Origin: Henriciella sp.
Lineage (GTDB): Bacteria; Pseudomonadota; Alphaproteobacteria; Caulobacterales; Hyphomonadaceae
Direction of reading: 5' to 3'
NCBI GenBank assembly: GCA_013214545.1
Contig: JABSQB010000007.1
Location: 1-64,000 of the forward strand
DNA length: 64,000 bases
Part shown: positions 1 to 64,000 of the stretch, piece after piece
Numbering within the stretch: position 1 is the stretch's first letter
Layout of the letters: the number at the start of each line of letters is the position of its first letter
Position numbers and translations under genes: made by a program
Notes under the pieces: generated by a model
Databases searched by the model: none
Seen by the model: the letters and a program-made list of their open reading frames with translations, nothing else
What the model was told of the DNA's origin: nothing

Positions 1-378
1 TAGCGCTTTGAGCTCGTGACTGGCGCGGCTCTTCATATGCACCGGATTGTACCACCCAGCCCGCAGGATATGAGCGATGCCTCGCGCATCGGCCTTATCA
101 GTCTTGTTGCGCATTGCTTTGAGAGCAGCGGCGACTTTGCGGGTTTCCATGCAAACTGTTTCAAAGCCTTCCGCGGTCAGGCCGTGAAACAGCATTTGGC
201 TCATCGTGACAGCTTCCAAACCGATGCGCTCCACCGAGTAACCAGCAGAGCGAAGATGGCCCGCGATGTCAGCTACTTCACACGGCAGCTTTTTCTCTTC
301 GATGGTCCGGCCTTCACGGTCCAGTACACACATCGCAACTGATCTTAAGGATACATCCAATCCAACATAAACGGTCAT
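1..378 (-). mobile_element. IS110-family transposase, N-terminal part, truncated by window edge
   Basis: Reverse strand reads MTVYVGLDVSLRSVAMCVLDREGRTIEEKKLPCEVADIAGHLRSAGYSVERIGLEAVTMSQMLFHGLTAEGFETVCMETRKVAAALKAMRNKTDKADARGIAHILRAGWY...; GLDVS, E and NKTDKADA motifs are typical of the IS110 DEDD N-terminal domain. Confidence 0.9.
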
Positions 379-441
379 CGTCTTCTCCTTCCTATCCGCA
401 GCCCAATGCTGCGAACCTATCAGGAGCTCGACTGGCTAACA

Positions 442-484
442 GTCCGCCCGATTACCCATGCTTTTGACCCAGAGCGGACATTGC
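442..484. repeat. Imperfect inverted repeat GTCCGC...GCGGAC between IS110 CDS and HAD gene
   Basis: GTCCGC at 442-447 and GCGGAC at 474-479 read directly. Confidence 0.5.
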
Positions 485-489
485 AGCGC

Positions 490-1098
490 CTATAGCAACC
501 CCTCAGACACCAATCGCGCCTTGAAGCCCTCAGCGCCCTGAAAGTGGTGCGCTTTGAAACCGAAGGCTTCGGCGGCCTCGCAATTGCGCTCGCGGTCATC
601 GGTGAACAGGACGTCTGCCGGATCAGGGTGGCCCATGCGGGCATGGGTGATTTCGTAGATGCGGCGATCCGGTTTTGCGACTTTCTCCGCTCCCGAGACG
701 ACGACATCGCGCAACAATTTGATCATCGGGAAGGCATCAAACGTCTCTTGCGCCACTTCGTCCGGCAAGTTGGACAGGCCATAAAGCGGGACTTGTCGTT
801 CTTCCAGCGCCGCCATCAAAGGCGGCATCCCGGGTACATAGCCTTCAAACATGTCGAGCCAGCGGGTTTTCCAGGCGCGGATCTGCGCTTCGAAATGCGG
901 GAATTTGGCGATCAGTTGGTCGCCATTCTCAGCCATCGACACGCCGAGATCATGTTGCAAATGCCAGTCCATATTGCAGACATCGCGGACGAAGGCTTCT
1001 GCTTCGGATTCGGTCTCAAAAAAGTCGCGATACAGGCGTATCGGTTGCCAGTCGACAACCACATGACCAAGGTCGAAGAGGACGATGCGAGCGCTCAC
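490..1098 (-). CDS. HAD-IA family hydrolase
   Basis: DLGHVVVDW motif I, LSNLP, KPDRRIYE, FTDDRERN motifs. Confidence 0.85.
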   Translation of the reverse strand: MSARIVLFDLGHVVVDWQPIRLYRDFFETESEAEAFVRDVCNMDWHLQHDLGVSMAENGDQLIAKFPHFEAQIRAWKTRWLDMFEGYVPGMPPLMAALEERQVPLYGLSNLPDEVAQETFDAFPMIKLLRDVVVSGAEKVAKPDRRIYEITHARMGHPDPADVLFTDDRERNCEAAEAFGFKAHHFQGAEGFKARLVSEGLL

Positions 1099-1124
1099 GG
1101 GTCGCTCAGCTGTTCATATAAGGC

Positions 1125-1250
1125 TCAGCCCTGCTTTGCTTTAAAGCGTGGGTCCGTCTTATTGATGATATAGGTCCGGCCACGACGGCGAACGACCTTG
1201 CAGTCACGGTGGCGCGACTTGAGTGCTTTGATCGAGGATTTCACTTTCAT
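1125..1250 (-). CDS. rpmJ: 50S ribosomal protein L36 (zinc-less type)
   Basis: 41 aa [41 protein letters not shown]; below ORF-track size threshold. Confidence 0.95.
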
Positions 1251-1356
1251 GGCTTTGGCCCAAACGTTAGATCAGTTTTTACGAAAGCGCGGGACATACA
1301 CAGGCGGTCTGCCTGAGTCAATCACGGCTTACAGGCAAATGCGCAAAGGGGTGCGT

Positions 1357-2679
1357 ATGATGAGCGATCATATCTGGAAACGACGACTCTATGGCATCAT
1401 TGCTGGCGCCGCCCTGATCACGGCCTGCGCCGCCTCCCCGCAATCCCAGCAGCCGGACGTGAATCCGGTCGGGCCCGTCGGTGGCGGCAGCGCCAGTGTG
1501 CTCGCCCCGTTCAGCGCCTCCGGTCATGACGGAATGGATGCCTGGCGCGCGGACTTCGCGGCCCGGGCCGTCGCCGCTGGCCGCGATGTCGAAATCGTAC
1601 ACGCGACCCTGGCCGAGCTGCGCCCGCTCGATCTTTACCTTGCCGAAAATGTCGAGATTGCCCGCACTGATGTTGCGAGCCAGGCTGAATTCGCCAAGCC
1701 GATCTGGGACTATGTTGGCTCGGCTGTCACGACCGACCGCAAAACCAGAGGCGCCGCGCGGCTGGATGAGCTGACCGCGACCTTCGACCGGATCGAGGCG
1801 GCTTACGGCGTCGACCGCGAGGCGATTACGGCAATCTGGGCCATGGAGACCAATCTCGGCTCCTATATCGGCACATTCGATGCCGCGAACACGCTCGCCA
1901 ATATGGCCGTGGAGGGCCGCCGTCAGGCTTTTGCCGAGAGCGAACTGCTGGCCCTGATGAAGATGCAAGAAAACGGCTATGTCACCCGCGATCAGCTGGT
2001 TTCGGGCTGGGCCGGGGCGATGGGGCAGACGCAGTTTATGCCGTCCACCTTCCTGACCTATGCGGTCGACTTTGATGGCGATGGCCGCAAAGACCTGTGG
2101 AACAGCGCGGAGGATGCTTTGGCGTCTGCGGCGAATTATTTGCGGGCCTCGGGCTATCAGAAAGACATGCCCTGGGGCGTTGAGATCCTGGCACCGAGCG
2201 GGTTCGACTGGTCGCTCGCCGATGGCGAAGACCGGCGTCTGTCGACCTGGACGAGCTATGGCCTGTCGCCGATGACGGGCGGACCTTTTGGAGCGCCTGA
2301 GACCGCTTATGCCGAGCTATGGCTGCCAACCGGCGCGACCGGGCCGAAATACTTATTGTTCAAGAATTTCGACGTGTTCAAAACTTACAATCGCTCGGAC
2401 AGCTATGCGTTTTCGGTTGGTCTTTTGACAGATGGCGTTGCCGGAAAGCATGGCCCAGTCGCTATCTGGCCGACCGAGCTGGAATTGCTGACCCGCCGCG
2501 ACATCATGGTGCTGCAGGACAATCTCAACCGGCTTGGCTTTGATGCAGGTCCGGTCGACGGCATTGCCGGGCGCGGCACCAAAGGCGCCCTGCGCCGGTT
2601 CCAGAAAGCCAGCGCGATCGTTCCGGCTGACGGCTATCCTACCACGGTGGCGTTGCAGCAGGTCATGGCGGCCGATTAA
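1357..2679 (+). CDS. Lytic murein transglycosylase with C-terminal peptidoglycan-binding domain
   Basis: AIWAMETNLGSYIG, GAMGQTQFMPSTF motifs; lipoprotein-like signal; LNRLGFDAGPVDGIAGRGTKGALRRFQ PG-binding repeat. Start moved inside the longer ORF. Confidence 0.9.
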   Translation: MMSDHIWKRRLYGIIAGAALITACAASPQSQQPDVNPVGPVGGGSASVLAPFSASGHDGMDAWRADFAARAVAAGRDVEIVHATLAELRPLDLYLAENVEIARTDVASQAEFAKPIWDYVGSAVTTDRKTRGAARLDELTATFDRIEAAYGVDREAITAIWAMETNLGSYIGTFDAANTLANMAVEGRRQAFAESELLALMKMQENGYVTRDQLVSGWAGAMGQTQFMPSTFLTYAVDFDGDGRKDLWNSAEDALASAANYLRASGYQKDMPWGVEILAPSGFDWSLADGEDRRLSTWTSYGLSPMTGGPFGAPETAYAELWLPTGATGPKYLLFKNFDVFKTYNRSDSYAFSVGLLTDGVAGKHGPVAIWPTELELLTRRDIMVLQDNLNRLGFDAGPVDGIAGRGTKGALRRFQKASAIVPADGYPTTVALQQVMAAD

Positions 2680-3956
2680 GCGAGGTCTTCGGCCTCACCA
2701 ACGCCCGGTTCAATCGCCTTCCAGGCAAACAGCGCCATCGCGACGAGCAGGCCGACGCAGATCCAGAATGGCAATGATGGGTCGACAAACTCGTACAGGA
2801 ACAGGCCAAATAACGGCGTGATGATGTAGCCCATGCCGTTGGCGGAGATGACCAGACCCGCGACATTGCCCTGAAGCTGCGGCGACACGGCAAGCGAGGC
2901 CCCGCTGGAAAAGCCCGGCCGTGTCAGGCCCTGACCGATGCCGAGGAAGAATTGCGCCAGGATCAGTGTGGCGAAATCCTGCGCTGGAATCAGGATCAAC
3001 GCCCCGATCAGCAGCGGGATACAGCCGGTAATCATCAGCGTCTTGTTCTTCAGCTTGAGCAGCGGGATCAGCACCAGCTGCGCCGTCATCACGGCCATCG
3101 CCCCGACCATAAAGGCCGGGCCGGTAAACACGGCGGCGCGTTCCGGTTGATCGGGCGGAATCTCGAGCTTGTCGATCACCGCAAAGACAAAGACCTGGGT
3201 CAATATCCCGGTGACCAGCGACAAAGTGACGGCAAAGGTTAGGAACGGCAGCACATTGCGCGAGCGCCACAATCCGATCGCGCCAGGAATCACTTCCACT
3301 GTGGTCGCATCCTGCACGGGCTCGCGATTCTCCGGCAGGAAGTTCCACAGTGCGATCGACATCACGCCGGCGAGGATGCAAGTGATCAGCATCGGGCTCA
3401 GAATGCCGAAATTCGCCACCAGCACCGCTGCGAAGGCGGGTCCGACAATCGTCCCGAAACTGAAGCCCGAGGTCACGAAAGCGATCTCGCTCTGGCGTTC
3501 TGAGGGTTCTGTCCGGTCGGCCACATAGGCCTGCGCCGCGGGGCTTGAACCGGATCCGATCAGGCCAAAGACAGACCGCGACAGAGCGAGGCAGGCAAAG
3601 ATCGCGAACGGCGCGGTGATAAACTCCGATACGGCTGCCCATGATGAGATGAGCAGCAGAAACATGGACACAGAATATCCGGCGAGGCCGAACGACGCGA
3701 TCCGGCGCCGACCAAAGCGGTTCGAGCGTTTGCCCCAGAATGGCGAGGAGAGTGACCAACACAGTGCTGACAACGAGAAGATCGCGCCAGCCATCCAATC
3801 CGGCAATGCCAGGGTTCGCGTCAGCGGCGGAATCACGGCCGCGATGAGCATCGTATTGCCAGCGCCAATCGCCATTAAAGAGAAGAACAAGATGAAAAAC
3901 GCCCCGCGCCGGTTCGGCTGAGGCGTTTGATCCCTAGTGCTCTCTGACTCGCTCAT
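2676..3956 (-). CDS. MFS transporter
   Basis: 12-TM-like hydrophobic protein, GKRSNRFGRRR loop 2/3 motif. Confidence 0.9.
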   Translation of the reverse strand: MSESESTRDQTPQPNRRGAFFILFFSLMAIGAGNTMLIAAVIPPLTRTLALPDWMAGAIFSLSALCWSLSSPFWGKRSNRFGRRRIASFGLAGYSVSMFLLLISSWAAVSEFITAPFAIFACLALSRSVFGLIGSGSSPAAQAYVADRTEPSERQSEIAFVTSGFSFGTIVGPAFAAVLVANFGILSPMLITCILAGVMSIALWNFLPENREPVQDATTVEVIPGAIGLWRSRNVLPFLTFAVTLSLVTGILTQVFVFAVIDKLEIPPDQPERAAVFTGPAFMVGAMAVMTAQLVLIPLLKLKNKTLMITGCIPLLIGALILIPAQDFATLILAQFFLGIGQGLTRPGFSSGASLAVSPQLQGNVAGLVISANGMGYIITPLFGLFLYEFVDPSLPFWICVGLLVAMALFAWKAIEPGVGEAEDLA

Positions 3957-4021
3957 GCGCCCTGTTTGATCTCATCGGCGACAAAATCAAGGCCAGACGC
4001 CCCCTCTCCTCGCGGATATCT

Positions 4022-4978
4022 GTGCGCAAGCGCGGCGAAACGGGATTGAAAGGAAATCGCGCCATCGTGGGAGAGAATGAGAAAGACTGGATTGCCAGCA
4101 TGGTTCAACTGATCGGATTTGGAATTGTCCTCGCCATTGTCTCTGCCGCTTTGCTGGTCAGCGGCGGGCCCGCCGTCATGTCGGCTTTGCCATTTGAACT
4201 GGCTCTGATTGGCGGCGCAGCTTTCGGCACGCTCCTGATTGGCAATTCAACCTCGGTCGCCGTGGCCGCGATGCGCGGCTTTGGACAGGCGCTGCGCGGC
4301 GCCAAATGGTCGAAACAGGATTATGCCGGACTGCTCACCATGATGCATGAAATGCTTCGCCGGGCTCGGCGCGGCGGCATTGTCGCCATCGAGCAAGATA
4401 TTGAGTCGCCAGATGAGTCAGAGCTTTTTGCCTCCGAGCCACGCCTTCTCGCCGATCCGCATGCACCGGGTTTGATCTGTGACAGTTTCCGGTTGATCGC
4501 GCTCGACCCAGCGATGCGCCGTCAGACAGCGACCTATCTTCAGGACCGCGTTGGAGAGATTGTCGAAGAACGCCAGCGCGGGGTCACAGCCCTGCAAACA
4601 CTCGCGGACGCCTTGCCAGCCCTCGGCATCGTGGCGGCTGTGCTCGGTATCATCAAGACCATGGCGATGATTGATCAATCGACCGCAGTGCTCGGCGAGA
4701 TGATCGCCGCCGCCTTGCTTGGCACTTTCCTTGGCGTCTTCCTCGCCTATGGCCTGGTCGGGCCGATCGCCAACCGGTTCGGCCAGATCGTTGAGGAAGA
4801 AGCCGTCTATCTGGATACGATTGCCCGGATCATCACTGCCTATACGCAGGATACGGCGCCGCGCACAGCGATTGAAATGGCCCGCGCCGCTCTGCCGGTA
4901 CATGTACGACCTGACATGAGCCTGATCGACGAACAGTTGAGCGTGATCCGCCTCAGCACTGCGCGGCGGGCGGCTTAA
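4022..4978 (+). CDS. motA: Flagellar motor stator protein MotA
   Basis: LADALPALGIVAAVLGIIKTM and ALLGTFLGVFLAYGLVGPIA motifs of MotA. Confidence 0.9.
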   Translation: MRKRGETGLKGNRAIVGENEKDWIASMVQLIGFGIVLAIVSAALLVSGGPAVMSALPFELALIGGAAFGTLLIGNSTSVAVAAMRGFGQALRGAKWSKQDYAGLLTMMHEMLRRARRGGIVAIEQDIESPDESELFASEPRLLADPHAPGLICDSFRLIALDPAMRRQTATYLQDRVGEIVEERQRGVTALQTLADALPALGIVAAVLGIIKTMAMIDQSTAVLGEMIAAALLGTFLGVFLAYGLVGPIANRFGQIVEEEAVYLDTIARIITAYTQDTAPRTAIEMARAALPVHVRPDMSLIDEQLSVIRLSTARRAA

Positions 4979-5092
4979 ACGCTAAGCATTTGCTACCGGG
5001 CCGCACCGAAATTTACCAAGTCAGATTAAACCGATAGCAAAAAGCCTTCGCCATAATGTGCGCATCTAGAGGTAATCCGTCAGGAGCCGCGT

Positions 5093-5506
5093 ATGAGCGA
5101 ACTGGTTAAATCGACTGAGCTGACTTTTACTCGGAAGTACTGGGCGCAAGGCCTGCCCGGGCAATTGGCCATGGGCCTGTCCGGCATTATCGCCGTGCTC
5201 GTCGCCTTGAAGACGATCACTTATGAGCCTGGCCTCGGTGCAACCTTCGCCTTTCAGGATCACTTCTTTCGGGTTCTGTCTTTCGCCGCTCTGACCGTCT
5301 GGACGACGTTTGCGATCGGTATCCGGCGCCGCGGCCCGGCTGCCATGATCACGCTGGGCTTTGCAATTTTTGTCGAGCTGATCCTGGCACCGATGCGCAA
5401 TGAAGTGTCGACAACGCTGGTCTCGACCAATTTCGGAATTGTGCTCGCTTATTGCGGGATGCAGCTCTACTGGCTCAATCTGGTGAAACAGCGCCTGCAG
5501 AAATAA
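5093..5506 (+). CDS. Hypothetical membrane protein
   Basis: 137 aa ORF with about four hydrophobic segments and an upstream ribosome-binding-like AGGAG. Confidence 0.65.
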   Translation: MSELVKSTELTFTRKYWAQGLPGQLAMGLSGIIAVLVALKTITYEPGLGATFAFQDHFFRVLSFAALTVWTTFAIGIRRRGPAAMITLGFAIFVELILAPMRNEVSTTLVSTNFGIVLAYCGMQLYWLNLVKQRLQK

Positions 5507-5581
5507 GTGCAGGCAAAACAGTCTAAACACTAGCATTCACCCCGAACGCGCCCTACTCTTACCGGAGGTTCAAAGGGGAGT

Positions 5582-6112
5582 TTGGGCTTGTCTCGTTTCG
5601 AAGATCTGATCTCGACCGTTGCGCACTATCAGGATTTGGCTGCGGAAAACTACACCCGCGTGCGGTCGCTGGCAGAGGAATTGCGCGCTGGTCTCTGCGC
5701 CCATATCGGGGCGATAGACGGGGTTTGCGTTCGCCTGGTTCCCCCTGCAGGTCCATTTGAACCCAAGGATTATGGCGATCAGGCTTTTTCCGTCCCACCA
5801 AAAGGGTTTCGGCCTCTGGGCGCCATCGTATTTGGTCTTGCTGTGCGGGTCTCTGTCGGGACCGACTGGATGCGCGTGGTGATGGAATGCCAGAAAATCG
5901 GCGACGAATTCATCGCCAATATTGTCGGCGGTGAAGAGTATCGCCTGTCCATCCCGCTAAAGGATAATGATCCGGAGCCCTTCTACGACCACATATACGA
6001 ACACGTCCTCGACTGGTTCAAAGCCCAGATCGAACGCTATGAAGCGGGCGATTATGGCACGCGCGAGATCGGATTCGATATCTCCCGCAAAAGCGACGAG
6101 GCGATGGCCTGA
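5582..6112 (+). CDS. Hypothetical protein
   Basis: 176 aa intact ORF in good coding context; family not recognised. Confidence 0.65.
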   Translation: MGLSRFEDLISTVAHYQDLAAENYTRVRSLAEELRAGLCAHIGAIDGVCVRLVPPAGPFEPKDYGDQAFSVPPKGFRPLGAIVFGLAVRVSVGTDWMRVVMECQKIGDEFIANIVGGEEYRLSIPLKDNDPEPFYDHIYEHVLDWFKAQIERYEAGDYGTREIGFDISRKSDEAMA

Positions 6113-6135
6113 TCGGGCCGGGGCGGAGCGGGTAA

Positions 6136-8031
6136 ATGGACATAGGTCTTCTTCTGGCCGGCAGTGCGGGCAGCGATGTCATCTTTGCCTGCGCCATGAT
6201 CGGTGCGCTCGGCCTGGGCGCACAATGGCTCGCCTGGCGTCTGCAGGCCCCTGCGATTGTTCTGATGTCGCTGGCAGGCCTCGCGGTCGGGCCGCTTTGG
6301 TCGGTGATTTTTGGCGATCCACTTCTCAGCCCGCAGGCGACCTTTGGCGACGTCTTCAGACCGATCGTGTCGCTCGCGGTCGCCGTGATCCTGTTTGAAG
6401 GCGGCCTAGTCCTCAAGTTTGAAAACTTGCGTGAAGCCGGCGCCGCGGTGCGCCGCATGATCTTCATTGGCGGGCCGCTCGCCTGGATCATGGGCACGAT
6501 TGCAGCCTATTACGCTGCCGGTCTCGACTGGGCGAGCGCAGTTGTGTTTGCGGGTGTGATGGTGGTCACAGGGCCAACCGTGATCATGCCGCTGCTGCGC
6601 CAGTCCAAGCTAGGCGGACGGCCGGCGCAATTCCTCAAATGGGAAGGAATCGTCAACGATCCGATCGGCGCGCTGTTTGCGGTCGCAGCTTTTGAGTTCA
6701 TTCGCGTCGCCTCGCAGGGCCAGAGCCTGTTTGGCGCTGGTCTGTGGATCATCATGGCCGCCTGTTACGGCATCGTCCTCGGCGTGCTGTTCGGCTGGGC
6801 CATGGCCAAGGCGTTCCGCGAAGGCTGGACGCCGGAATATCTGAAAGCGCCGCTCATCCTGGCGACGATCATTCTTTGCTACACAATGGCTGAAATGTTC
6901 CAGAAAGAGATCGGCCTCGTCGCTGTAACCGCATATGGAATGACGCTCGGCAATTCGAAACTCGCCGGTCTGACGGAGCTGCAGAAGTTCAAGGAAGACA
7001 TTGCGATCCTGCTCGTGTCCGGGGTGTTCGTGATGCTGACCGCCGACCTGACGCCAGCGATTATTAGTCAGGCGATCAATTGGAACACGCTCGCATTCCT
7101 GCTGTGCATGCTATTCATCGTGCGCCCACTCTCGGTCTGGATCTCGACTTATGGGACGCTCAATCGCAAGGAAGCCATCCTGCTTGGCTGGATTGCGCCG
7201 CGCGGGATTGTAGCCGTTGCGGTCTCGGGCCTGTTCGGCTCGCTGCTGGTGGATCTGTCGCGCGAAGGCCGATTCTTCTTTGAAGGCGCCGATCAGATTA
7301 CCCCGCTCGCCTTCGCCATGGTGTTCACGACTGTTGTCCTGCACGGCTTTACCATCGGTCCTCTGTCGCGGGGCCTCGGGCTTGCGCGCAAGGAAAAGCC
7401 GGGCGTCCTGATGGTCGGCGCCAATGCCTGGAGCGTGCAGTTTGCCACGGCGCTGGAGAAGAGCGGCATCGACGTCATCGTCGCCGACAGCAATTATCGC
7501 CGCCTGAAATCCTCGCGCGATGCCGGGCTTGAGATCTTCATGGGCGAGGTCCTGTCAGAGGATGCCGAGATCAAGCTCGACCATGCCCGCTTCTCAACCG
7601 TCATCGCCTTGTCGACCAATGATTCCTATAATGCGCTGGTCTGTAGCCATTTCGCGCCGGAAGTCGGACGGCACATGGTCTACCAGCTGTCGATCAGCGA
7701 CGATGAGGAAAATGATGAGCGCGTGGTGAGCTCTAATGCGCGCGGACGTACTTTGATCCGCCGGGGGCGCACTTATGACAGTCTCATCCGGGACCAGTAT
7801 CGCGGCTGGGAGTTTGCTCGCACACCACTGACCGACAAATACTCGCTGGAGCAATTCCGAATGGATCGCCCAGGCGCGGACATTGTGGCTGAGCTGCGGC
7901 CCGACGGCACGCTGGTTCTGCTGGGCCCGAACCGCGAACCGCGGGGCGGCGATGGCACAATGCTGATCAGCTTTGCCCCAGCCCACAAAGACGAGCGCTC
8001 TAATCCAGAGCTGACCCCGCAGCCTGCTTAA
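6136..8031 (+). CDS. CPA1-type cation:proton antiporter with C-terminal TrkA-N-like domain
   Basis: FEGGLVL, GWIAPRGIVAVAVSGLFG, then a VLMVGANAWSVQFATALEKSGIDVIVADS Rossmann segment. Confidence 0.9.
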   Translation: MDIGLLLAGSAGSDVIFACAMIGALGLGAQWLAWRLQAPAIVLMSLAGLAVGPLWSVIFGDPLLSPQATFGDVFRPIVSLAVAVILFEGGLVLKFENLREAGAAVRRMIFIGGPLAWIMGTIAAYYAAGLDWASAVVFAGVMVVTGPTVIMPLLRQSKLGGRPAQFLKWEGIVNDPIGALFAVAAFEFIRVASQGQSLFGAGLWIIMAACYGIVLGVLFGWAMAKAFREGWTPEYLKAPLILATIILCYTMAEMFQKEIGLVAVTAYGMTLGNSKLAGLTELQKFKEDIAILLVSGVFVMLTADLTPAIISQAINWNTLAFLLCMLFIVRPLSVWISTYGTLNRKEAILLGWIAPRGIVAVAVSGLFGSLLVDLSREGRFFFEGADQITPLAFAMVFTTVVLHGFTIGPLSRGLGLARKEKPGVLMVGANAWSVQFATALEKSGIDVIVADSNYRRLKSSRDAGLEIFMGEVLSEDAEIKLDHARFSTVIALSTNDSYNALVCSHFAPEVGRHMVYQLSISDDEENDERVVSSNARGRTLIRRGRTYDSLIRDQYRGWEFARTPLTDKYSLEQFRMDRPGADIVAELRPDGTLVLLGPNREPRGGDGTMLISFAPAHKDERSNPELTPQPA

Positions 8032-8750
8032 GACGCTTGTACTGCGTGAAGGTCGCGGCCATTCGCGCGCAACCAAGCCCGCTCCCGCTTCCAGCTTGGC
8101 CGACATGTATGAACGTGCGCCCAAAAGGCTGCGCTGTGGTTCATTTCGAGCAGGTGTGCGCACTCATGCGCTGCAACATATTCCAGCACCTCAGGCGGTG
8201 CCATGATCAGGCGCCAGGAGAAAGCCAGACGCCCGTCTGACGTGCATGAGCCCCAACGAGAACGAGTATCTTTCACTGTGACCCGGCGCGCTTCGACCCC
8301 CAGCGTGTCGCAATAGCGAATCACTGCGCGGGTCAAATCGTCTTTGGCGGTCTTTTTCAGAAACCGCTCGACCCGGCGTCCCGTGGTCTCGGGCAGGCCT
8401 GGAACGGAGAGAATTTGCGGGTCGCCCTCAATCAGTTTTGCCAGCCGCCCAGAGCCCTCCAGAGAGATACGGCAGTCTTCGCCGCGCAGCTTGAAAAGGC
8501 CCCCATCCTGGAGCAGGACATGGTCGGGAAGTGCCTGTAAATGTTCAGCAATCCAGTCAATCCGGTCGCGTGCAAACTCAGCCGCCTCACCGATCTTTCG
8601 CTTGCTTGGCGCAACGGCGACGGCTTCGCGATTGCGTTCATCGAGACGCAAAATCAAGCGACGCGCTTTCGGGTTCACTTCGAGACGAACGTGAACAGTC
8701 TGGCCACATTTTGTAACCAACGCCATCTTGTCGCCTTTATCGATAATCAT
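8028..8750 (-). CDS. YgjP/SprT-like zinc metallopeptidase (DUF45, M48-like)
   Basis: RSRWGSCTSDGRLAFSWRLIMAP...EYVAAHECAHLLEMNHSAAFWAHV; the longer ORF start to 9212 is antisense to the next gene and rejected. Confidence 0.9.
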   Translation of the reverse strand: MIIDKGDKMALVTKCGQTVHVRLEVNPKARRLILRLDERNREAVAVAPSKRKIGEAAEFARDRIDWIAEHLQALPDHVLLQDGGLFKLRGEDCRISLEGSGRLAKLIEGDPQILSVPGLPETTGRRVERFLKKTAKDDLTRAVIRYCDTLGVEARRVTVKDTRSRWGSCTSDGRLAFSWRLIMAPPEVLEYVAAHECAHLLEMNHSAAFWAHVHTCRPSWKRERAWLRANGRDLHAVQAS

Positions 8751-8814
8751 TAAATACGCCTCGACAGAAGTGTGCGATATGTCTAATGGAAACCGCCTAA
8801 TTGGGGAATCGACT

Positions 8815-10389
8815 ATGAAGAAATTAATGTTTGGTGCAGCTGCACTGGCTCTCGTAACAGCTTGCGGCCAGGGCGACACACCGGAAGAAGTGAATATTGA
8901 AGAGCCGACGCTGAAGGAGCTGACCGTTCGCGCCGGTGATCCGTCCGAAGCGGCTGCAGCCCTTGCGGCCATGTCGCTGAGCGAAAGCGGCGGCCTGCTT
9001 TCCTTCGCTGGCAGCACCACAGATGGCGCATCAGCAACCTTTACCGACCTGACCATTACCGGCGAAGACGCGATCAAGGTTGGATCCCTGGTCTTTGAAG
9101 GCCTCGATATGGACGAGGGCCAGGCGAATTTCGGTAAAATGAGCCTGAACGACATCACGATTTCCGAAGACGATGAGGCAGAGGTCAAGCTCGGCTCGAT
9201 CGAACTGATCAATCCTTCTGCAGAACTGGCAGCCTGGCTCGCTGCTGGCCTTAACGGTCAGGAAGCCCCGTTCCCAGCCGCCGAGAACATTGTTTTCGAC
9301 AGCTGGTCGATCAATGGCCTAACCGGCGACTTTGCAGACACTGAAGCTGATGGAACATTCGGGATCGATAAAATCGAAATCCGCGACATGGTCGACCTGA
9401 AAGCCGCCAAGGCGGTCATCAGCGGTCTGTCTCTGAACGGTACTGACAGTTCCGAAGGCATGGATTTCGACATTTCGCTGGGCGGTGTATCGGCGACCAA
9501 TGTGGACGCCAAATTTGTCAAAGCGATCCAGGAAAATGTTGGCGACGAAGAAGCCATGATGGCTGCGGTTATGGATCTCGCGTACGACGATCCGATGGAA
9601 CCAGGCTATGACAGCTTCACGCTGGACGATCTGTCGATCGATGTTGGCGGCGCAGCCTTTGCCATCCCAAGCATTGTTTCAGGTGTTGAGCGAAACGCGG
9701 CTGGCCAGCCCGTGAAATTCGTGACCCAGCCATACTCCATGACGCTGAAAGCCGATGCGGCGGGCGGCGAAGTTGGCGAAGCCTTGCTGCAAGGTCTGTC
9801 GGTCGTCGGGTATGAAGAGCTTGAGCTGAAAGGCGCAAGTGTCGCGACCTATGACCCGGACAAGGACATTGTCTCCTTTGATGCTGGCGCAAACTATATC
9901 GAGCTTGTCGATGGCGCGAAATTCAGCATGGGCGGCAAGATTGAAGGCTACAGCTCCTACGCCAAGGAAGCTGCAACAGCATTCAATTTCGAAGACCTGG
10001 CTGCTGGTGCCGAGCCTGATCCGATGGCGATGACCAATGCCATGGGTCAGCTGACCATTCACGGATTTGAGCTCTCGATTGCAGACAATTCCCTGCTCGA
10101 TCGTGCGTTCAACGCGGCAGCGACCTCGCAAGGCGCTGATCCGGCTGAACTCAAGTCTCAAATCGGCATGGGCCTCGCCATGGCGCCGATGATGGCACAA
10201 GGTTCGGGTGTCGACATGGCGCTTGTCACCGAGGCGTCGACCGCCTTGTCCAAGTTTATCAGCGATGGCGGCACGTTCACCATCAAGCTGGACCCGGACA
10301 CCCCGCTTTCTGTTGCTTCGATCATGGAAAACCCAGATCCAGCAGCCTACACGAAAGACGCTCTGGGCTTCACAGCGACACAAAACTAG
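8815..10389 (+). CDS. Hypothetical lipoprotein
   Basis: MKKLMFGAAALALVTACGQ lipobox; rest unrecognised. Confidence 0.75.
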   Translation: MKKLMFGAAALALVTACGQGDTPEEVNIEEPTLKELTVRAGDPSEAAAALAAMSLSESGGLLSFAGSTTDGASATFTDLTITGEDAIKVGSLVFEGLDMDEGQANFGKMSLNDITISEDDEAEVKLGSIELINPSAELAAWLAAGLNGQEAPFPAAENIVFDSWSINGLTGDFADTEADGTFGIDKIEIRDMVDLKAAKAVISGLSLNGTDSSEGMDFDISLGGVSATNVDAKFVKAIQENVGDEEAMMAAVMDLAYDDPMEPGYDSFTLDDLSIDVGGAAFAIPSIVSGVERNAAGQPVKFVTQPYSMTLKADAAGGEVGEALLQGLSVVGYEELELKGASVATYDPDKDIVSFDAGANYIELVDGAKFSMGGKIEGYSSYAKEAATAFNFEDLAAGAEPDPMAMTNAMGQLTIHGFELSIADNSLLDRAFNAAATSQGADPAELKSQIGMGLAMAPMMAQGSGVDMALVTEASTALSKFISDGGTFTIKLDPDTPLSVASIMENPDPAAYTKDALGFTATQN

Positions 10390-10417
10390 TCGTCGACGAC
10401 GTCTAGCCGAAATCAAA

Positions 10418-10453
10418 GGCGCGCGGTGCTTCGGCATCGCGCGCTTTTCTTTT
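10418..10453 (+). terminator. Intrinsic terminator after lipoprotein gene
   Basis: GCGCGCGGTGC-TTCG-GCATCGCGCGC followed by TTTTCTTTT. Confidence 0.8.
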
Positions 10454-10479
10454 GCGTGCTGAACGCGCATAAGGACGCC

Positions 10480-11304
10480 ATGAAACTCGCCTTTTTCGGA
10501 GATGTCGTCGGCAAACCGGGCCGACAGGCTGTGATTGATCACCTGCCGCACGTGCGCGCTGCGCTCGTGCTTGATTTCGTCGTGGTCAATGCCGAGAACG
10601 CCGCTGGCGGGTTCGGCCTGACAGAGAAAATTGCCAATGAGTTCTTCGATGCTGGCGCCGATTGCCTGACCCTTGGCGACCATGCCTGGGACCAGCGTGA
10701 GGCACTGACCTATATCGAACGAGAGCCGCGTCTGCTCCGACCGATCAATTACCCAGATGCCTCAAATGCGCCGGGTCAAGGCTCGCACCTTTTCGTCTTG
10801 CCGGATGGACGCCGGGTCGGCGTGATCCAGGCTCAGGGCATCGTGTTCATGAAACAGTTGCTGGAAAACCCGTTTGGCGCCGTCGACGCGGCGCTCGACG
10901 CCATGCCACTCGGCAGCGTCGCAGATGCGGTCATCGTCGACATGCATTGCGAAGCCACATCAGAGAAAATGGCCATGGGCCACCATTGCGATGGCCGGGC
11001 CAGCATGGTCGTGGGCAGCCACACCCATGTCCCGACCGCCGATCATATGATCCTTGCCGATGGCACGGCCTATCAAAGCGACGCTGGCATGTGCGGGGAC
11101 TATGACAGCGTCATTGGCATGCAGAAGGATAACTCGCTGCGCCGGTTCGCAACCCAGCTGCCGGGGCAACGCTACGAACCCGCGCTCGGTGAAGGCACTT
11201 TATGCGGCCTCTATGTCGAGACCGATGATGGGACTGGCCTCGCCAAACGCTGCGAGCCAATCCGAGTTGGCGGCCGCTTATCGGAAATGCTGCCGAGTGT
11301 TTGA
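10480..11304 (+). CDS. TIGR00282/YmdB-like metallophosphoesterase
   Basis: MKLAFFGDVVGKPGR, NAENAAGGFGLT, DCLTLGDHAWD, GSHTHVPTAD motifs. Confidence 0.9.
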   Translation: MKLAFFGDVVGKPGRQAVIDHLPHVRAALVLDFVVVNAENAAGGFGLTEKIANEFFDAGADCLTLGDHAWDQREALTYIEREPRLLRPINYPDASNAPGQGSHLFVLPDGRRVGVIQAQGIVFMKQLLENPFGAVDAALDAMPLGSVADAVIVDMHCEATSEKMAMGHHCDGRASMVVGSHTHVPTADHMILADGTAYQSDAGMCGDYDSVIGMQKDNSLRRFATQLPGQRYEPALGEGTLCGLYVETDDGTGLAKRCEPIRVGGRLSEMLPSV

Positions 11305-11361
11305 ACTCTGCCGCGAGCTGAGTTAAGCAGCCGCAATTGATGAATTACCGCAGGAGCCGCC

Positions 11362-12114
11362 ATGGCTGGCCATAGTAAATGGGCAAATATTCAGCACCGA
11401 AAAGGTGCTCAGGATAAGAAGCGCGCGGCGCTGTTCTCGCGCTTGTCGAAAGAGATCACGATCGCCTCGAAACTGGGCGGTCCCGATCCGGACGGCAATC
11501 CTCGCCTGCGCCTTGCGATTGCCAACGCGCGCGGCCAGTCCATGCCAAAGGACAACATCAAGCGCGCGGTCGACAAAGGCCAGGGCGGCGGCGGCGAAGA
11601 CTATGTCGACATCCGCTATGAAGGCTTTGGCCCCGGCGGTGTCGGCGTCATCGTCGAAGCCTCTACCGACAATAAGAACCGCGCGGCGAGCGAAATCCGC
11701 ACCGCCTTTTCCAAGAATGGCGGCAATCTCGGCGAAACCGGATCCGTCTCGTTCGGGTTTGAAAATGTCGGCGAGATCCAGTTCCCGCTGGAGGCGGGCG
11801 ACGAAGACACAATCATGGAAGCCGCTCTGGAAGCCGGCGCCAGCGATATTGTCACCGATGAGGACGGCCATTTCATCTACACTGAGCGCGAGGACCTTTC
11901 CGAGGTTGCCTCTGCCCTGGAAGGCCAGTTTGGCGAGGTTGAAGCCAAATCGACCAAACTGATCTGGAAACCGCAAAACATGGTGCCGATTGAAGGCGAT
12001 GATGCCGACAAGCTGATGCGCCTGCTCGACGTGCTGGACGATCTCGATGACGTGGCAAATATCTACGACAATTCAGACATCTCTGCCGAAGAATTGGCGC
12101 GACTGGCGGAATAA
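11362..12114 (+). CDS. YebC/PmpR family regulatory protein
   Basis: [32 protein letters not shown]. Confidence 0.95.
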
Positions 12115-12232
12115 GTGACGTTTTCCAGTCACAGCCGAACAAAAACCTGTGATATCTGAACTTTCGCCTCGCAATTTATGGTGCGACTCGTCATATGCGC
12201 TTCAGACCCGAACTCTAATTTCCTTCGAGACG

Positions 12233-12880
12233 ATGATGAAGCTCACACATCCCCTTTCAATCAGCCTGATGGCAGGCGGTCTGGCCGCGGCAGCAACTTT
12301 TGTCCTGTCGGCCTTTGCTCAAAACGGCCCTTCGTCCGTCGCTGCGAATGAAAATCTTGAGACCGCGATTTTTGCGGGTGGATGTTTCTGGTGTGTGGAA
12401 AGCGACTTCGACAAACTGGACGGCGTGCTTGAAACCGTATCGGGGTATACGGGCGGCGCGACGACCAATCCAACCTACAAGACCCATACAAAGCAGGGTC
12501 ATCTCGAAGCGGTGAAAGTCGTCTACGACTCCTCAAAGGTCGAGTATGGCGAATTGGTCGACTATTTCATCCGGCATATTGATCCGACCGATGATGGCGG
12601 TCAGTTCTGCGATCGCGGCAATTCCTACCGCACCGCCGTCTTCGTAAACAATGCTGAAGAGCGCGCCGAAGTTGAGGCCCAGTTCGCAACGATTGAGAAT
12701 GCCGGCATCCTGCCTGCGCCAATCGTCACTCGCGTGCTGGAAGAAACAGCCTTCTACGACGCCGAGGGCTATCACCAGAATTACTACCAGAAAAACCCGG
12801 CGCGTTATAAGCTCTACCGGGTCGGGTGCGGACGCGACAAGCGTGTGGCCGAGGTCTGGTCCGGCGCGGGTGCAAGCTAA
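12233..12880 (+). CDS. msrA: Peptide-methionine (S)-S-oxide reductase MsrA with N-terminal signal/TM segment
   Basis: AIFAGGCFWCVESDFDKLDGVLETVSGYTGG. Confidence 0.95.
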   Translation: MMKLTHPLSISLMAGGLAAAATFVLSAFAQNGPSSVAANENLETAIFAGGCFWCVESDFDKLDGVLETVSGYTGGATTNPTYKTHTKQGHLEAVKVVYDSSKVEYGELVDYFIRHIDPTDDGGQFCDRGNSYRTAVFVNNAEERAEVEAQFATIENAGILPAPIVTRVLEETAFYDAEGYHQNYYQKNPARYKLYRVGCGRDKRVAEVWSGAGAS

Positions 12881-12975
12881 CCAAACGCAAATGCAAGGTG
12901 CAAAGCAGCCGTTCTGCTTGCACAGTCACGTTCCAGCGCCCAAATAGGCGCTTCTAGAACTTTTGGACGCACGAC

Positions 12976-13866
12976 ATGACTGACACGGCTGCAAACACCC
13001 ATATCAAAGACTCTTCAGATCAGGCCTTCATGGCTGACGTGGTTGAAGCATCGAACACTCAGCCCGTGCTCGTCGATTTCTGGGCCCCATGGTGCGGCCC
13101 TTGTAAGACCCTGACGCCGACGCTGGAAAAAGTCGTCAACGAACAAGACGGCAAGGTCAAACTGGTCAAGATCAACACAGAAGAGCATCCGGGCGTCGCA
13201 GGCCAAATGGGCGTGCGCTCCATCCCGTCTGTTTTCGCCTTCGACAAAGGCCGTCCTGTGAATGGCTTCCAGGGCGCTCTGCCAGAGAGCCAGGTTCGCC
13301 AGTTTATCCAGGATGTGCTGGGCGGCACGGACGGCGCGAAACAGCTGAAGGAAGCGCTTGAGCAAGCCGAAACAGCGGCGCAGTCCGGCGATATCGCCAC
13401 GGCGGCGCAAATCTATGGCGCGGTGATCGAAGCCGATCCGACCAATCCTGCGGCGATTGCCGGGCTGGCGCGTTGTTATCTGGCCAATGGCGACCATGAT
13501 CGCGCCCGCCAGGTTCTCGACATGGCGCCGGAAGACAAGGTCAACGACCCGGCGATCAAATCGGTCCGAACCGCACTCGATCTGATGGCCGAAACACCGC
13601 TGGACGAAGATATGGCCAGCGCCAAAGAGACAGTCGCTGCCGAACCTGAGAATCACGAAGCGCGATTTGAGCTTGCCGAAAAACTCATCGCCCAAGGAAA
13701 GAACGGCGCAGCATCCGACCATCTGCTGACAATTCTGACCGACAATCTCGACTGGGGTGAAGGCAAGGCCAAAGCCAAATTGCTGGAGATCTTCGAAGCC
13801 GCGGGTCCGAAAGATCCTGTTACAGTTGACGGACGCCGCCGCCTCGGTTCGCTCATGTTTTCGTGA
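12976..13866 (+). CDS. Thioredoxin domain + tetratricopeptide protein (YbbN/CnoX-like)
   Basis: LVDFWAPWCGPCKTLTPTLEKV plus C-terminal TPR-like helices. Confidence 0.9.
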   Translation: MTDTAANTHIKDSSDQAFMADVVEASNTQPVLVDFWAPWCGPCKTLTPTLEKVVNEQDGKVKLVKINTEEHPGVAGQMGVRSIPSVFAFDKGRPVNGFQGALPESQVRQFIQDVLGGTDGAKQLKEALEQAETAAQSGDIATAAQIYGAVIEADPTNPAAIAGLARCYLANGDHDRARQVLDMAPEDKVNDPAIKSVRTALDLMAETPLDEDMASAKETVAAEPENHEARFELAEKLIAQGKNGAASDHLLTILTDNLDWGEGKAKAKLLEIFEAAGPKDPVTVDGRRRLGSLMFS

Positions 13867-13911
13867 TTTTCACGCTTCGTTACTCGCCGAATCCCCGTTT
13901 CAGCCCAATAT

Positions 13912-14592
13912 GTGTTAAGAGGACTGAAAACGAGACCAACTGTGACCATCGAAACCTATCGCAAACTCGCTGATCTGCCGGAAACCATTCCCGTCTTTCC
14001 GCTGTCAGGTGTGTTGCTATTCCCGCGTTGGTCGCTGCCTCTGAACATTTTTGAACCGCGCTATCTGAACATGATTGATGATGCGATGCGCGGCGATCGT
14101 ATCATCGGAATGATCCAGTCACAGGGCGAGGATCGCGCCGCGCCGCAACTCGCCTCAGCCGGCTGCGCAGGACGGATCACATCCTATTCTGAAACCGATG
14201 ACGGGCGTTACCTGATCTCGCTAACCGGGATTTGCCGGTTCGGGGTGACGCAGGAACTCTCCGTGGAGACCCCCTACCGGCAAGTGAATCCGGATTGGGA
14301 ATCTTATGAGCATGACCTCATCGCGCCGGCCGATATCACACTGCCAGATCGCCCGGATCTGACACGCGCGCTGAAGCGATATACCCAAATCAACTCACTC
14401 GAAGTGGATTGGGAGGCGGTCGAGAATGCGCCCATGGAAACCCTGATCAATGCACTGTGCGCCGGATGCCCGTTTGGCACGCTGGAAAAGCAAGCCTTGC
14501 TCGAAGCCCCGAGCGTTGCAGAACGCGCGGAAACACTGATCGCGCTGCTTGACATGGACATGCCGGGCGACGACAGCTCAACGCTGCAATGA
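13912..14592 (+). CDS. LON peptidase substrate-binding domain protein
   Basis: [33 protein letters not shown]; start uncertain (13912 or GTG 13942). Confidence 0.9.
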
Positions 14593-14804
14593 CTGAAAAT
14601 TCTAAAGACAATTCGGCGGCGCCTTGCGGCGTCAGCCCGCGGCTTCTGGAGCTGCTCATCTGCCCGGTCACGGGCGGACCGCTGGTGTTTGACCGCGAGG
14701 CGTGTGAGCTGATTTCCAAGAAGGCCAAACTCGCCTTCCCGATCCGCGATGGCTTACCCATTTTGCTGGAAAGTGAAGCGCGCGACCTGGAGCTTTCAAC
14801 ATGA
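14589..14804 (+). CDS. Trm112 family protein
   Basis: [42 protein letters not shown]. Confidence 0.9.
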
Positions 14805-15115
14805 GCAAGCGCGCCTGGCCGACGGAGCTGAAATTCTCAAAATCCAAGAAAGCTCTCTCCATCGCGTTTGACGATGGCAAGAGCTTCACCCTGCCCTACA
14901 AGACCTTGCGCTTGGAAAGCCCGTCAGCGGAAGTCCAGGGACATGGCAGCGGTCCCAAGCCGCCGCCGCCGGTGATCAGCGACGATCTGAACGTCGAAAA
15001 AGCCGATCCGGTTGGCCGCTATGCGGTGCGCATTTTCTTTACCGACGGGCATTCCAGCGGGCTGTTTACCTGGGCTTATCTACGTCAATTGGGGGAGGCA
15101 GGCGAACATGTCTGA
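14801..15115 (+). CDS. DUF971 (gamma-butyrobetaine hydroxylase-like N-terminal domain) protein
   Basis: [70 protein letters not shown]. Confidence 0.9.
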
Positions 15116-16022
15116 TAGCGGAGCAAGCTGGGACGCCTATTGGCAAGGCAAAGAGGGCGGATCGCTGAAAACACAGCGCGACGCGGCCCGCGATGCGGAG
15201 CTGGTCACGTTTTGGCAAGAAGCTTTGCAACCGCTCGATCGAGGCGCAGCATTCCTCGATTTGGCTTGCGGTTCAGGCGTCGTCTTGAAAACCGCTCAGG
15301 ATATGGCGTTTCAGTCGCTGCACGGCGTCGACATTGCCGAAAGCGCCATCACTGCGCTGATGACAATGCTGCCGGATGTCGCCGGTAAAGTGTCATCGGC
15401 GGCGCAGACCGATTACACGGACCGTCATTTTGGATCGATCACAAGTCAGTTCGGGATGGAATATGCCGGCTTTGAAGCGGCGGCGAGGGAAGCCGCGCGC
15501 CTGTTGGCACCGGGCGGAACTGTGATTGCCGTGTGCCATCTTCAGGAAGGCCCCATTCACGAAGACGCAAAAGCCTTCGTCGCGCACTCGCGCACCATTG
15601 CGGACAGTCGTTATATCGATGTGTCGCGCGATCTGTTCCAGGCGTTTTATGGCAACGATCAGGATGGCTTGAACGCCGCGATTGCCGACTTGTCCAAGGC
15701 GCGTGACCAGGTTGCGACCTTGATCACACCGTCTGAAACAAGCCTTGCCAGCCACCTTGTGCTGGGCGCGGGACAGCTCTGGGAGCGCCGCGAGCATTAT
15801 CTGCTCGAAGACGTGATCGGCTGGCTCGATGGCATGGAAGCCCAGCGCGCTGCGTTCGAGGTCAGAATGCAGGATATGCTCGAAGCATCGCTTTCGGATG
15901 CAGATGTTCAGAAGATCGGCGAGATCTGGCGCGAACAGGGCCTGGAAGCGGCAGCGCCAAGAAAGCTCACGCTGCTGGGCGAACCCACTGCCTGGGTGCT
16001 GCAAGCGACGCGGCCTGATTAA
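15108..16022 (+). CDS. Class I SAM-dependent methyltransferase
   Basis: FLDLACGSGVVLKTA motif I; ARLLAPGGTVIAVCHL. Confidence 0.8.
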   Translation: MSDSGASWDAYWQGKEGGSLKTQRDAARDAELVTFWQEALQPLDRGAAFLDLACGSGVVLKTAQDMAFQSLHGVDIAESAITALMTMLPDVAGKVSSAAQTDYTDRHFGSITSQFGMEYAGFEAAAREAARLLAPGGTVIAVCHLQEGPIHEDAKAFVAHSRTIADSRYIDVSRDLFQAFYGNDQDGLNAAIADLSKARDQVATLITPSETSLASHLVLGAGQLWERREHYLLEDVIGWLDGMEAQRAAFEVRMQDMLEASLSDADVQKIGEIWREQGLEAAAPRKLTLLGEPTAWVLQATRPD

Positions 16023-16054
16023 AGCTCTTTTGAACCGACCGGATCGTGCCTATA

Positions 16055-16230
16055 TGGGCTCAGCACAGAGGCTGGAGCGTTTGAGGACGGTCAGCTATCC
16101 GCCGACCTTAAGTTCCGTCAGGGAGCTGGCTCTGGACTGGACCGTGGTCCTATCTACCCGGCGCCCACCTAGTCTCTAGGTCGACGGGATACAAGTACCC
16201 GAGACGGCGTCTTCGGTCCTGTGCGCTTTG
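16055..16230 (+). ncRNA. Putative structured non-coding RNA (6S-like possibility, unproven)
   Basis: Intergenic between convergent genes; TTGAAC/TATATG promoter-like elements at 16030/16051; closing stem GCACAG (16063-16068)/CTGTGC (16219-16224); internal hairpin ACCTAG-TCT-CTAGGT. Confidence 0.35.
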
Positions 16231-16236
16231 CCTGTA

Positions 16237-17073
16237 TCAGCCAGCGACTTCAGCGACGACAACGTGTGCAGCGGTCGGTGCGATCAAGTCACCTTCGGCA
16301 TTCTGATAGTCTCGCGTCGTCGCGCTTAACTCTTCAATGATCGCTTCGATCTGAGCATCCTTGCTGGCATCCGCTGGATCAAACAATGGTTGAAGCGAGC
16401 CGTCTGCCGCCGGGGTTCCGAGGAAGAGAAGATCGAACAGAACCAGGCTTCTTGGGTCGCCCAGATTGGCGTCACGTTCGACGCGCTCCAGCGATTTCAC
16501 CTCAAGTCCTGCGGCCTCGAATGTGTCCCGGAGTGAGGCCGCGCTGCCAAAAGAGAATGGTCCAAACGGGACCAGATCGTCGCTGAAATCGCGCGCCACG
16601 ATCTCTTCAAATGTCCCGAAGACCGGGTTGCCATCATGCGCGGCGGTCCAGACAGAAAAGACCACATGTCCACCTGGCTGGGTCACGCGTGCTGCGTCTT
16701 TCAGTGCGGCGACCCGGTCAGGAAAGAACTGCAAGCCTTGCTGGCAAAAGGCGGCCTGAAACGCATTGTCCTCAAACGGAAGCTGCTCCGCCGATGCGAG
16801 GTGAAAGGAAACCCCGGCGTCCTGACCCGTGAGCGCCTTGGCTTTGTCTAACATTGGCGGCGCGATGTCGATGGCGGCGACTTGCTCGACCCCCGGCTGA
16901 CCGGCGAGCTTGCGCGAAACAATGCCGGTACCGCAGGCAATGTCGAGGACGTGTCCTCGCGGCGGGTGCGCGGCGACGAGCACATCGCTCCACGTCTCGA
17001 ACAATGGCGTCAGATACGCATCATAAAGATCCGGCGGTGTCCGCCCGGCAACAAAATCTTGAATAAGCGACAT
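16237..17073 (-). CDS. Class I SAM-dependent methyltransferase
   Basis: VLDIACGTGIVSRKLAGQPGVEQVAAIDIAPPML; RVTQPGGHVVFSVW. Confidence 0.9.
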   Translation of the reverse strand: MSLIQDFVAGRTPPDLYDAYLTPLFETWSDVLVAAHPPRGHVLDIACGTGIVSRKLAGQPGVEQVAAIDIAPPMLDKAKALTGQDAGVSFHLASAEQLPFEDNAFQAAFCQQGLQFFPDRVAALKDAARVTQPGGHVVFSVWTAAHDGNPVFGTFEEIVARDFSDDLVPFGPFSFGSAASLRDTFEAAGLEVKSLERVERDANLGDPRSLVLFDLLFLGTPAADGSLQPLFDPADASKDAQIEAIIEELSATTRDYQNAEGDLIAPTAAHVVVAEVAG

Positions 17074-17149
17074 ATGCTATCCCCCAATCGCCCCTAATGC
17101 CCCGAGAGCTGCATATCACACATCAAGCGATCTGTTCAGGCGCGTGAGA

Positions 17150-17893
17150 TTAATTCGCTACTGTCAGACGATGAGCGGCGAGAGTCTCATAAATCTCCAG
17201 CGCCTCGGCATAGACCGCTCGCAAGTCTGGCTCAACGACCGGCCGGTCGCCGGGCGGCGGACCAAAGCCCGTCGAGCGCCAAACCGCGTCGTACCAATGC
17301 GGGGCCCAGGCGCCGTCCTCAGGCTTTGGGCCAGAGGACCACGACAACATAGACGGGTCCCATTCAGTCTCGAGCGCATGGCAAAGCGCGCAGAGCGCGC
17401 GTTCCGGGTCGCGGAGGATATCATCGCTATCGATCACCAGCGGGATCTGGCCCTCCACCTCCGTCGCGGTTTCGAACAGGCAGAGCTGCTGAGGAAAACC
17501 GATAGCGCCGAGCGTCACTTTTTCCATTTTCCGGGCATAGGAAGGGATCACCCGCGCCGGATGGCGGATCAGGAACACGTTCCGGCAATCGCCCATCCAA
17601 TAGCGCGGCAGCTCCGGCACCATATGGTGGGTCATGTGCTTTTGATAAAAGATCGGCGGATCGCGCTCTGACGGGCAAGTCAGGTCGGCAATGACCTCCG
17701 TCGGGTTGGCGCTCTGACTCGCGAAAATCTCATTCGACATGGGATGGCGCAAGCCGGTCAATTTCAGATAGGCGGCATAGAAAGGCTCATCGACACATTT
17801 CGTATCAGCCCGGGCGCCAAAACTGCGCATCATCGTCGTCGACATGTTGCGAGGCCCGGACCACATGGCGATCCGTAGACATTTGTCCGTCAT
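17150..17893 (-). CDS. Sulfotransferase-like P-loop protein
   Basis: IAMWSGPRNMSTTMMRSFGARADTKCVDEPFYAAYL; NVFLIRHPARVIPSY. Confidence 0.75.
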   Translation of the reverse strand: MTDKCLRIAMWSGPRNMSTTMMRSFGARADTKCVDEPFYAAYLKLTGLRHPMSNEIFASQSANPTEVIADLTCPSERDPPIFYQKHMTHHMVPELPRYWMGDCRNVFLIRHPARVIPSYARKMEKVTLGAIGFPQQLCLFETATEVEGQIPLVIDSDDILRDPERALCALCHALETEWDPSMLSWSSGPKPEDGAWAPHWYDAVWRSTGFGPPPGDRPVVEPDLRAVYAEALEIYETLAAHRLTVAN

Positions 17894-18816
17894 GAGATCG
17901 GAATGAGATTGGCCTCGACGAGGTCTTTGTAGAGCGCCGACAGTCGCTGTGTCATCGGGCCATCCAGATTTGGCAAGACACGGCCATCAACCTCTCGCAC
18001 CGGAGTTGTCCCGGCGAACGTGCCGGTGATGAAAGCCTCATCCGCGGAATAGACGTCGAACAAGGAGAAGCGCTTTTCAAACACCGGAATATCATTCTCA
18101 CGGCAAACCCGAATGATATTGCCGCGCGTGATCCCGCCCAGGCAGTATTCCGGCGGACTGGTCCAGACCTCGCCATCGCGAACAATGAAGAAATGGGTTG
18201 AGTTACAGGTTGCAACAAACCCATCCGGATCAAGCATCAGGGCTTCGTCTGCACCAGCTTTATCAGCCTGGATGCAGGCGAGGATGCAATTGAGCTTGGA
18301 ATGCGAATTGAGCTTCTGGTCTTGCTCGGCCGGGCCGGTGCGACGCACGTGGGCAGTAAACAGCGACACGCCCTTGGCACGGATTTCCGGCACCGGCGCC
18401 TTGTATTCCGGAATGATGACAATGGTCGGCGGCGTGATCGTAAAGCGCGGACCCTGATACGGTGTCTTCTTCACGCCGCGGGTCACCATCAGGCGGATGT
18501 GCACGCCATCGGTCATATCCTGCGCTTTCAGGCAGGCGAACAGCTGCTGGGCGAGTTCGTCTTGCGACAGACCGATATCCATGTCGATCGTCTTCGCCCC
18601 GGCATAGAGGCGCTTGAGATGCTCGGGCAGGAAGGCGACGCCGCCGGCATGCACGCGCATCCCTTCCCAAACCCCGTCGCCGAGCAGATAACCGCTCTCA
18701 AACACGGAGACCGTGGCCTCATCGCGATGTTTCAGCTCGCCATTGATCGAGACAAGAATGTCCGCGTTGCGGGCGTCATAGACATAGTCATGAACGCCGT
18801 GAGCCTCATCCATCAT
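17890..18816 (-). CDS. Class IV PLP aminotransferase (branched-chain/D-amino acid family)
   Basis: GVWEGMRV, KLNSHSKLNCILACIQADKAGADEALMLDPDGFVATCNSTHFFIV, LGGITRGNII. Confidence 0.9.
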   Translation of the reverse strand: MMDEAHGVHDYVYDARNADILVSINGELKHRDEATVSVFESGYLLGDGVWEGMRVHAGGVAFLPEHLKRLYAGAKTIDMDIGLSQDELAQQLFACLKAQDMTDGVHIRLMVTRGVKKTPYQGPRFTITPPTIVIIPEYKAPVPEIRAKGVSLFTAHVRRTGPAEQDQKLNSHSKLNCILACIQADKAGADEALMLDPDGFVATCNSTHFFIVRDGEVWTSPPEYCLGGITRGNIIRVCRENDIPVFEKRFSLFDVYSADEAFITGTFAGTTPVREVDGRVLPNLDGPMTQRLSALYKDLVEANLIPIS

Positions 18817-18821
18817 ATGGA

Positions 18822-20393
18822 TTACCCGCCAACCCGGCGCTCCTGACCTTCCCAGTAGGGCTCTCGCAAATCCTTGCGCAGGATCTTGCCAGACGGGTTG
18901 CGCGGCAGCTCAGCAATGAAGTCCACGGATTTTGGACACTTGTAGCCTGCAATGCGTTCCTTGGCCCAGGCAATGATGCTCTCAGGTGATGGATTGGTGC
19001 CTTCCTTGGCCACCACAATGGCTTTGACCGCCTCGCCCCACTTCTCGTCCGGGATCCCGATCACAGCAACGTCGGCAACCTCTGGATGTCCAAAGATGCC
19101 ATTCTCAACTTCGGCCGGATAGACGTTCTCACCGCCCGAGACGATCATGTCCTTGACCCGGTCATGAATGAACAGGAACCCTTCTTCATCGAAGTATCCC
19201 GCATCGCCCGTGTGGAAGAAGCCGTTGCGAATGGCGTCCTCAGTCGCTTCAGGGCGATTCCAGTAACCTTTCATCACGAAGCCGGACTGGATTACGATCT
19301 CGCCCACCTCGCCGATTGGCACAGACTCACCATTGGCATCGACGCAGCGAATGATGGTCTCCGGATACGGCACGCCGCAGGAGCGCAGTTTCCCCCAACT
19401 CGGATCGTGAGCTTCAGGCGGCAAATAGGTGCCACCGCCCACGGTTTCTGTGAGGCCGTAAAGCTGGGTAAAGCGCGCGCCCATGACGTCGACCGCCGTG
19501 GTCAGCAAGTCTTCGGTGATCGGCGAGGCGCCATAGAACACCTGCTTCAGTTTTGAATAATCGCGCTCGCTGAAATCCGGCATCTGCGTCAGCATCAGGA
19601 TCACGGCCGGCACCCAGAACGCATGATTGATGTTCTGAGATTCGATTAGCTCCAGGATTTCAGCTGGATTGATCTCTGGTAGCACAACCGTCCGCGCACC
19701 TTGCGCCGTCGCCAACACGCCGACATTCACGCCGGCAACGTGGAAGAGCGGCATTGCATTCATGACGGTCTCGCCGACCCCATAGCTCGCCCAGTCGAGC
19801 ATTCCGGATTGCTCCATATAGGAGCGATAATTGGCATTGGTCAGCATCACGCCTTTAGGCGGGCCCGTGGTGCCCGAGGTGTAGAGCTGGATGACGTCAT
19901 CATCGTCCTGAGTTTTGACGTCCGGGGCCGCCGTATCCTGACTGTCCCGCCAGGTCGTGTATTCGGGCCATTCCTCACGCTCGCCTTCGACGGAAATGAT
20001 ATGCTGAAGGTGCGGGCATTCGTCTTTGATCTGGTCGATCATATCGAACCATTCAGGGCCCACAAACAAGACAGAGACCTGAGCGTCAGACAGAATGAAC
20101 TGTACCTCTGGTGCGGCGAGCCGCGTGTTCACCGCATTCATCACGGCGCGGATCTTGGCGGCGCCAAACATCATCTCGTAATAGACCGCGGTGTTCTTCG
20201 CCAGATATCCGACCCGCTGATTGGGCCCCACCCCGAGGGCCGCAAGCCCATGAGCGACTTGGTTCGAGCGCGTGTTCAAATCGGCGAATGTCGTGTCCTC
20301 GCCCTTGTACCAGAATGCAGCCTCACTGCCGCGTTGTTCGGCCTGTACGCGCGGAATATCCGCAACGTGCGGCATAAGTTTCGTGTCCAGCAT
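18822..20393 (-). CDS. AMP-forming acyl-CoA synthetase
   Basis: LYTSGTTGPPKGVMLTNANY, YGLTE, YPAEVE, NPSGKILRKDLRE. Confidence 0.95.
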   Translation of the reverse strand: MLDTKLMPHVADIPRVQAEQRGSEAAFWYKGEDTTFADLNTRSNQVAHGLAALGVGPNQRVGYLAKNTAVYYEMMFGAAKIRAVMNAVNTRLAAPEVQFILSDAQVSVLFVGPEWFDMIDQIKDECPHLQHIISVEGEREEWPEYTTWRDSQDTAAPDVKTQDDDDVIQLYTSGTTGPPKGVMLTNANYRSYMEQSGMLDWASYGVGETVMNAMPLFHVAGVNVGVLATAQGARTVVLPEINPAEILELIESQNINHAFWVPAVILMLTQMPDFSERDYSKLKQVFYGASPITEDLLTTAVDVMGARFTQLYGLTETVGGGTYLPPEAHDPSWGKLRSCGVPYPETIIRCVDANGESVPIGEVGEIVIQSGFVMKGYWNRPEATEDAIRNGFFHTGDAGYFDEEGFLFIHDRVKDMIVSGGENVYPAEVENGIFGHPEVADVAVIGIPDEKWGEAVKAIVVAKEGTNPSPESIIAWAKERIAGYKCPKSVDFIAELPRNPSGKILRKDLREPYWEGQERRVGG

Positions 20394-20532
20394 TTGGATC
20401 CACCTCCCCGGAAAGTCTCAAATTCAACTATTTAGCGGCGCTAAGCGCTCTTCTTACGATTTAAGCTAGGCAAATCCGGCGCAAGGTCTAGTCATAAGTC
20501 CAGCAGATCAGACGACTTTTTGGAGATTTCCC

Positions 20533-21843
20533 ATGACTCAAGGTTTTTCGACCCGCGCGTTGCATGCTGGCGCCGCCCCCGACCCGGTAACCGGGTCCCG
20601 CGCGCAGCCTATTCACCAGACCTCGAGCTTTGTCTTCAAGGACGCTGAACACGCCTCGAAACTGTTCGCGTTGCAGGAGTTTGGCGACATCTATACGCGC
20701 ATCGGCAATCCGACAACGGGCGCGCTGGAAGCCCGCATCGCGGATCTCGAGGGCGGTACAATGGGGCTCGGCGTCGCCTCAGGTCATGCCGCACAAATGA
20801 TTGCCTTCCACGTCCTGATGGAGCCGGGCGCCAAGATCGTCGCGGCGAAGCAGCTATATGGCGGATCGATCAATCAGCTCGGCCACGCCTTCAAGAAATT
20901 CAACTGGGACGTCGAATTTGTCGACATCAATGACCTCGCCGCTGTGGACGCGGCGGTCGATGAGAAGACCCGCGTTATCTTCACCGAAAGCCTCGCCAAT
21001 CCAGGCGGCATTGTCACCGATATGGCGGCCATTGCTGCGATCGCTGAGAAGCATGGCGTGGTCTACATGGTCGATAATACGATGGCCTCGCCTTATCTCT
21101 GCCGCCCGCTGGAACATGGCGCGCATGTCGTCGTCCACTCGCTGACCAAGTTCATTGGCGGACACGGTAATTCGATTGGCGGTATGATCGTCGATGGCGG
21201 GCGCTTCGATTGGAAAGCCCATGCCGACAAGTATCCGACCATGGCGACGCCGCAGAGCTTCTATAATGACCTGACCTTTGCGGAAGGGTTCGGCGCGCTG
21301 CCACTCGGCCCGGATGGCGCAGAGGTCGATATCGCCTTCGCCATTGCTGCGCGCGCCTTCAGCTTGCGCGACCTCGGTCCGGCTCTGTCGCCGTTCAACG
21401 CCTTCATGATCATGACCGGCTGTGAAACACTACCGCTGCGCATGGCGCGCCATTGCGAGAATGCGGTCGCCGTTGCGACCTGGCTTCAGGGGCACGAGAA
21501 AGTCAGCTGGGTTCGCTATGCTGGACTGCCCGGAGATGAGCATCATGCCCTGGCCCAGAAATACTGTCCGAATGGCGCAGGTGCGGTGTTCACCTTTGGC
21601 CTGAAAGGCGGTCACGCCGCCGGGGTCAAACTGGTCGAAAGCGTGAAGCTGTTCAGCCACCTCGCCAATATTGGCGACACACGCTCGCTGATCATCCATC
21701 CAAGCTCGACGACTCATAGTCAGCTCTCGGACGAACAGAAAACTGCTGCTGGCGCTGCGCCCGACACCGTGCGTCTGTCCGTCGGGATCGAGGATGCCGC
21801 TGATATCATTGCCGATTTGGAACAAGCACTCGCAAAGCTCTGA
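20533..21843 (+). CDS. metY: O-acetylhomoserine aminocarboxypropyltransferase/cysteine synthase
   Basis: STRALHAGAAPDPVTGSRAQPIHQTSSFVF; HSLTKFIGGHGNSIGG. Confidence 0.95.
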   Translation: MTQGFSTRALHAGAAPDPVTGSRAQPIHQTSSFVFKDAEHASKLFALQEFGDIYTRIGNPTTGALEARIADLEGGTMGLGVASGHAAQMIAFHVLMEPGAKIVAAKQLYGGSINQLGHAFKKFNWDVEFVDINDLAAVDAAVDEKTRVIFTESLANPGGIVTDMAAIAAIAEKHGVVYMVDNTMASPYLCRPLEHGAHVVVHSLTKFIGGHGNSIGGMIVDGGRFDWKAHADKYPTMATPQSFYNDLTFAEGFGALPLGPDGAEVDIAFAIAARAFSLRDLGPALSPFNAFMIMTGCETLPLRMARHCENAVAVATWLQGHEKVSWVRYAGLPGDEHHALAQKYCPNGAGAVFTFGLKGGHAAGVKLVESVKLFSHLANIGDTRSLIIHPSSTTHSQLSDEQKTAAGAAPDTVRLSVGIEDAADIIADLEQALAKL

Positions 21844-21910
21844 TCCTCCCTTCCCTTCCTGACAAAATCCCGCAAAGATAGATCAGGATCTGTCTGGGGA
21901 GGCATTCAGG

Positions 21911-22858
21911 ATGGCGAACGCGCAAAGCATAATTCTTCATCAGTTCGAGCGTTCACCCTTCTCGGAAAAGATCCGGTTGGCGCTCAGAATGAAGAATCTC
22001 GGCTGGGCGGCCGTGGATATCCCCTCGATTATACCCAAACCGGACCTGACTCCGCTCACGGGCGGCTATCGCCGCACACCCGTGATGCAGATTGGCGCAG
22101 ACATATTTTGCGACACCTCGATCATGCTGGTCGAGCTTGAGAAGCGGTTCCAGATCCCGGCCCTCGATCTGCCCGGCCATGAAGGCCTTGCAAAAATGGT
22201 CAGCGCCTGGACTGACGGAAAATGGTTCCAGACCAGCGTGGCCGTGATTTTCGGCGCCGTTGGCGATCAGATGCCGCAAGAGTTCATCGACGACCGCACT
22301 AAGATGTCTGGCCGCCCATTTGACGTTGAGGGCATGAAAGCCGCCGCGCCAATCATGCGTGATCAGTGGCGCAGCCAGCTTCTATGGATTGAGGAACGTC
22401 TCACCGGCGGACGACTGGCTGGCACCGGCGACTGGCTGGTCGGAACCAAGCCCGGCATGGTCGACGTTCACGCCTTCATGAACCCATGGTTCGTTGAAAA
22501 GAACATTCCGGACTTTCTGGAACAGTGTTTTGAGTCTGCGCCGCTGACCAAGGACTGGTATTTCCGCCTCAAGGAATTCAAAGGCCAGGCCCCGGAAGAG
22601 ATCAGCGGCGCCGATGCCGTCCAGATCGCCCATGACGCTGCCCCGCGGCTGAAACCGGCCTCAACCGCCGGAGACTTGCGTGACTTCCAGCCCGGCGACA
22701 GGGTGGCCATCGCGCCGGATGATTATGCTAAGGACTGGGTCGAAGGAGACCTCGTCATTGCCAATGCTGAGCGCGTCATCCTCGCCCGCCAGGACGAACG
22801 CGCAGACAATCTGCACATTCACTTCCCGCGGGTCGGCTACGTGCTGCGCCGGGCTTAG
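21911..22858 (+). CDS. Glutathione S-transferase family protein
   Basis: LHQFERSPFSEKIRLALRMKNLGW thioredoxin-fold N-terminus. Confidence 0.85.
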   Translation: MANAQSIILHQFERSPFSEKIRLALRMKNLGWAAVDIPSIIPKPDLTPLTGGYRRTPVMQIGADIFCDTSIMLVELEKRFQIPALDLPGHEGLAKMVSAWTDGKWFQTSVAVIFGAVGDQMPQEFIDDRTKMSGRPFDVEGMKAAAPIMRDQWRSQLLWIEERLTGGRLAGTGDWLVGTKPGMVDVHAFMNPWFVEKNIPDFLEQCFESAPLTKDWYFRLKEFKGQAPEEISGADAVQIAHDAAPRLKPASTAGDLRDFQPGDRVAIAPDDYAKDWVEGDLVIANAERVILARQDERADNLHIHFPRVGYVLRRA

Positions 22859-23508
22859 TGCGCGGCGGCAGCTTCAGGTTCATCGCCGCGGATAAGCGTA
22901 TCCGCGAAATAGTGATTGCGGTCGCGGTGCCCGGCTTCATCTTGACGAACGGCGATCACGACATCGCGTAGGGTCGCCTCCTGTGGCAGCTTCCAGTAAT
23001 CGATGGCAATTTGCGGCGCCGGGCCATTGTCCAGTCGTCCGGCATCAATCTCTGCCAGATAGTGTGTATAGCTGGTCACCGCTTCTTCCTCGAAATAACC
23101 GATCACCCGGTGGGCCGTCTTGGGCGCGAACAAGTAGAGGAAGAAATAGAAATTGTAGAAGATGGCCTGCGCAATCATGATCAGGCCGCGTTCGAACAGG
23201 CTGGGCTGAGCGACCTGAATGAACGTCATCAGATGCATGCGCTCGTTTTCCGCTTGGTCCAGCAGTTCCTTGATCCAGCCCTGATCATCGCGCATCCGCC
23301 GGATGGCGCGTAGATGCTGCAACAAGCCCGCCACCATGCCTGGGACCGCCGCGACGGTCTCCAGCACCACCGCCCTGTGGCCATATCGCTTGCGGAAGAA
23401 CAGGTCGGCAAAGAAGCGCAGAAATTTCACAAAGGCAAAAGCGATCCGGTCGCGCAATCCCTGTGGTTTTCTGTGCGGTTCAACATAATCCATTTGTGTG
23501 GCCTCCAA
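22855..23508 (-). CDS. Alternative oxidase (cyanide-insensitive ubiquinol oxidase)
   Basis: RAVVLETVAAVPGMV, AENERMHLMTF, FEEEAVTSYTHYL, RQDEAGHRDRNH: full set of di-iron AOX motifs. Confidence 0.92.
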   Translation of the reverse strand: MEATQMDYVEPHRKPQGLRDRIAFAFVKFLRFFADLFFRKRYGHRAVVLETVAAVPGMVAGLLQHLRAIRRMRDDQGWIKELLDQAENERMHLMTFIQVAQPSLFERGLIMIAQAIFYNFYFFLYLFAPKTAHRVIGYFEEEAVTSYTHYLAEIDAGRLDNGPAPQIAIDYWKLPQEATLRDVVIAVRQDEAGHRDRNHYFADTLIRGDEPEAAAAH

Positions 23509-23586
23509 GGCGTTTCCGTAGAGGTAGGCACGTGTCCATTCTGCTCGATTGGCAGAAATGACGCGCGACAGAATGTGCCAGTCTAC

Positions 23587-25632
23587 CTAACAATCCGCAT
23601 CAAAGCGATAGGCCACAAAATGCACAGGATCGCCGTTTGAATAGTTCAGCGCATAGACCGGGTTGGAAGTCGTCACACATAAAGGCGTGAAATTCGCCTG
23701 ATCCAGAATGCTATCGCGAATCTCGATCGCGGGCGGAATACAGTCGTCTCCCAGGGCCTCGCATTGCGCTTTCGAGCTCCCCGTCCCTTCCAGATTGATC
23801 AGAAAGACGACTGGATAGGCCGCTTCATCTTCGGGCAAGATTAGCGGGGTTTCAGGCGGGTGCAGGTTCTGCGTGCCGAGTGTGAGCACATAGGACGGCT
23901 CGGCGTAGCCCACCGCCAGGACCCGCTCCGGGCTTTCCCAGCCTTTTTCGCAGGTTTCGCTCGGCACACCGCAAACATCCTGCAGCGCCACACGGGCACT
24001 CTCCGTTGGCTGGATCCAAAGCTGCGCCGGAATTAAATAGGTCCGGACATGCCAACCGAGCAGCAAGCTGGCAAAGATGCCAAAGGCTGCGGCTGCGCCG
24101 ATCCGCCGGGTCAGGAAGGCGGCAATGGAGAGAACGAACACAGCGCCGCCCAGCCACCAGAACCACATCGGGAAACTGAGCGCGCTCGCCCATTGATCCA
24201 GGGCGGTTTGCGCGTCCACCGTTTTGAAGTCGCCGGCTGCTTCGGTCTTGATTAGTTTCGCCGCCAGCGGCGAACTGGCAAAGACCAGCAAGACGCCGCC
24301 AAACACATAGACCGCAAAGCTCGTCCATTTCGACACGGGCAGTTTCGCGCCCTCAATCAGCTTCATCCCCGCCCAGCCGCACAGCAGGCCAAAGGCCGGA
24401 TAAGCCGGCAGGATATAGTGGCTGAGCCGGGTCGGCATTAGTTCGAAGAAAATCGTGGTGAGCAGCGCCCAGGCGACGAGGAAACGAATGGCCTTCGTCT
24501 CGTCAGTCACAGGGGCAGCTTCCGCAAGCGCCCAGCGCTCGCGCCAGGCCGGCCGTAGAGCCAGGCCCCAGAATGCGAAAACAATCAGTGCCGGATAGGC
24601 AGAAGGCGCACCATTGCCGAGCTCGCCCGGCAGGATCCAGGTCGCGAGCGCGGTCAGTGCCCCCAACGCCAGGAACACGAGCAATGCATCAGTCCCACGT
24701 TTCCGCGCTGTATCACTGCTGCCACGCAAATGTTTCCAGGCCAGCGTCGCACCCGGGATCAGCAACAATACGGCCGGGAAGAACCAGACCGGGATATGGC
24801 TGAGATGATAGAGCGGCCAGCCAGCATGCCCTTCCGAGGCGCCCGCGAACTTGTCTTTCAAGTCTTTACCGACAGCGCCCTGAAGGAAGGTCCCATCCGT
24901 GGCGAACTGAATTGCGATCAGCCACGGCAGGAACATCGCGGCTGCAAGCGCGGGTCCCGGCCACCAGATCAAGGGACGCCACCAGTCGCCGCCTTTGCCT
25001 TCACCAGACTTGGCCCAAACCCAGGCGCCAAACCCGGCATAGGCGGCCACCATCGGCGTCACCGGCCCTTTGATCAGGAGACCGCAGCCCATGATGAACC
25101 AGAACAGCAGCGCCATCTGCTTCGGCTTGCTGGCCTGCCCCATATAGAGCCGCGCCAAAGCGCCAATCCCCCATGTCGTCAGGAAGACCAGCACGCCGTC
25201 TGTTTTGGAAATGTGCGCTTCACTGGTCAGCAATAAAGTTGCGCCGAACAAGGCGGCCCCCAGGAAAGCTGCCCTTCGCCCGATCAGGATGATTCCGCAC
25301 CAGAACGTTGCCAGCGTTGCCAGGGCTGCACCGATCCAGCTCGGCACGCGATAGGTCCAGACCTCAAGCCGGTCCTCATCGCCAAGCACATGCGTTGCGC
25401 CGGATTGCAGCCAGTGGATCCCGGCGGGTTTCTTGTTTCGATACTCATCCTGATAGCGAATGATCAGATAATCGCCGGTCTCGATATATTGCTTGGAGGC
25501 CTGCGCGAACCGGCTCTCATCGCGGTCCAGCGCGGGCAAATTAAAGACACCCGGCGCCGCCGCCGTGAACGTAATCGCGAACAAGATGAGCCAGGCTTTC
25601 CAGCCGCTCGAAAGTCGATCAAGCAAATCCAT
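23587..25632 (-). CDS. ArnT/GT39-like membrane glycosyltransferase
   Basis: LPALDRDESRFAQASKQYIETGDYLIIRYQDEYRNKKPAGIHWLQ. Confidence 0.9.
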   Translation of the reverse strand: MDLLDRLSSGWKAWLILFAITFTAAAPGVFNLPALDRDESRFAQASKQYIETGDYLIIRYQDEYRNKKPAGIHWLQSGATHVLGDEDRLEVWTYRVPSWIGAALATLATFWCGIILIGRRAAFLGAALFGATLLLTSEAHISKTDGVLVFLTTWGIGALARLYMGQASKPKQMALLFWFIMGCGLLIKGPVTPMVAAYAGFGAWVWAKSGEGKGGDWWRPLIWWPGPALAAAMFLPWLIAIQFATDGTFLQGAVGKDLKDKFAGASEGHAGWPLYHLSHIPVWFFPAVLLLIPGATLAWKHLRGSSDTARKRGTDALLVFLALGALTALATWILPGELGNGAPSAYPALIVFAFWGLALRPAWRERWALAEAAPVTDETKAIRFLVAWALLTTIFFELMPTRLSHYILPAYPAFGLLCGWAGMKLIEGAKLPVSKWTSFAVYVFGGVLLVFASSPLAAKLIKTEAAGDFKTVDAQTALDQWASALSFPMWFWWLGGAVFVLSIAAFLTRRIGAAAAFGIFASLLLGWHVRTYLIPAQLWIQPTESARVALQDVCGVPSETCEKGWESPERVLAVGYAEPSYVLTLGTQNLHPPETPLILPEDEAAYPVVFLINLEGTGSSKAQCEALGDDCIPPAIEIRDSILDQANFTPLCVTTSNPVYALNYSNGDPVHFVAYRFDADC

Positions 25633-25718
25633 GCTTGCCTCATAGCTTCTGCATTGCCCGTTGAACAGCATCGCAATGCGCTCTAGCACTAACAAAAATG
25701 CGAGGAGCGGATGTTGGT

Positions 25719-27026
25719 ATGAGCTGGTGGTTCAAGGCGGAATTGTGGAAACGCGTGATGATCGGACTAGTCGCCGGTCTGGTGGTAGGTCTCTCCATTC
25801 GGCTCGGCATGGGCCTCGAGTCGGCGAGTGAATTCACAACGAACTGGATCAAACCGTGGGGCGACGCCTTTGTCCGCCTCATCCGCATGCTGATCGTGCC
25901 TCTGATCGCGGCAACGTTGATCGCCGGAATCGTCTCCATGGGCGATGCAAGCACGCTCCGAAAGGTCGGTGTGCGCGCATTCGGTCTTTACGGTTTGACA
26001 ACTCTAGGTGCGATCATCCTGGGCTTAAGCGCCGCACTCATCTTTAATCCCGGGATCGGCGTTGAGTTCCCAGAGCTTACGGAATCGGTTGCACAGGACG
26101 TCGAGACGCGTCTTGACGCGGCTGCCTCTGCATCCGCGAGTCTCACGGATCGATTGCTCGCCATCATTCCTTCCAATCCAATTGCGGCAATGGTGTCCGG
26201 GGACATTTTGGGTGTCATATTTTTCTCTATCATGTTTGGGATCGGCATCTTGTTTGCCGGTGAACAAGGCAAAGCCATTGGTAAAGCAATCGACTCTGCC
26301 TCCAGCAGCTTGATCAGCCTGACAGACAAGATCATGGATCTTGCTCCATTTGGTGTTTTCGCTTTGATGGTCTGGGTCGCATCGACGCAAGATTATGAAC
26401 TGATGCTGAGCTTTGTGAAGCTGACACTGGTCCTCTACGGGGTGTGTCTGATTCAGATCCTGATCGTTTACCCCACGATCCTTATTGTGTTTGGGCGAGA
26501 GTCTCCGGCGCGATTCTTTCGCGGAATGTCGTCGGCCATGGCCATTGCTTATTCAACGGCATCGAGCGCGGCAACACTTCCAGCTACAATTGAAAGCCTC
26601 GTCAAGAATCTTGGCGTGAAAAGATCGAATGCCACGGGTGTCGCCGCGATTGGGTCGACAATCAATATGGACGGCGCTGCAATATACCTCTCTTTGGTCT
26701 GTATCTTTGCGCTGCAGGCAAGCGGTCAACCGGTGACGATGAACACGGTGATGACAATCGCGGTGCTCGCCACTTTGGGATCGGTCGGCGCAGCGGGGAT
26801 TCCAAACGGCGGCTTGTTCATGTCCGCAGCCTTGCTGACGGCATTGGGCTTTAGCGCCGAACAAGTGATCTTTTTTGTCGCAATCTTGTTTCCGTTCGAT
26901 CGCGTTCTCGATATGATGAGAACCCTGACCAATGTGACAGGCGATGCAACTGTCGCGACATGTGTAGATCGCTCGCTTACGCGCCAGGACAGCGTCCACA
27001 CGCAAACAAACGAAGGAACCGCTTGA
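25719..27026 (+). CDS. Dicarboxylate/amino acid:cation symporter (DAACS family)
   Basis: AYSTASSAATLPATIE, GSTINMDGAAIYLSLVCIFALQ. Confidence 0.92.
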   Translation: MSWWFKAELWKRVMIGLVAGLVVGLSIRLGMGLESASEFTTNWIKPWGDAFVRLIRMLIVPLIAATLIAGIVSMGDASTLRKVGVRAFGLYGLTTLGAIILGLSAALIFNPGIGVEFPELTESVAQDVETRLDAAASASASLTDRLLAIIPSNPIAAMVSGDILGVIFFSIMFGIGILFAGEQGKAIGKAIDSASSSLISLTDKIMDLAPFGVFALMVWVASTQDYELMLSFVKLTLVLYGVCLIQILIVYPTILIVFGRESPARFFRGMSSAMAIAYSTASSAATLPATIESLVKNLGVKRSNATGVAAIGSTINMDGAAIYLSLVCIFALQASGQPVTMNTVMTIAVLATLGSVGAAGIPNGGLFMSAALLTALGFSAEQVIFFVAILFPFDRVLDMMRTLTNVTGDATVATCVDRSLTRQDSVHTQTNEGTA

Positions 27027-27029
27027 CCA

Positions 27030-28220
27030 ATGTCCGCCTCAACTGAGTTTACGATCCGTCGCGCGGTCAACGCCGATATCGACAGGATCGTCGAAATTGC
27101 GGAAGCAAATCGGTATGATGGCAGCGGAACACAAGACAGTTTCCTGGTGTCAGACTTCACAGCGGACCATTACAGCGAGACACTGTTTTCCGATGGATAT
27201 GATCAAAGCACCCCGGATTCAGTCTTGCTTGAGAAACGTCCGTTGGCATATGTCGCCGAGCACGAAGACCAGGTCGTCGGATTCGTATATATCTATTCTT
27301 CCAAGTACAGCCGAAAAACGTTCCCGGAACAGCCTGATTTACCCAAGAATGAAAAGCCCGGAGTAACCTACTATCCCCGGCACAAAACCGAAGTGCGCAT
27401 AGATCGGTTGCTGGCGGAAAAGACAGACTTTCTGGTCATAAAACAGATCGGGGTTCATCCAGATTGGAAGAAAAATCGAATCGCGAGCTCGCTTTATCAA
27501 CACGTGTTTAGCCAGTTTTTTGCGCCCCATATCTTCGCAGCCATTGTCGAACGTCCGATCAACAAAGTATCGCAAAAGTTCCACGCTTCACTGGGATTCA
27601 CTCCGGTGTCCCGCAGCATTTCTGGTGAACTCGGTGCGCCTGATGTCAAACTCAATCAGATTTGGTATCGCCCCGGCCTTCCCATCGTTCAAAATGTTCA
27701 TGTCCCAGATAACCATGTTTTTGAGGGGAATAAATCTGTGTCTGGTGAGACCCTTACAGAGTCGATTCACCACTCACGGACGCTATATTTACACGAAGAC
27801 TCGCTCAATTGGATCAAGCTGAATGTGACGATTACGATCTTGTTCGCGTTGATGGCGGCACTTTATCTATTGACCCAAAACCAAGAGCGTTTCGCAGGAC
27901 TCGCGGTTTTATTCGTCGTGGGTATAGGTAGTTTTGTCCTGTTCCTGTTTCGGGCAACCTTGAAAAGTGGGATCGATTTCATGCGGTCCCATAAGGACAA
28001 TTTGCGAATTGCCGAATCCCGCATGTTATTTCACGAACCTCTGTTCCAAGGCTCAATCAGGCATGTTCCGAAGCGGGCTTTGACCATAGCAATTATGAAT
28101 CATTTGCCAAAAGTGGCGCTGATCACCTGGACGATCGCATGTGTGCTTGCCCTTTTGGTAGAGTTTGCTCACTGGGCATGCATCGCCTGGAACTGGGTCG
28201 CTCAACTCCAGCTCCCCTAA
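27030..28220 (+). CDS. GNAT-like N-acetyltransferase fused to a C-terminal membrane region
   Basis: FTIRRAVNADIDRIVEIAEAN, GVHPDWKKNRIASSLYQHVF, then three hydrophobic segments. Confidence 0.75.
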   Translation: MSASTEFTIRRAVNADIDRIVEIAEANRYDGSGTQDSFLVSDFTADHYSETLFSDGYDQSTPDSVLLEKRPLAYVAEHEDQVVGFVYIYSSKYSRKTFPEQPDLPKNEKPGVTYYPRHKTEVRIDRLLAEKTDFLVIKQIGVHPDWKKNRIASSLYQHVFSQFFAPHIFAAIVERPINKVSQKFHASLGFTPVSRSISGELGAPDVKLNQIWYRPGLPIVQNVHVPDNHVFEGNKSVSGETLTESIHHSRTLYLHEDSLNWIKLNVTITILFALMAALYLLTQNQERFAGLAVLFVVGIGSFVLFLFRATLKSGIDFMRSHKDNLRIAESRMLFHEPLFQGSIRHVPKRALTIAIMNHLPKVALITWTIACVLALLVEFAHWACIAWNWVAQLQLP

Positions 28221-29110
28221 AGCGCGCCGCGGACGATTTCGCCAATCATTTGCGCTTCGCTTTCACGCGGTGAGCCCTGACGCCAGGCGATGCCGATCCG
28301 GCGTCCAATCAGCGGCGTCTTGAACGGTCGTAACTCCACGTCCGCGCCGGAGGTGACCCCGGCATCGATCGCGAGCTTTGGCAGCAGCGAAACGCCGAGT
28401 CCGCCGGCCACCATATGAACCAGGGTTGGCAGGCTGGTCGCAGTCACATCAGCGCCGCCGCGATTGCTCGGCAAGCGGCAAACCGACAAGGCATGGTCAC
28501 GCAGGCAGTGCCCGTCTTCCAGCAACAGCACATCTTCATCAACGAGATCGGTTGATGTCAGTTCCCGCGCCTGCATCAGGTCGTGGTCCGTCGGCGCAAC
28601 CAGCATGAACTCATCATCGCCGAGTTCCATCGTCACGATGCCAGCCGCATCCCATGGCAAAGCAATCAGAGCCGCATCAAGCTTGCGTGCCCGCAGCGCG
28701 TCGATCAGGCGCTCGGTCTGATCCTCGCGCAAGTAAAGCTTCAGTCCGGGATGGGCTTTGCGCAGGGCCTTCAGGGTGCGGGGCAAGAGAAACGGCGCGA
28801 TGGTCGGGATCGCGCCGAGACGGAAAGAGCCTGACAATGGCGCTCCAGCCTGGCGCGCAGCAGAGACCAGATCGGCGGTGTCGGAGAGAATGATCCTTGC
28901 CCGTTCCACCGCCGCTTCACCGGCCTGGGTCAGCGACGCGCCGCGCGACTCACGCTCGATCAATTGGACCCCGAGCAGGCCTTCAACTTCCTTGATTGCG
29001 GCAGACAAGGTTGGCTGGGTGACATGGCAGGTTTCAGCGGCCCGAGAGAACGAGCCCTGATCGGCGATCGCACACAAAAATTCGAGCTGTCGGAGGGTCG
29101 GAAGATGCAT
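28217..29110 (-). CDS. oxyR: LysR-family H2O2-inducible regulator OxyR
   Basis: LysR HTH plus LLLEDGHCLRDHALSVC (C-x8-C redox pair). Confidence 0.93.
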   Translation of the reverse strand: MHLPTLRQLEFLCAIADQGSFSRAAETCHVTQPTLSAAIKEVEGLLGVQLIERESRGASLTQAGEAAVERARIILSDTADLVSAARQAGAPLSGSFRLGAIPTIAPFLLPRTLKALRKAHPGLKLYLREDQTERLIDALRARKLDAALIALPWDAAGIVTMELGDDEFMLVAPTDHDLMQARELTSTDLVDEDVLLLEDGHCLRDHALSVCRLPSNRGGADVTATSLPTLVHMVAGGLGVSLLPKLAIDAGVTSGADVELRPFKTPLIGRRIGIAWRQGSPRESEAQMIGEIVRGAL

Positions 29111-29123
29111 AGTCAAAACCTAT
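29109..29123. promoter_or_regulatory. OxyR-like half site ATAG-N7-CTAT overlapping oxyR start codon
   Basis: ATAGTCAAAACCTAT read directly. Confidence 0.5.
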
Positions 29124-29219
29124 GCCTCCATACGTAAATATCAATTGTGTTTCTGCCGAGCGCTTCCCTATATCGATCACAACGAGTTGATCAGTCCGGA
29201 CAATTTTCGCCTTGAACGC

Positions 29220-29400
29220 TGCGAAGACTGCCCCATCTGAACATCAGAGCTGAAGAAGAGCAGCTCAAAAAATACGCACGGTGGCTTCCGATCCCAAATC
29301 CCTCAAGCCTCCGTTTCTGCGTGGTCCTGCCGGGCCCCTTTCCTCCCCCCTAAAAGGTTATCCGGCAGGACCGTTCGCGGCCTTTCTCAAACCAGGATAA
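29220..29400 (+). ncRNA. Candidate sRNA/structured leader divergent from oxyR
   Basis: Perfect 11-bp stem GGTCCTGCCGG (29323-29333)/CCGGCAGGACC (29362-29372), inner CCTTT/AAAGG stem, C-rich loop CCTCCCCCCTA. Confidence 0.4.
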
Positions 29401-29459
29401 TTTGTCTGTGACCGAGTTTTGACTTGCGCAGGCGGCAATCTCTGTCACCCTAGGAAATT

Positions 29460-30050
29460 ATGGACCTCACTGCTCCAGGACTTGCAAACGACGTGATCCG
29501 CCTCGAAGCGCTGACAGAGCGCTTTCGCGAAGATCTGCGCAATAGTGGAGCGATCGAATATATGTGGCTGTCGCTGCCGGCGATCCAGCGCGGCGCCGGG
29601 TTCGATTCCTATTTCGACCACGTTCTGAAACAAGGCGATGCCGGCGAAGTGCTGGGGTTTGCCTTACTCGACCCCAATGACCAGTCGCGCTTCGTCGGCG
29701 TGACGGCTCTGATGTATCCCAACAAAATGCACCGCCGTGTCCGCATCGGTTATACTTGGCTGGAGCCGCATCTGCGCGGTCGCGGCGTCTATGCCGCGAT
29801 CCAGAAACTGCTTATCCAGCGCGCCTTGGACTGGGGTGCCAAACGGATCGAGTGGTATGTCGAAGAGCGCAATTCACGCGCCATCCGCGCCATCGAAGCG
29901 ATTGGTGCCATCAAGGAAGGCGTCTTGCGCGAATATGAGAAGTTCGCAGACGGCGAATGGGTCGACATTGCCATCCTCTCCATGCTGCGCGACGAAGCCA
30001 AGGCGGCTGTCCAGCGCCTCGATCAGGCCATGACTGCGTCACAGACTTGA
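29460..30050 (+). CDS. GNAT family N-acetyltransferase (RimJ/RimL-like)
   Basis: RIGYTWLEPHLRGRGVYAAIQKLLIQRALDWGAKRIEWYVEERNSRAIRAIEAIGA. Confidence 0.9.
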   Translation: MDLTAPGLANDVIRLEALTERFREDLRNSGAIEYMWLSLPAIQRGAGFDSYFDHVLKQGDAGEVLGFALLDPNDQSRFVGVTALMYPNKMHRRVRIGYTWLEPHLRGRGVYAAIQKLLIQRALDWGAKRIEWYVEERNSRAIRAIEAIGAIKEGVLREYEKFADGEWVDIAILSMLRDEAKAAVQRLDQAMTASQT

Positions 30051-30248
30051 TTCTTACCCCCACACGTGCTTTACGCGCGCAACATTCACCGCACTGACAG
30101 TACGTGCGCGTTGACCGGGACATGCTTCTCAAGCGGGAGCCCGGCGATGTCCCCCACTCGGCGAAGGCTCGCTCAGTGGGGCGCTACTGCTTTGTGTTGA
30201 GGGTTTGAGCGCCTATCTTGAACTGAGATCGGCAAAAGGAGTGACGCG

Positions 30249-31706
30249 ATGTTTGACGCGCTAACAGACCGCCTAGGCGGGGTATTCGACGGATTGCTCG
30301 GGCGCGGCGCGCTGACCGAGAAAGACGTCACGGCTGCGCTGCGCGAAATTCGAGTCGCCCTGCTGGAAGCCGACGTCGCCCTGCCTGTGGTCAAGGACTT
30401 CATCGGATCGATCAAAGACAAAGCAGTTGGCGAAGACGTCATCCGATCGGTCAAACCCGGCCAGCAAGTCGTCAAGATCGTGCATGATGGTCTGGTCGAG
30501 CTGCTTGGCGGTGAGGATGCCGAGACCGGTCTGCGCGTCGACAATCCACCCGCCGTTGTGATGATGGCCGGCCTGCAAGGCTCCGGTAAGACCACCACGA
30601 CGGGTAAGCTCGCCAAGCGCCTCGCTGAACGCGACAAGAAAAAAGTCCTCCTCGCCTCGCTCGACACGCGGCGTCCGGCGGCGATGGAACAGCTCGCGAT
30701 CCTGGCTGACCAGTGCAATGACAGTGTCTCAGCGCTGCCCATCATCAAGGATCAGAGCCCGGCTGAGATTGCCCGCCGCGCGCTGCAAGCTGCGAAGCTC
30801 GGCGGTTATGATGTGGTCTTCCTCGACACGGCTGGCCGGACCTCAATCGATGAACAGATGATGGCCGAGGCGAGCGAGATCGCCAAGATTGCCAATCCGA
30901 ACGAAACCCTGCTGGTCGCCGACTCCCTCACCGGTCAGGACGCGGTCGAAACCGCCAAACGCTTCCATGAACGCCTGCCGCTGACCGGTCTGATCCTGAC
31001 CCGGATGGATGGTGACGGCCGCGGCGGCGCCGCGCTTTCGATGCGCGCTGTCACAGGCCTGCCGATCAAATTCCTCGGTACAGGCGAAAAGCTGGATGGC
31101 CTTGATGCCTTCGACGCCAAGCGTCTTGCGGGCCGCATCCTCGGTCAGGGCGACATTGTCTCGCTGGTGGAAAAAGCCGGCGACCAGATGGACGCTGACA
31201 AAGCGGAGAAGATGGCCAAGAAAATGGCCAAGGGTCAGTTCGACCTGGACGATCTCGCGCAACAGCTTCAACAGATGCAGAAAATGGGCGGCCTGGGCGG
31301 TATTATGGGCCTCCTGCCCGGTGCCAAGAAAGCCAAACAGGCGCTCGACGCCTCTGGCATGGATGACAAAGTGATCGCCCGTCAGGCGGCAATCATCTCG
31401 TCAATGACCAAGAAAGAGCGCGCCAAGCCAGCCCTCCTCAACGCCTCCCGCCGCAAGCGCATCGCCGCAGGCGCCGGTGTCACAGTGCAGGACGTCAACC
31501 GCGTTCTGAAAATGCATAAGCAGATGGCCGGCATGATGAAGAAAATGTCCAAAGGCGGCATGCGCGGCATGATGAACATGATGGGCCAGGCCGGCGTCTC
31601 TCCGGCTGACCTCGCCAAAATGGGCGGCGGCGCTGCGATGCCAGGCGGCATGCCCGGCGCAGGCGGCGTACCGAACATTCCCGGGCTGACTGGGGGTAAG
31701 AAATGA
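30249..31706 (+). CDS. ffh: Signal recognition particle protein Ffh
   Basis: MMAGLQGSGKTTTTGKLA, DTAGRTSID, TRMDGDGRGGAALS, M-rich C-terminus. Confidence 0.98.
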   Translation: MFDALTDRLGGVFDGLLGRGALTEKDVTAALREIRVALLEADVALPVVKDFIGSIKDKAVGEDVIRSVKPGQQVVKIVHDGLVELLGGEDAETGLRVDNPPAVVMMAGLQGSGKTTTTGKLAKRLAERDKKKVLLASLDTRRPAAMEQLAILADQCNDSVSALPIIKDQSPAEIARRALQAAKLGGYDVVFLDTAGRTSIDEQMMAEASEIAKIANPNETLLVADSLTGQDAVETAKRFHERLPLTGLILTRMDGDGRGGAALSMRAVTGLPIKFLGTGEKLDGLDAFDAKRLAGRILGQGDIVSLVEKAGDQMDADKAEKMAKKMAKGQFDLDDLAQQLQQMQKMGGLGGIMGLLPGAKKAKQALDASGMDDKVIARQAAIISSMTKKERAKPALLNASRRKRIAAGAGVTVQDVNRVLKMHKQMAGMMKKMSKGGMRGMMNMMGQAGVSPADLAKMGGGAAMPGGMPGAGGVPNIPGLTGGKK

Positions 31707-32017
31707 CCTCCCCAACTGATCAGCTCGCCAAGTATCGCGCCAGCATCGACAATCTCGATGCCATCCTGCTGCACACGCTGGCAGAGCGCTTCAAGGTCAC
31801 CCAGGCCGTCGGCAAGCTGAAAGCCGAAAACGATATGCCGCCCTCTGACAAGGCCCGCGAGGCCCGTCAGATCGAGCGCTTGCAAAAGCTGGCTGAAGAT
31901 AGCGGGCTGGACCCGGTCTTTGCCGAGAAGTTTCTGAATTTCATCGTCGCGGAAGTCATCCGCCACCACGAAAAACTGAGGGGTTCTGCCCCGAACCCCG
32001 AGACGCCGAACACTTAG
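31703..32017 (+). CDS. Chorismate mutase
   Basis: YRASIDNLDAILLHTLAERFKVTQAVGKLKAEND; 4-bp overlap with ffh. Confidence 0.9.
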   Translation: MTSPTDQLAKYRASIDNLDAILLHTLAERFKVTQAVGKLKAENDMPPSDKAREARQIERLQKLAEDSGLDPVFAEKFLNFIVAEVIRHHEKLRGSAPNPETPNT

Positions 32018-32026
32018 GAGTACACC

Positions 32027-32557
32027 ATGGCCCTCAAAATCAGACTCGCACGAGGCGGGTCAAAAAAACGCCCATTCTATAGCGTTGTCGTCGCTGACAG
32101 CCGTATGCCACGCGACGGCCGCTTCATCGAGAAAATCGGCACCTATGACCCGCGCCTGCCAAAGGACAGCGACAACCGCGTCCAGATTGACGGCGCCAAG
32201 GCTGCTGACTGGATCAAGAAAGGCGCCAAGCCAACCGATCGCGTCGCCCGCTTCCTGAGCCACATCACGCTCGAAGGCGAGAAGGCCCCGGTCTACACCT
32301 GGAAAGCTGGCAACAACCCGCAAAAGGGTGAGCCTGGCGCGAAAGCCAAGGAACGCCTCGAAGAGAAGGCTGAAAAAGAAGCGGCCCGCAAGGAAGCTGC
32401 AAAAGAAGCCAAGGAAGCCGCCAAGGCTGAGAAAGAGGCCGCAAAGGCCGAAGCTGAAGCGGCTGAAGCCGCCGCTGAAGAGGCTCCGGCTGAAGAAGCT
32501 GCCGCCGAAGAAGCCCCTGCTGAAGAGGCTGCGGCTGAAGAAGAAAAGTCTGAATAG
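32027..32557 (+). CDS. rpsP: 30S ribosomal protein S16 with Ala/Glu/Lys-rich C-terminal extension
   Basis: [42 protein letters not shown]. Confidence 0.97.
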
Positions 32558-32583
32558 GCTTTTCCAGCTTACGCTGATCCAAG

Positions 32584-32614
32584 AAAACCCCGGTCAGGTT
32601 CGACCGGGGTTTTT
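32584..32614 (+). terminator. Intrinsic terminator after rpsP
   Basis: AAAACCCCGGTC-AGGTTC-GACCGGGGTTTTT. Confidence 0.9.
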
Positions 32615-32642
32615 CTTTGTCTGATGAAGACGCGGCCCAGCG

Positions 32643-33140
32643 CTAATAAGGATCTTCGAGAAAGTTCGCGAACGCATCGATCGATTGCAAACTCTTCTCC
32701 AGCTCTGCTTGCTCAGCCGGAGAGACGAGCCCCTCCAGAATCGGCTGGGTCAGGATCAGATGCCGAACCACGCCGGTCGCCACCGGCATGCCCCGGGACA
32801 GAGTCTCGGCACTGACAAACCAGGTCACGCCACGCGGATGCATGAAAGCGTTCCGGGCCTCGACCAGACGATCAAAATCATGCCGCGCTTTCGATCCGAA
32901 GGGCAACGTGAATGGCGCTGGCAATCGATCTTTGGAAGCGGCGCGCAAGAGCAGTTCCGTCCCCCCCGCCTGCGCCGGAATCGTATCGCCCGCAGCCCGC
33001 AAAGCGATGACCGCTGCCTGCTGAGCCATTAGCACGCCGCCGACCACGACCCAGGGATCGAAGGGTGGATCTGTCACGCACAATCCGAACCGCGACAGCG
33101 TGACGTTCACCGTATCGCAAAGCTGCGCCTCAGGGGTCAT
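32643..33140 (-). CDS. Hypothetical protein with HEPN-like RNAFMH motif
   Basis: 165 aa ORF; DFDRLVEARNAFMHPRG. Confidence 0.65.
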   Translation of the reverse strand: MTPEAQLCDTVNVTLSRFGLCVTDPPFDPWVVVGGVLMAQQAAVIALRAAGDTIPAQAGGTELLLRAASKDRLPAPFTLPFGSKARHDFDRLVEARNAFMHPRGVTWFVSAETLSRGMPVATGVVRHLILTQPILEGLVSPAEQAELEKSLQSIDAFANFLEDPY

Positions 33141-33256
33141 ATGCTTAGCACCCGACCGCGTTTGAAGCCTGGACCGGATTTGCAGTGTTTCCAGGCAACC
33201 CGCTTGCCGCGCGACCCGCAGTGTTCATCGGCTTGAACATGGTAAATCTCTCCCAT
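33137..33256 (-). CDS. Candidate 39-aa small ORF, ATGA-overlapped with downstream gene (alternative frame: 31-aa ORF starting at 33240)
   Basis: MGEIYHVQADEHCGSRGKRVAWKHCKSGPGFKRGRVLSI; alternative frame MFKPMNTAGRAASGLPGNTANPVQASNAVGC has the better SD GGGAGAG. Confidence 0.35.
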   Translation of the reverse strand: MGEIYHVQADEHCGSRGKRVAWKHCKSGPGFKRGRVLSI

Positions 33257-33273
33257 CGCAGACGGGAGAGATT
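33245..33273. repeat. Perfect 10-bp inverted repeat hairpin
   Basis: AATCTCTCCC-ATCGCAGAC-GGGAGAGATT. Confidence 0.85.
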
Positions 33274-33315
33274 AGTTGTATTTACAATAGCGTCCAGCGT
33301 TAATGGGCGCTGCGA

Positions 33316-33906
33316 TCAGGCTGCAATCGCGTCGATGGCCGCTTCGCTCGCCGCGACCTTTTCCGGGCCACTCGCCATCAATTGATCCGCGCCAATAACC
33401 GTCACGTCATGAATGCCCAGAAAGCCGAGCACGTGACGCAGATATGGGGTGGCGAAGTCGATGCCCGACTCCAGCGCCGTGCCGCCCGAGGCGACCACGA
33501 GATAGGCTTTCTTGCCTTCAAGCAGCCCGACAGGACCTGTCTCTGTGTATTTAAACGTCTTGCGCGCCCGGGCCACCAAGTCGATCCAGGCCTTGAACGC
33601 GGCCGGAACACCGAAATTGTAGATCGGGACGCCGAGCACCAAAGTGTCAGCGGCCTCGAGCTCTGCGATCAGCGTATCAGAAAGCGCCAAGGTCTCGCGC
33701 TGCTCCGGAGAGCGGTCCTCGTCCGGGGTGAAGTTCGCGCCGACCCAGCTTTCGGTAATCAGTGGCAATGGCGACGTGCCGATGTCGCGAGAGATAATCT
33801 GCGTGTCAGAGCCGGCCAGGCGACCGACCAGACGCTGGCTGAGATCACGGGTCACCGAGCCTTCTGTACGCGCCGAAGCGTTGAGATGAAAAAGTGTGCG
33901 GGCCAT
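33316..33906 (-). CDS. azoR: FMN-dependent NADH:quinone oxidoreductase/azoreductase
   Basis: LFHLNASARTEGSVTRDLSQRL; VPIYNFGVPAAFKAWIDLVARARKTFKYTETGPVGLLEGKKAYLVVASGG. Confidence 0.92.
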   Translation of the reverse strand: MARTLFHLNASARTEGSVTRDLSQRLVGRLAGSDTQIISRDIGTSPLPLITESWVGANFTPDEDRSPEQRETLALSDTLIAELEAADTLVLGVPIYNFGVPAAFKAWIDLVARARKTFKYTETGPVGLLEGKKAYLVVASGGTALESGIDFATPYLRHVLGFLGIHDVTVIGADQLMASGPEKVAASEAAIDAIAA

Positions 33907-34001
33907 GTATGCCTCCAGTCTTGCAACACTGACGAGATGGAGGCGCGGCCCGCCCACGAACAGGGGCAGGCTTTGGCAAACAGTTATGCCAAAAGTGAAT
34001 A

Positions 34002-34595
34002 CTAAGGCGCGGCGGGGCCGTCCTGACCGATCATGGCGACGAATTGCGGAATGCCTTCTGTCGAAGGACGGTTCACATATCCCTCTTCCTTCTGCACGCC
34101 AGCGACTTCGCCATTCGCCTTGATATAGATGATCGCAGGATGCGGAATGCCATCAAAGCGGCTACCGGCGGTGACGTCTGTATTACGTAATCCGAACGCA
34201 TCAATCATCGCGGAGTCTGTGTCTGATAGCAGCGTGTAGGACAGAGCGTGGTCGTCGGCGAAATCAGACAGTGTGTCCGGGCTGTCATAGGTAATGACAT
34301 TCATGCTCCAGCCGGCGTCCGCGAGGTCGGCGGTCACTGTCTCCAGCTCCAGAGCCTGCGCCTTGCAATACGGACACCAGTCGAGCGACCGGCTGAACAC
34401 CAGCACGGCGCCGTTCGCGCCAGAAATTCCGGCAAAGTCGACCGCCTCGCCTGCAGCTGTCACGGCGGCAAATTCAGGGGCCAGAGTTCCGGCTTCGACA
34501 CAGACCATGTTGGTGGTGCCATCATCGGCCTGGTCAGCCATAGCGGCGGCGCCAGACAGGATTAGCACGGATGCGGTGAGCAAGGTACGGATCAT
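34002..34595 (-). CDS. Exported peroxiredoxin/redoxin-like protein
   Basis: Signal peptide MIRTLLTASVLILSGAAAMA; VLVFSRSLDWCPYCKAQALELE. Confidence 0.85.
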   Translation of the reverse strand: MIRTLLTASVLILSGAAAMADQADDGTTNMVCVEAGTLAPEFAAVTAAGEAVDFAGISGANGAVLVFSRSLDWCPYCKAQALELETVTADLADAGWSMNVITYDSPDTLSDFADDHALSYTLLSDTDSAMIDAFGLRNTDVTAGSRFDGIPHPAIIYIKANGEVAGVQKEEGYVNRPSTEGIPQFVAMIGQDGPAAP

Positions 34596-34680
34596 CAAAG
34601 TCTCTCCCATATGAGAACTGCACGGGCTCGGACTTAAATCGCTCGACGCTTGCTGAACAGGGCGCTCACAGGTCTGTGAT

Positions 34681-35223
34681 TCAGGTTTGATCTCTGGCGC
34701 GCCATTCGTCAGCCGTCTGGCCGTAGACATCCCACAGCATGCCCTCAAATGGCGGCGGCGTGGGCGCTTGGCGGAGGTAGCGGCTCCCCAACCGCTCAGC
34801 GACACGAATGGACGCCTCATTCTCGGGCAGGATGGTATGAATGATCTCTGTCCAGCCCAGCTGTTCAACGGCATAGGTCATCGCCGCGCTCGCCCCCTCG
34901 GTGGCATAGCCTTTGCCCCAGGCGGACCGCGCCAACCCCCAGCCAATTTCGGTTCCTGGCCAGCCATTTGGGCGCCAGGGGCCAAGTCGGCCAACCCAGT
35001 TTCCGGTCTCCTTTTCGATGATCGAGAACATCGAAAAGCCCTCAATCACCCAGGCGCCAGTCATTGCGCAGACTGACCGCCACGTCAGTTCAGGGCCCTG
35101 GACGCCGCCTATAAAACGCATGACGTCTTCATCCGCATGGAACTGAACCCAAGGCTCAAAATCCGCTCTTTGAGGCGGTCTCAGGATCAATCGCTCGGTT
35201 TCGAGGACGGGTGCTGTCATCAA
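34681..35223 (-). CDS. GNAT family N-acetyltransferase
   Basis: LETERLILRPPQRADFEPWVQFHADEDVMRFIGG; EIGWGLARSAWGKGYATEGA. Confidence 0.92.
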   Translation of the reverse strand: MMTAPVLETERLILRPPQRADFEPWVQFHADEDVMRFIGGVQGPELTWRSVCAMTGAWVIEGFSMFSIIEKETGNWVGRLGPWRPNGWPGTEIGWGLARSAWGKGYATEGASAAMTYAVEQLGWTEIIHTILPENEASIRVAERLGSRYLRQAPTPPPFEGMLWDVYGQTADEWRARDQT

Positions 35224-35258
35224 AAAAACCCTCCATTCGCCGAACGGAGGGTTTCTTT
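35222..35258 (-). terminator. Intrinsic terminator after mdh
   Basis: AAACCCTCC-loop-GGAGGGTTT with T-run on the minus strand. Confidence 0.85.
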
Positions 35259-35277
35259 AATCGCTGTGCGGGTCAAG

Positions 35278-36249
<972 letters not shown>

Positions 36250-36375
36250 CTATCCTGAAAATAGATGTGTCTGGCGCCTCCCCTAGCCGAGCCAGACGCC
36301 GGGCGCAATGTAACCTTGGTCGCAGGTTGGAAATTTGGGCTGGATTTGATCGGCGAACTCAGCCAGTAGGACCGT

Positions 36376-36834
36376 ATGACCCCGCGCGCGCCACGATCCC
36401 CCGTCCCGCTTGAGATCTGTCACCTGGCCAAAGCCATAGAAGCGATTGGTGATCGCTGGACGCTGCTGATCCTGCGATCTTCACTGTTCGGGGTGCGCCG
36501 GTTCGATGATTATCAAAAGGAACTTGGTGTTCCGCGCACCGTGCTATCGGGGCGGCTCTCCAAGCTGGTCAAAGCCGGGGTGATGGCCAAGCAATCCTAC
36601 AAAGAAGAAGGCAAGCGCGCCCGTCCGGAATACGTGCTGACCGAAGCTGGCGAAGCCTTGCGGCCGGTTCTGATGGCGCTGACTCAATGGGGCGATGACT
36701 GGCTAAGCAAAGGTGCGACGCCGCCCATCAGCTTTACCCACGCCAAAAGCCGCCAGCGTGTGCGGCCAGGATTTGTTGATGAGGATGGGAAGGAAACAAC
36801 ACTCAGCGAGATGCGAATCTCGCTGCGGCGCTAG
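36376..36834 (+). CDS. HxlR-family transcriptional regulator
   Basis: CHLAKAIEAIGDRWTLLILRSSLFGVRRFDDYQKELGVPRTVLSGRLSKLVKAGV. Confidence 0.92.
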   Translation: MTPRAPRSPVPLEICHLAKAIEAIGDRWTLLILRSSLFGVRRFDDYQKELGVPRTVLSGRLSKLVKAGVMAKQSYKEEGKRARPEYVLTEAGEALRPVLMALTQWGDDWLSKGATPPISFTHAKSRQRVRPGFVDEDGKETTLSEMRISLRR

Positions 36835-37376
36835 CGGACTTTGCCCCAAACCCGCAATGGATCGAAGGCGCCGGTTTCGGCGGCCTTTTGCAGCTGAGCG
36901 AGTTGCTCACCAACTGGACTCGGGCTCTCCATTACGCCTCCGCCATAGATTGCAGCGTCGAGACGGCAGATCCGCTCAAACAGATTTTCTGACCGCTCCA
37001 CCAGATCCAGAAACACATCCGGCAAGCCGCGGCCGCGCTGCGCTGTGGCATCGAGGGCCGGATCTTCGCGATTGATGCGATACTTGGACTGCATTGCGTC
37101 TTCAGAACGCATATCGCCATCGCGAACGGCTTTCTGCATGACCAGCCAGCTCGCAGCCTGCATCAGGCGCGTCGTCAGTTCCATGCTCCAGGCGGCATAG
37201 GTCAGGCCGGCCTCACGCGGCAAGCTGGAAGACAATTGGCGGCCCGGGCCATCCAGGTAAGAGGCGGTCTCTTCGACCAGCGCCATGCCATCGACAAACA
37301 CTTTTTCGAACACTTTTCCTTCGGTGAAGGACAAGTCAGTGACGTGTGTTGGCGGGGTTTTGGACTGTTCGGCCAT
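36831..37376 (-). CDS. DUF1465 family protein
   Basis: FTEGKVFEKVFVDGMALVEETASYLDGPGR...LPREAGLTYAAWSMELTTRLMQAASWLVMQKAV. Confidence 0.85.
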   Translation of the reverse strand: MAEQSKTPPTHVTDLSFTEGKVFEKVFVDGMALVEETASYLDGPGRQLSSSLPREAGLTYAAWSMELTTRLMQAASWLVMQKAVRDGDMRSEDAMQSKYRINREDPALDATAQRGRGLPDVFLDLVERSENLFERICRLDAAIYGGGVMESPSPVGEQLAQLQKAAETGAFDPLRVWGKVR

Positions 37377-37442
37377 GTATATTGCTGCTTCCAGAATAGA
37401 CAGAATTCAGGAGATTTTACCTCCGAGCTTCCTTAGAAGACC

Positions 37443-37619
37443 TTAATCCCCGCCTCCAAATAAGGCATCAGCTGCAGATTTATGCGATTGCTTCTTATTT
37501 AATTGCTCCTCGCAGGCGGCAATTTCAGCTTTCAGTTCTTCAATCCGTTCCTGCAATTCTTCAACTGACAGGCGTTCAAGATCGAGCTTCTTTTCCGGGA
37601 TCGGGTCATCTTCAAACAT
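37443..37619 (-). CDS. DUF1192 family protein
   Basis: 58 aa MFEDDPIPEKKLDLERLSVEELQERIEELKAEIAACEEQLNKKQSHKSAADALFGGGD; missed by ORF track. Confidence 0.88.
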   Translation of the reverse strand: MFEDDPIPEKKLDLERLSVEELQERIEELKAEIAACEEQLNKKQSHKSAADALFGGGD

Positions 37620-37689
37620 GCTCTGCCCTTTTCCAATTGGCTGCGCTGGTTCTATGTGGGGAGGAGAACAGAATTTTCAGGAGAGTCAA

Positions 37690-38673
37690 ATGGCGGAAAC
37701 GATGTGGGCTGTGGTGGTAGATGATGACGCGCCGCTCAAGCTGGCAGATGTCGAGAAACCAACCTGCGGCCCAAGCGATGTGCTCGTCGAGATTGTCACC
37801 GCCGGGCTGAACCGCGCCGATCTGGTCCAGCGCCGCGGCATGTATCCGCCGCCGCCCGGCGCCTCTGAGATCATGGGACTTGAATGCTCCGGTACAATTG
37901 TCGCGCTCAGTTCAGAGGTCTCCGGCTGGGCGGTCGGTGACCGGGTTTGCGGCCTGATGGCGGGCGGCGGCTATGCCGAGTTCGCCGTGGTCGATCAGGG
38001 CTCCCTGTTCAAAATACCTGACGGGATGAGTTTCGAGGAAGCCGGCGCTCTGCCAGAAGTGATGATGACGGTCTGGGCCAACATCTTCGACCGCTGCCAG
38101 TTTAAGGCCGGCGAGAGCCTTCTTATTCATGGCGGCACCAGCGGCATTGGTACGATGGCCATCCAGATGGCGAAACAGGCGGGCGCCGCAAAAATCATGA
38201 TCACTGCGGGCACTGCAGACAAATGCACCTATGCTGAAAAGCTCGGCGCTGACATTGCCATCAATTATCGCGAGCAGGACTTTGAAGCGATTGTCCGCGA
38301 TGCAGGCGGCGCGGATGTCATTCTCGACATGGTCGGCGGGGATTATGTTCAAAAGAACATCTCAGCAGCCAAGATTGGCGGGCGGATCGTCAACATTGCC
38401 TATATGCAGGGACCGCAGGTGCAGCTCAATCTGATGCCGCTCATGCTGAAACGATTGGTGCTGACCGGCACCACGCTGCGGGCCCGGCCAAATGACGACA
38501 AGCAGCGCATCCGCGATGCGATCCTGGCTGATTTCTGGCCGGCCGTTCTGTCCGGCGATATCAAGCCGATCATCGATACGGTCTATCCGTTCGATCAGGC
38601 TGAGCAGGCCCAGGCGCATATGGCCAAGGGCGGCCATATTGGCAAGATCCTGCTCTCGCGACAGCAGAGTTAG
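37690..38673 (+). CDS. NAD(P)H-quinone oxidoreductase (zinc-independent MDR family)
   Basis: NRADLVQRRGMYPPPPGASEIMGLECSG; LLIHGGTSGIGTMAIQMAKQAGA. Confidence 0.93.
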   Translation: MAETMWAVVVDDDAPLKLADVEKPTCGPSDVLVEIVTAGLNRADLVQRRGMYPPPPGASEIMGLECSGTIVALSSEVSGWAVGDRVCGLMAGGGYAEFAVVDQGSLFKIPDGMSFEEAGALPEVMMTVWANIFDRCQFKAGESLLIHGGTSGIGTMAIQMAKQAGAAKIMITAGTADKCTYAEKLGADIAINYREQDFEAIVRDAGGADVILDMVGGDYVQKNISAAKIGGRIVNIAYMQGPQVQLNLMPLMLKRLVLTGTTLRARPNDDKQRIRDAILADFWPAVLSGDIKPIIDTVYPFDQAEQAQAHMAKGGHIGKILLSRQQS

Positions 38674-38726
38674 GCTTTCAATCTTCTTCGGCCCAAGGTA
38701 TAGTCACCGGGTTAGGTAATTTCATG

Positions 38727-38776
38727 CCAGAAACCTGACCGCCCGAGACCCCAGTCTCGGGCGGCTGCATTTCTGG
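38727..38776. repeat. Nested long hairpin upstream of trcR
   Basis: CCAGAAA...CCGCCCGAGAC-CCCA-GTCTCGGGCGG...TTTCTGG. Confidence 0.85.
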
Positions 38777-38799
38777 CCTTTGGTCCAAAGGAGTCTCCC

Positions 38800-39501
38800 A
38801 TGGCCGATATTTTGATGCCCAAGGCAACCGCGGTCTGGTTGATCGATAATACAACGCTGACTTTCGATCAGATTGCAGACCTGTGCGGCCTGCACCACCT
38901 GGAAGTCAAAGGCATTGCCGACGGCGATGTCGCCGAGAACATGCGCGGCGTGGACCCAATCTCCGGCGGCGAGCTGACGCGTGAAGAGATTCAGAAAGGT
39001 GAAGACGATCCGGACTATCGCCTGAAAACTGCGCCGTCCAAGATCGCTCACATTCCGCAGCCAAAGCGCAAAGGCGCGCGCTACACACCTGTTGCCCGCC
39101 GCGGAGACAAGCCGGACGCAATTGCCTGGTTCATTCGCAACCACCCGGAAGTGACTGATCCACAAATCTCCAAACTGATCGGCACGACCAAGGCAACGAT
39201 CACCAATGTCCGCGACAAGACACATTGGAACAGCCAGAACATCAAGCCGGTGGACCCGGTGACGCTCGGCCTGTGTTCGCAGATTGAGCTTGATGAAGTC
39301 ATCGCCAAGGCTTCCAGCCGCCGTCGCAAGATGGACGCTGAAAAAGCGGCGCAGGAAGAAGGACCGGGCCTCGCACCAGCAGACGCAGTGGAACAGGCCG
39401 ACACACCGGCAGACCCGTTTGCGGCACCTGAAACGCCTGCACCCGAAAGCGATGCGAGCGAGCCATCTCTCGACGACGTGTTCAGCGCCTTTAAAAACTA
39501 G
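38800..39501 (+). CDS. trcR: DUF1013 cell cycle transcriptional regulator TrcR
   Basis: MADILMPKATAVWLIDNTTLTFDQIADLCGLHHLEVKGIADGDVAENMRGVDPI. Confidence 0.9.
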   Translation: MADILMPKATAVWLIDNTTLTFDQIADLCGLHHLEVKGIADGDVAENMRGVDPISGGELTREEIQKGEDDPDYRLKTAPSKIAHIPQPKRKGARYTPVARRGDKPDAIAWFIRNHPEVTDPQISKLIGTTKATITNVRDKTHWNSQNIKPVDPVTLGLCSQIELDEVIAKASSRRRKMDAEKAAQEEGPGLAPADAVEQADTPADPFAAPETPAPESDASEPSLDDVFSAFKN

Positions 39502-39581
39502 ACCCGCGCACACTGCACGCCTGATCTCAATTCTCGTTCCGTCTGCGTCCGATCCGCAGCGGCCACGTATGGGGAAGCCTT

Positions 39582-40526
39582 ATGGGCCGACAAAGAAAAC
39601 GCAAAGGCGATCCAGTCCATGGCTGGCTCGCCGTCGACAAGCCCGTCGATGTTTCCTCGACCCGTGTCGTGGGGATTCTGAAGCGGCTTTATAATGCGCA
39701 AAAGGCCGGGCACGGCGGCACGCTCGATCCGCTGGCGGATGGTATCTTGCCGATTGCTTTTGGCGAAGCGACCAAGACCGCGCAATGGGCCATGGATTGC
39801 GACAAGGAATATGTCTTCACCATTGAGTGGGGCAACTCGACCGCCAGTCAGGACAAGGAAGGCGAGGTGGTCGCCACGTCTGATGTCCGCCCGACCCGCG
39901 AGCAGATTGAAGCCGCGCTTCCGGACTTCATTGGCGACATTCAGCAAGTCCCGCCAAAATACTCCGCGATCAAGGTCGATGGCGAGCGCGCCTATGATCT
40001 CGCACGCGATGGCGAAGCGTTTGAAATCCCATCGCGTGAAGTCACGGTGTACGAAGCCGAGCTTGTGAACATGGCCGACGCGGATCACGCCACCTTCCGC
40101 GTGGTTTCGGGCAAAGGGTTCTATATCCGCGCCCTGGCTCGCGACCTGGCGATCGCACTCGGCGCAGAAGGTCATGTCAGTCAGCTGCGTCGCACCCGTG
40201 TCGGCGCTATGGACGCGAGCAATTCTATCACCCTCGCCGCGCTGGAGAACTTAGCCGAAGATAAGGACGCCCTGCTCGGCAAGCTATTGCCGCTGGAAAC
40301 CGTCCTGGATGACGTGCCGCAAATCGAGATCGATGCCAGCGATGCGGCGGCTTTGAAACAGGGCCGCGAGATCGTTCTGCTGCCACACCTGGTAGAGCAA
40401 TGGCGCAGCGATGCGGAGCGGTTTGATTCGGACCGATTGGCGCTTACCCAGAATGACAGCAAAGCGGTCGCCCTCGGCGAAGTGCGCGCTGGCCGGTTCC
40501 AACCCAAGAAAGTGTTTCAACTCTAG
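39582..40526 (+). CDS. truB: tRNA pseudouridine(55) synthase TruB
   Basis: GWLAVDKPVDVSSTRVVG; GHGGTLDPLADGILPIAFGEATK. Confidence 0.96.
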   Translation: MGRQRKRKGDPVHGWLAVDKPVDVSSTRVVGILKRLYNAQKAGHGGTLDPLADGILPIAFGEATKTAQWAMDCDKEYVFTIEWGNSTASQDKEGEVVATSDVRPTREQIEAALPDFIGDIQQVPPKYSAIKVDGERAYDLARDGEAFEIPSREVTVYEAELVNMADADHATFRVVSGKGFYIRALARDLAIALGAEGHVSQLRRTRVGAMDASNSITLAALENLAEDKDALLGKLLPLETVLDDVPQIEIDASDAAALKQGREIVLLPHLVEQWRSDAERFDSDRLALTQNDSKAVALGEVRAGRFQPKKVFQL

Positions 40527-40617
40527 CCATTAGTGCCCGGTCAGGCTTGACCCGGCGGAACAAAACTTGCACCTGTCCCGCAATTCTCAGGGGCGCGAGT
40601 AATCAAGAGGTAGTTTC

Positions 40618-41922
40618 ATGCGTGTTGCAATGATTGGTACAGGCTATGTGGGCCTGGTCAGCGGAGCCTGTTTTGCGGATTTTGGCCATGTCGTCACCTG
40701 TGTCGACAAGGATGCCAGCAAGATTGATCGCCTGCACAAGAACATCATGCCGATCTATGAGCCTGGCCTCGATGCTCTGGTCGAAAAGAATGTTCGTGAG
40801 GAGCGACTGTTCTTCACCACGGAAGCGAAGGAAGCCATCGCGGACGCCGACGCTGTCTTCATCGCCGTTGGCACGCCTTCGCGGCGCGGCGACGGTCATG
40901 CTGACCTGTCTTATGTTTATGCCGCCGCTGAAGAGATCGCCGAGCTGATGGACGGCTTCACCATGGTTGTGACCAAGTCGACGGTCCCGGTAGGCACCGG
41001 AGACGAAGTCGAGGAGATCATCCGCAAGAAGCGCCCCGATGCAGATTTTGCTGTCGTCTCAAACCCGGAATTCCTGCGTGAAGGCGCCGCGATCAAGGAC
41101 TTCAAAATTCCTGACCGCGTTGTGGTTGGCACCGATAGCGAGCGCGCGCGCGAACTGATGCGCGAACTATATCGTCCGCTCTTCCTGAACGAGACGCCGA
41201 TCCTGTTCACCGCGCGCCGGACGTCTGAGCTGATCAAATATGCCGCCAACGCCTTCCTGGCGGTGAAGATTACCTTCATCAACGAAATGGCCGACCTCTG
41301 CGAAGCCGTGGGCGCCAATGTTCAGGAAGTCTCGCGTGGTATCGGTCTTGATGGACGGATCGGCAGTAAGTTCCTGAATGCGGGCCCTGGCTATGGCGGC
41401 TCATGCTTCCCGAAAGACACGCTAGCCCTGACCAAGACCGCCAATGATCATGACTCGCCGGTGCGCATCGTCGACACGGTGGTTGAGGTCAATGCTTCGC
41501 GCAAGAAAGCCATGGCGAGCAAAGTGATCAAGGCGATGGGCGGCGATGTGTCTGGCAAGACCATTGGCGTGCTGGGCCTCGCGTTCAAGCAGAACACAGA
41601 CGATATGCGCGACGCTCCGAGCCTGGATATCGTTCCGGCACTGATCGAGGCTGGCGCGACGATCAGGGCCTTCGACCCGGAAGCCATGGAAGAAGCTGAA
41701 AAGCTGATGGACGGCCTCAACTATGCTGAGAATGCCTATGAAGCGGTAGATGGCGCCGATGCGATGATCATCCTAACCGAGTGGGATCAGTTCCGGGCGC
41801 TGGATCTTGAGCGAATCAAGGCATCTCTGAAAAGCGACATCGTCGTCGACTTGCGCAACATTTACAGCCCGGAAGACATGGCCAAACGCGGATTTGAGTA
41901 CACGTCCATCGGACGGCCATAA
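40618..41922 (+). CDS. ugd: UDP-glucose 6-dehydrogenase
   Basis: MRVAMIGTGYVGLVSGACFADFGH; GPGYGGSCFPKDTLAL. Confidence 0.97.
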   Translation: MRVAMIGTGYVGLVSGACFADFGHVVTCVDKDASKIDRLHKNIMPIYEPGLDALVEKNVREERLFFTTEAKEAIADADAVFIAVGTPSRRGDGHADLSYVYAAAEEIAELMDGFTMVVTKSTVPVGTGDEVEEIIRKKRPDADFAVVSNPEFLREGAAIKDFKIPDRVVVGTDSERARELMRELYRPLFLNETPILFTARRTSELIKYAANAFLAVKITFINEMADLCEAVGANVQEVSRGIGLDGRIGSKFLNAGPGYGGSCFPKDTLALTKTANDHDSPVRIVDTVVEVNASRKKAMASKVIKAMGGDVSGKTIGVLGLAFKQNTDDMRDAPSLDIVPALIEAGATIRAFDPEAMEEAEKLMDGLNYAENAYEAVDGADAMIILTEWDQFRALDLERIKASLKSDIVVDLRNIYSPEDMAKRGFEYTSIGRP

Positions 41923-41952
41923 CCACCCACAACACTCACTGGAGCCTCAGCC

Positions 41953-42603
41953 ATGAAATTCTTTGTCGACACAGCCGACACAACAGAAATCAAGGAGCTG
42001 GCGGCGACCGGACTGATTGATGGCGTCACCACCAATCCTTCTCTGATCACCAAGTCAGGCCGGGATTTCAAGGAAGTCATCGCTGAGATTTGCGATCTGA
42101 CCGACGGTCATGTCAGCGCCGAAGTGGTTGCCACGGAATGGGAAGCCATGGTCGCCGAGGGCAAGAAGCTTCAGGCCATCGCCCCCAATGTGGCGGTCAA
42201 ACTTCCGCTTACGATGGATGGCCTGCGCGCGTGTCGCGAACTCGCAGATATGGGTACGGCGGTTAATGTCACGCTGTGCTTCTCTGCTAACCAGGCCCTG
42301 CTCGCCGCAAAAGCTGGTGCCGCTTATATCTCGCCTTTCATTGGCCGCCTCGATGATGTGAACATTGATGGCATGGAGCTGATTGAGGACATTCGCCTGA
42401 TCTATGACAATTACATGTTTGAGACGGAAATCCTCGCCGCGTCCATCCGAAGCGCCAATCATGTGAAACTCTCAGCGCTGGCGGGCGCCGATGTCGCGAC
42501 CGTACCGCCAAATGTGCTCAAAGGCCTCGCCAATCACCCGCTGACCGACAAAGGCCTCGCGGCCTTCCTGGCGGACGCCGAAAAGGGCGGAGTAAAAGTC
42601 TAA
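41953..42603 (+). CDS. Transaldolase / fructose-6-phosphate aldolase family
   Basis: [67 protein letters not shown]. Confidence 0.95.
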
Positions 42604-42630
42604 GACAGTTTCAGGTCACCAAGACAGATT

Positions 42631-42660
42631 CGGCCGCGAGCTAAGCTCGCGGCCGTTTTC
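42631..42660 (+). terminator. Intrinsic terminator
   Basis: CGGCCGCGAGC-TAA-GCTCGCGGCCGTTTTC. Confidence 0.85.
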
Positions 42661-42666
42661 GTTGGC

Positions 42667-44202
42667 TTAGTCGCTCTCTGAGCGCAGCAGTTCATCCATG
42701 AAGCGGACGCCCCAGCCGCCATGCCCAACAGGTACAGTGGCCGTTGGCTCATCGCGCCAGTCAACGCCGGCAATATCCAGATGCACCCATGGCAGATCTT
42801 CAGCCACGAAAGTGCCGACCACGGCAGCCCCGATCGAGGCCCCCGGGTGACCACCGGTATTTTTGATATCGGCGATCAGCGACTCAATCTGAACAAAGTG
42901 GCTGGGATGCAGCGGCAGCGGCCAGACATCTTCACCGGCCCGTTTGCCGACTTCCATCATCTCCAGGCTGAGCGGAAGTTCGCGGGTGATGATCGCAGCA
43001 TAATCATCGCCCATGGCGCGCGCCGCTGACCCGGTCAGCGTGGCAATGTTCACCAGCAGGCGCAGCTCATATTCCTGCTGCGCATAGTATACCGCATCAG
43101 CCAACAATAGACGGCCTTCGGCATCAGTGCTCATGATCTCGATCGTCTTGCCGGACATGCTCGTCAGGACGTCACCTGGGCGGATCGCATCCTGGGAGGG
43201 CATATTCTCCGCCAGCGGCATCACGCCAACCACGTTCACGTTTTCCCCGCGCTTGGCAGCGGCCAGTACTGTGCCCGCAACGGCCGCGGCGCCGGACAAG
43301 TCTGACTTCATCAGCCACATGCCATTATTCGGCTTGATAGAAATACCACCCGTATCGAAGGTTATGCCCTTGCCGACCAAGGCAATCGGGGCGTCGCCCG
43401 TCTCGCCACCGCGATACTCAACTACCAGCAGGCGCGGATCGTGGATCGACCCCTGCCCCACTCCCATTAGCGCGCCCATTCCATTTGCACGGATCGCATC
43501 TGCATCGAGCACGGTGATGGTGGTGTTTCTGGTGCCTTCAAACGCCGTTTGAACCCGCTCGACAAAGTCTTGCGGCCAGAGCGTATTCCCCGGCTCAGTC
43601 CCGAGGTCGCGGGCAAACGTGACGCCATCGACCAGATGGCCAAGATCTCTCTCAAACATGTTTTTCGAAGCGCGTTCAGTCCCTGCAACCGTCACCGTAT
43701 GAGGCTCTGGCGCTGGATTATCGGCATCGAACATTTTGTATTTCAGAAAGTGATACCCGCCGAGGGCATAACCCTTGGCAAGATAAGCCCCGGCACCATC
43801 GACGTCTGTGCTCAAGCCATCAGCGACCAGGGAAATGGCATCACCGTCATTGGTCGTCGCCGCATAACCGCCAAGGTCAGCCAGATGCCGCGCTGTCAAA
43901 GCCTCATCGCCGGTCCCGATCACTGTGATGGTCTGGTAGGGCGCCATGGCACGCAAGGTCAGGACGGACCCAAATGCCCCATCAAAATTGTACCCCTGCA
44001 GCGCTGCAGACAAACGCCCATCGACGGAGCGGTCGATCTTCGTACCTATATCGCTAAGAGCCTGATCAACGCCGACATAAATGGCAATGTCGCCATCGTC
44101 CGGAGTTGTGTTGGGCGTGAAGTCGAAGCTCGGGCCTGCTAAGGCCAGGGGCGCCGCCATAGTTGCGGTAAGCCCCACCACCAATCCACGTTTGAAAGTC
44201 AT
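42667..44202 (-). CDS. M17 leucyl aminopeptidase with N-terminal signal peptide
   Basis: VGKGITFDTGGISIKP, STDAEGRLLLADAVYYA; MTFKRGLVVGLTATMAAPLALAGP. Confidence 0.9.
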   Translation of the reverse strand: MTFKRGLVVGLTATMAAPLALAGPSFDFTPNTTPDDGDIAIYVGVDQALSDIGTKIDRSVDGRLSAALQGYNFDGAFGSVLTLRAMAPYQTITVIGTGDEALTARHLADLGGYAATTNDGDAISLVADGLSTDVDGAGAYLAKGYALGGYHFLKYKMFDADNPAPEPHTVTVAGTERASKNMFERDLGHLVDGVTFARDLGTEPGNTLWPQDFVERVQTAFEGTRNTTITVLDADAIRANGMGALMGVGQGSIHDPRLLVVEYRGGETGDAPIALVGKGITFDTGGISIKPNNGMWLMKSDLSGAAAVAGTVLAAAKRGENVNVVGVMPLAENMPSQDAIRPGDVLTSMSGKTIEIMSTDAEGRLLLADAVYYAQQEYELRLLVNIATLTGSAARAMGDDYAAIITRELPLSLEMMEVGKRAGEDVWPLPLHPSHFVQIESLIADIKNTGGHPGASIGAAVVGTFVAEDLPWVHLDIAGVDWRDEPTATVPVGHGGWGVRFMDELLRSESD

Positions 44203-44311
44203 GATTGATCCTCTGTTCCTGTCTGATTCCGATAGGAGATAGGGGATCAAAGCATCTATTCAGATCGTCTTTTCCTATCGATACAATAGGACGGGCAGAG
44301 ATGCTGGAGAC

Positions 44312-44349
44312 AAAAAAAGACGCCGCGCCGGGGGCGGCGCAGCGTCTCT
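44312..44349 (-). terminator. Intrinsic terminator after nrdB
   Basis: AGACGccGCGCCG-GGGG-CGGCGCagCGTCT, T-run on minus strand. Confidence 0.85.
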
Positions 44350-44366
44350 TTGGATTGCGGTCTGAC

Positions 44367-45395
44367 TTAGCCCGTCAGCACAGTTTGCGGCTTGCGCTTA
44401 TCGAACATCGACCAGACACCCGCATCGCCATGCCAGTCGCCTTGCGTGGCGCCTTTGGAATATTCCGTGGCGCGGGCTTCAAAGAAGTTGGCGTGTTCAA
44501 CACCGTTCAGGATCTCGGTTAGCCACGGGATCGGGTGCTCTTCGACGCCGAAGATCGGGTCGAGCTTTAGCTGGCCCATGCGCCAGTCCGCGATGTAGCG
44601 AATGTACTGTTGAATATCCTGCGGGGTCATGCCCTCAACTTCGCCAGCTTCAAACGCGAGATCGATGAACTTGTCTTCGAGCTTTACGACGGTCTCGCAC
44701 GCTTCGCGAATACGGTTCTTGACCCGCGAGTTGAGTGCGTCGGTCTCTGCTGCAAAAGTGTGGAACAGCTTCATCATGCCTTCGCAGTGCAGCGACTCGT
44801 CCCGCACTGACCAGGACACGATCTGTCCCATACCCTTCATCTTGTTGAAGCGTGGGAAGTTCATCAGCATGGCGAAGGAAGCAAACAGCTGCAGGCCTTC
44901 CGTGAAGCCACCAAACACTGCCATCGAGGTGAGAATATCTTCCTCATTATCGGTGCCGAACTGGCCGAGATAGTCATGCTTCGCGGCCATCTCCTCATAT
45001 TCCATGAAGGCCGAGAATTCTGAATCCGGCATACCGATCGTCTCGAGCAGGAGCGCATAAGCGGCAATGTGCACCGTCTCCATATTCGAGAAGGCGGCCA
45101 GCATCATGCGAACCTCTACCGGCTTAAACAGCGGCATATAATGTTCCATGTAATTGGCACCGACCTCGACATCGGATTGAGTGAAGAAGCGGAAGATCTG
45201 GGTCAGCAGATTGCGTTCCTTGTCGTTCAGCTTGTTGACCCAGTCCTTACAATCCTCGCCAAGCGGCACTTCCTCCGGCAGCCAGTGGACCTGCTGCTGC
45301 AATTTCCAGAAATCATAAGCCCACGCATAGCGGAAAGGCTTGTAGGATTTCGATGGTGTCATCAGTCCGGGAAGTTTCATCATACCGTCGGCCAT
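44367..45395 (-). CDS. nrdB: Class I ribonucleotide reductase beta subunit
   Basis: WLPEEVPLGEDCKDW, FSNMETVHIAAYALLLETIG, VSWSVRDESLHCEGMMKLFH. Confidence 0.95.
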   Translation of the reverse strand: MADGMMKLPGLMTPSKSYKPFRYAWAYDFWKLQQQVHWLPEEVPLGEDCKDWVNKLNDKERNLLTQIFRFFTQSDVEVGANYMEHYMPLFKPVEVRMMLAAFSNMETVHIAAYALLLETIGMPDSEFSAFMEYEEMAAKHDYLGQFGTDNEEDILTSMAVFGGFTEGLQLFASFAMLMNFPRFNKMKGMGQIVSWSVRDESLHCEGMMKLFHTFAAETDALNSRVKNRIREACETVVKLEDKFIDLAFEAGEVEGMTPQDIQQYIRYIADWRMGQLKLDPIFGVEEHPIPWLTEILNGVEHANFFEARATEYSKGATQGDWHGDAGVWSMFDKRKPQTVLTG

Positions 45396-45420
45396 AGCAT
45401 TACCCCTGCAAATCTCATCA

Positions 45421-45436
45421 ACACCATATATAGTGT
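45421..45436. promoter_or_regulatory. NrdR box upstream of nrdB
   Basis: ACACCATATATAGTGT; degenerate second copy ACGCAAGATGTATCCT at 45453. Confidence 0.8.
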
Positions 45437-45556
45437 CTGCAGTCGGCCTCGCACGCAAGATGTATCCTGCGCCGACGTGACATTTCTCCACAGGCTGCCC
45501 ACAGGAAATCAGTTATTAACTTCGAATCGGAGGGAATGGCTCAGCGCGCGCGAACA

Positions 45557-46165
45557 TCAGGACTCAACCGATGACGCGGGCGCCGGCGGACGCGGTGTGT
45601 TCACAGACGTCGCGACCCAGTGAATCGCCGCGACCAGCAACAAGTCTCCATGCAGCTCCATGGAGTGGCTGAAATAGAGACCGCCAAGGCCTGCACCGAT
45701 GCACCATCGCAGCTTCCAGCGGAGCGTGAAGAAATGCGCAGCGCCGAACAGGAATGCACTTACGCCAGCCGCCTGCCACACGGTTGCGCCATAGTTCTCC
45801 AGCACTTGCGGGATCGCGAGCCGGAACACCCATTCTTCCCATACCGACAGCGCGCCAAGATAGATCAGCCAACCGAGCTGACCGATATGCCACTGCCGGT
45901 CCATGCGCCAAGTGTAAGCGCTCAGTGCGATCAGAATTGTAATCGCGACAATGGCATAGAGGATCGGATGCCCCGCCGCGCGCGATAGACTGTCCGTAAA
46001 AACCGCCCGCAAATCTGGAACGGCCAGAAAGCAAAACGCCAGGATCAGCCCGGGCAGGCCATGGCGCAGGAAGACCTCGCGAAAGGATGAGAGCCTGTCG
46101 CCGGTGAAATCCTTATCTCGCTGAAGGCGGTGTTTGCGGCGGCGCGGCGGAACAGAGCTCTGCAT
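45557..46165 (-). CDS. CPBP-family intramembrane metalloprotease
   Basis: EEWVFR, FLFGAAHF and later His in hydrophobic protein. Confidence 0.85.
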   Translation of the reverse strand: MQSSVPPRRRKHRLQRDKDFTGDRLSSFREVFLRHGLPGLILAFCFLAVPDLRAVFTDSLSRAAGHPILYAIVAITILIALSAYTWRMDRQWHIGQLGWLIYLGALSVWEEWVFRLAIPQVLENYGATVWQAAGVSAFLFGAAHFFTLRWKLRWCIGAGLGGLYFSHSMELHGDLLLVAAIHWVATSVNTPRPPAPASSVES

Positions 46166-46224
46166 GGATCAGACTAAATAAGAGTTCGCCCGCCATGGAA
46201 AGCGTATGTTTGGCGACCTGCGGC

Positions 46225-47280
46225 TCAGCGCGCAATCGAGATTGACACGGCCCCAAACCGCTGCGGACCTGACTGGGCCACGAATTCCTCAGTCCGGTGC
46301 ACATAGGTGAAGGCGAGCTGCACATCGCCCTGATGCAGCGCAATGCCGAACTGCAGATCGCCAGTATAATCGCGTCGATCCTCGACCCGGGCGCTGTCGC
46401 GCCAGAGATTGCCGTCCAGAAACATATCACGGGCGACGGCGCGGCCCTCAACGCCCGCGAACACATAGCCCCCGAATGGCTGGCCCGGCTTGAACACGCC
46501 TGCCCCAGCGAGCGCCGGACGGATCCGCGGCGGGCCGAAATCAGACGACAGATCCCAGCCAATGCGTGCCAGGCCGCCCGCGGCCGCATAGGTGCGGACA
46601 TTGCCTAGCGTGACACCGCCATGCAGCGCGTAATCTGTCTCCAAGCCAAAGGGCAGCGCCGGGCCTTCAAACTGGCGCAGGCGCTGGGCAGTGATCTCAA
46701 TGCCCAGCTCATCCTTCAATTGCGAGTCCCAGCCGCGCGGCTCGACCGCCTGGATCAGGTCATGCCAGTTTTCCTGCACGAACTTGCCGCCTGCCGACGG
46801 CCCCACGACACCGAGATTGAGCTGCAAGACATCCTGCACCATCTGATTTGGACCGAGCCGCGTGGTCCCGACCACAGTGCCGGAAGCATAGAGCCAACCC
46901 GCATAGGGGCGATCATTGGGGTCTGGCGTGACCGCTTCGATATCTTCCGGCGTGAAAATAGTGTGTGACAGAGCGAAGCCCTGACGCAGTTCGGTTCGCT
47001 TCAAATCAAGGACTGGAATGCGATCCGCGACCCATTTGAGGCCCGGCGTGATCTGGTTGGCTGGGCGCACCCGTTCGATCCGGAGACCATTGGAGTAATT
47101 GCGATCCGTGCCGCCAAACAGGTCGTTCTCCGACGTCATCGACCAGACCCCGGCGCTGTTCAGCGATGGATCAGTCGCGCGCGGGGTCGATGTCTCTTGG
47201 CCCAACGCAGTCGAGCTCAAAAGGAGAGGCATAAAAAAAGCCGCCAGGCAGGCGGCTTTTGTCAATGTGTGTCCAACCAT
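46225..47280 (-). CDS. lpxR: Lipid A 3'-O-deacylase LpxR family outer membrane protein
   Basis: ENDLFGGTDRNYSNGLRIE, TPEDIEAVTPDPNDRPYAGWLYAS, GPSAGGKFVQENWHDLI, GWDSQLKDELG. Confidence 0.88.
   Translation of the reverse strand: MVGHTLTKAACLAAFFMPLLLSSTALGQETSTPRATDPSLNSAGVWSMTSENDLFGGTDRNYSNGLRIERVRPANQITPGLKWVADRIPVLDLKRTELRQGFALSHTIFTPEDIEAVTPDPNDRPYAGWLYASGTVVGTTRLGPNQMVQDVLQLNLGVVGPSAGGKFVQENWHDLIQAVEPRGWDSQLKDELGIEITAQRLRQFEGPALPFGLETDYALHGGVTLGNVRTYAAAGGLARIGWDLSSDFGPPRIRPALAGAGVFKPGQPFGGYVFAGVEGRAVARDMFLDGNLWRDSARVEDRRDYTGDLQFGIALHQGDVQLAFTYVHRTEEFVAQSGPQRFGAVSISIAR
47233..47259 (-). terminator. Intrinsic terminator located inside lpxR signal-peptide codons
   Basis: Minus strand AAAGCCGCC-TGCCT-GGCGGCTTTTTTT. 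Confidence 0.8.
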
Positions 47281-47284
47281 GCGG

Positions 47285-48088
47285 TCAGCGTTTAATCGTA
47301 AAGCTCACGCCCGCAAAGTCCTCGTTCTCACTCGCGCCCATATTGCGCTCATGATACTCCACCTCGCGGCGGATATAGCTGAAGGAAATCTGGCCAAGAC
47401 CGCGCTGGATCGAGACACCAGCCTGGATATCGCCAACCGTAACCTTGTCACGCAGGGCCACATCGCCGGAGCTGACGCCGCCAACCTGATCAGGTTCCCA
47501 GACCAGGGCTTCGCCATCGGCGCCTGCAAACAGATACCAGCCTGATTCAGGGCCTTCTTTGCCGCGCTTGTCGAAATTCTGACCGATCCGGACTTCACCA
47601 CCGAACCGGCGGGATGCAAATTGTCCGTCGCGGGTAATGGCGACGCGCGGCGCGATGCCGACGTCAAATCCAAGGCCGGTCTGCGAGGCCGGTGCGGAAA
47701 GCGCGATTTCGGCGGTAATCTGCTTCTGCTCACGCGGCACAGGCGAGAAACTCGCCTCGACGCGGTTGGCGGCAAGATCCGTCATGATCGCGCTGGAAAA
47801 CAGTCGGCGGGAATTCAAAAGCTTCGCTGAGTCGATGCCAAATCCGAGATCCGTGTCCTGTGGGACCTGGAAGCCGAAATGGCGGGTCGTTTCAGTCTGC
47901 GAAAAAGAGCCGGAATAGATGAGGTTCACGCGGGTGCGGGATTGCTCGCCGAGCGAACGGCTGGCTGCAATAATGGTCGCATTGTCGATAACAATGCCAG
48001 TGTTTTCCTGTGCGTGAACACAGGTATGACAGGCCATAGCGGCCACAAGAGATGCGCCTGCAACAATCATTTTACCCAAGCCTCTCAT
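47285..48088 (-). CDS. LpxR-like outer membrane beta-barrel protein lacking catalytic N-terminal motifs
   Basis: Signal peptide; C-terminal half parallels the downstream LpxR (GWYLFAGADGEAL...VGDIQAGVSIQRGLGQISFSYIRREVEY vs GGYVFAGVEGRAV...TGDLQFGIALHQGDVQLAFTYVHRTEEF). Confidence 0.7.
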   Translation of the reverse strand: MRGLGKMIVAGASLVAAMACHTCVHAQENTGIVIDNATIIAASRSLGEQSRTRVNLIYSGSFSQTETTRHFGFQVPQDTDLGFGIDSAKLLNSRRLFSSAIMTDLAANRVEASFSPVPREQKQITAEIALSAPASQTGLGFDVGIAPRVAITRDGQFASRRFGGEVRIGQNFDKRGKEGPESGWYLFAGADGEALVWEPDQVGGVSSGDVALRDKVTVGDIQAGVSIQRGLGQISFSYIRREVEYHERNMGASENEDFAGVSFTIKR

Positions 48089-48465
48089 AGGTCAGCTCCA
48101 ATAAACTCCCCCGAGCCTGACCTTTGATCCTTACCTTAGCATGAACGATTCCATGCCGGTTGTTCGCTCCTTCTCAAATCTATTAATCATTTCGATCTCA
48201 CAGAATTGTGACTTTGCCCACTATTACTAACGATCAGCGGTAAGAAATCCTGTGAAACAAAGTTAACTGTGGTCCAATTTTTTTTCATATTTGCCGATCA
48301 TTCTGGTCTTTTTGAGGCGTTTAGCGCTTGAATCTACGAAATTTCCGCAAAATTTTGTGCTGTTTTGAAACACCTCAAAGATCGACTTTTTTGTCACGCA
48401 GGAAGAAATTTCAAGCGCGTCAGGCAAAATGGAGACTGCAGGACAAGTTCCCCCGCCCAACACGT

Positions 48466-48499
48466 AAAAAAAACCCCGCCATCTCTGGCGGGGTTTTTA
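48466..48499 (-). terminator. Intrinsic terminator after nrdA
   Basis: AAACCCCGCCA-TCTC-TGGCGGGGTTT with T-run on minus strand. Confidence 0.9.
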
Positions 48500-48519
48500 T
48501 GTTCCGTGGCGCAACCGAT

Positions 48520-50382
48520 CTACTGGCAGGCGAGGCACTCATCATAATCTGTGTTCGGCACTTCCATGCCCGCCATGCTGGCTTCTTTCTCGTCAGCGCC
48601 GGCAAAGCTTGCCCGCTGAACCGACTTGGAACGGCAGTAATAGAGCGACTTCACGCCCTTCTCCCAGGCCGTCCAGTGCAGCATATGCAGGTCCCACTTA
48701 TTGATGTCGGCCGGCAGGAAGACGTTCAGCGACTGGGCCTGACAGATATAAGGCGTGCGGTCAGCGGCGTGTTCAATGATCCAGCGCTGATCGATCTCGA
48801 ACGCGGTCTTGAACGTCGACTTCTCGTGCTCGTCCAGGCAATCGAGATGTTGGACGGAACCCTCATGCTCGAGGATTGAAGTCCAGACGGCGTCGGTGTT
48901 CTCGCCTTTTTGCTCGAGCAGTTGCTCAAGATACTTGTTCTTGACCGTGAACGAGCCGGACAGCGTCTTGTGTGTGTAGACATTGGCCGGGATCGGCTCG
49001 ATGCCGGCGCTGGTGCCACCGCAAATGATCGAGATCGAAGCGGTTGGGGCAACGGCCATCTTGTGGCTGAAGCGCGCCATCATGCCAGCCTCGGCAGCAT
49101 CTTCACAGGCGCCGCGTTCTTTGGCGAGCTTCACCGAAGCCGCATCAGCGCCCTGGCGAATGTGCTTGAACATCTTCTCGTTCCAAACCTTCGCCATTGC
49201 GCTTTCCATTGGCAGGTTCAGCGACTGCAAGAAGGAGTGGAAGCCCATCAAGCCGAGACCCACGGAACGCTCACGCTTGGCGGAGTATACGGCGCGGGCC
49301 ATTTCGTTCGGCGCACGGTCGATAAAGTCCTGCAGCACATTGTCGAGGAAGCGATAGACATCTTCCAGGAAGGTTTCGTGCTTGCTCCACTCCATGAACT
49401 TCTCAGCGTTCAGCGAGGACAGGCAGCAAACCGCGGTGCGGTCTTCGCCATTGTGATCAACACCGGTCGGCAGAGTGATCTCGGAGCAGAGATTGGACTG
49501 TGTGACTTTCAGGCCGAGCTGGCGCTGGTGTGCGGGCATCGCATTGTTCACAGTGTCAGTGAACAGAAGATAAGGCTCACCGGTCTGGATACGTAGCTCA
49601 AGGATTTTCTGCCAGATCTTGCGGGCATTCACCTTGCGCAGCGGTTCACCTGTCTTTGGTGACAGCAGCTCAAACTCGTCATCATTCTTGACCGCTTCCA
49701 TGAACGCATCGGTGATGTTGATGCCATGGTGCAGGTTCAGAGACTTGCGGTTGAAGTCACCGGATGGCTTCCGCACTTCCAGGAATTCTTCGATTTCCGG
49801 GTGGTGGACATCCAGATAGCAGGCCGCCGAGCCACGGCGCAGCGAGCCCTGGCTGATGGCGAGGGTCAGGCTGTCCATCACGCGAATAAAAGGAATGATG
49901 CCGCTGGTCTGGCCGCTTTTGCCAACTTTCTCACCGATTGAGCGGACATTGCCCCAATACGTGCCGATGCCGCCGCCATTTGAGGCGAGCCAGACATTCT
50001 CTGTCCAGGTGCCAACAATGTCATCTAGGCTGTCGCCAACCTGATTCAGGAAGCAGGAGATTGGCAGACCGCGATCGGCGCCGCCATTTGACAGGACCGG
50101 GGTCGCCGGCATGAACCAGAGGTTCGACATATAGTCATAAAGGCGCTGCGCATGGTCAGCATCGTCTGCGAACGCTTCAGAGACGCGCGCAAACATATCC
50201 TGATAAGATTCACCCGGCAGTAGATAACGATCTTCAAGCGTGACTTTGCCGAACTCTGTCAGCAAGGCGTCGCGCGAACGATCAACCTGAACGCTGGGTA
50301 CGACTCGCAAGTCTGGCGCGCCGGTTTGCGCGTCCGAATTTTGTACCTCTTTTGTGAGCGTTGCGTTACCAGTACCTGCCAT
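48520..50382 (-). CDS. nrdA: Class I ribonucleotide reductase alpha subunit
   Basis: NGGGIGTYWGNVRSIGEKV, QSNLCSEITLP, C-terminal DYDECLACQ. Confidence 0.96.
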   Translation of the reverse strand: MAGTGNATLTKEVQNSDAQTGAPDLRVVPSVQVDRSRDALLTEFGKVTLEDRYLLPGESYQDMFARVSEAFADDADHAQRLYDYMSNLWFMPATPVLSNGGADRGLPISCFLNQVGDSLDDIVGTWTENVWLASNGGGIGTYWGNVRSIGEKVGKSGQTSGIIPFIRVMDSLTLAISQGSLRRGSAACYLDVHHPEIEEFLEVRKPSGDFNRKSLNLHHGINITDAFMEAVKNDDEFELLSPKTGEPLRKVNARKIWQKILELRIQTGEPYLLFTDTVNNAMPAHQRQLGLKVTQSNLCSEITLPTGVDHNGEDRTAVCCLSSLNAEKFMEWSKHETFLEDVYRFLDNVLQDFIDRAPNEMARAVYSAKRERSVGLGLMGFHSFLQSLNLPMESAMAKVWNEKMFKHIRQGADAASVKLAKERGACEDAAEAGMMARFSHKMAVAPTASISIICGGTSAGIEPIPANVYTHKTLSGSFTVKNKYLEQLLEQKGENTDAVWTSILEHEGSVQHLDCLDEHEKSTFKTAFEIDQRWIIEHAADRTPYICQAQSLNVFLPADINKWDLHMLHWTAWEKGVKSLYYCRSKSVQRASFAGADEKEASMAGMEVPNTDYDECLACQ

Positions 50383-50436
50383 GTCTTTTCATACCCCTTG
50401 CATAAGGCCCATCATATATAGGGATTGTCTCGAAAA

Positions 50437-50483
50437 CCGCCATATACGGTGTTTCACTCCAGCCCTCACACAACATATAGTGC
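50437..50483. promoter_or_regulatory. Tandem NrdR boxes upstream of nrdA
   Basis: CCGCCATATACGGTGT (50437-50452) and ACACAACATATAGTGC (50468-50483), 31-bp register. Confidence 0.85.
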
Positions 50484-50537
50484 CTATAAGGTTAATGCGA
50501 CGTCAACAGGCCGCGTCTTAAAAACGTCACTTTGGCG

Positions 50538-50564
50538 GTGGATAAGTGGTTAATAGCTGGTTAA
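50538..50564. promoter_or_regulatory. DnaA-box-like and CtrA-like sites upstream of nrdA
   Basis: GTGGATAA (TTATCCAC on minus) 50538-50545; TTAA-TAGCTGG-TTAA 50550-50564. Confidence 0.6.
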
Positions 50565-50844
50565 TTCGCCTCCCTCGCGCCCGTCAGAATTAGGGGTTTG
50601 AGCAGGCTCATATTTTTGAAAAAATATTTGCCCCAAAACGGCTTGAAAATTTTCCCGAATAGGGCGTCTCGGAGTACGGATTCGAAACGAATCAACGAGC
50701 CCTAGAAAAACGACCTGAGCGCGACTCGCGGGACACAAGATCTAGTAGGTCTCCGGCGACCGATTCTCCGCAATTTCGGTATTTGGCATTGCTCAAACTC
50801 GCTGAAATCCTGCATAAACGCGCCGAAACCTTCGGGGAGCCCGC

Positions 50845-51294
50845 ATGATCCGCACGTTGCTTTGTCTCATCGCCCTGAGCGCCTGTACGCTCACCACCGC
50901 GTCTGAGGAAGCCGATCCCAATCGCCTCGATTGGCTGACCGGATGCTGGCAGGGCGACGATGGCATGACCCGCGAGGTTTGGTCAGGATCGGAAGACGGC
51001 TACTATTTCGGCTACTCGATTGTCCTCAAAGACGGACATGCTGTGTTTTTTGAACAGATGCGGGTGGATCCAGCGCCGCTGCCTGTCTTCAACGCTTATC
51101 CTGCAGGCGACGGTCCGTCCGCCTTCCCCGCAACTGAGATCTCTGACACCAGCGTAACCTTTGCCAATCCGGCGCATGATTTCCCGCAGAAGATCAAATA
51201 CTGGCGCGACGGGACACGCCTGCGCGCGACGATCTCGCGGATCGATGACAGCCGCGCTGCTGAGTTTTCCTTCACCCGCTGCGCTGAGCGCTGA
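50845..51294 (+). CDS. DUF6265-like lipoprotein
   Basis: MIRTLLCLIALSACT lipobox; LDWLTGCWQGDDGMTREVWSG. Confidence 0.75.
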   Translation: MIRTLLCLIALSACTLTTASEEADPNRLDWLTGCWQGDDGMTREVWSGSEDGYYFGYSIVLKDGHAVFFEQMRVDPAPLPVFNAYPAGDGPSAFPATEISDTSVTFANPAHDFPQKIKYWRDGTRLRATISRIDDSRAAEFSFTRCAER

Positions 51295-51448
51295 CGCGCA
51301 CCTTTCGCAGTTTCAATCACACCCGCGCTTTACGCCCCCGGCGCTGAACCTTACAAGTCACCTCTCTTGTCTTTGGGGTCAGTTCAGGCGAGCGACGATG
51401 ATAATGAGCGCGGGGGGCGCGATTTTGACGGGCGATGAGGAGCTGCGC

Positions 51449-52615
51449 ATGCGCATCATGATCGTGACAGACGCCTGGGAGCCACAGGTGAACGGGGTTG
51501 TGCGCACAATGCAGCGCGTGATCTCGGAACTGTCCGAAGAGGGCCATGAGTTTGAAGTCGTGCATCCGGGTGATGGCTTTAACACCATGCCGCTGCCGAC
51601 CTATCCGGAAATCAAACTCGCTCTGTTTGCCGAACGCAAAATCAAGGAGCGGTTCGAGGCGTTCGAGCCGGACGCGATCCACATTGTTACTGAAGGCACG
51701 TTGGGCATGGCTGGCCGCAAGATGTGTCTGAAGATCAAGCACCCTTTTTCCACTGCCTATCATACGCGGTTTCCGGAATATGTGTCAGCCCGCATGCCGA
51801 TCCCGACCAGCGCGGGCTACAGCTTCGTGCGCTGGTTCCACAAGTATTCTGGCAAAGTGATGGTGCCGACCCCGAGCATGGTCGAAGAGCTTGAAGCCAA
51901 GCGTTTCATCAATCTGGTCGCCTGGACCCGCGGCGTGGACACTGAAATGTTCCATCCAGATCGGCGGATCGAAGCTGGCGCCAAAAATGATCCGTTCGAG
52001 GGATTGCCGCGCCCCATCTTCCTAAATGTCGGCCGCGTCGCGGTTGAGAAAAACATTGAAGCCTTCGTGGAACTGGACCTGCCAGGCTCGAAAGTCGTGG
52101 TCGGCGACGGCCCGGCGCTTGAGAGCCTGAAGAAGAAATATCCCGACGTGCATTTTCTTGGCGCGCGGTTTGGCGAAGATCTCGCCACTTATTATGCCAG
52201 CGCCGATGTCTTTGTGTTCCCGAGCCTCACCGACACGTTTGGCCTCGTAGTTCTGGAAGCCATGTCCTCCGGCACACCCGTGGCGGCTTATGAAGCGACC
52301 GGGCCGAAAGATGTCATTCCGGGATCGGATGCCGGAACGATCACGCCGATCGGCGGGGATCTCGCTGCCGGGGCGGTCGCCTGCCTCGACCTCGATCGGT
52401 CGACCTGCCGGACTTATGCTGAGGGTTATAGCTGGAAGTCGGTCGCCCTCGCCTTTCTTGATAATCTGCAACCGCTGCCCACGCCGGAGCGTCGACGCTT
52501 CTGGCAGAAACTGCGGCGTAAAAAGAAAACCTGGGTCGACTGGGAACAGTTTACCGACTGGATGAAACCCGACGATCAAACCGCAGAGAAAAAGGACAAG
52601 GAGGACAAGACATGA
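51449..52615 (+). CDS. GT4-family glycosyltransferase (alpha-mannosyltransferase-like)
   Basis: MRIMIVTDAWEPQVNGVVRTMQRVISEL; VFPSLTDTFGLVVLEAMSSGTPVAAY. Confidence 0.93.
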   Translation: MRIMIVTDAWEPQVNGVVRTMQRVISELSEEGHEFEVVHPGDGFNTMPLPTYPEIKLALFAERKIKERFEAFEPDAIHIVTEGTLGMAGRKMCLKIKHPFSTAYHTRFPEYVSARMPIPTSAGYSFVRWFHKYSGKVMVPTPSMVEELEAKRFINLVAWTRGVDTEMFHPDRRIEAGAKNDPFEGLPRPIFLNVGRVAVEKNIEAFVELDLPGSKVVVGDGPALESLKKKYPDVHFLGARFGEDLATYYASADVFVFPSLTDTFGLVVLEAMSSGTPVAAYEATGPKDVIPGSDAGTITPIGGDLAAGAVACLDLDRSTCRTYAEGYSWKSVALAFLDNLQPLPTPERRRFWQKLRRKKKTWVDWEQFTDWMKPDDQTAEKKDKEDKT

Positions 52616-53055
52616 GCTGGGAACTGGGATTCACTCTGATCAACGCCTTGGTTGTACCTGCCTGGGCCTTGTTGCTGGTCTTGCCACGCTCGCCGATCAC
52701 AAAGGCGCTGGTACATTCCATGTTCTGGCCGGTTCTGATGGGCTCGATCTATGCGACGCTTCTGATCGCCAGCATGTTCTTCGGACAAGCTCATCCGGAT
52801 GCCGGATTCTCATTTGGCGGGGTGCAGGCTCTATTTGACCATCCCAATGGTGTGCTGGTCGGCTGGACTCATTTTCTGGTCTTCGACCTGTTCGTAGGCG
52901 CCTGGATTGCCCGCGACGCGCAACGACGGGAAATCTCACATATTGTTACAGTCCCCTGCCTGCTCGGCGCTTTCTTGTTCGGACCGGTCGGATTGCTGCT
53001 TTATGCGGTGATACGGCTATTCTCAGGCAAAGGATTCGGCCTTAGCGAGAGCTGA
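52612..53055 (+). CDS. ABA4-like (DUF4281) membrane protein
   Basis: DHPNGVLVGWTHFLVFDLFVGAWIARDAQRR; GPVGLLLYAVIRL. Confidence 0.85.
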   Translation: MSWELGFTLINALVVPAWALLLVLPRSPITKALVHSMFWPVLMGSIYATLLIASMFFGQAHPDAGFSFGGVQALFDHPNGVLVGWTHFLVFDLFVGAWIARDAQRREISHIVTVPCLLGAFLFGPVGLLLYAVIRLFSGKGFGLSES

Positions 53056-53201
53056 TTGCGCAAGATTTCTCCTCTAAGCGTTAGTGTCGCTCAACTGACA
53101 GCGTAATCAGCTGCGCTGCGCGCCTGCGCCGCGCTGGACTGGTCTCAAACTTGCGTCTAAAGACGCGTCGAAATTCAGCACTTAGGCAAAAGAGGTTTTC
53201 T

Positions 53202-54209
53202 ATGGCTCTTCGCGTCGCAATCAATGGCTTTGGCCGTATTGGCCGTTTGGTCCTTCGCTCCATCATCGAACATGACCGCACGGATATTGAAGTCGTCGCG
53301 ATCAACGATCTCGGCCCGGTCGAGACCAATGCCCACCTGCTCCAGTACGACACCGTACACGGCAAGCTCGACCAGGAAGTCACCGTTGACGGCGACATGA
53401 TCCGGGTCGGCAATCGCGCCTTCAAGTGTACAGCGATCCGTAACCCGGCTGAACTGCCGCATGCCGAAATGGGCATCGACATCGCGTTCGAATGTACCGG
53501 CATCTTCGCATCTAAAGAAAAAGCCGCGGCGCACCTCGAAGCTGGCGCCAAGCGCGTCCTCGTCTCTGCCCCAGCGGGCGGCGCCGACAAGACCATCGTT
53601 TACGGCGTGAACCACGAGACGCTGTCAGCCGACGATCTCGTCGTCTCTAACGCCTCTTGCACCACCAACTGCCTGTCGCCGGTCGCGAAAGTCCTGAACG
53701 ACACGGTCGGCATTGAGCGCGGTTATATGACCACGGTTCACGCCTATACCGGCGACCAGCCGACGCTTGACCGCATGCACAAGGATCTCTATCGGGCACG
53801 CGCTGCAGCGAGCTCCATGATCCCGACCTCTACCGGCGCCGCGAAAGCGGTCGGCCTGGTCCTGCCAGAGCTCGAAGGCAAGCTGAACGGTTCTGCGGTT
53901 CGCGTTCCAACGCCAAACGTATCAATGATCGACCTGGTCTTTGATGCTGGCCGCGAAACCACGGTCGAAGAAGTCAACGCAGCGATCAAAGCTGCTGCCG
54001 ACGGCCCGATGAAAGGCGTGCTCGGCTATTCCGACAAGCCGCTGGTCTCGGCTGACTTCAACCATGATGCACACAGCTCAACCTTCGCTGCAGACGGCAC
54101 CAATGTCACCGAAGGCACGCTGGTTCGCGTGCTCAGCTGGTATGACAATGAGTGGGGCTTCGCGACCCGGATGAGCGACACCGCGCTTCACATGGCGAAA
54201 TTCCTGTAA
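53202..54209 (+). CDS. gap: Type I glyceraldehyde-3-phosphate dehydrogenase
   Basis: [48 protein letters not shown]. Confidence 0.98.
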
Positions 54210-54223
54210 GCGACGATCGCCAG

Positions 54224-55408
54224 ATGGGAAGCTTCAAGACCCTCGATGATATGGACCTGGCCGGAAAGGCAGTCCTGACCCGCATCGATATCAATGTCCC
54301 GGTCGAAAATGGCCGGGTCACGGATACAACCCGGATCGACAAGGTCGCGCCGACCATTCTGAAAATCCTCGAGAAGGGCGGCAAGCCCGTCCTTCTTGCG
54401 CATTTTGGCCGTCCGAAGGGTCAGCCCAATCCGGACATGTCGCTGCGTGTCACGGTCCCCGCGCTTGAGGCGGCGCTCGGCAAGATAGTAACCTTTGTCG
54501 AACGACCTGACCGCGCGATGATCGATGCGGCGCCGAGCGATGCGGTCATCCTAGTCGAGAATACGCGCTTCACGTCGATGGAAACCGACAATGCCCCGCA
54601 AATGGCGCAGTTCCTGAGCTCGTTGGGCGATGTCTATTGCAATGATGCATTCTCAGCCGCGCACCGCGCGCATGCATCGACCGAAGGGGTGGCGCGGCTT
54701 CTGCCAAATTGCGCTGGTCTGTTGATGCAAGCCGAACTTGACGCGCTCGATGCGGCGCTGGGCACACCAACTCGCCCGGTCCTCGCGGTCGTCGGTGGGG
54801 CCAAAGTCAGCTCGAAGATCGACCTGCTGAAGAACCTGGTCTCCAAAGTCGACGCACTGGCGATTGGCGGCGGTATGGCTAACACGTTCCTCGCGGCCCG
54901 CGGCTATAGTGTCGGCAAGTCGCTCTGCGAGCATGACCTGACCGACACGGCGAAGCAGATCGAAGCCAACGCCAAGGCCGCTGGATGCGATATCCTGCTG
55001 CCCATGGATGTCGTTGTGGCCAAGGACTTCGCCGCCAACGCACCGCATCGCACATGCGGACTCGATGAAGTTGCAGATGACGAGATGATCCTAGATGCTG
55101 GTCCTCAGACCGTAGCGATCCTGGCCTCCGCCCTCGATGTCGCCAAGACGCTGGTATGGAACGGCCCGCTCGGCGCGTTTGAGATGGAACCGTTTGACAA
55201 AGCGACGGTCCAGGCTGCTCAGGCCGCAGGCACACGCTGCAAATCCGGTTCCCTGATCGCAGTTGCCGGTGGCGGTGATACTGTGGCGGCGCTAAACCAT
55301 GCCAATGTGGCGCAAGATTTCACGCATATTTCGACCGCAGGTGGCGCATTTCTTGAATGGATGGAAGGCAAACCCCTTCCCGGCGTCGAGGCGCTCAAAG
55401 ACAGTTAA
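54224..55408 (+). CDS. pgk: Phosphoglycerate kinase
   Basis: [48 protein letters not shown]. Confidence 0.97.
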
Positions 55409-55507
55409 ATGACACATCACTTCTCCTTCCGCTGGCCAACCAAGACCGCGGAAGCAGAGGCGGGCAAAAAGACAGCGGTGTCAGTTACAAATTCAACCAA
55501 TACTTTT

Positions 55508-55540
55508 GGGGCTGGGTGCATGGCGCACGCAGCCCTTTTT
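55508..55540 (+). terminator. Intrinsic terminator between pgk and fda
   Basis: GGGCTGGGTGC-ATG-GCGCACGCAGCCCTTTTT. Confidence 0.8.
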
Positions 55541-55561
55541 CTATCTTGAGAGGGATCGTAG

Positions 55562-56455
55562 ATGGCTAATCAACAAATGACGCAGCAGGCGGCGCAGAAA
55601 GCAGGCTTTGTCGCGGCACTGGACCAGTCTGGGGGCTCTACCCCCAAGGCGCTGAAGCTTTACGGCATTGAGGGCGATGCCTGGTCGAGCGATGAAGAAA
55701 TGTTTGGCCTGATCCACGACATGCGGGCCCGGATCGTGAAATCGCCCGCCTTTACCGGCGACAAGGTGATGGGCGCGATCCTGTTCGAGCGCACCATGGA
55801 CGGCGAAATTGATGGGGTCCCGACCGCTCAGTACCTGTGGGAAAAACGCGGCGTTGTGCCTTTCCTGAAAGTCGATAAAGGCCTCGCTGAGGAAGCCAAT
55901 GGCGTTCAGCTGATGAACCCGATGCCAGAGCTTGATGCGCTGCTCACGCGCGCCGCGCAAAAAGGCATTTTCGGCACCAAGATGCGCTCTGTCATTCACG
56001 CGGCGAATGCTGAAGGCATCGCGGCGAATGTTGCCCAGCAATTTGAAGTCGGCCTGCAAATCCTCGGTCACGGCCTGGTGCCGATCATCGAGCCTGAGGT
56101 GAACATCACAATCGACGACAAGGCCGAAGCAGAAGACATCCTGCTCGCCGAAATCACCAAGCAGCTGGCGACCGTGCCAGCCGATCAGCAGGTTATGCTG
56201 AAATTGTCGCTGCCTGAGAACGCTAACCAGTACAAATCTCTCGTCGATCATCCGCGGGTGATGCGCGTGGTAGCCCTGTCTGGCGGATATAGCCGCGAAG
56301 AAGCCAATCGCCGCCTGTGCCAGAACACCGGCATGATTGCGAGTTTTTCTCGCGCTCTGACCGAAGGTTTGTCGGCGCAGCAAAGCGATTCAGACTTTGA
56401 CACCATGCTCGCGAGCACGATTGACAGCATCTTTGATGCCTCTTGCGCTGGCTAG
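55562..56455 (+). CDS. fda: Class I fructose-bisphosphate aldolase
   Basis: [34 protein letters not shown]. Confidence 0.95.
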
Positions 56456-56479
56456 GCCTGCCAGATCTCACATATGGAC

Positions 56480-56504
56480 AAGGCGGTCTGCGGGCCGCCT
56501 TTTT
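56480..56504 (+). terminator. Intrinsic terminator after fda
   Basis: AAGGCGG-loop-CCGCCTTTTT. Confidence 0.8.
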
Positions 56505-56568
56505 CGTATGCGCCAGCGGTGCCCAAATCTTGACGACTCACCTCTGATCGGCGCAAACCCTGTCCATC

Positions 56569-57231
56569 ATGAGCGACCCGACCCGCGAACGCCCCCGGCT
56601 TTACCTGATCACGCCGCCGAAAATCGACGATGTGTCGGCATTTGTTGATCAGTTCCGCGCTGCGGTTCAGGGCGGCGACGTCGCCAGTCTGCAAATCCGC
56701 CTGAAGCAAGGCGACGAGATCGACCTCGCCGCCACACGTGAGGTCACTCAGGCGGTCAAGCGCATTTGCACGGCCGAGCATATTGCCCTGTTCATCAATG
56801 ACAGCCCGCAGCTTGCCCGCGCGCTGGAAGTCGACGGTGTGCATCTCGGCATGAATGATATGGACATCACCGAAGCCCGCGAGCTGATCGGCCCGGACAT
56901 GATCATCGGCGCGACCTGCAAGAACTCAAAACACCAGGCGATGATCGCAGGCGAGGCAGGCGCTGACTATGTCGCGTTCGGGGCCTTCCATCCGACGACG
57001 ACCAAGGCAGACACGACGCCCGCCGATCCGGAAATCCTGACCTGGTGCCAGATGTTTCTGACCCTGCCCTGCGTGGCGATTGGTGGCATCACGCTCGCCA
57101 ATGCGGCCCCGCTCCTGGCAGCAGGGGCAGACTTTCTTGCCGTGTCCAGCGGCGTCTGGGACCATCAGGACGGCCCGGCCGCGGCCGTCGCTATGTTCAA
57201 TCGTGTGATCGACGAGTCGATGGTCGCGTAA
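56569..57231 (+). CDS. thiE: Thiamine phosphate synthase family protein
   Basis: LYLITPP, FINDSPQLARALEVDGVHLGMNDMDI, AIGGITLANAAPLLAAGADFLAVSSGVW. Confidence 0.85.
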   Translation: MSDPTRERPRLYLITPPKIDDVSAFVDQFRAAVQGGDVASLQIRLKQGDEIDLAATREVTQAVKRICTAEHIALFINDSPQLARALEVDGVHLGMNDMDITEARELIGPDMIIGATCKNSKHQAMIAGEAGADYVAFGAFHPTTTKADTTPADPEILTWCQMFLTLPCVAIGGITLANAAPLLAAGADFLAVSSGVWDHQDGPAAAVAMFNRVIDESMVA

Positions 57232-57232
57232 A

Positions 57233-57538
57233 CTACTCGGCTTTAGGCGGCGCTGCGCGCCCCGTCACCTGATCGTGCAGCGACTTGTCCATTCTAAAAT
57301 GCGCCACCAGGAATTCGGCAATCACGCGCAGAACCATGATCGCGATAATCGCGCCGATCGGCGTTTTGATCATGCCCCAAAGCGCGGTGTCCCAATCATT
57401 GTCGAGATAGGTGAGCCAGAACCAGAACCGGCGTACGGCATGCCATAGAATGCCCAGAATACCGAAATAATAGAGCAAACGCGTCAGCGTTGCGCCCATG
57501 GATTTTTCAAAACTCAGAAAACCAGACACAATGCCCAT
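57233..57538 (-). CDS. DUF4282-like membrane protein
   Basis: FLSFEKSMGATLTRLLYYFGILGIL...VLRVIAEFLVAHFRM. Confidence 0.75.
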   Translation of the reverse strand: MGIVSGFLSFEKSMGATLTRLLYYFGILGILWHAVRRFWFWLTYLDNDWDTALWGMIKTPIGAIIAIMVLRVIAEFLVAHFRMDKSLHDQVTGRAAPPKAE

Positions 57539-57660
57539 GAGTTCCCCTCCTTGCTGAGTGATGCACCCATTCAACCGCAAGGCTGCCGCCCTGTCCACAA
57601 AACTTGACCAAACCGCCCGTCACCGCTACGCCGCGCGCTCTACTGATGAGGACGTCTCAC

Positions 57661-58227
57661 ATGGCCAAAATCAACGGCAACGAAATCAAGCCCAACATGG
57701 TGATCGAGTATAATGGCAGCGTCTGGCGCGCCATGAAGTGCAACCATGTAAAGCCCGGCAAAGGCGGCGCTTTCAACCAGGTTGAAATGCGCAATCTGTT
57801 CAATGGTTCAAAAGCCAATGAGCGCTTCCGCGCCAACGAAACGGTTGAGCGCGTCCGCCTTGAGCAGAAAGATTTCCAGTTCCTCTATGACGCTGGCGAG
57901 GCCTATGCCTTCATGGATCAGGAAACATTCGAACAGATCGAACTGCAAAAGGACTTTGTCGGCGAAGACGGCGATTTCCTGCAGGACGGCATGACGGTTG
58001 AGATTGAATTCTATGGCGATAAGCCGATCGGCGTCGCCCTGCCCCAGCAAGTGACGCTGACCGTGGAAGAAACCGAGCCCGTTGTAAAAGGCCAGACCGC
58101 TGCCAACAGCTTCAAGCCGGCAACCTGCGAGAATGGCATTCGCGTCACCGTGCCGCCTTTCATTGGCGTCGGAGAACGTATTGTTGTGCAGACCGAAGAC
58201 CGCACCTATCTGCGCCGCGCTGATTAA
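57661..58227 (+). CDS. efp: Elongation factor P
   Basis: [38 protein letters not shown]. Confidence 0.97.
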
Positions 58228-58240
58228 GGCGAACTGAACC

Positions 58241-59059
58241 ATGTCAAGACCTTCTGCGCTTGGAAATGTCATCATCGAAGCGGCCCGCAAGGCTGGCCGC
58301 TCGCTCGCCCGCGACTTTGGCGAGGTGGAGTTTCTGCAAGTCGAAAAGAAGGGACCGGCCGACTTTGTCTCGAATGCCGATCATCGCGCTGAAGAGACGA
58401 TTTACGAGTATCTGAGCAAAGCCCGCCCCGGCTATGGCTTCGTGATGGAAGAGCGCGGCATCGTCGAGGGCTCTGACAAGACCAACCGATTTATTGTCGA
58501 CCCGCTCGATGGCACCCTGAACTTCCTGCATGGTCAGCCGCATTATGCCGTCTCAATCGCGCTTGAGCGGGAAGGCAAACTGTTCGCAGGCGTGGTTTAT
58601 GACGTCGCCAAGAATGAGATCTTCTGGGGCGAAACAGGCCGCGGCGCCTGGCTCGGTCAGCGCAAGTTGAAAGTTGGCGGGCGCAAACATCTCGATCAAT
58701 CAGTAATCGCGACCGGCACACCTTGGGTCGGCAAGTCGGAAGAGTATCACAACCGGTTCGCCAAAGAGATCCACCTGATGACGCGCTCTGTGGCGGGCAT
58801 TCGCCGCTATGGCTCGGCTGCGCTGGACCTTGCCTGGGTCGCAGCCGGGCGGTTTGACGGTTTCTGGGAAAGCCATCTGCAAGCCTGGGACGTTGCGGCC
58901 GGCATGGTTCTGGTACGCGAGGCGGGCGGCGTTACGACTGAGATGAATGGTGGCGATCCGCTGAAAACCGGGTCGATCATTTCGGCCAATCCTGATCTTC
59001 ACCCGCAGCTGGAAAAGCGCTTGCGCGAAGCGGCGGCCAGCACCCCAAATGTCGACTGA
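58241..59059 (+). CDS. suhB: Inositol monophosphatase family protein
   Basis: FVSNADHRAEETIYEYL; FIVDPLDGTLNFLHGQPHYAVSIAL; AWDVAAGMVLVREAGG. Confidence 0.93.
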   Translation: MSRPSALGNVIIEAARKAGRSLARDFGEVEFLQVEKKGPADFVSNADHRAEETIYEYLSKARPGYGFVMEERGIVEGSDKTNRFIVDPLDGTLNFLHGQPHYAVSIALEREGKLFAGVVYDVAKNEIFWGETGRGAWLGQRKLKVGGRKHLDQSVIATGTPWVGKSEEYHNRFAKEIHLMTRSVAGIRRYGSAALDLAWVAAGRFDGFWESHLQAWDVAAGMVLVREAGGVTTEMNGGDPLKTGSIISANPDLHPQLEKRLREAAASTPNVD

Positions 59060-59252
59060 GCCCACTCCGGACCTTGAGAAGAAACCCGGCCTGATCGGGC
59101 GTGCCCGTAAGGGAATTGAGTGGCTGAACGCCAATAAGGCACGGTTTTTCTGGTGGTGGGTGGCTTATCAGGCTGTCAAAGGCACGATCACGCTGTCGCT
59201 GATCTGGATTCCATTATTGCTGTTCTGGCTGCGCAGCCGCGGCGAGGCCTAG
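59049..59252 (+). CDS. Small hypothetical membrane protein
   Basis: 67 aa, one TM segment, overlaps suhB stop. Confidence 0.55.
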   Translation: MSTEPTPDLEKKPGLIGRARKGIEWLNANKARFFWWWVAYQAVKGTITLSLIWIPLLLFWLRSRGEA

Positions 59253-60013
59253 GCGCCAAAAACAGCTGCAAATACGGCAGATACCGCCACCAGACCCAGT
59301 GCCGACCCAGCAGCAATAGCGACCCGCTTCAGCAGCTTGTTGACCGATAGACGCTTGAAGAAAAAGATCACAACCGCGATCAGGGGCAGCAGTCCGATCA
59401 GGTAGCCTAGGGTGAGCCAGAAGGCGATGCCGCTCGACTCAGGTGCATCCGCTGACATCAATCCATCCGGCTCCTCTACAGACCCATCTGTTGTCCCCGC
59501 GACTGCCTCTTCCACCGTACCCGCCACCGTCCCGTCTGCTGGCACCTCTGATCCGAGCATGCGCAATTGCGGCGCCATTTCTTCGCAAGTGCTGCCATAG
59601 AAGGACGCGTCCGCGCTTTCGACCTCGCACGTTTCGCTGAACATCATCAGCTCTGCCACAGGCGTCGCGATTTGAACCACGATCGCGATAGTGATCACCA
59701 GAAATGCGTACGGAATGAGCAAAAAGCGCCAGAAATACTTCGTCGTCATCGCCCCCTGCGTGGCCACCGATGAGGCAACGATCAGAGTTCCGGAGACCGC
59801 GATGCTCACCGCCATCACGTCCAGTCCGTTGACCGACCAGCCGAAGTTCACTTTGAAAAAGTGCGCGATGAGCGGGAACAAACCTGCGAACAGGCCCGAG
59901 AAGAATTTCAACGGTCCAACCAAAGTCCAGACCATGCCGATCAGCTTGATCAATTGCATGATCAGAAATCCAACACCGAGCGTGTCAGATATGGACCGCA
60001 GAATACTCCACAT
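59249..60013 (-). CDS. Hypothetical membrane protein
   Basis: MWSILRSISDTLGVGFLIMQL...; multiple TM segments with acidic loop. Confidence 0.65.
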   Translation of the reverse strand: MWSILRSISDTLGVGFLIMQLIKLIGMVWTLVGPLKFFSGLFAGLFPLIAHFFKVNFGWSVNGLDVMAVSIAVSGTLIVASSVATQGAMTTKYFWRFLLIPYAFLVITIAIVVQIATPVAELMMFSETCEVESADASFYGSTCEEMAPQLRMLGSEVPADGTVAGTVEEAVAGTTDGSVEEPDGLMSADAPESSGIAFWLTLGYLIGLLPLIAVVIFFFKRLSVNKLLKRVAIAAGSALGLVAVSAVFAAVFGA

Positions 60014-60088
60014 CTCCGACCGTCCCTCTCTCCCGGGATCAGCTTGGCAAAGATGCACTGAATTAACAAGCGGTAAGACAGGCGGGGT

Positions 60089-60652
60089 CTAGCTGTTCAG
60101 CTCAACATCCCAATAGAGATAGTCCATCCAGGTTTCATGCAGATGGTGCGGCGGAAACTTGCGACCCATTTCCTGCAGGAAGTAATTGCTCGGCCGCTCG
60201 GGCTTTCGCTGCGGATGCATGTTGCACTCATTCGGCATCCGGCCGCCTTTGCGCAAATTGCAAGGCGAGCAGGCCGCAACGATATTATCCCAGGTCGTGC
60301 GACCGCCTTTTGAACGCGGAATCACATGATCGAAGGTCAAATCCTCGGTCGCGCCGCAATAGACGCATTGGAACCCATCACGCAGAAAGACATTGAAGCG
60401 GGTGAAGGCGGGCACACGGTCCTGGCGTACGAATTCGCGCAGCGCGATGACCGACGGCAGGCGCATCTCGAAGCTCGGCGAGCGAACGAATGTGTCATAC
60501 TCGGCGATGATATCAACGCGGTCGAGAAACACCGCTTTGACAACGTCTTGCCAGGGCCAGAGCGAGAGCGGGTAATAGGAAAGTGGGCGATAATCCGCGT
60601 TCAGGACCAGAGCTGGCCGACCATTTGGAGGGGTGGAAAGGACCTCAGCCAT
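60089..60652 (-). CDS. HNH endonuclease family protein
   Basis: LRDGFQCVYCGATEDLTFDHVIPRSKGGRTTWDNIVAACSPCNLRKGG. Confidence 0.93.
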   Translation of the reverse strand: MAEVLSTPPNGRPALVLNADYRPLSYYPLSLWPWQDVVKAVFLDRVDIIAEYDTFVRSPSFEMRLPSVIALREFVRQDRVPAFTRFNVFLRDGFQCVYCGATEDLTFDHVIPRSKGGRTTWDNIVAACSPCNLRKGGRMPNECNMHPQRKPERPSNYFLQEMGRKFPPHHLHETWMDYLYWDVELNS

Positions 60653-60819
60653 GATGCGTCTCCGCGATCATGAGGGTCTTGATATGTCGTCCTTTGGTCT
60701 TGAAAGCGAGCGCTCCTCTTCGTCTGCGCGCATCATTACTGATTCGCTATGTCGAGAGTATGACAATCCGCTCCGCTGTCCAGAGTTTCCGGAGGTCGAT
60801 CAATAAGGTGCTGATTCAG

Positions 60820-61443
60820 CTACCTATTTCTGTTCAAATTATACCAATCATACAGCAAATGCGCTGCCACTGCGCGATATGGACGCCAGGATTCGGCCTG
60901 CGCTGTGAACGCTTTTGGCGTCAGTCTTTCGCCTAAATCTGCGAGCCGTTTATGCGCTTCCAGCAAGCCAACATCGCCGGACGGAAACGCATCCAGATGC
61001 CCGAGCGCATTCATCAAGAACGTATCCGCGCTCCATGGACCGATGCCTTTCACCGCTAACAATTGCTTTCGCGCCGCTTCGATTGACAGGACCGCCAGCT
61101 CAGTCAAATCCAACACCCCGGTGTCAATCGCGGTCGCAATTGAGTTCAAGTGCGCAAGCTTCGGTCCGGACAGTCCGCAGGCTTGCAGCGCGACCTGATC
61201 ATCCTGCAGCACGGCGTCCGCGGTCATATCTTCATAGCGCGCCAGTATGCGTGCCCAGATCGCATCAGCGGCCTTGGTAGAGATCAATTGATAGACCACG
61301 ATCCGCGCCAGGGTTTGGTAGGTCGCATCCGTGGCGCGCCAATTCGGCAAGCCGACAGTCTGATACGCCTTGGCAAGAGCAGCATCCCGCGCCGCCAGGG
61401 TTTCGCAGGCGTCGGTCAGCTCAGATGCGCCGGGCGCCGTCAT
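60820..61443 (-). CDS. DNA-3-methyladenine glycosylase II family
   Basis: LLAVKGIGPWSADTFLMNALGHLDAFPSGDVGL (HhH-GPD). Confidence 0.92.
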   Translation of the reverse strand: MTAPGASELTDACETLAARDAALAKAYQTVGLPNWRATDATYQTLARIVVYQLISTKAADAIWARILARYEDMTADAVLQDDQVALQACGLSGPKLAHLNSIATAIDTGVLDLTELAVLSIEAARKQLLAVKGIGPWSADTFLMNALGHLDAFPSGDVGLLEAHKRLADLGERLTPKAFTAQAESWRPYRAVAAHLLYDWYNLNRNR

Positions 61444-62192
61444 TACAAATCCGCGCGCGTGCGCCCCTGAACCGCGAGGCCTTCATCAATCAGCCGGTCG
61501 CACGCTGCTTCGAGCACGGTTTCGAGCTCGCCCAGCATCGCTTTCGGATTGAGGTCGCTCGCCATGGCGGGCAGGACTTCATACACGACTTTGCCAGGGC
61601 GACGGGTCAGGCCCTTGGCTGGCCAGCACAGGCCGGCATTCGTAGCGAGCGGCACCAGAGGCAGTTTCAGGCTCTTATAGAACGCGCGAATGCCCGCGGG
61701 TTTGTAGCTCGGCGCGGCGCCCGGTTCAGACCGGGTGCCTTCCGGATAGATCAGCATTTGCCGCGACTCGCCATTTACGCGTGCTTCTGCAGCGGCGAGC
61801 ATTTTCTTCATCGTCTTCGCGCCGCCATCGCGGTCGATCGCTAACAATCGGAGTTTCAGCGAATACCAGCCAATCACCGGATACCAAAGCAATTCTCGCT
61901 TCATCACCAGAACCGGGTCACGGAAAATCAGGAAGGGCACAAACACGTCGAGCATGGCCTGATGTTTCCCAGCAATCAGAACCGGTCCACCCGGAACATG
62001 CTCCCGCCCGCGAATTTCCACCCGAACACCGCAAATCCAGCGCAGGCCAAACACGACCGTGCGGGCGAATGTGCGGATGAACCAGAGCAGTGCCCCGCGT
62101 GGCAGCAATAAAGTCGGCAGCGCCAGGATGCCGAGAATTGCCATCCAGCCATACATCCACATCACAAAGAGAAGCGAACGGATTGTGTTCAC
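61443..62192 (-). CDS. plsC: 1-acyl-sn-glycerol-3-phosphate acyltransferase
   Basis: AGKHQAMLDVFVPF; LIYPEGTRSEPG; PLVPLATNAG. Confidence 0.93.
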   Translation of the reverse strand: MNTIRSLLFVMWMYGWMAILGILALPTLLLPRGALLWFIRTFARTVVFGLRWICGVRVEIRGREHVPGGPVLIAGKHQAMLDVFVPFLIFRDPVLVMKRELLWYPVIGWYSLKLRLLAIDRDGGAKTMKKMLAAAEARVNGESRQMLIYPEGTRSEPGAAPSYKPAGIRAFYKSLKLPLVPLATNAGLCWPAKGLTRRPGKVVYEVLPAMASDLNPKAMLGELETVLEAACDRLIDEGLAVQGRTRADL

Positions 62193-63064
62193 AACGTATC
62201 CTTCAGAGAGGCGAGCACCGTCAGTCGGGCCGCAAAGCGAGCGGCGAGACCTGCCATAAGCGGCGTTACCAGCAGGATAACGATATCCCAGAAATCCAGG
62301 CTGAGCCGCGGCAAAAGTTGCGCTTCGACCCCATCGGAGCCACTGCCGGTGAAGACAATCAGCGCCGTGACCATCAGCGCTGCAACCGATCCACCGAGGC
62401 CCGCCTGCAGCGCCAGTATCCAGAACCGGCGCTCGAACAGACCGGCAATATACCGATCCTCCGCCCCGGAAAGATGCAGCACATCGACAATATCCCTTCG
62501 TGCCAGCAGAGCGGCATGGGTGGCAAACGCAATCACCGCCACTGCGGTCGCGGATAAAAGCGCCACAATCGACAGGGCCACCAGCCTCAGCACGCCGAGC
62601 GCGCCATGCACGTTTTCAGCGTAGCCGGCATTGCCCGCGACATCGCCATCAATGCTCAGATCCTCCAGCACATCTTGGATCGAAGTGCTCGGATCGCCTA
62701 CGCCGGTATCGGCCTGAACCACCATCAGCATGGGAACCGGCAATCCATCCGGCATACCGCCCGGCCCAAGGCTCGGCTCCAGAAGGGCTTCCACCTCTTC
62801 GCGGCTTAACACCCGGGCATCGAACACACTGGCGAGCGCGCTGACCCGGTCGGCGGCCTGTTCAGCGGTGCGGCGGTCGATGTCACGCATGACCACCGTG
62901 ATGTCGCCTTCAATCTGCGCGCCCCAGGCCTCTGCGGCCTTATAGGTGCCACGCGTGGTGAGCGCGGCCAGCGCGGCAAGAAAACAGAGCGCGCCAACGA
63001 CGAAGAACAGCGCGGCTTCACGCGCGTCGCTGACGGGTAGGAGCGGGGTTTCACGCTTACTCAT
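62189..63064 (-). CDS. ftsX: Cell division ABC transporter permease FtsX
   Basis: TM topology and HLSGAEDRYIAGLFERRFWILALQAGLGG; overlaps ftsE. Confidence 0.9.
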   Translation of the reverse strand: MSKRETPLLPVSDAREAALFFVVGALCFLAALAALTTRGTYKAAEAWGAQIEGDITVVMRDIDRRTAEQAADRVSALASVFDARVLSREEVEALLEPSLGPGGMPDGLPVPMLMVVQADTGVGDPSTSIQDVLEDLSIDGDVAGNAGYAENVHGALGVLRLVALSIVALLSATAVAVIAFATHAALLARRDIVDVLHLSGAEDRYIAGLFERRFWILALQAGLGGSVAALMVTALIVFTGSGSDGVEAQLLPRLSLDFWDIVILLVTPLMAGLAARFAARLTVLASLKDTL

Positions 63065-63777
63065 CCGGCGCCTCCAAACTCTGCGTCACGCACCAGAAAG
63101 CCATTGCTGAGGCGGAGCACCGGCGCATCAAACTCGCGAATCAGTTCCAGATCATGCGTCGCGATCAGGATGGTTGTACCGACGCGTTTATTCAGCTCTG
63201 CAAACAGGCGCAGGATTTTCTGGCCCATTTCAGGATCGACATTGCCGGTCGGCTCATCCGCAATCAGCAGGTCTGGCTTGTTGATCAATGCTCGCGCGAT
63301 TGCCACGCGTTGCTGCTCCCCGCCCGACAAGGACGGGGTCGGCGTGTCGACGCGCTCGCCTAGCCCGACCCAGCGCAGCAGGTCGATGACCTCGTTTTGA
63401 TAGGTGTCCTGTTTCTGTCCGGAAACGCGCAAAGGCAGCGCCACATTCTCGAACGCAGTCAGATGATCGAGCAAGCGAAACTCTTGAAAAACAACGCCAA
63501 TTCTGCGGCGCAGTGCGGCCAGCTGCTTGCGTTTCAGATCATAGGTCTGGCGACCGAAAAGTCGGATGCCGCCGCGGGTTGGCGCATGGGCCAGATACAT
63601 CAGTTTCAGCAGCGAAGATTTGCCTGCGCCAGACGGACCGGTGAGGAATGTGAAGCTGCCCTGCTTCAGGACCAGATCGATCTCGCTCAGCACTTCCCCG
63701 GTGCGCTCATAGGTCAGGCTGACCCCGTCCAGGCGCACGGCAGGTTCATCGCTCAAATCTGGCCGAATTCGCGACAT
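63061..63777 (-). CDS. ftsE: Cell division ATP-binding protein FtsE
   Basis: LTGPSGAGKSSLLKLMYLA; LSGGEQQRVAIARALINKPDLLIADEPTGNVD. Confidence 0.96.
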   Translation of the reverse strand: MSRIRPDLSDEPAVRLDGVSLTYERTGEVLSEIDLVLKQGSFTFLTGPSGAGKSSLLKLMYLAHAPTRGGIRLFGRQTYDLKRKQLAALRRRIGVVFQEFRLLDHLTAFENVALPLRVSGQKQDTYQNEVIDLLRWVGLGERVDTPTPSLSGGEQQRVAIARALINKPDLLIADEPTGNVDPEMGQKILRLFAELNKRVGTTILIATHDLELIREFDAPVLRLSNGFLVRDAEFGGAG

Positions 63778-63845
63778 GTAAATCCTTCAGCAATAGGAAG
63801 TCGGGCATATCGACTATTCCTAAAAATTGAGCGAATGTCCAAGCC

Positions 63846-64000
63846 ATGATCCTCACGTGTCCAGAATGCGAGACTCAGTACTTCGCCGATGATGATACAA
63901 TCGGTGAAAGCGGGCGCACCGTGAAGTGCGCCACCTGCGGGCATTCCTGGTTTGTCGGGCCGGAAGGGGCGAAGCAAGGCGAGGCCGCGCTTGGCGCGCA
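63846..64000 (+). CDS. Zinc-ribbon (MJ0042-type) domain protein, truncated at window end
   Basis: MILTCPECETQYFADDDTIGESGRTVKCATCGHSWFVGPEG. Confidence 0.9.
   Translation, partial: MILTCPECETQYFADDDTIGESGRTVKCATCGHSWFVGPEGAKQGEAALGA

Follow-up and report, generated by a model that had tools for sequence, protein, structure and literature searches.

The gap between the divergently oriented oxyR and GNAT acetyltransferase genes on the analyzed DNA (the window, 64,000 nucleotides) contains a real, conserved and apparently undescribed non-coding element of two hairpins (positions 29279-29380), which very probably is a small RNA (sRNA). Judged from its sequence, the gap would harbor the gene for a trans-acting, stress-induced sRNA on the + strand, driven by RpoH and/or OxyR and silencing mRNAs by pairing; we assign to this reading a probability of roughly 60%.

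The intergenic region and its flanking genes

The nearest named records to the genome from which the window derives were those of Henriciella, Hyphomonas and metagenome-assembled genomes of Hyphomonadaceae. On the - strand the gap is flanked by the gene of an oxyR-like LysR regulator (28217-29116, starting with TTG at 29116 or ATG at 29110), and on the + strand by the GNAT acetyltransferase gene (29460-30050, ATG at 29460), downstream of which lies ffh (at 30249). Depending on the oxyR start chosen, it measures 343 to 349 bp, in agreement with the 340 bp given in the original prediction. The identification of the divergent gene as oxyR, also part of that prediction, was corroborated: the best PDB matches of the LysR protein were OxyR proteins, and both E. 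coli-type cysteines were found within HCLRDHALSVC, at a spacing comparable to that in E. coli OxyR. With the NCBIfam OxyR model the protein scored 229 bits, below the cut-off of 329, and by its sequence it looks like OxyR. Elsewhere in the window, positions 27030-28220 (+) encode a protein whose N-terminus carries a GNAT domain and whose C-terminal part is hydrophobic; NCBIfam gave no match for it, and Pfam detected the GNAT part only.

A conserved, predicted RNA with two hairpins

The perfect 11-bp inverted repeat reported for the gap was located exactly at 29323-29333/29362-29372, as were its inner stem CCTTT (29337-29341)/AAAGG (29353-29357) and the stretch CCTCCCCCC (29342-29350). On the + strand this 52-nt hairpin had a folding energy of -28.3 kcal/mol (z = -5.4, a value inflated because the segment was pre-selected), and none of 200 shuffled sequences was equally stable. 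The - strand of the region folds too. The 11-bp hairpin turned out to be the second half of a larger element, of which the original prediction saw only this part. Hairpin 1 (29279-29313, +) exposes the loop CCGATCCCAAATCCCTC (29288-29304), a putative seed that holds UCCC twice. Hairpin 2 (29319-29380, +), a possible terminator, comprises the 11-bp stem, an outer GCG/CGC extension and a C-rich loop. The C-rich loop stretches of the element are CCGAUCCCAAAUCCCUC and UUUCCUCCCCCC. A small protein encoded by the element was rejected, since no reading frame common to the relatives was found across it.

A DNA search with the gap yielded matches in nine genomes including its own, and the aligned set was used for all counts of invariant positions. 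For the structure analysis a tenth, diverged copy (G022, locus L028) was added, in which both hairpins are preserved with different letters. The most conserved part of the element is the loop of hairpin 1, CCGAUCCC[A/C]AAUCCCUC, with 16 of 17 bases invariant in the nine genomes. In hairpin 2 of the same set, 14/15 positions of the 5' arm and 10/11 of the 3' arm were invariant, as against 7/28 in the loop. The CCTCCCCCC loop is variable and was found to be shortened and lost in G013; in nine of the ten genomes the loop of hairpin 2 is rich in C. Thus, the anti-Shine-Dalgarno-like loop originally proposed held up insofar as C-rich loops occur in a conserved + strand RNA element; the conserved seed is not this loop, but that of hairpin 1.

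Covariation analysis, suggested along with the original prediction, was performed on the ten sequences. Pairing was kept in 98.9% of the cells, and five base pairs exhibited two-sided changes, more than in the shuffled and slid controls. Four of the 11 pairs of hairpin 2 showed such changes and none was broken, while the stem of hairpin 1 preserved its pairing via wobble pairs and one two-sided change. As four of the five two-sided pairs occur in G022, they represent few independent events. The stem of hairpin 2 nevertheless exceeds chance because this diverged relative keeps the pairing by compensatory changes on both sides. Furthermore, owing to nine G-U cells, 188 of 190 cells can pair on the + strand versus 180 on the - strand, which argues for a + strand RNA. 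It had also been considered at the outset that the hairpin might be a 5' UTR element which relatives do not conserve; the element is conserved in them.

Putative promoters upstream of the hairpins

Upstream of the hairpins the nine genomes share the consensus CTTGAA-N16-CCATYT, which in the window reads CTTGAA-N16-CCATCT (P2, 29211-29238, +), its spacing being constant. All six positions of CTTGAA and five of six in CCATYT were invariant, but none of the 16 spacer positions and none of the following 40 nt. These sharply bounded blocks are the pattern of a promoter, an unconserved leader and then a structured RNA. In Sinorhizobium meliloti, RpoH1 promoters read CTTGAA-N15-16-CCTATAT and RpoH2 promoters CTTGCC-N15-16-CCTATCT (PMC4843759). 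P2 resembles these S. meliloti consensus sequences, and from this sequence match it is a candidate RpoH-type promoter. Judged in this way, the sharpest promoter footprint at the gap is RpoH-like, not OxyR-like. With P2 as its promoter and hairpin 2 at its end, a transcript spanning 29245-29390 (+) is proposed, both ends being approximate.

The strict RpoH pattern matched five times in the 3.57-Mb genome versus zero times for the reversed control. The match at nadA was rejected as it reads as a sigma70 promoter, and the remaining matches considered lay inside coding sequence. The groES gene was discarded as an RpoH reference because it is preceded by a CIRCE-like repeat and has no RpoH-type promoter. 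This repeat (TTAGCACTC...GAGTGCTAA; loci L065-L067) suggests that groESL is apparently controlled by a CIRCE-like element and not by an RpoH-type promoter. The genome encodes two RpoH paralogues (G000:C13:4383-5192 and C73:141133-141933), of which one scores above the curated RpoH cut-off and the other, possibly an RpoHII-type factor, below it.

The gap also contains an OxyR-type operator, CATAGTCAAAACCTATGCCTCCATACGTAAATATCAATT (29108-29146, +), which overlaps the oxyR translation start. It was detected with a matrix built only from eight boxes located upstream of katG in relatives, with no oxyR-gap sequence included, and ranked first in the 64-kb window with 17.4 bits, followed by a score of 3.9. 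Its orientation toward the sRNA is the same as that of the katG boxes toward katG. These boxes represent a conserved 39-bp OxyR-type sequence before katG in eight genomes of the Henriciella group (L126-L133), e.g., TATAGTTAAAACCTTTAGGGGGTAGCGCTATTATTAATT. From the ATAG-N7-CTAT motif type and the katG context we infer that they bind OxyR, and in studies of the group's OxyR regulon the box could be taken as a reference motif. The operator is retained in relatives without the sRNA (G025, G024) and therefore may serve oxyR alone.

Downstream of the operator, CTATAT (P1, 29168-29173, +) was proposed as the -10 box of an OxyR-activated promoter. The sequence CTATRT is present in seven of nine genomes and begins, as counted by eye, 21 to 22 nt past the operator in most genomes bearing the sRNA; at katG a TA-containing hexamer resides at about the same distance from the box. 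Since katG has a second candidate -10 region (CATAGTT) and CTATRT may be part of oxyR's own promoter, overlapping its -35 region, P1 is a proposal only. Next to P1 lies a conserved block, TCGATCACAACGAGTTG (29174-29190), with 10 of 17 positions invariant in the nine genomes. Situated between P1 and P2 and having the core TCACAACGAGTTGAT, it is a possible further regulator site or part of the oxyR promoter.

Taken together, a predicted structured + strand RNA divergent from oxyR and an OxyR-type operator pointing toward it agree with the oxyS/oxyR-like arrangement that had been suggested for this locus. The operator, which was not known at that time, backs the peroxide link and makes peroxide control of the sRNA plausible. 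Control of the RpoH type appears at least as likely.

Distribution of the element

With a covariance model (R1), the element was identified in 10 of 29 genus genomes, always in the oxyR-GNAT gap. Among 105 genomes of the family and 398 of the order no convincing match was obtained beyond those ten, under strict filters that may drop weak matches. Weak matches outside the lineage (E 0.01-0.04) are at chance level over the 105 and 398 genomes, and the one inspected (L064) resides inside coding sequence. Weak matches in the corresponding loci of other relatives were dismissed as noise. In L027, L029 and L031, oxyR lies upstream of GNAT and the element is absent. The GNAT tree requires two presence changes for the element, which may have a single origin. 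By these searches, its occurrence is limited to one Henriciella lineage and, within it, to the oxyR-GNAT gap.

Alternative explanations

It is unlikely that the hairpins constitute a cis-acting 5' leader of GNAT-ffh that serves in attenuation or stability, with transcription from P1 or P2 proceeding into GNAT. Such a leader would fit the position of the element, always directly upstream of GNAT and co-oriented with it, and the absence of a strong terminator after hairpin 2, where no clear T tract is present and read-through is thus possible. However, GNAT seems to own a separate promoter, which argues against a leader. The probable -35 region of this promoter, TTTTGACTTGC (29416-29427, +), is invariant at nine of 12 positions, and the -35-like box TTGACTTGC between the hairpins and GNAT also occurs in G017, which lacks the element; hence, the GNAT transcript most likely begins past the hairpins. 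Moreover, several relatives keep GNAT without the element, and the near-invariant loop of 17 nt is more like a seed for pairing in trans.

A role of the hairpins limited to terminating transcription, or to insulating the transcription of oxyR from that of GNAT, is improbable. Although hairpin 2 has a long GC-rich stem, followed in some genomes by a short pyrimidine-rich tail, no terminator-like match and no strong T tract were found after it in the window. Both oxyR and GNAT start from the gap and neither ends there. In addition, conservation within hairpin 1 is higher in the loop than in the arms, which a terminator would not require. A functional - strand, i.e., a long oxyR 5' leader exposing the Shine-Dalgarno-like loop GGGGGGAGG, is very improbable even though this strand folds too, since the wobble pairs favor the + strand, the promoter footprints read on +, and a -10-like TATAAT/AATAAT at about 29146-29151 lies downstream of the hairpins in the direction of oxyR.

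Proposed function and comparison with known systems

For the stress-induced sRNA that we favor, the following mode of action is conceivable. Stress of the RpoH type would drive a transcript of approximately 145 nt from P2, and oxidized OxyR could drive a longer one from P1. Translation of several mRNAs would be blocked by pairing of their purine-rich ribosome-binding sites with the hairpin-1 loop, to which the C-rich hairpin-2 loop may contribute; hairpin 2 would protect or end the RNA. By analogy with AbcR1/2 and GsrN, such pairing is the most likely mode. Catalase/peroxidase mRNAs, which had been suggested as targets, did not emerge as such: in a simple model, duplex energies with the katG leaders of eight relatives were not beyond those of shuffled leaders. 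A search of eight genomes for complements of the hairpin-1 loop with up to three mismatches revealed, besides the sRNA itself, neither a site with zero or one mismatch nor a clear extended complement among the matches listed. More tentatively, and with doubts prevailing, a single sRNA might integrate peroxide (via OxyR) and protein damage (via RpoH) through tandem promoters, an oxyR-oxyS-like arrangement that would have evolved independently in Alphaproteobacteria and combined with AbcR-like anti-Shine-Dalgarno targeting.

Positions 29100-29480 were also compared with known sRNA families, as the original prediction had advised. Rfam, with its OxyS model, yielded no match at the gathering cut-off or at E<=10; alpha-r15 is presumably one of the models covered. 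A search of the openly accessible literature disclosed nothing on this sRNA family. In enterobacteria the gene of the sRNA OxyS is oriented divergently from oxyR, and an OxyR operator lies between the two. By sequence, the Henriciella element shares this layout, but it differs in its loops, its lineage, the additional RpoH-like promoter and the lacking Rfam match to OxyS. The CcsR or 'cuckoo' RNAs of Rhodobacter and relatives (CCUCCUCCC) have C-rich loops of the anti-Shine-Dalgarno type and are under stress control by RpoH factors. Unlike these, the element gave no Rfam match and is present in a single copy, and no small neighboring gene of the DUF1127 type was seen in the gap.

AbcR1 and AbcR2 (alpha-r15) of Sinorhizobium, Agrobacterium and Brucella are about 115-120 nt long and contain two separate C-rich anti-Shine-Dalgarno motifs, CUCCUCCC in the 5' hairpin loop and UUCCCCUC between the stem-loops, by which numerous transport mRNAs are silenced (PMC8844928). 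Transcription of AbcR2 proceeds from an RpoH1 promoter (CTTGAA), and that of AbcR1 is controlled by LsrB, a LysR regulator that senses the redox state (PMC8844928). The element likewise has two C-rich stretches, and its putative promoter P2 contains the sequence CTTGAA. Here, however, both stretches (CCGAUCCCAAAUCCCUC, UUUCCUCCCCCC) are hairpin loops with other sequences, the neighboring LysR gene is OxyR-like, and AbcR RNAs were described from Rhizobiaceae and Brucellaceae. GsrN of Caulobacter is stress-induced, exposes a C-rich loop and is linked to peroxide survival; it depends on sigmaT, the general stress factor, acts on katG mRNA and has BLAST homologues in Caulobacteraceae only (PMC5869019). 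The exposed C-rich loop is common to both, but the element has an RpoH-like promoter, the aligned gap contains no conserved GGAAC block (SigmaT/EcfG promoter), and pairing with katG is unsupported.

The best reading by analogy is that the element would work like AbcR2 or GsrN, membership of either family being unsupported. If this is true, a bacterial family that has been little studied possesses an sRNA family not described before, which parallels the oxyR-oxyS pair of enterobacteria independently. The near-invariant loop of 17 nt and the presence or absence of the element among close relatives with the same gene order make its gain, its loss and its targets directly amenable to study. Compared with the known systems, the element is new as a family, but ordinary as a kind.
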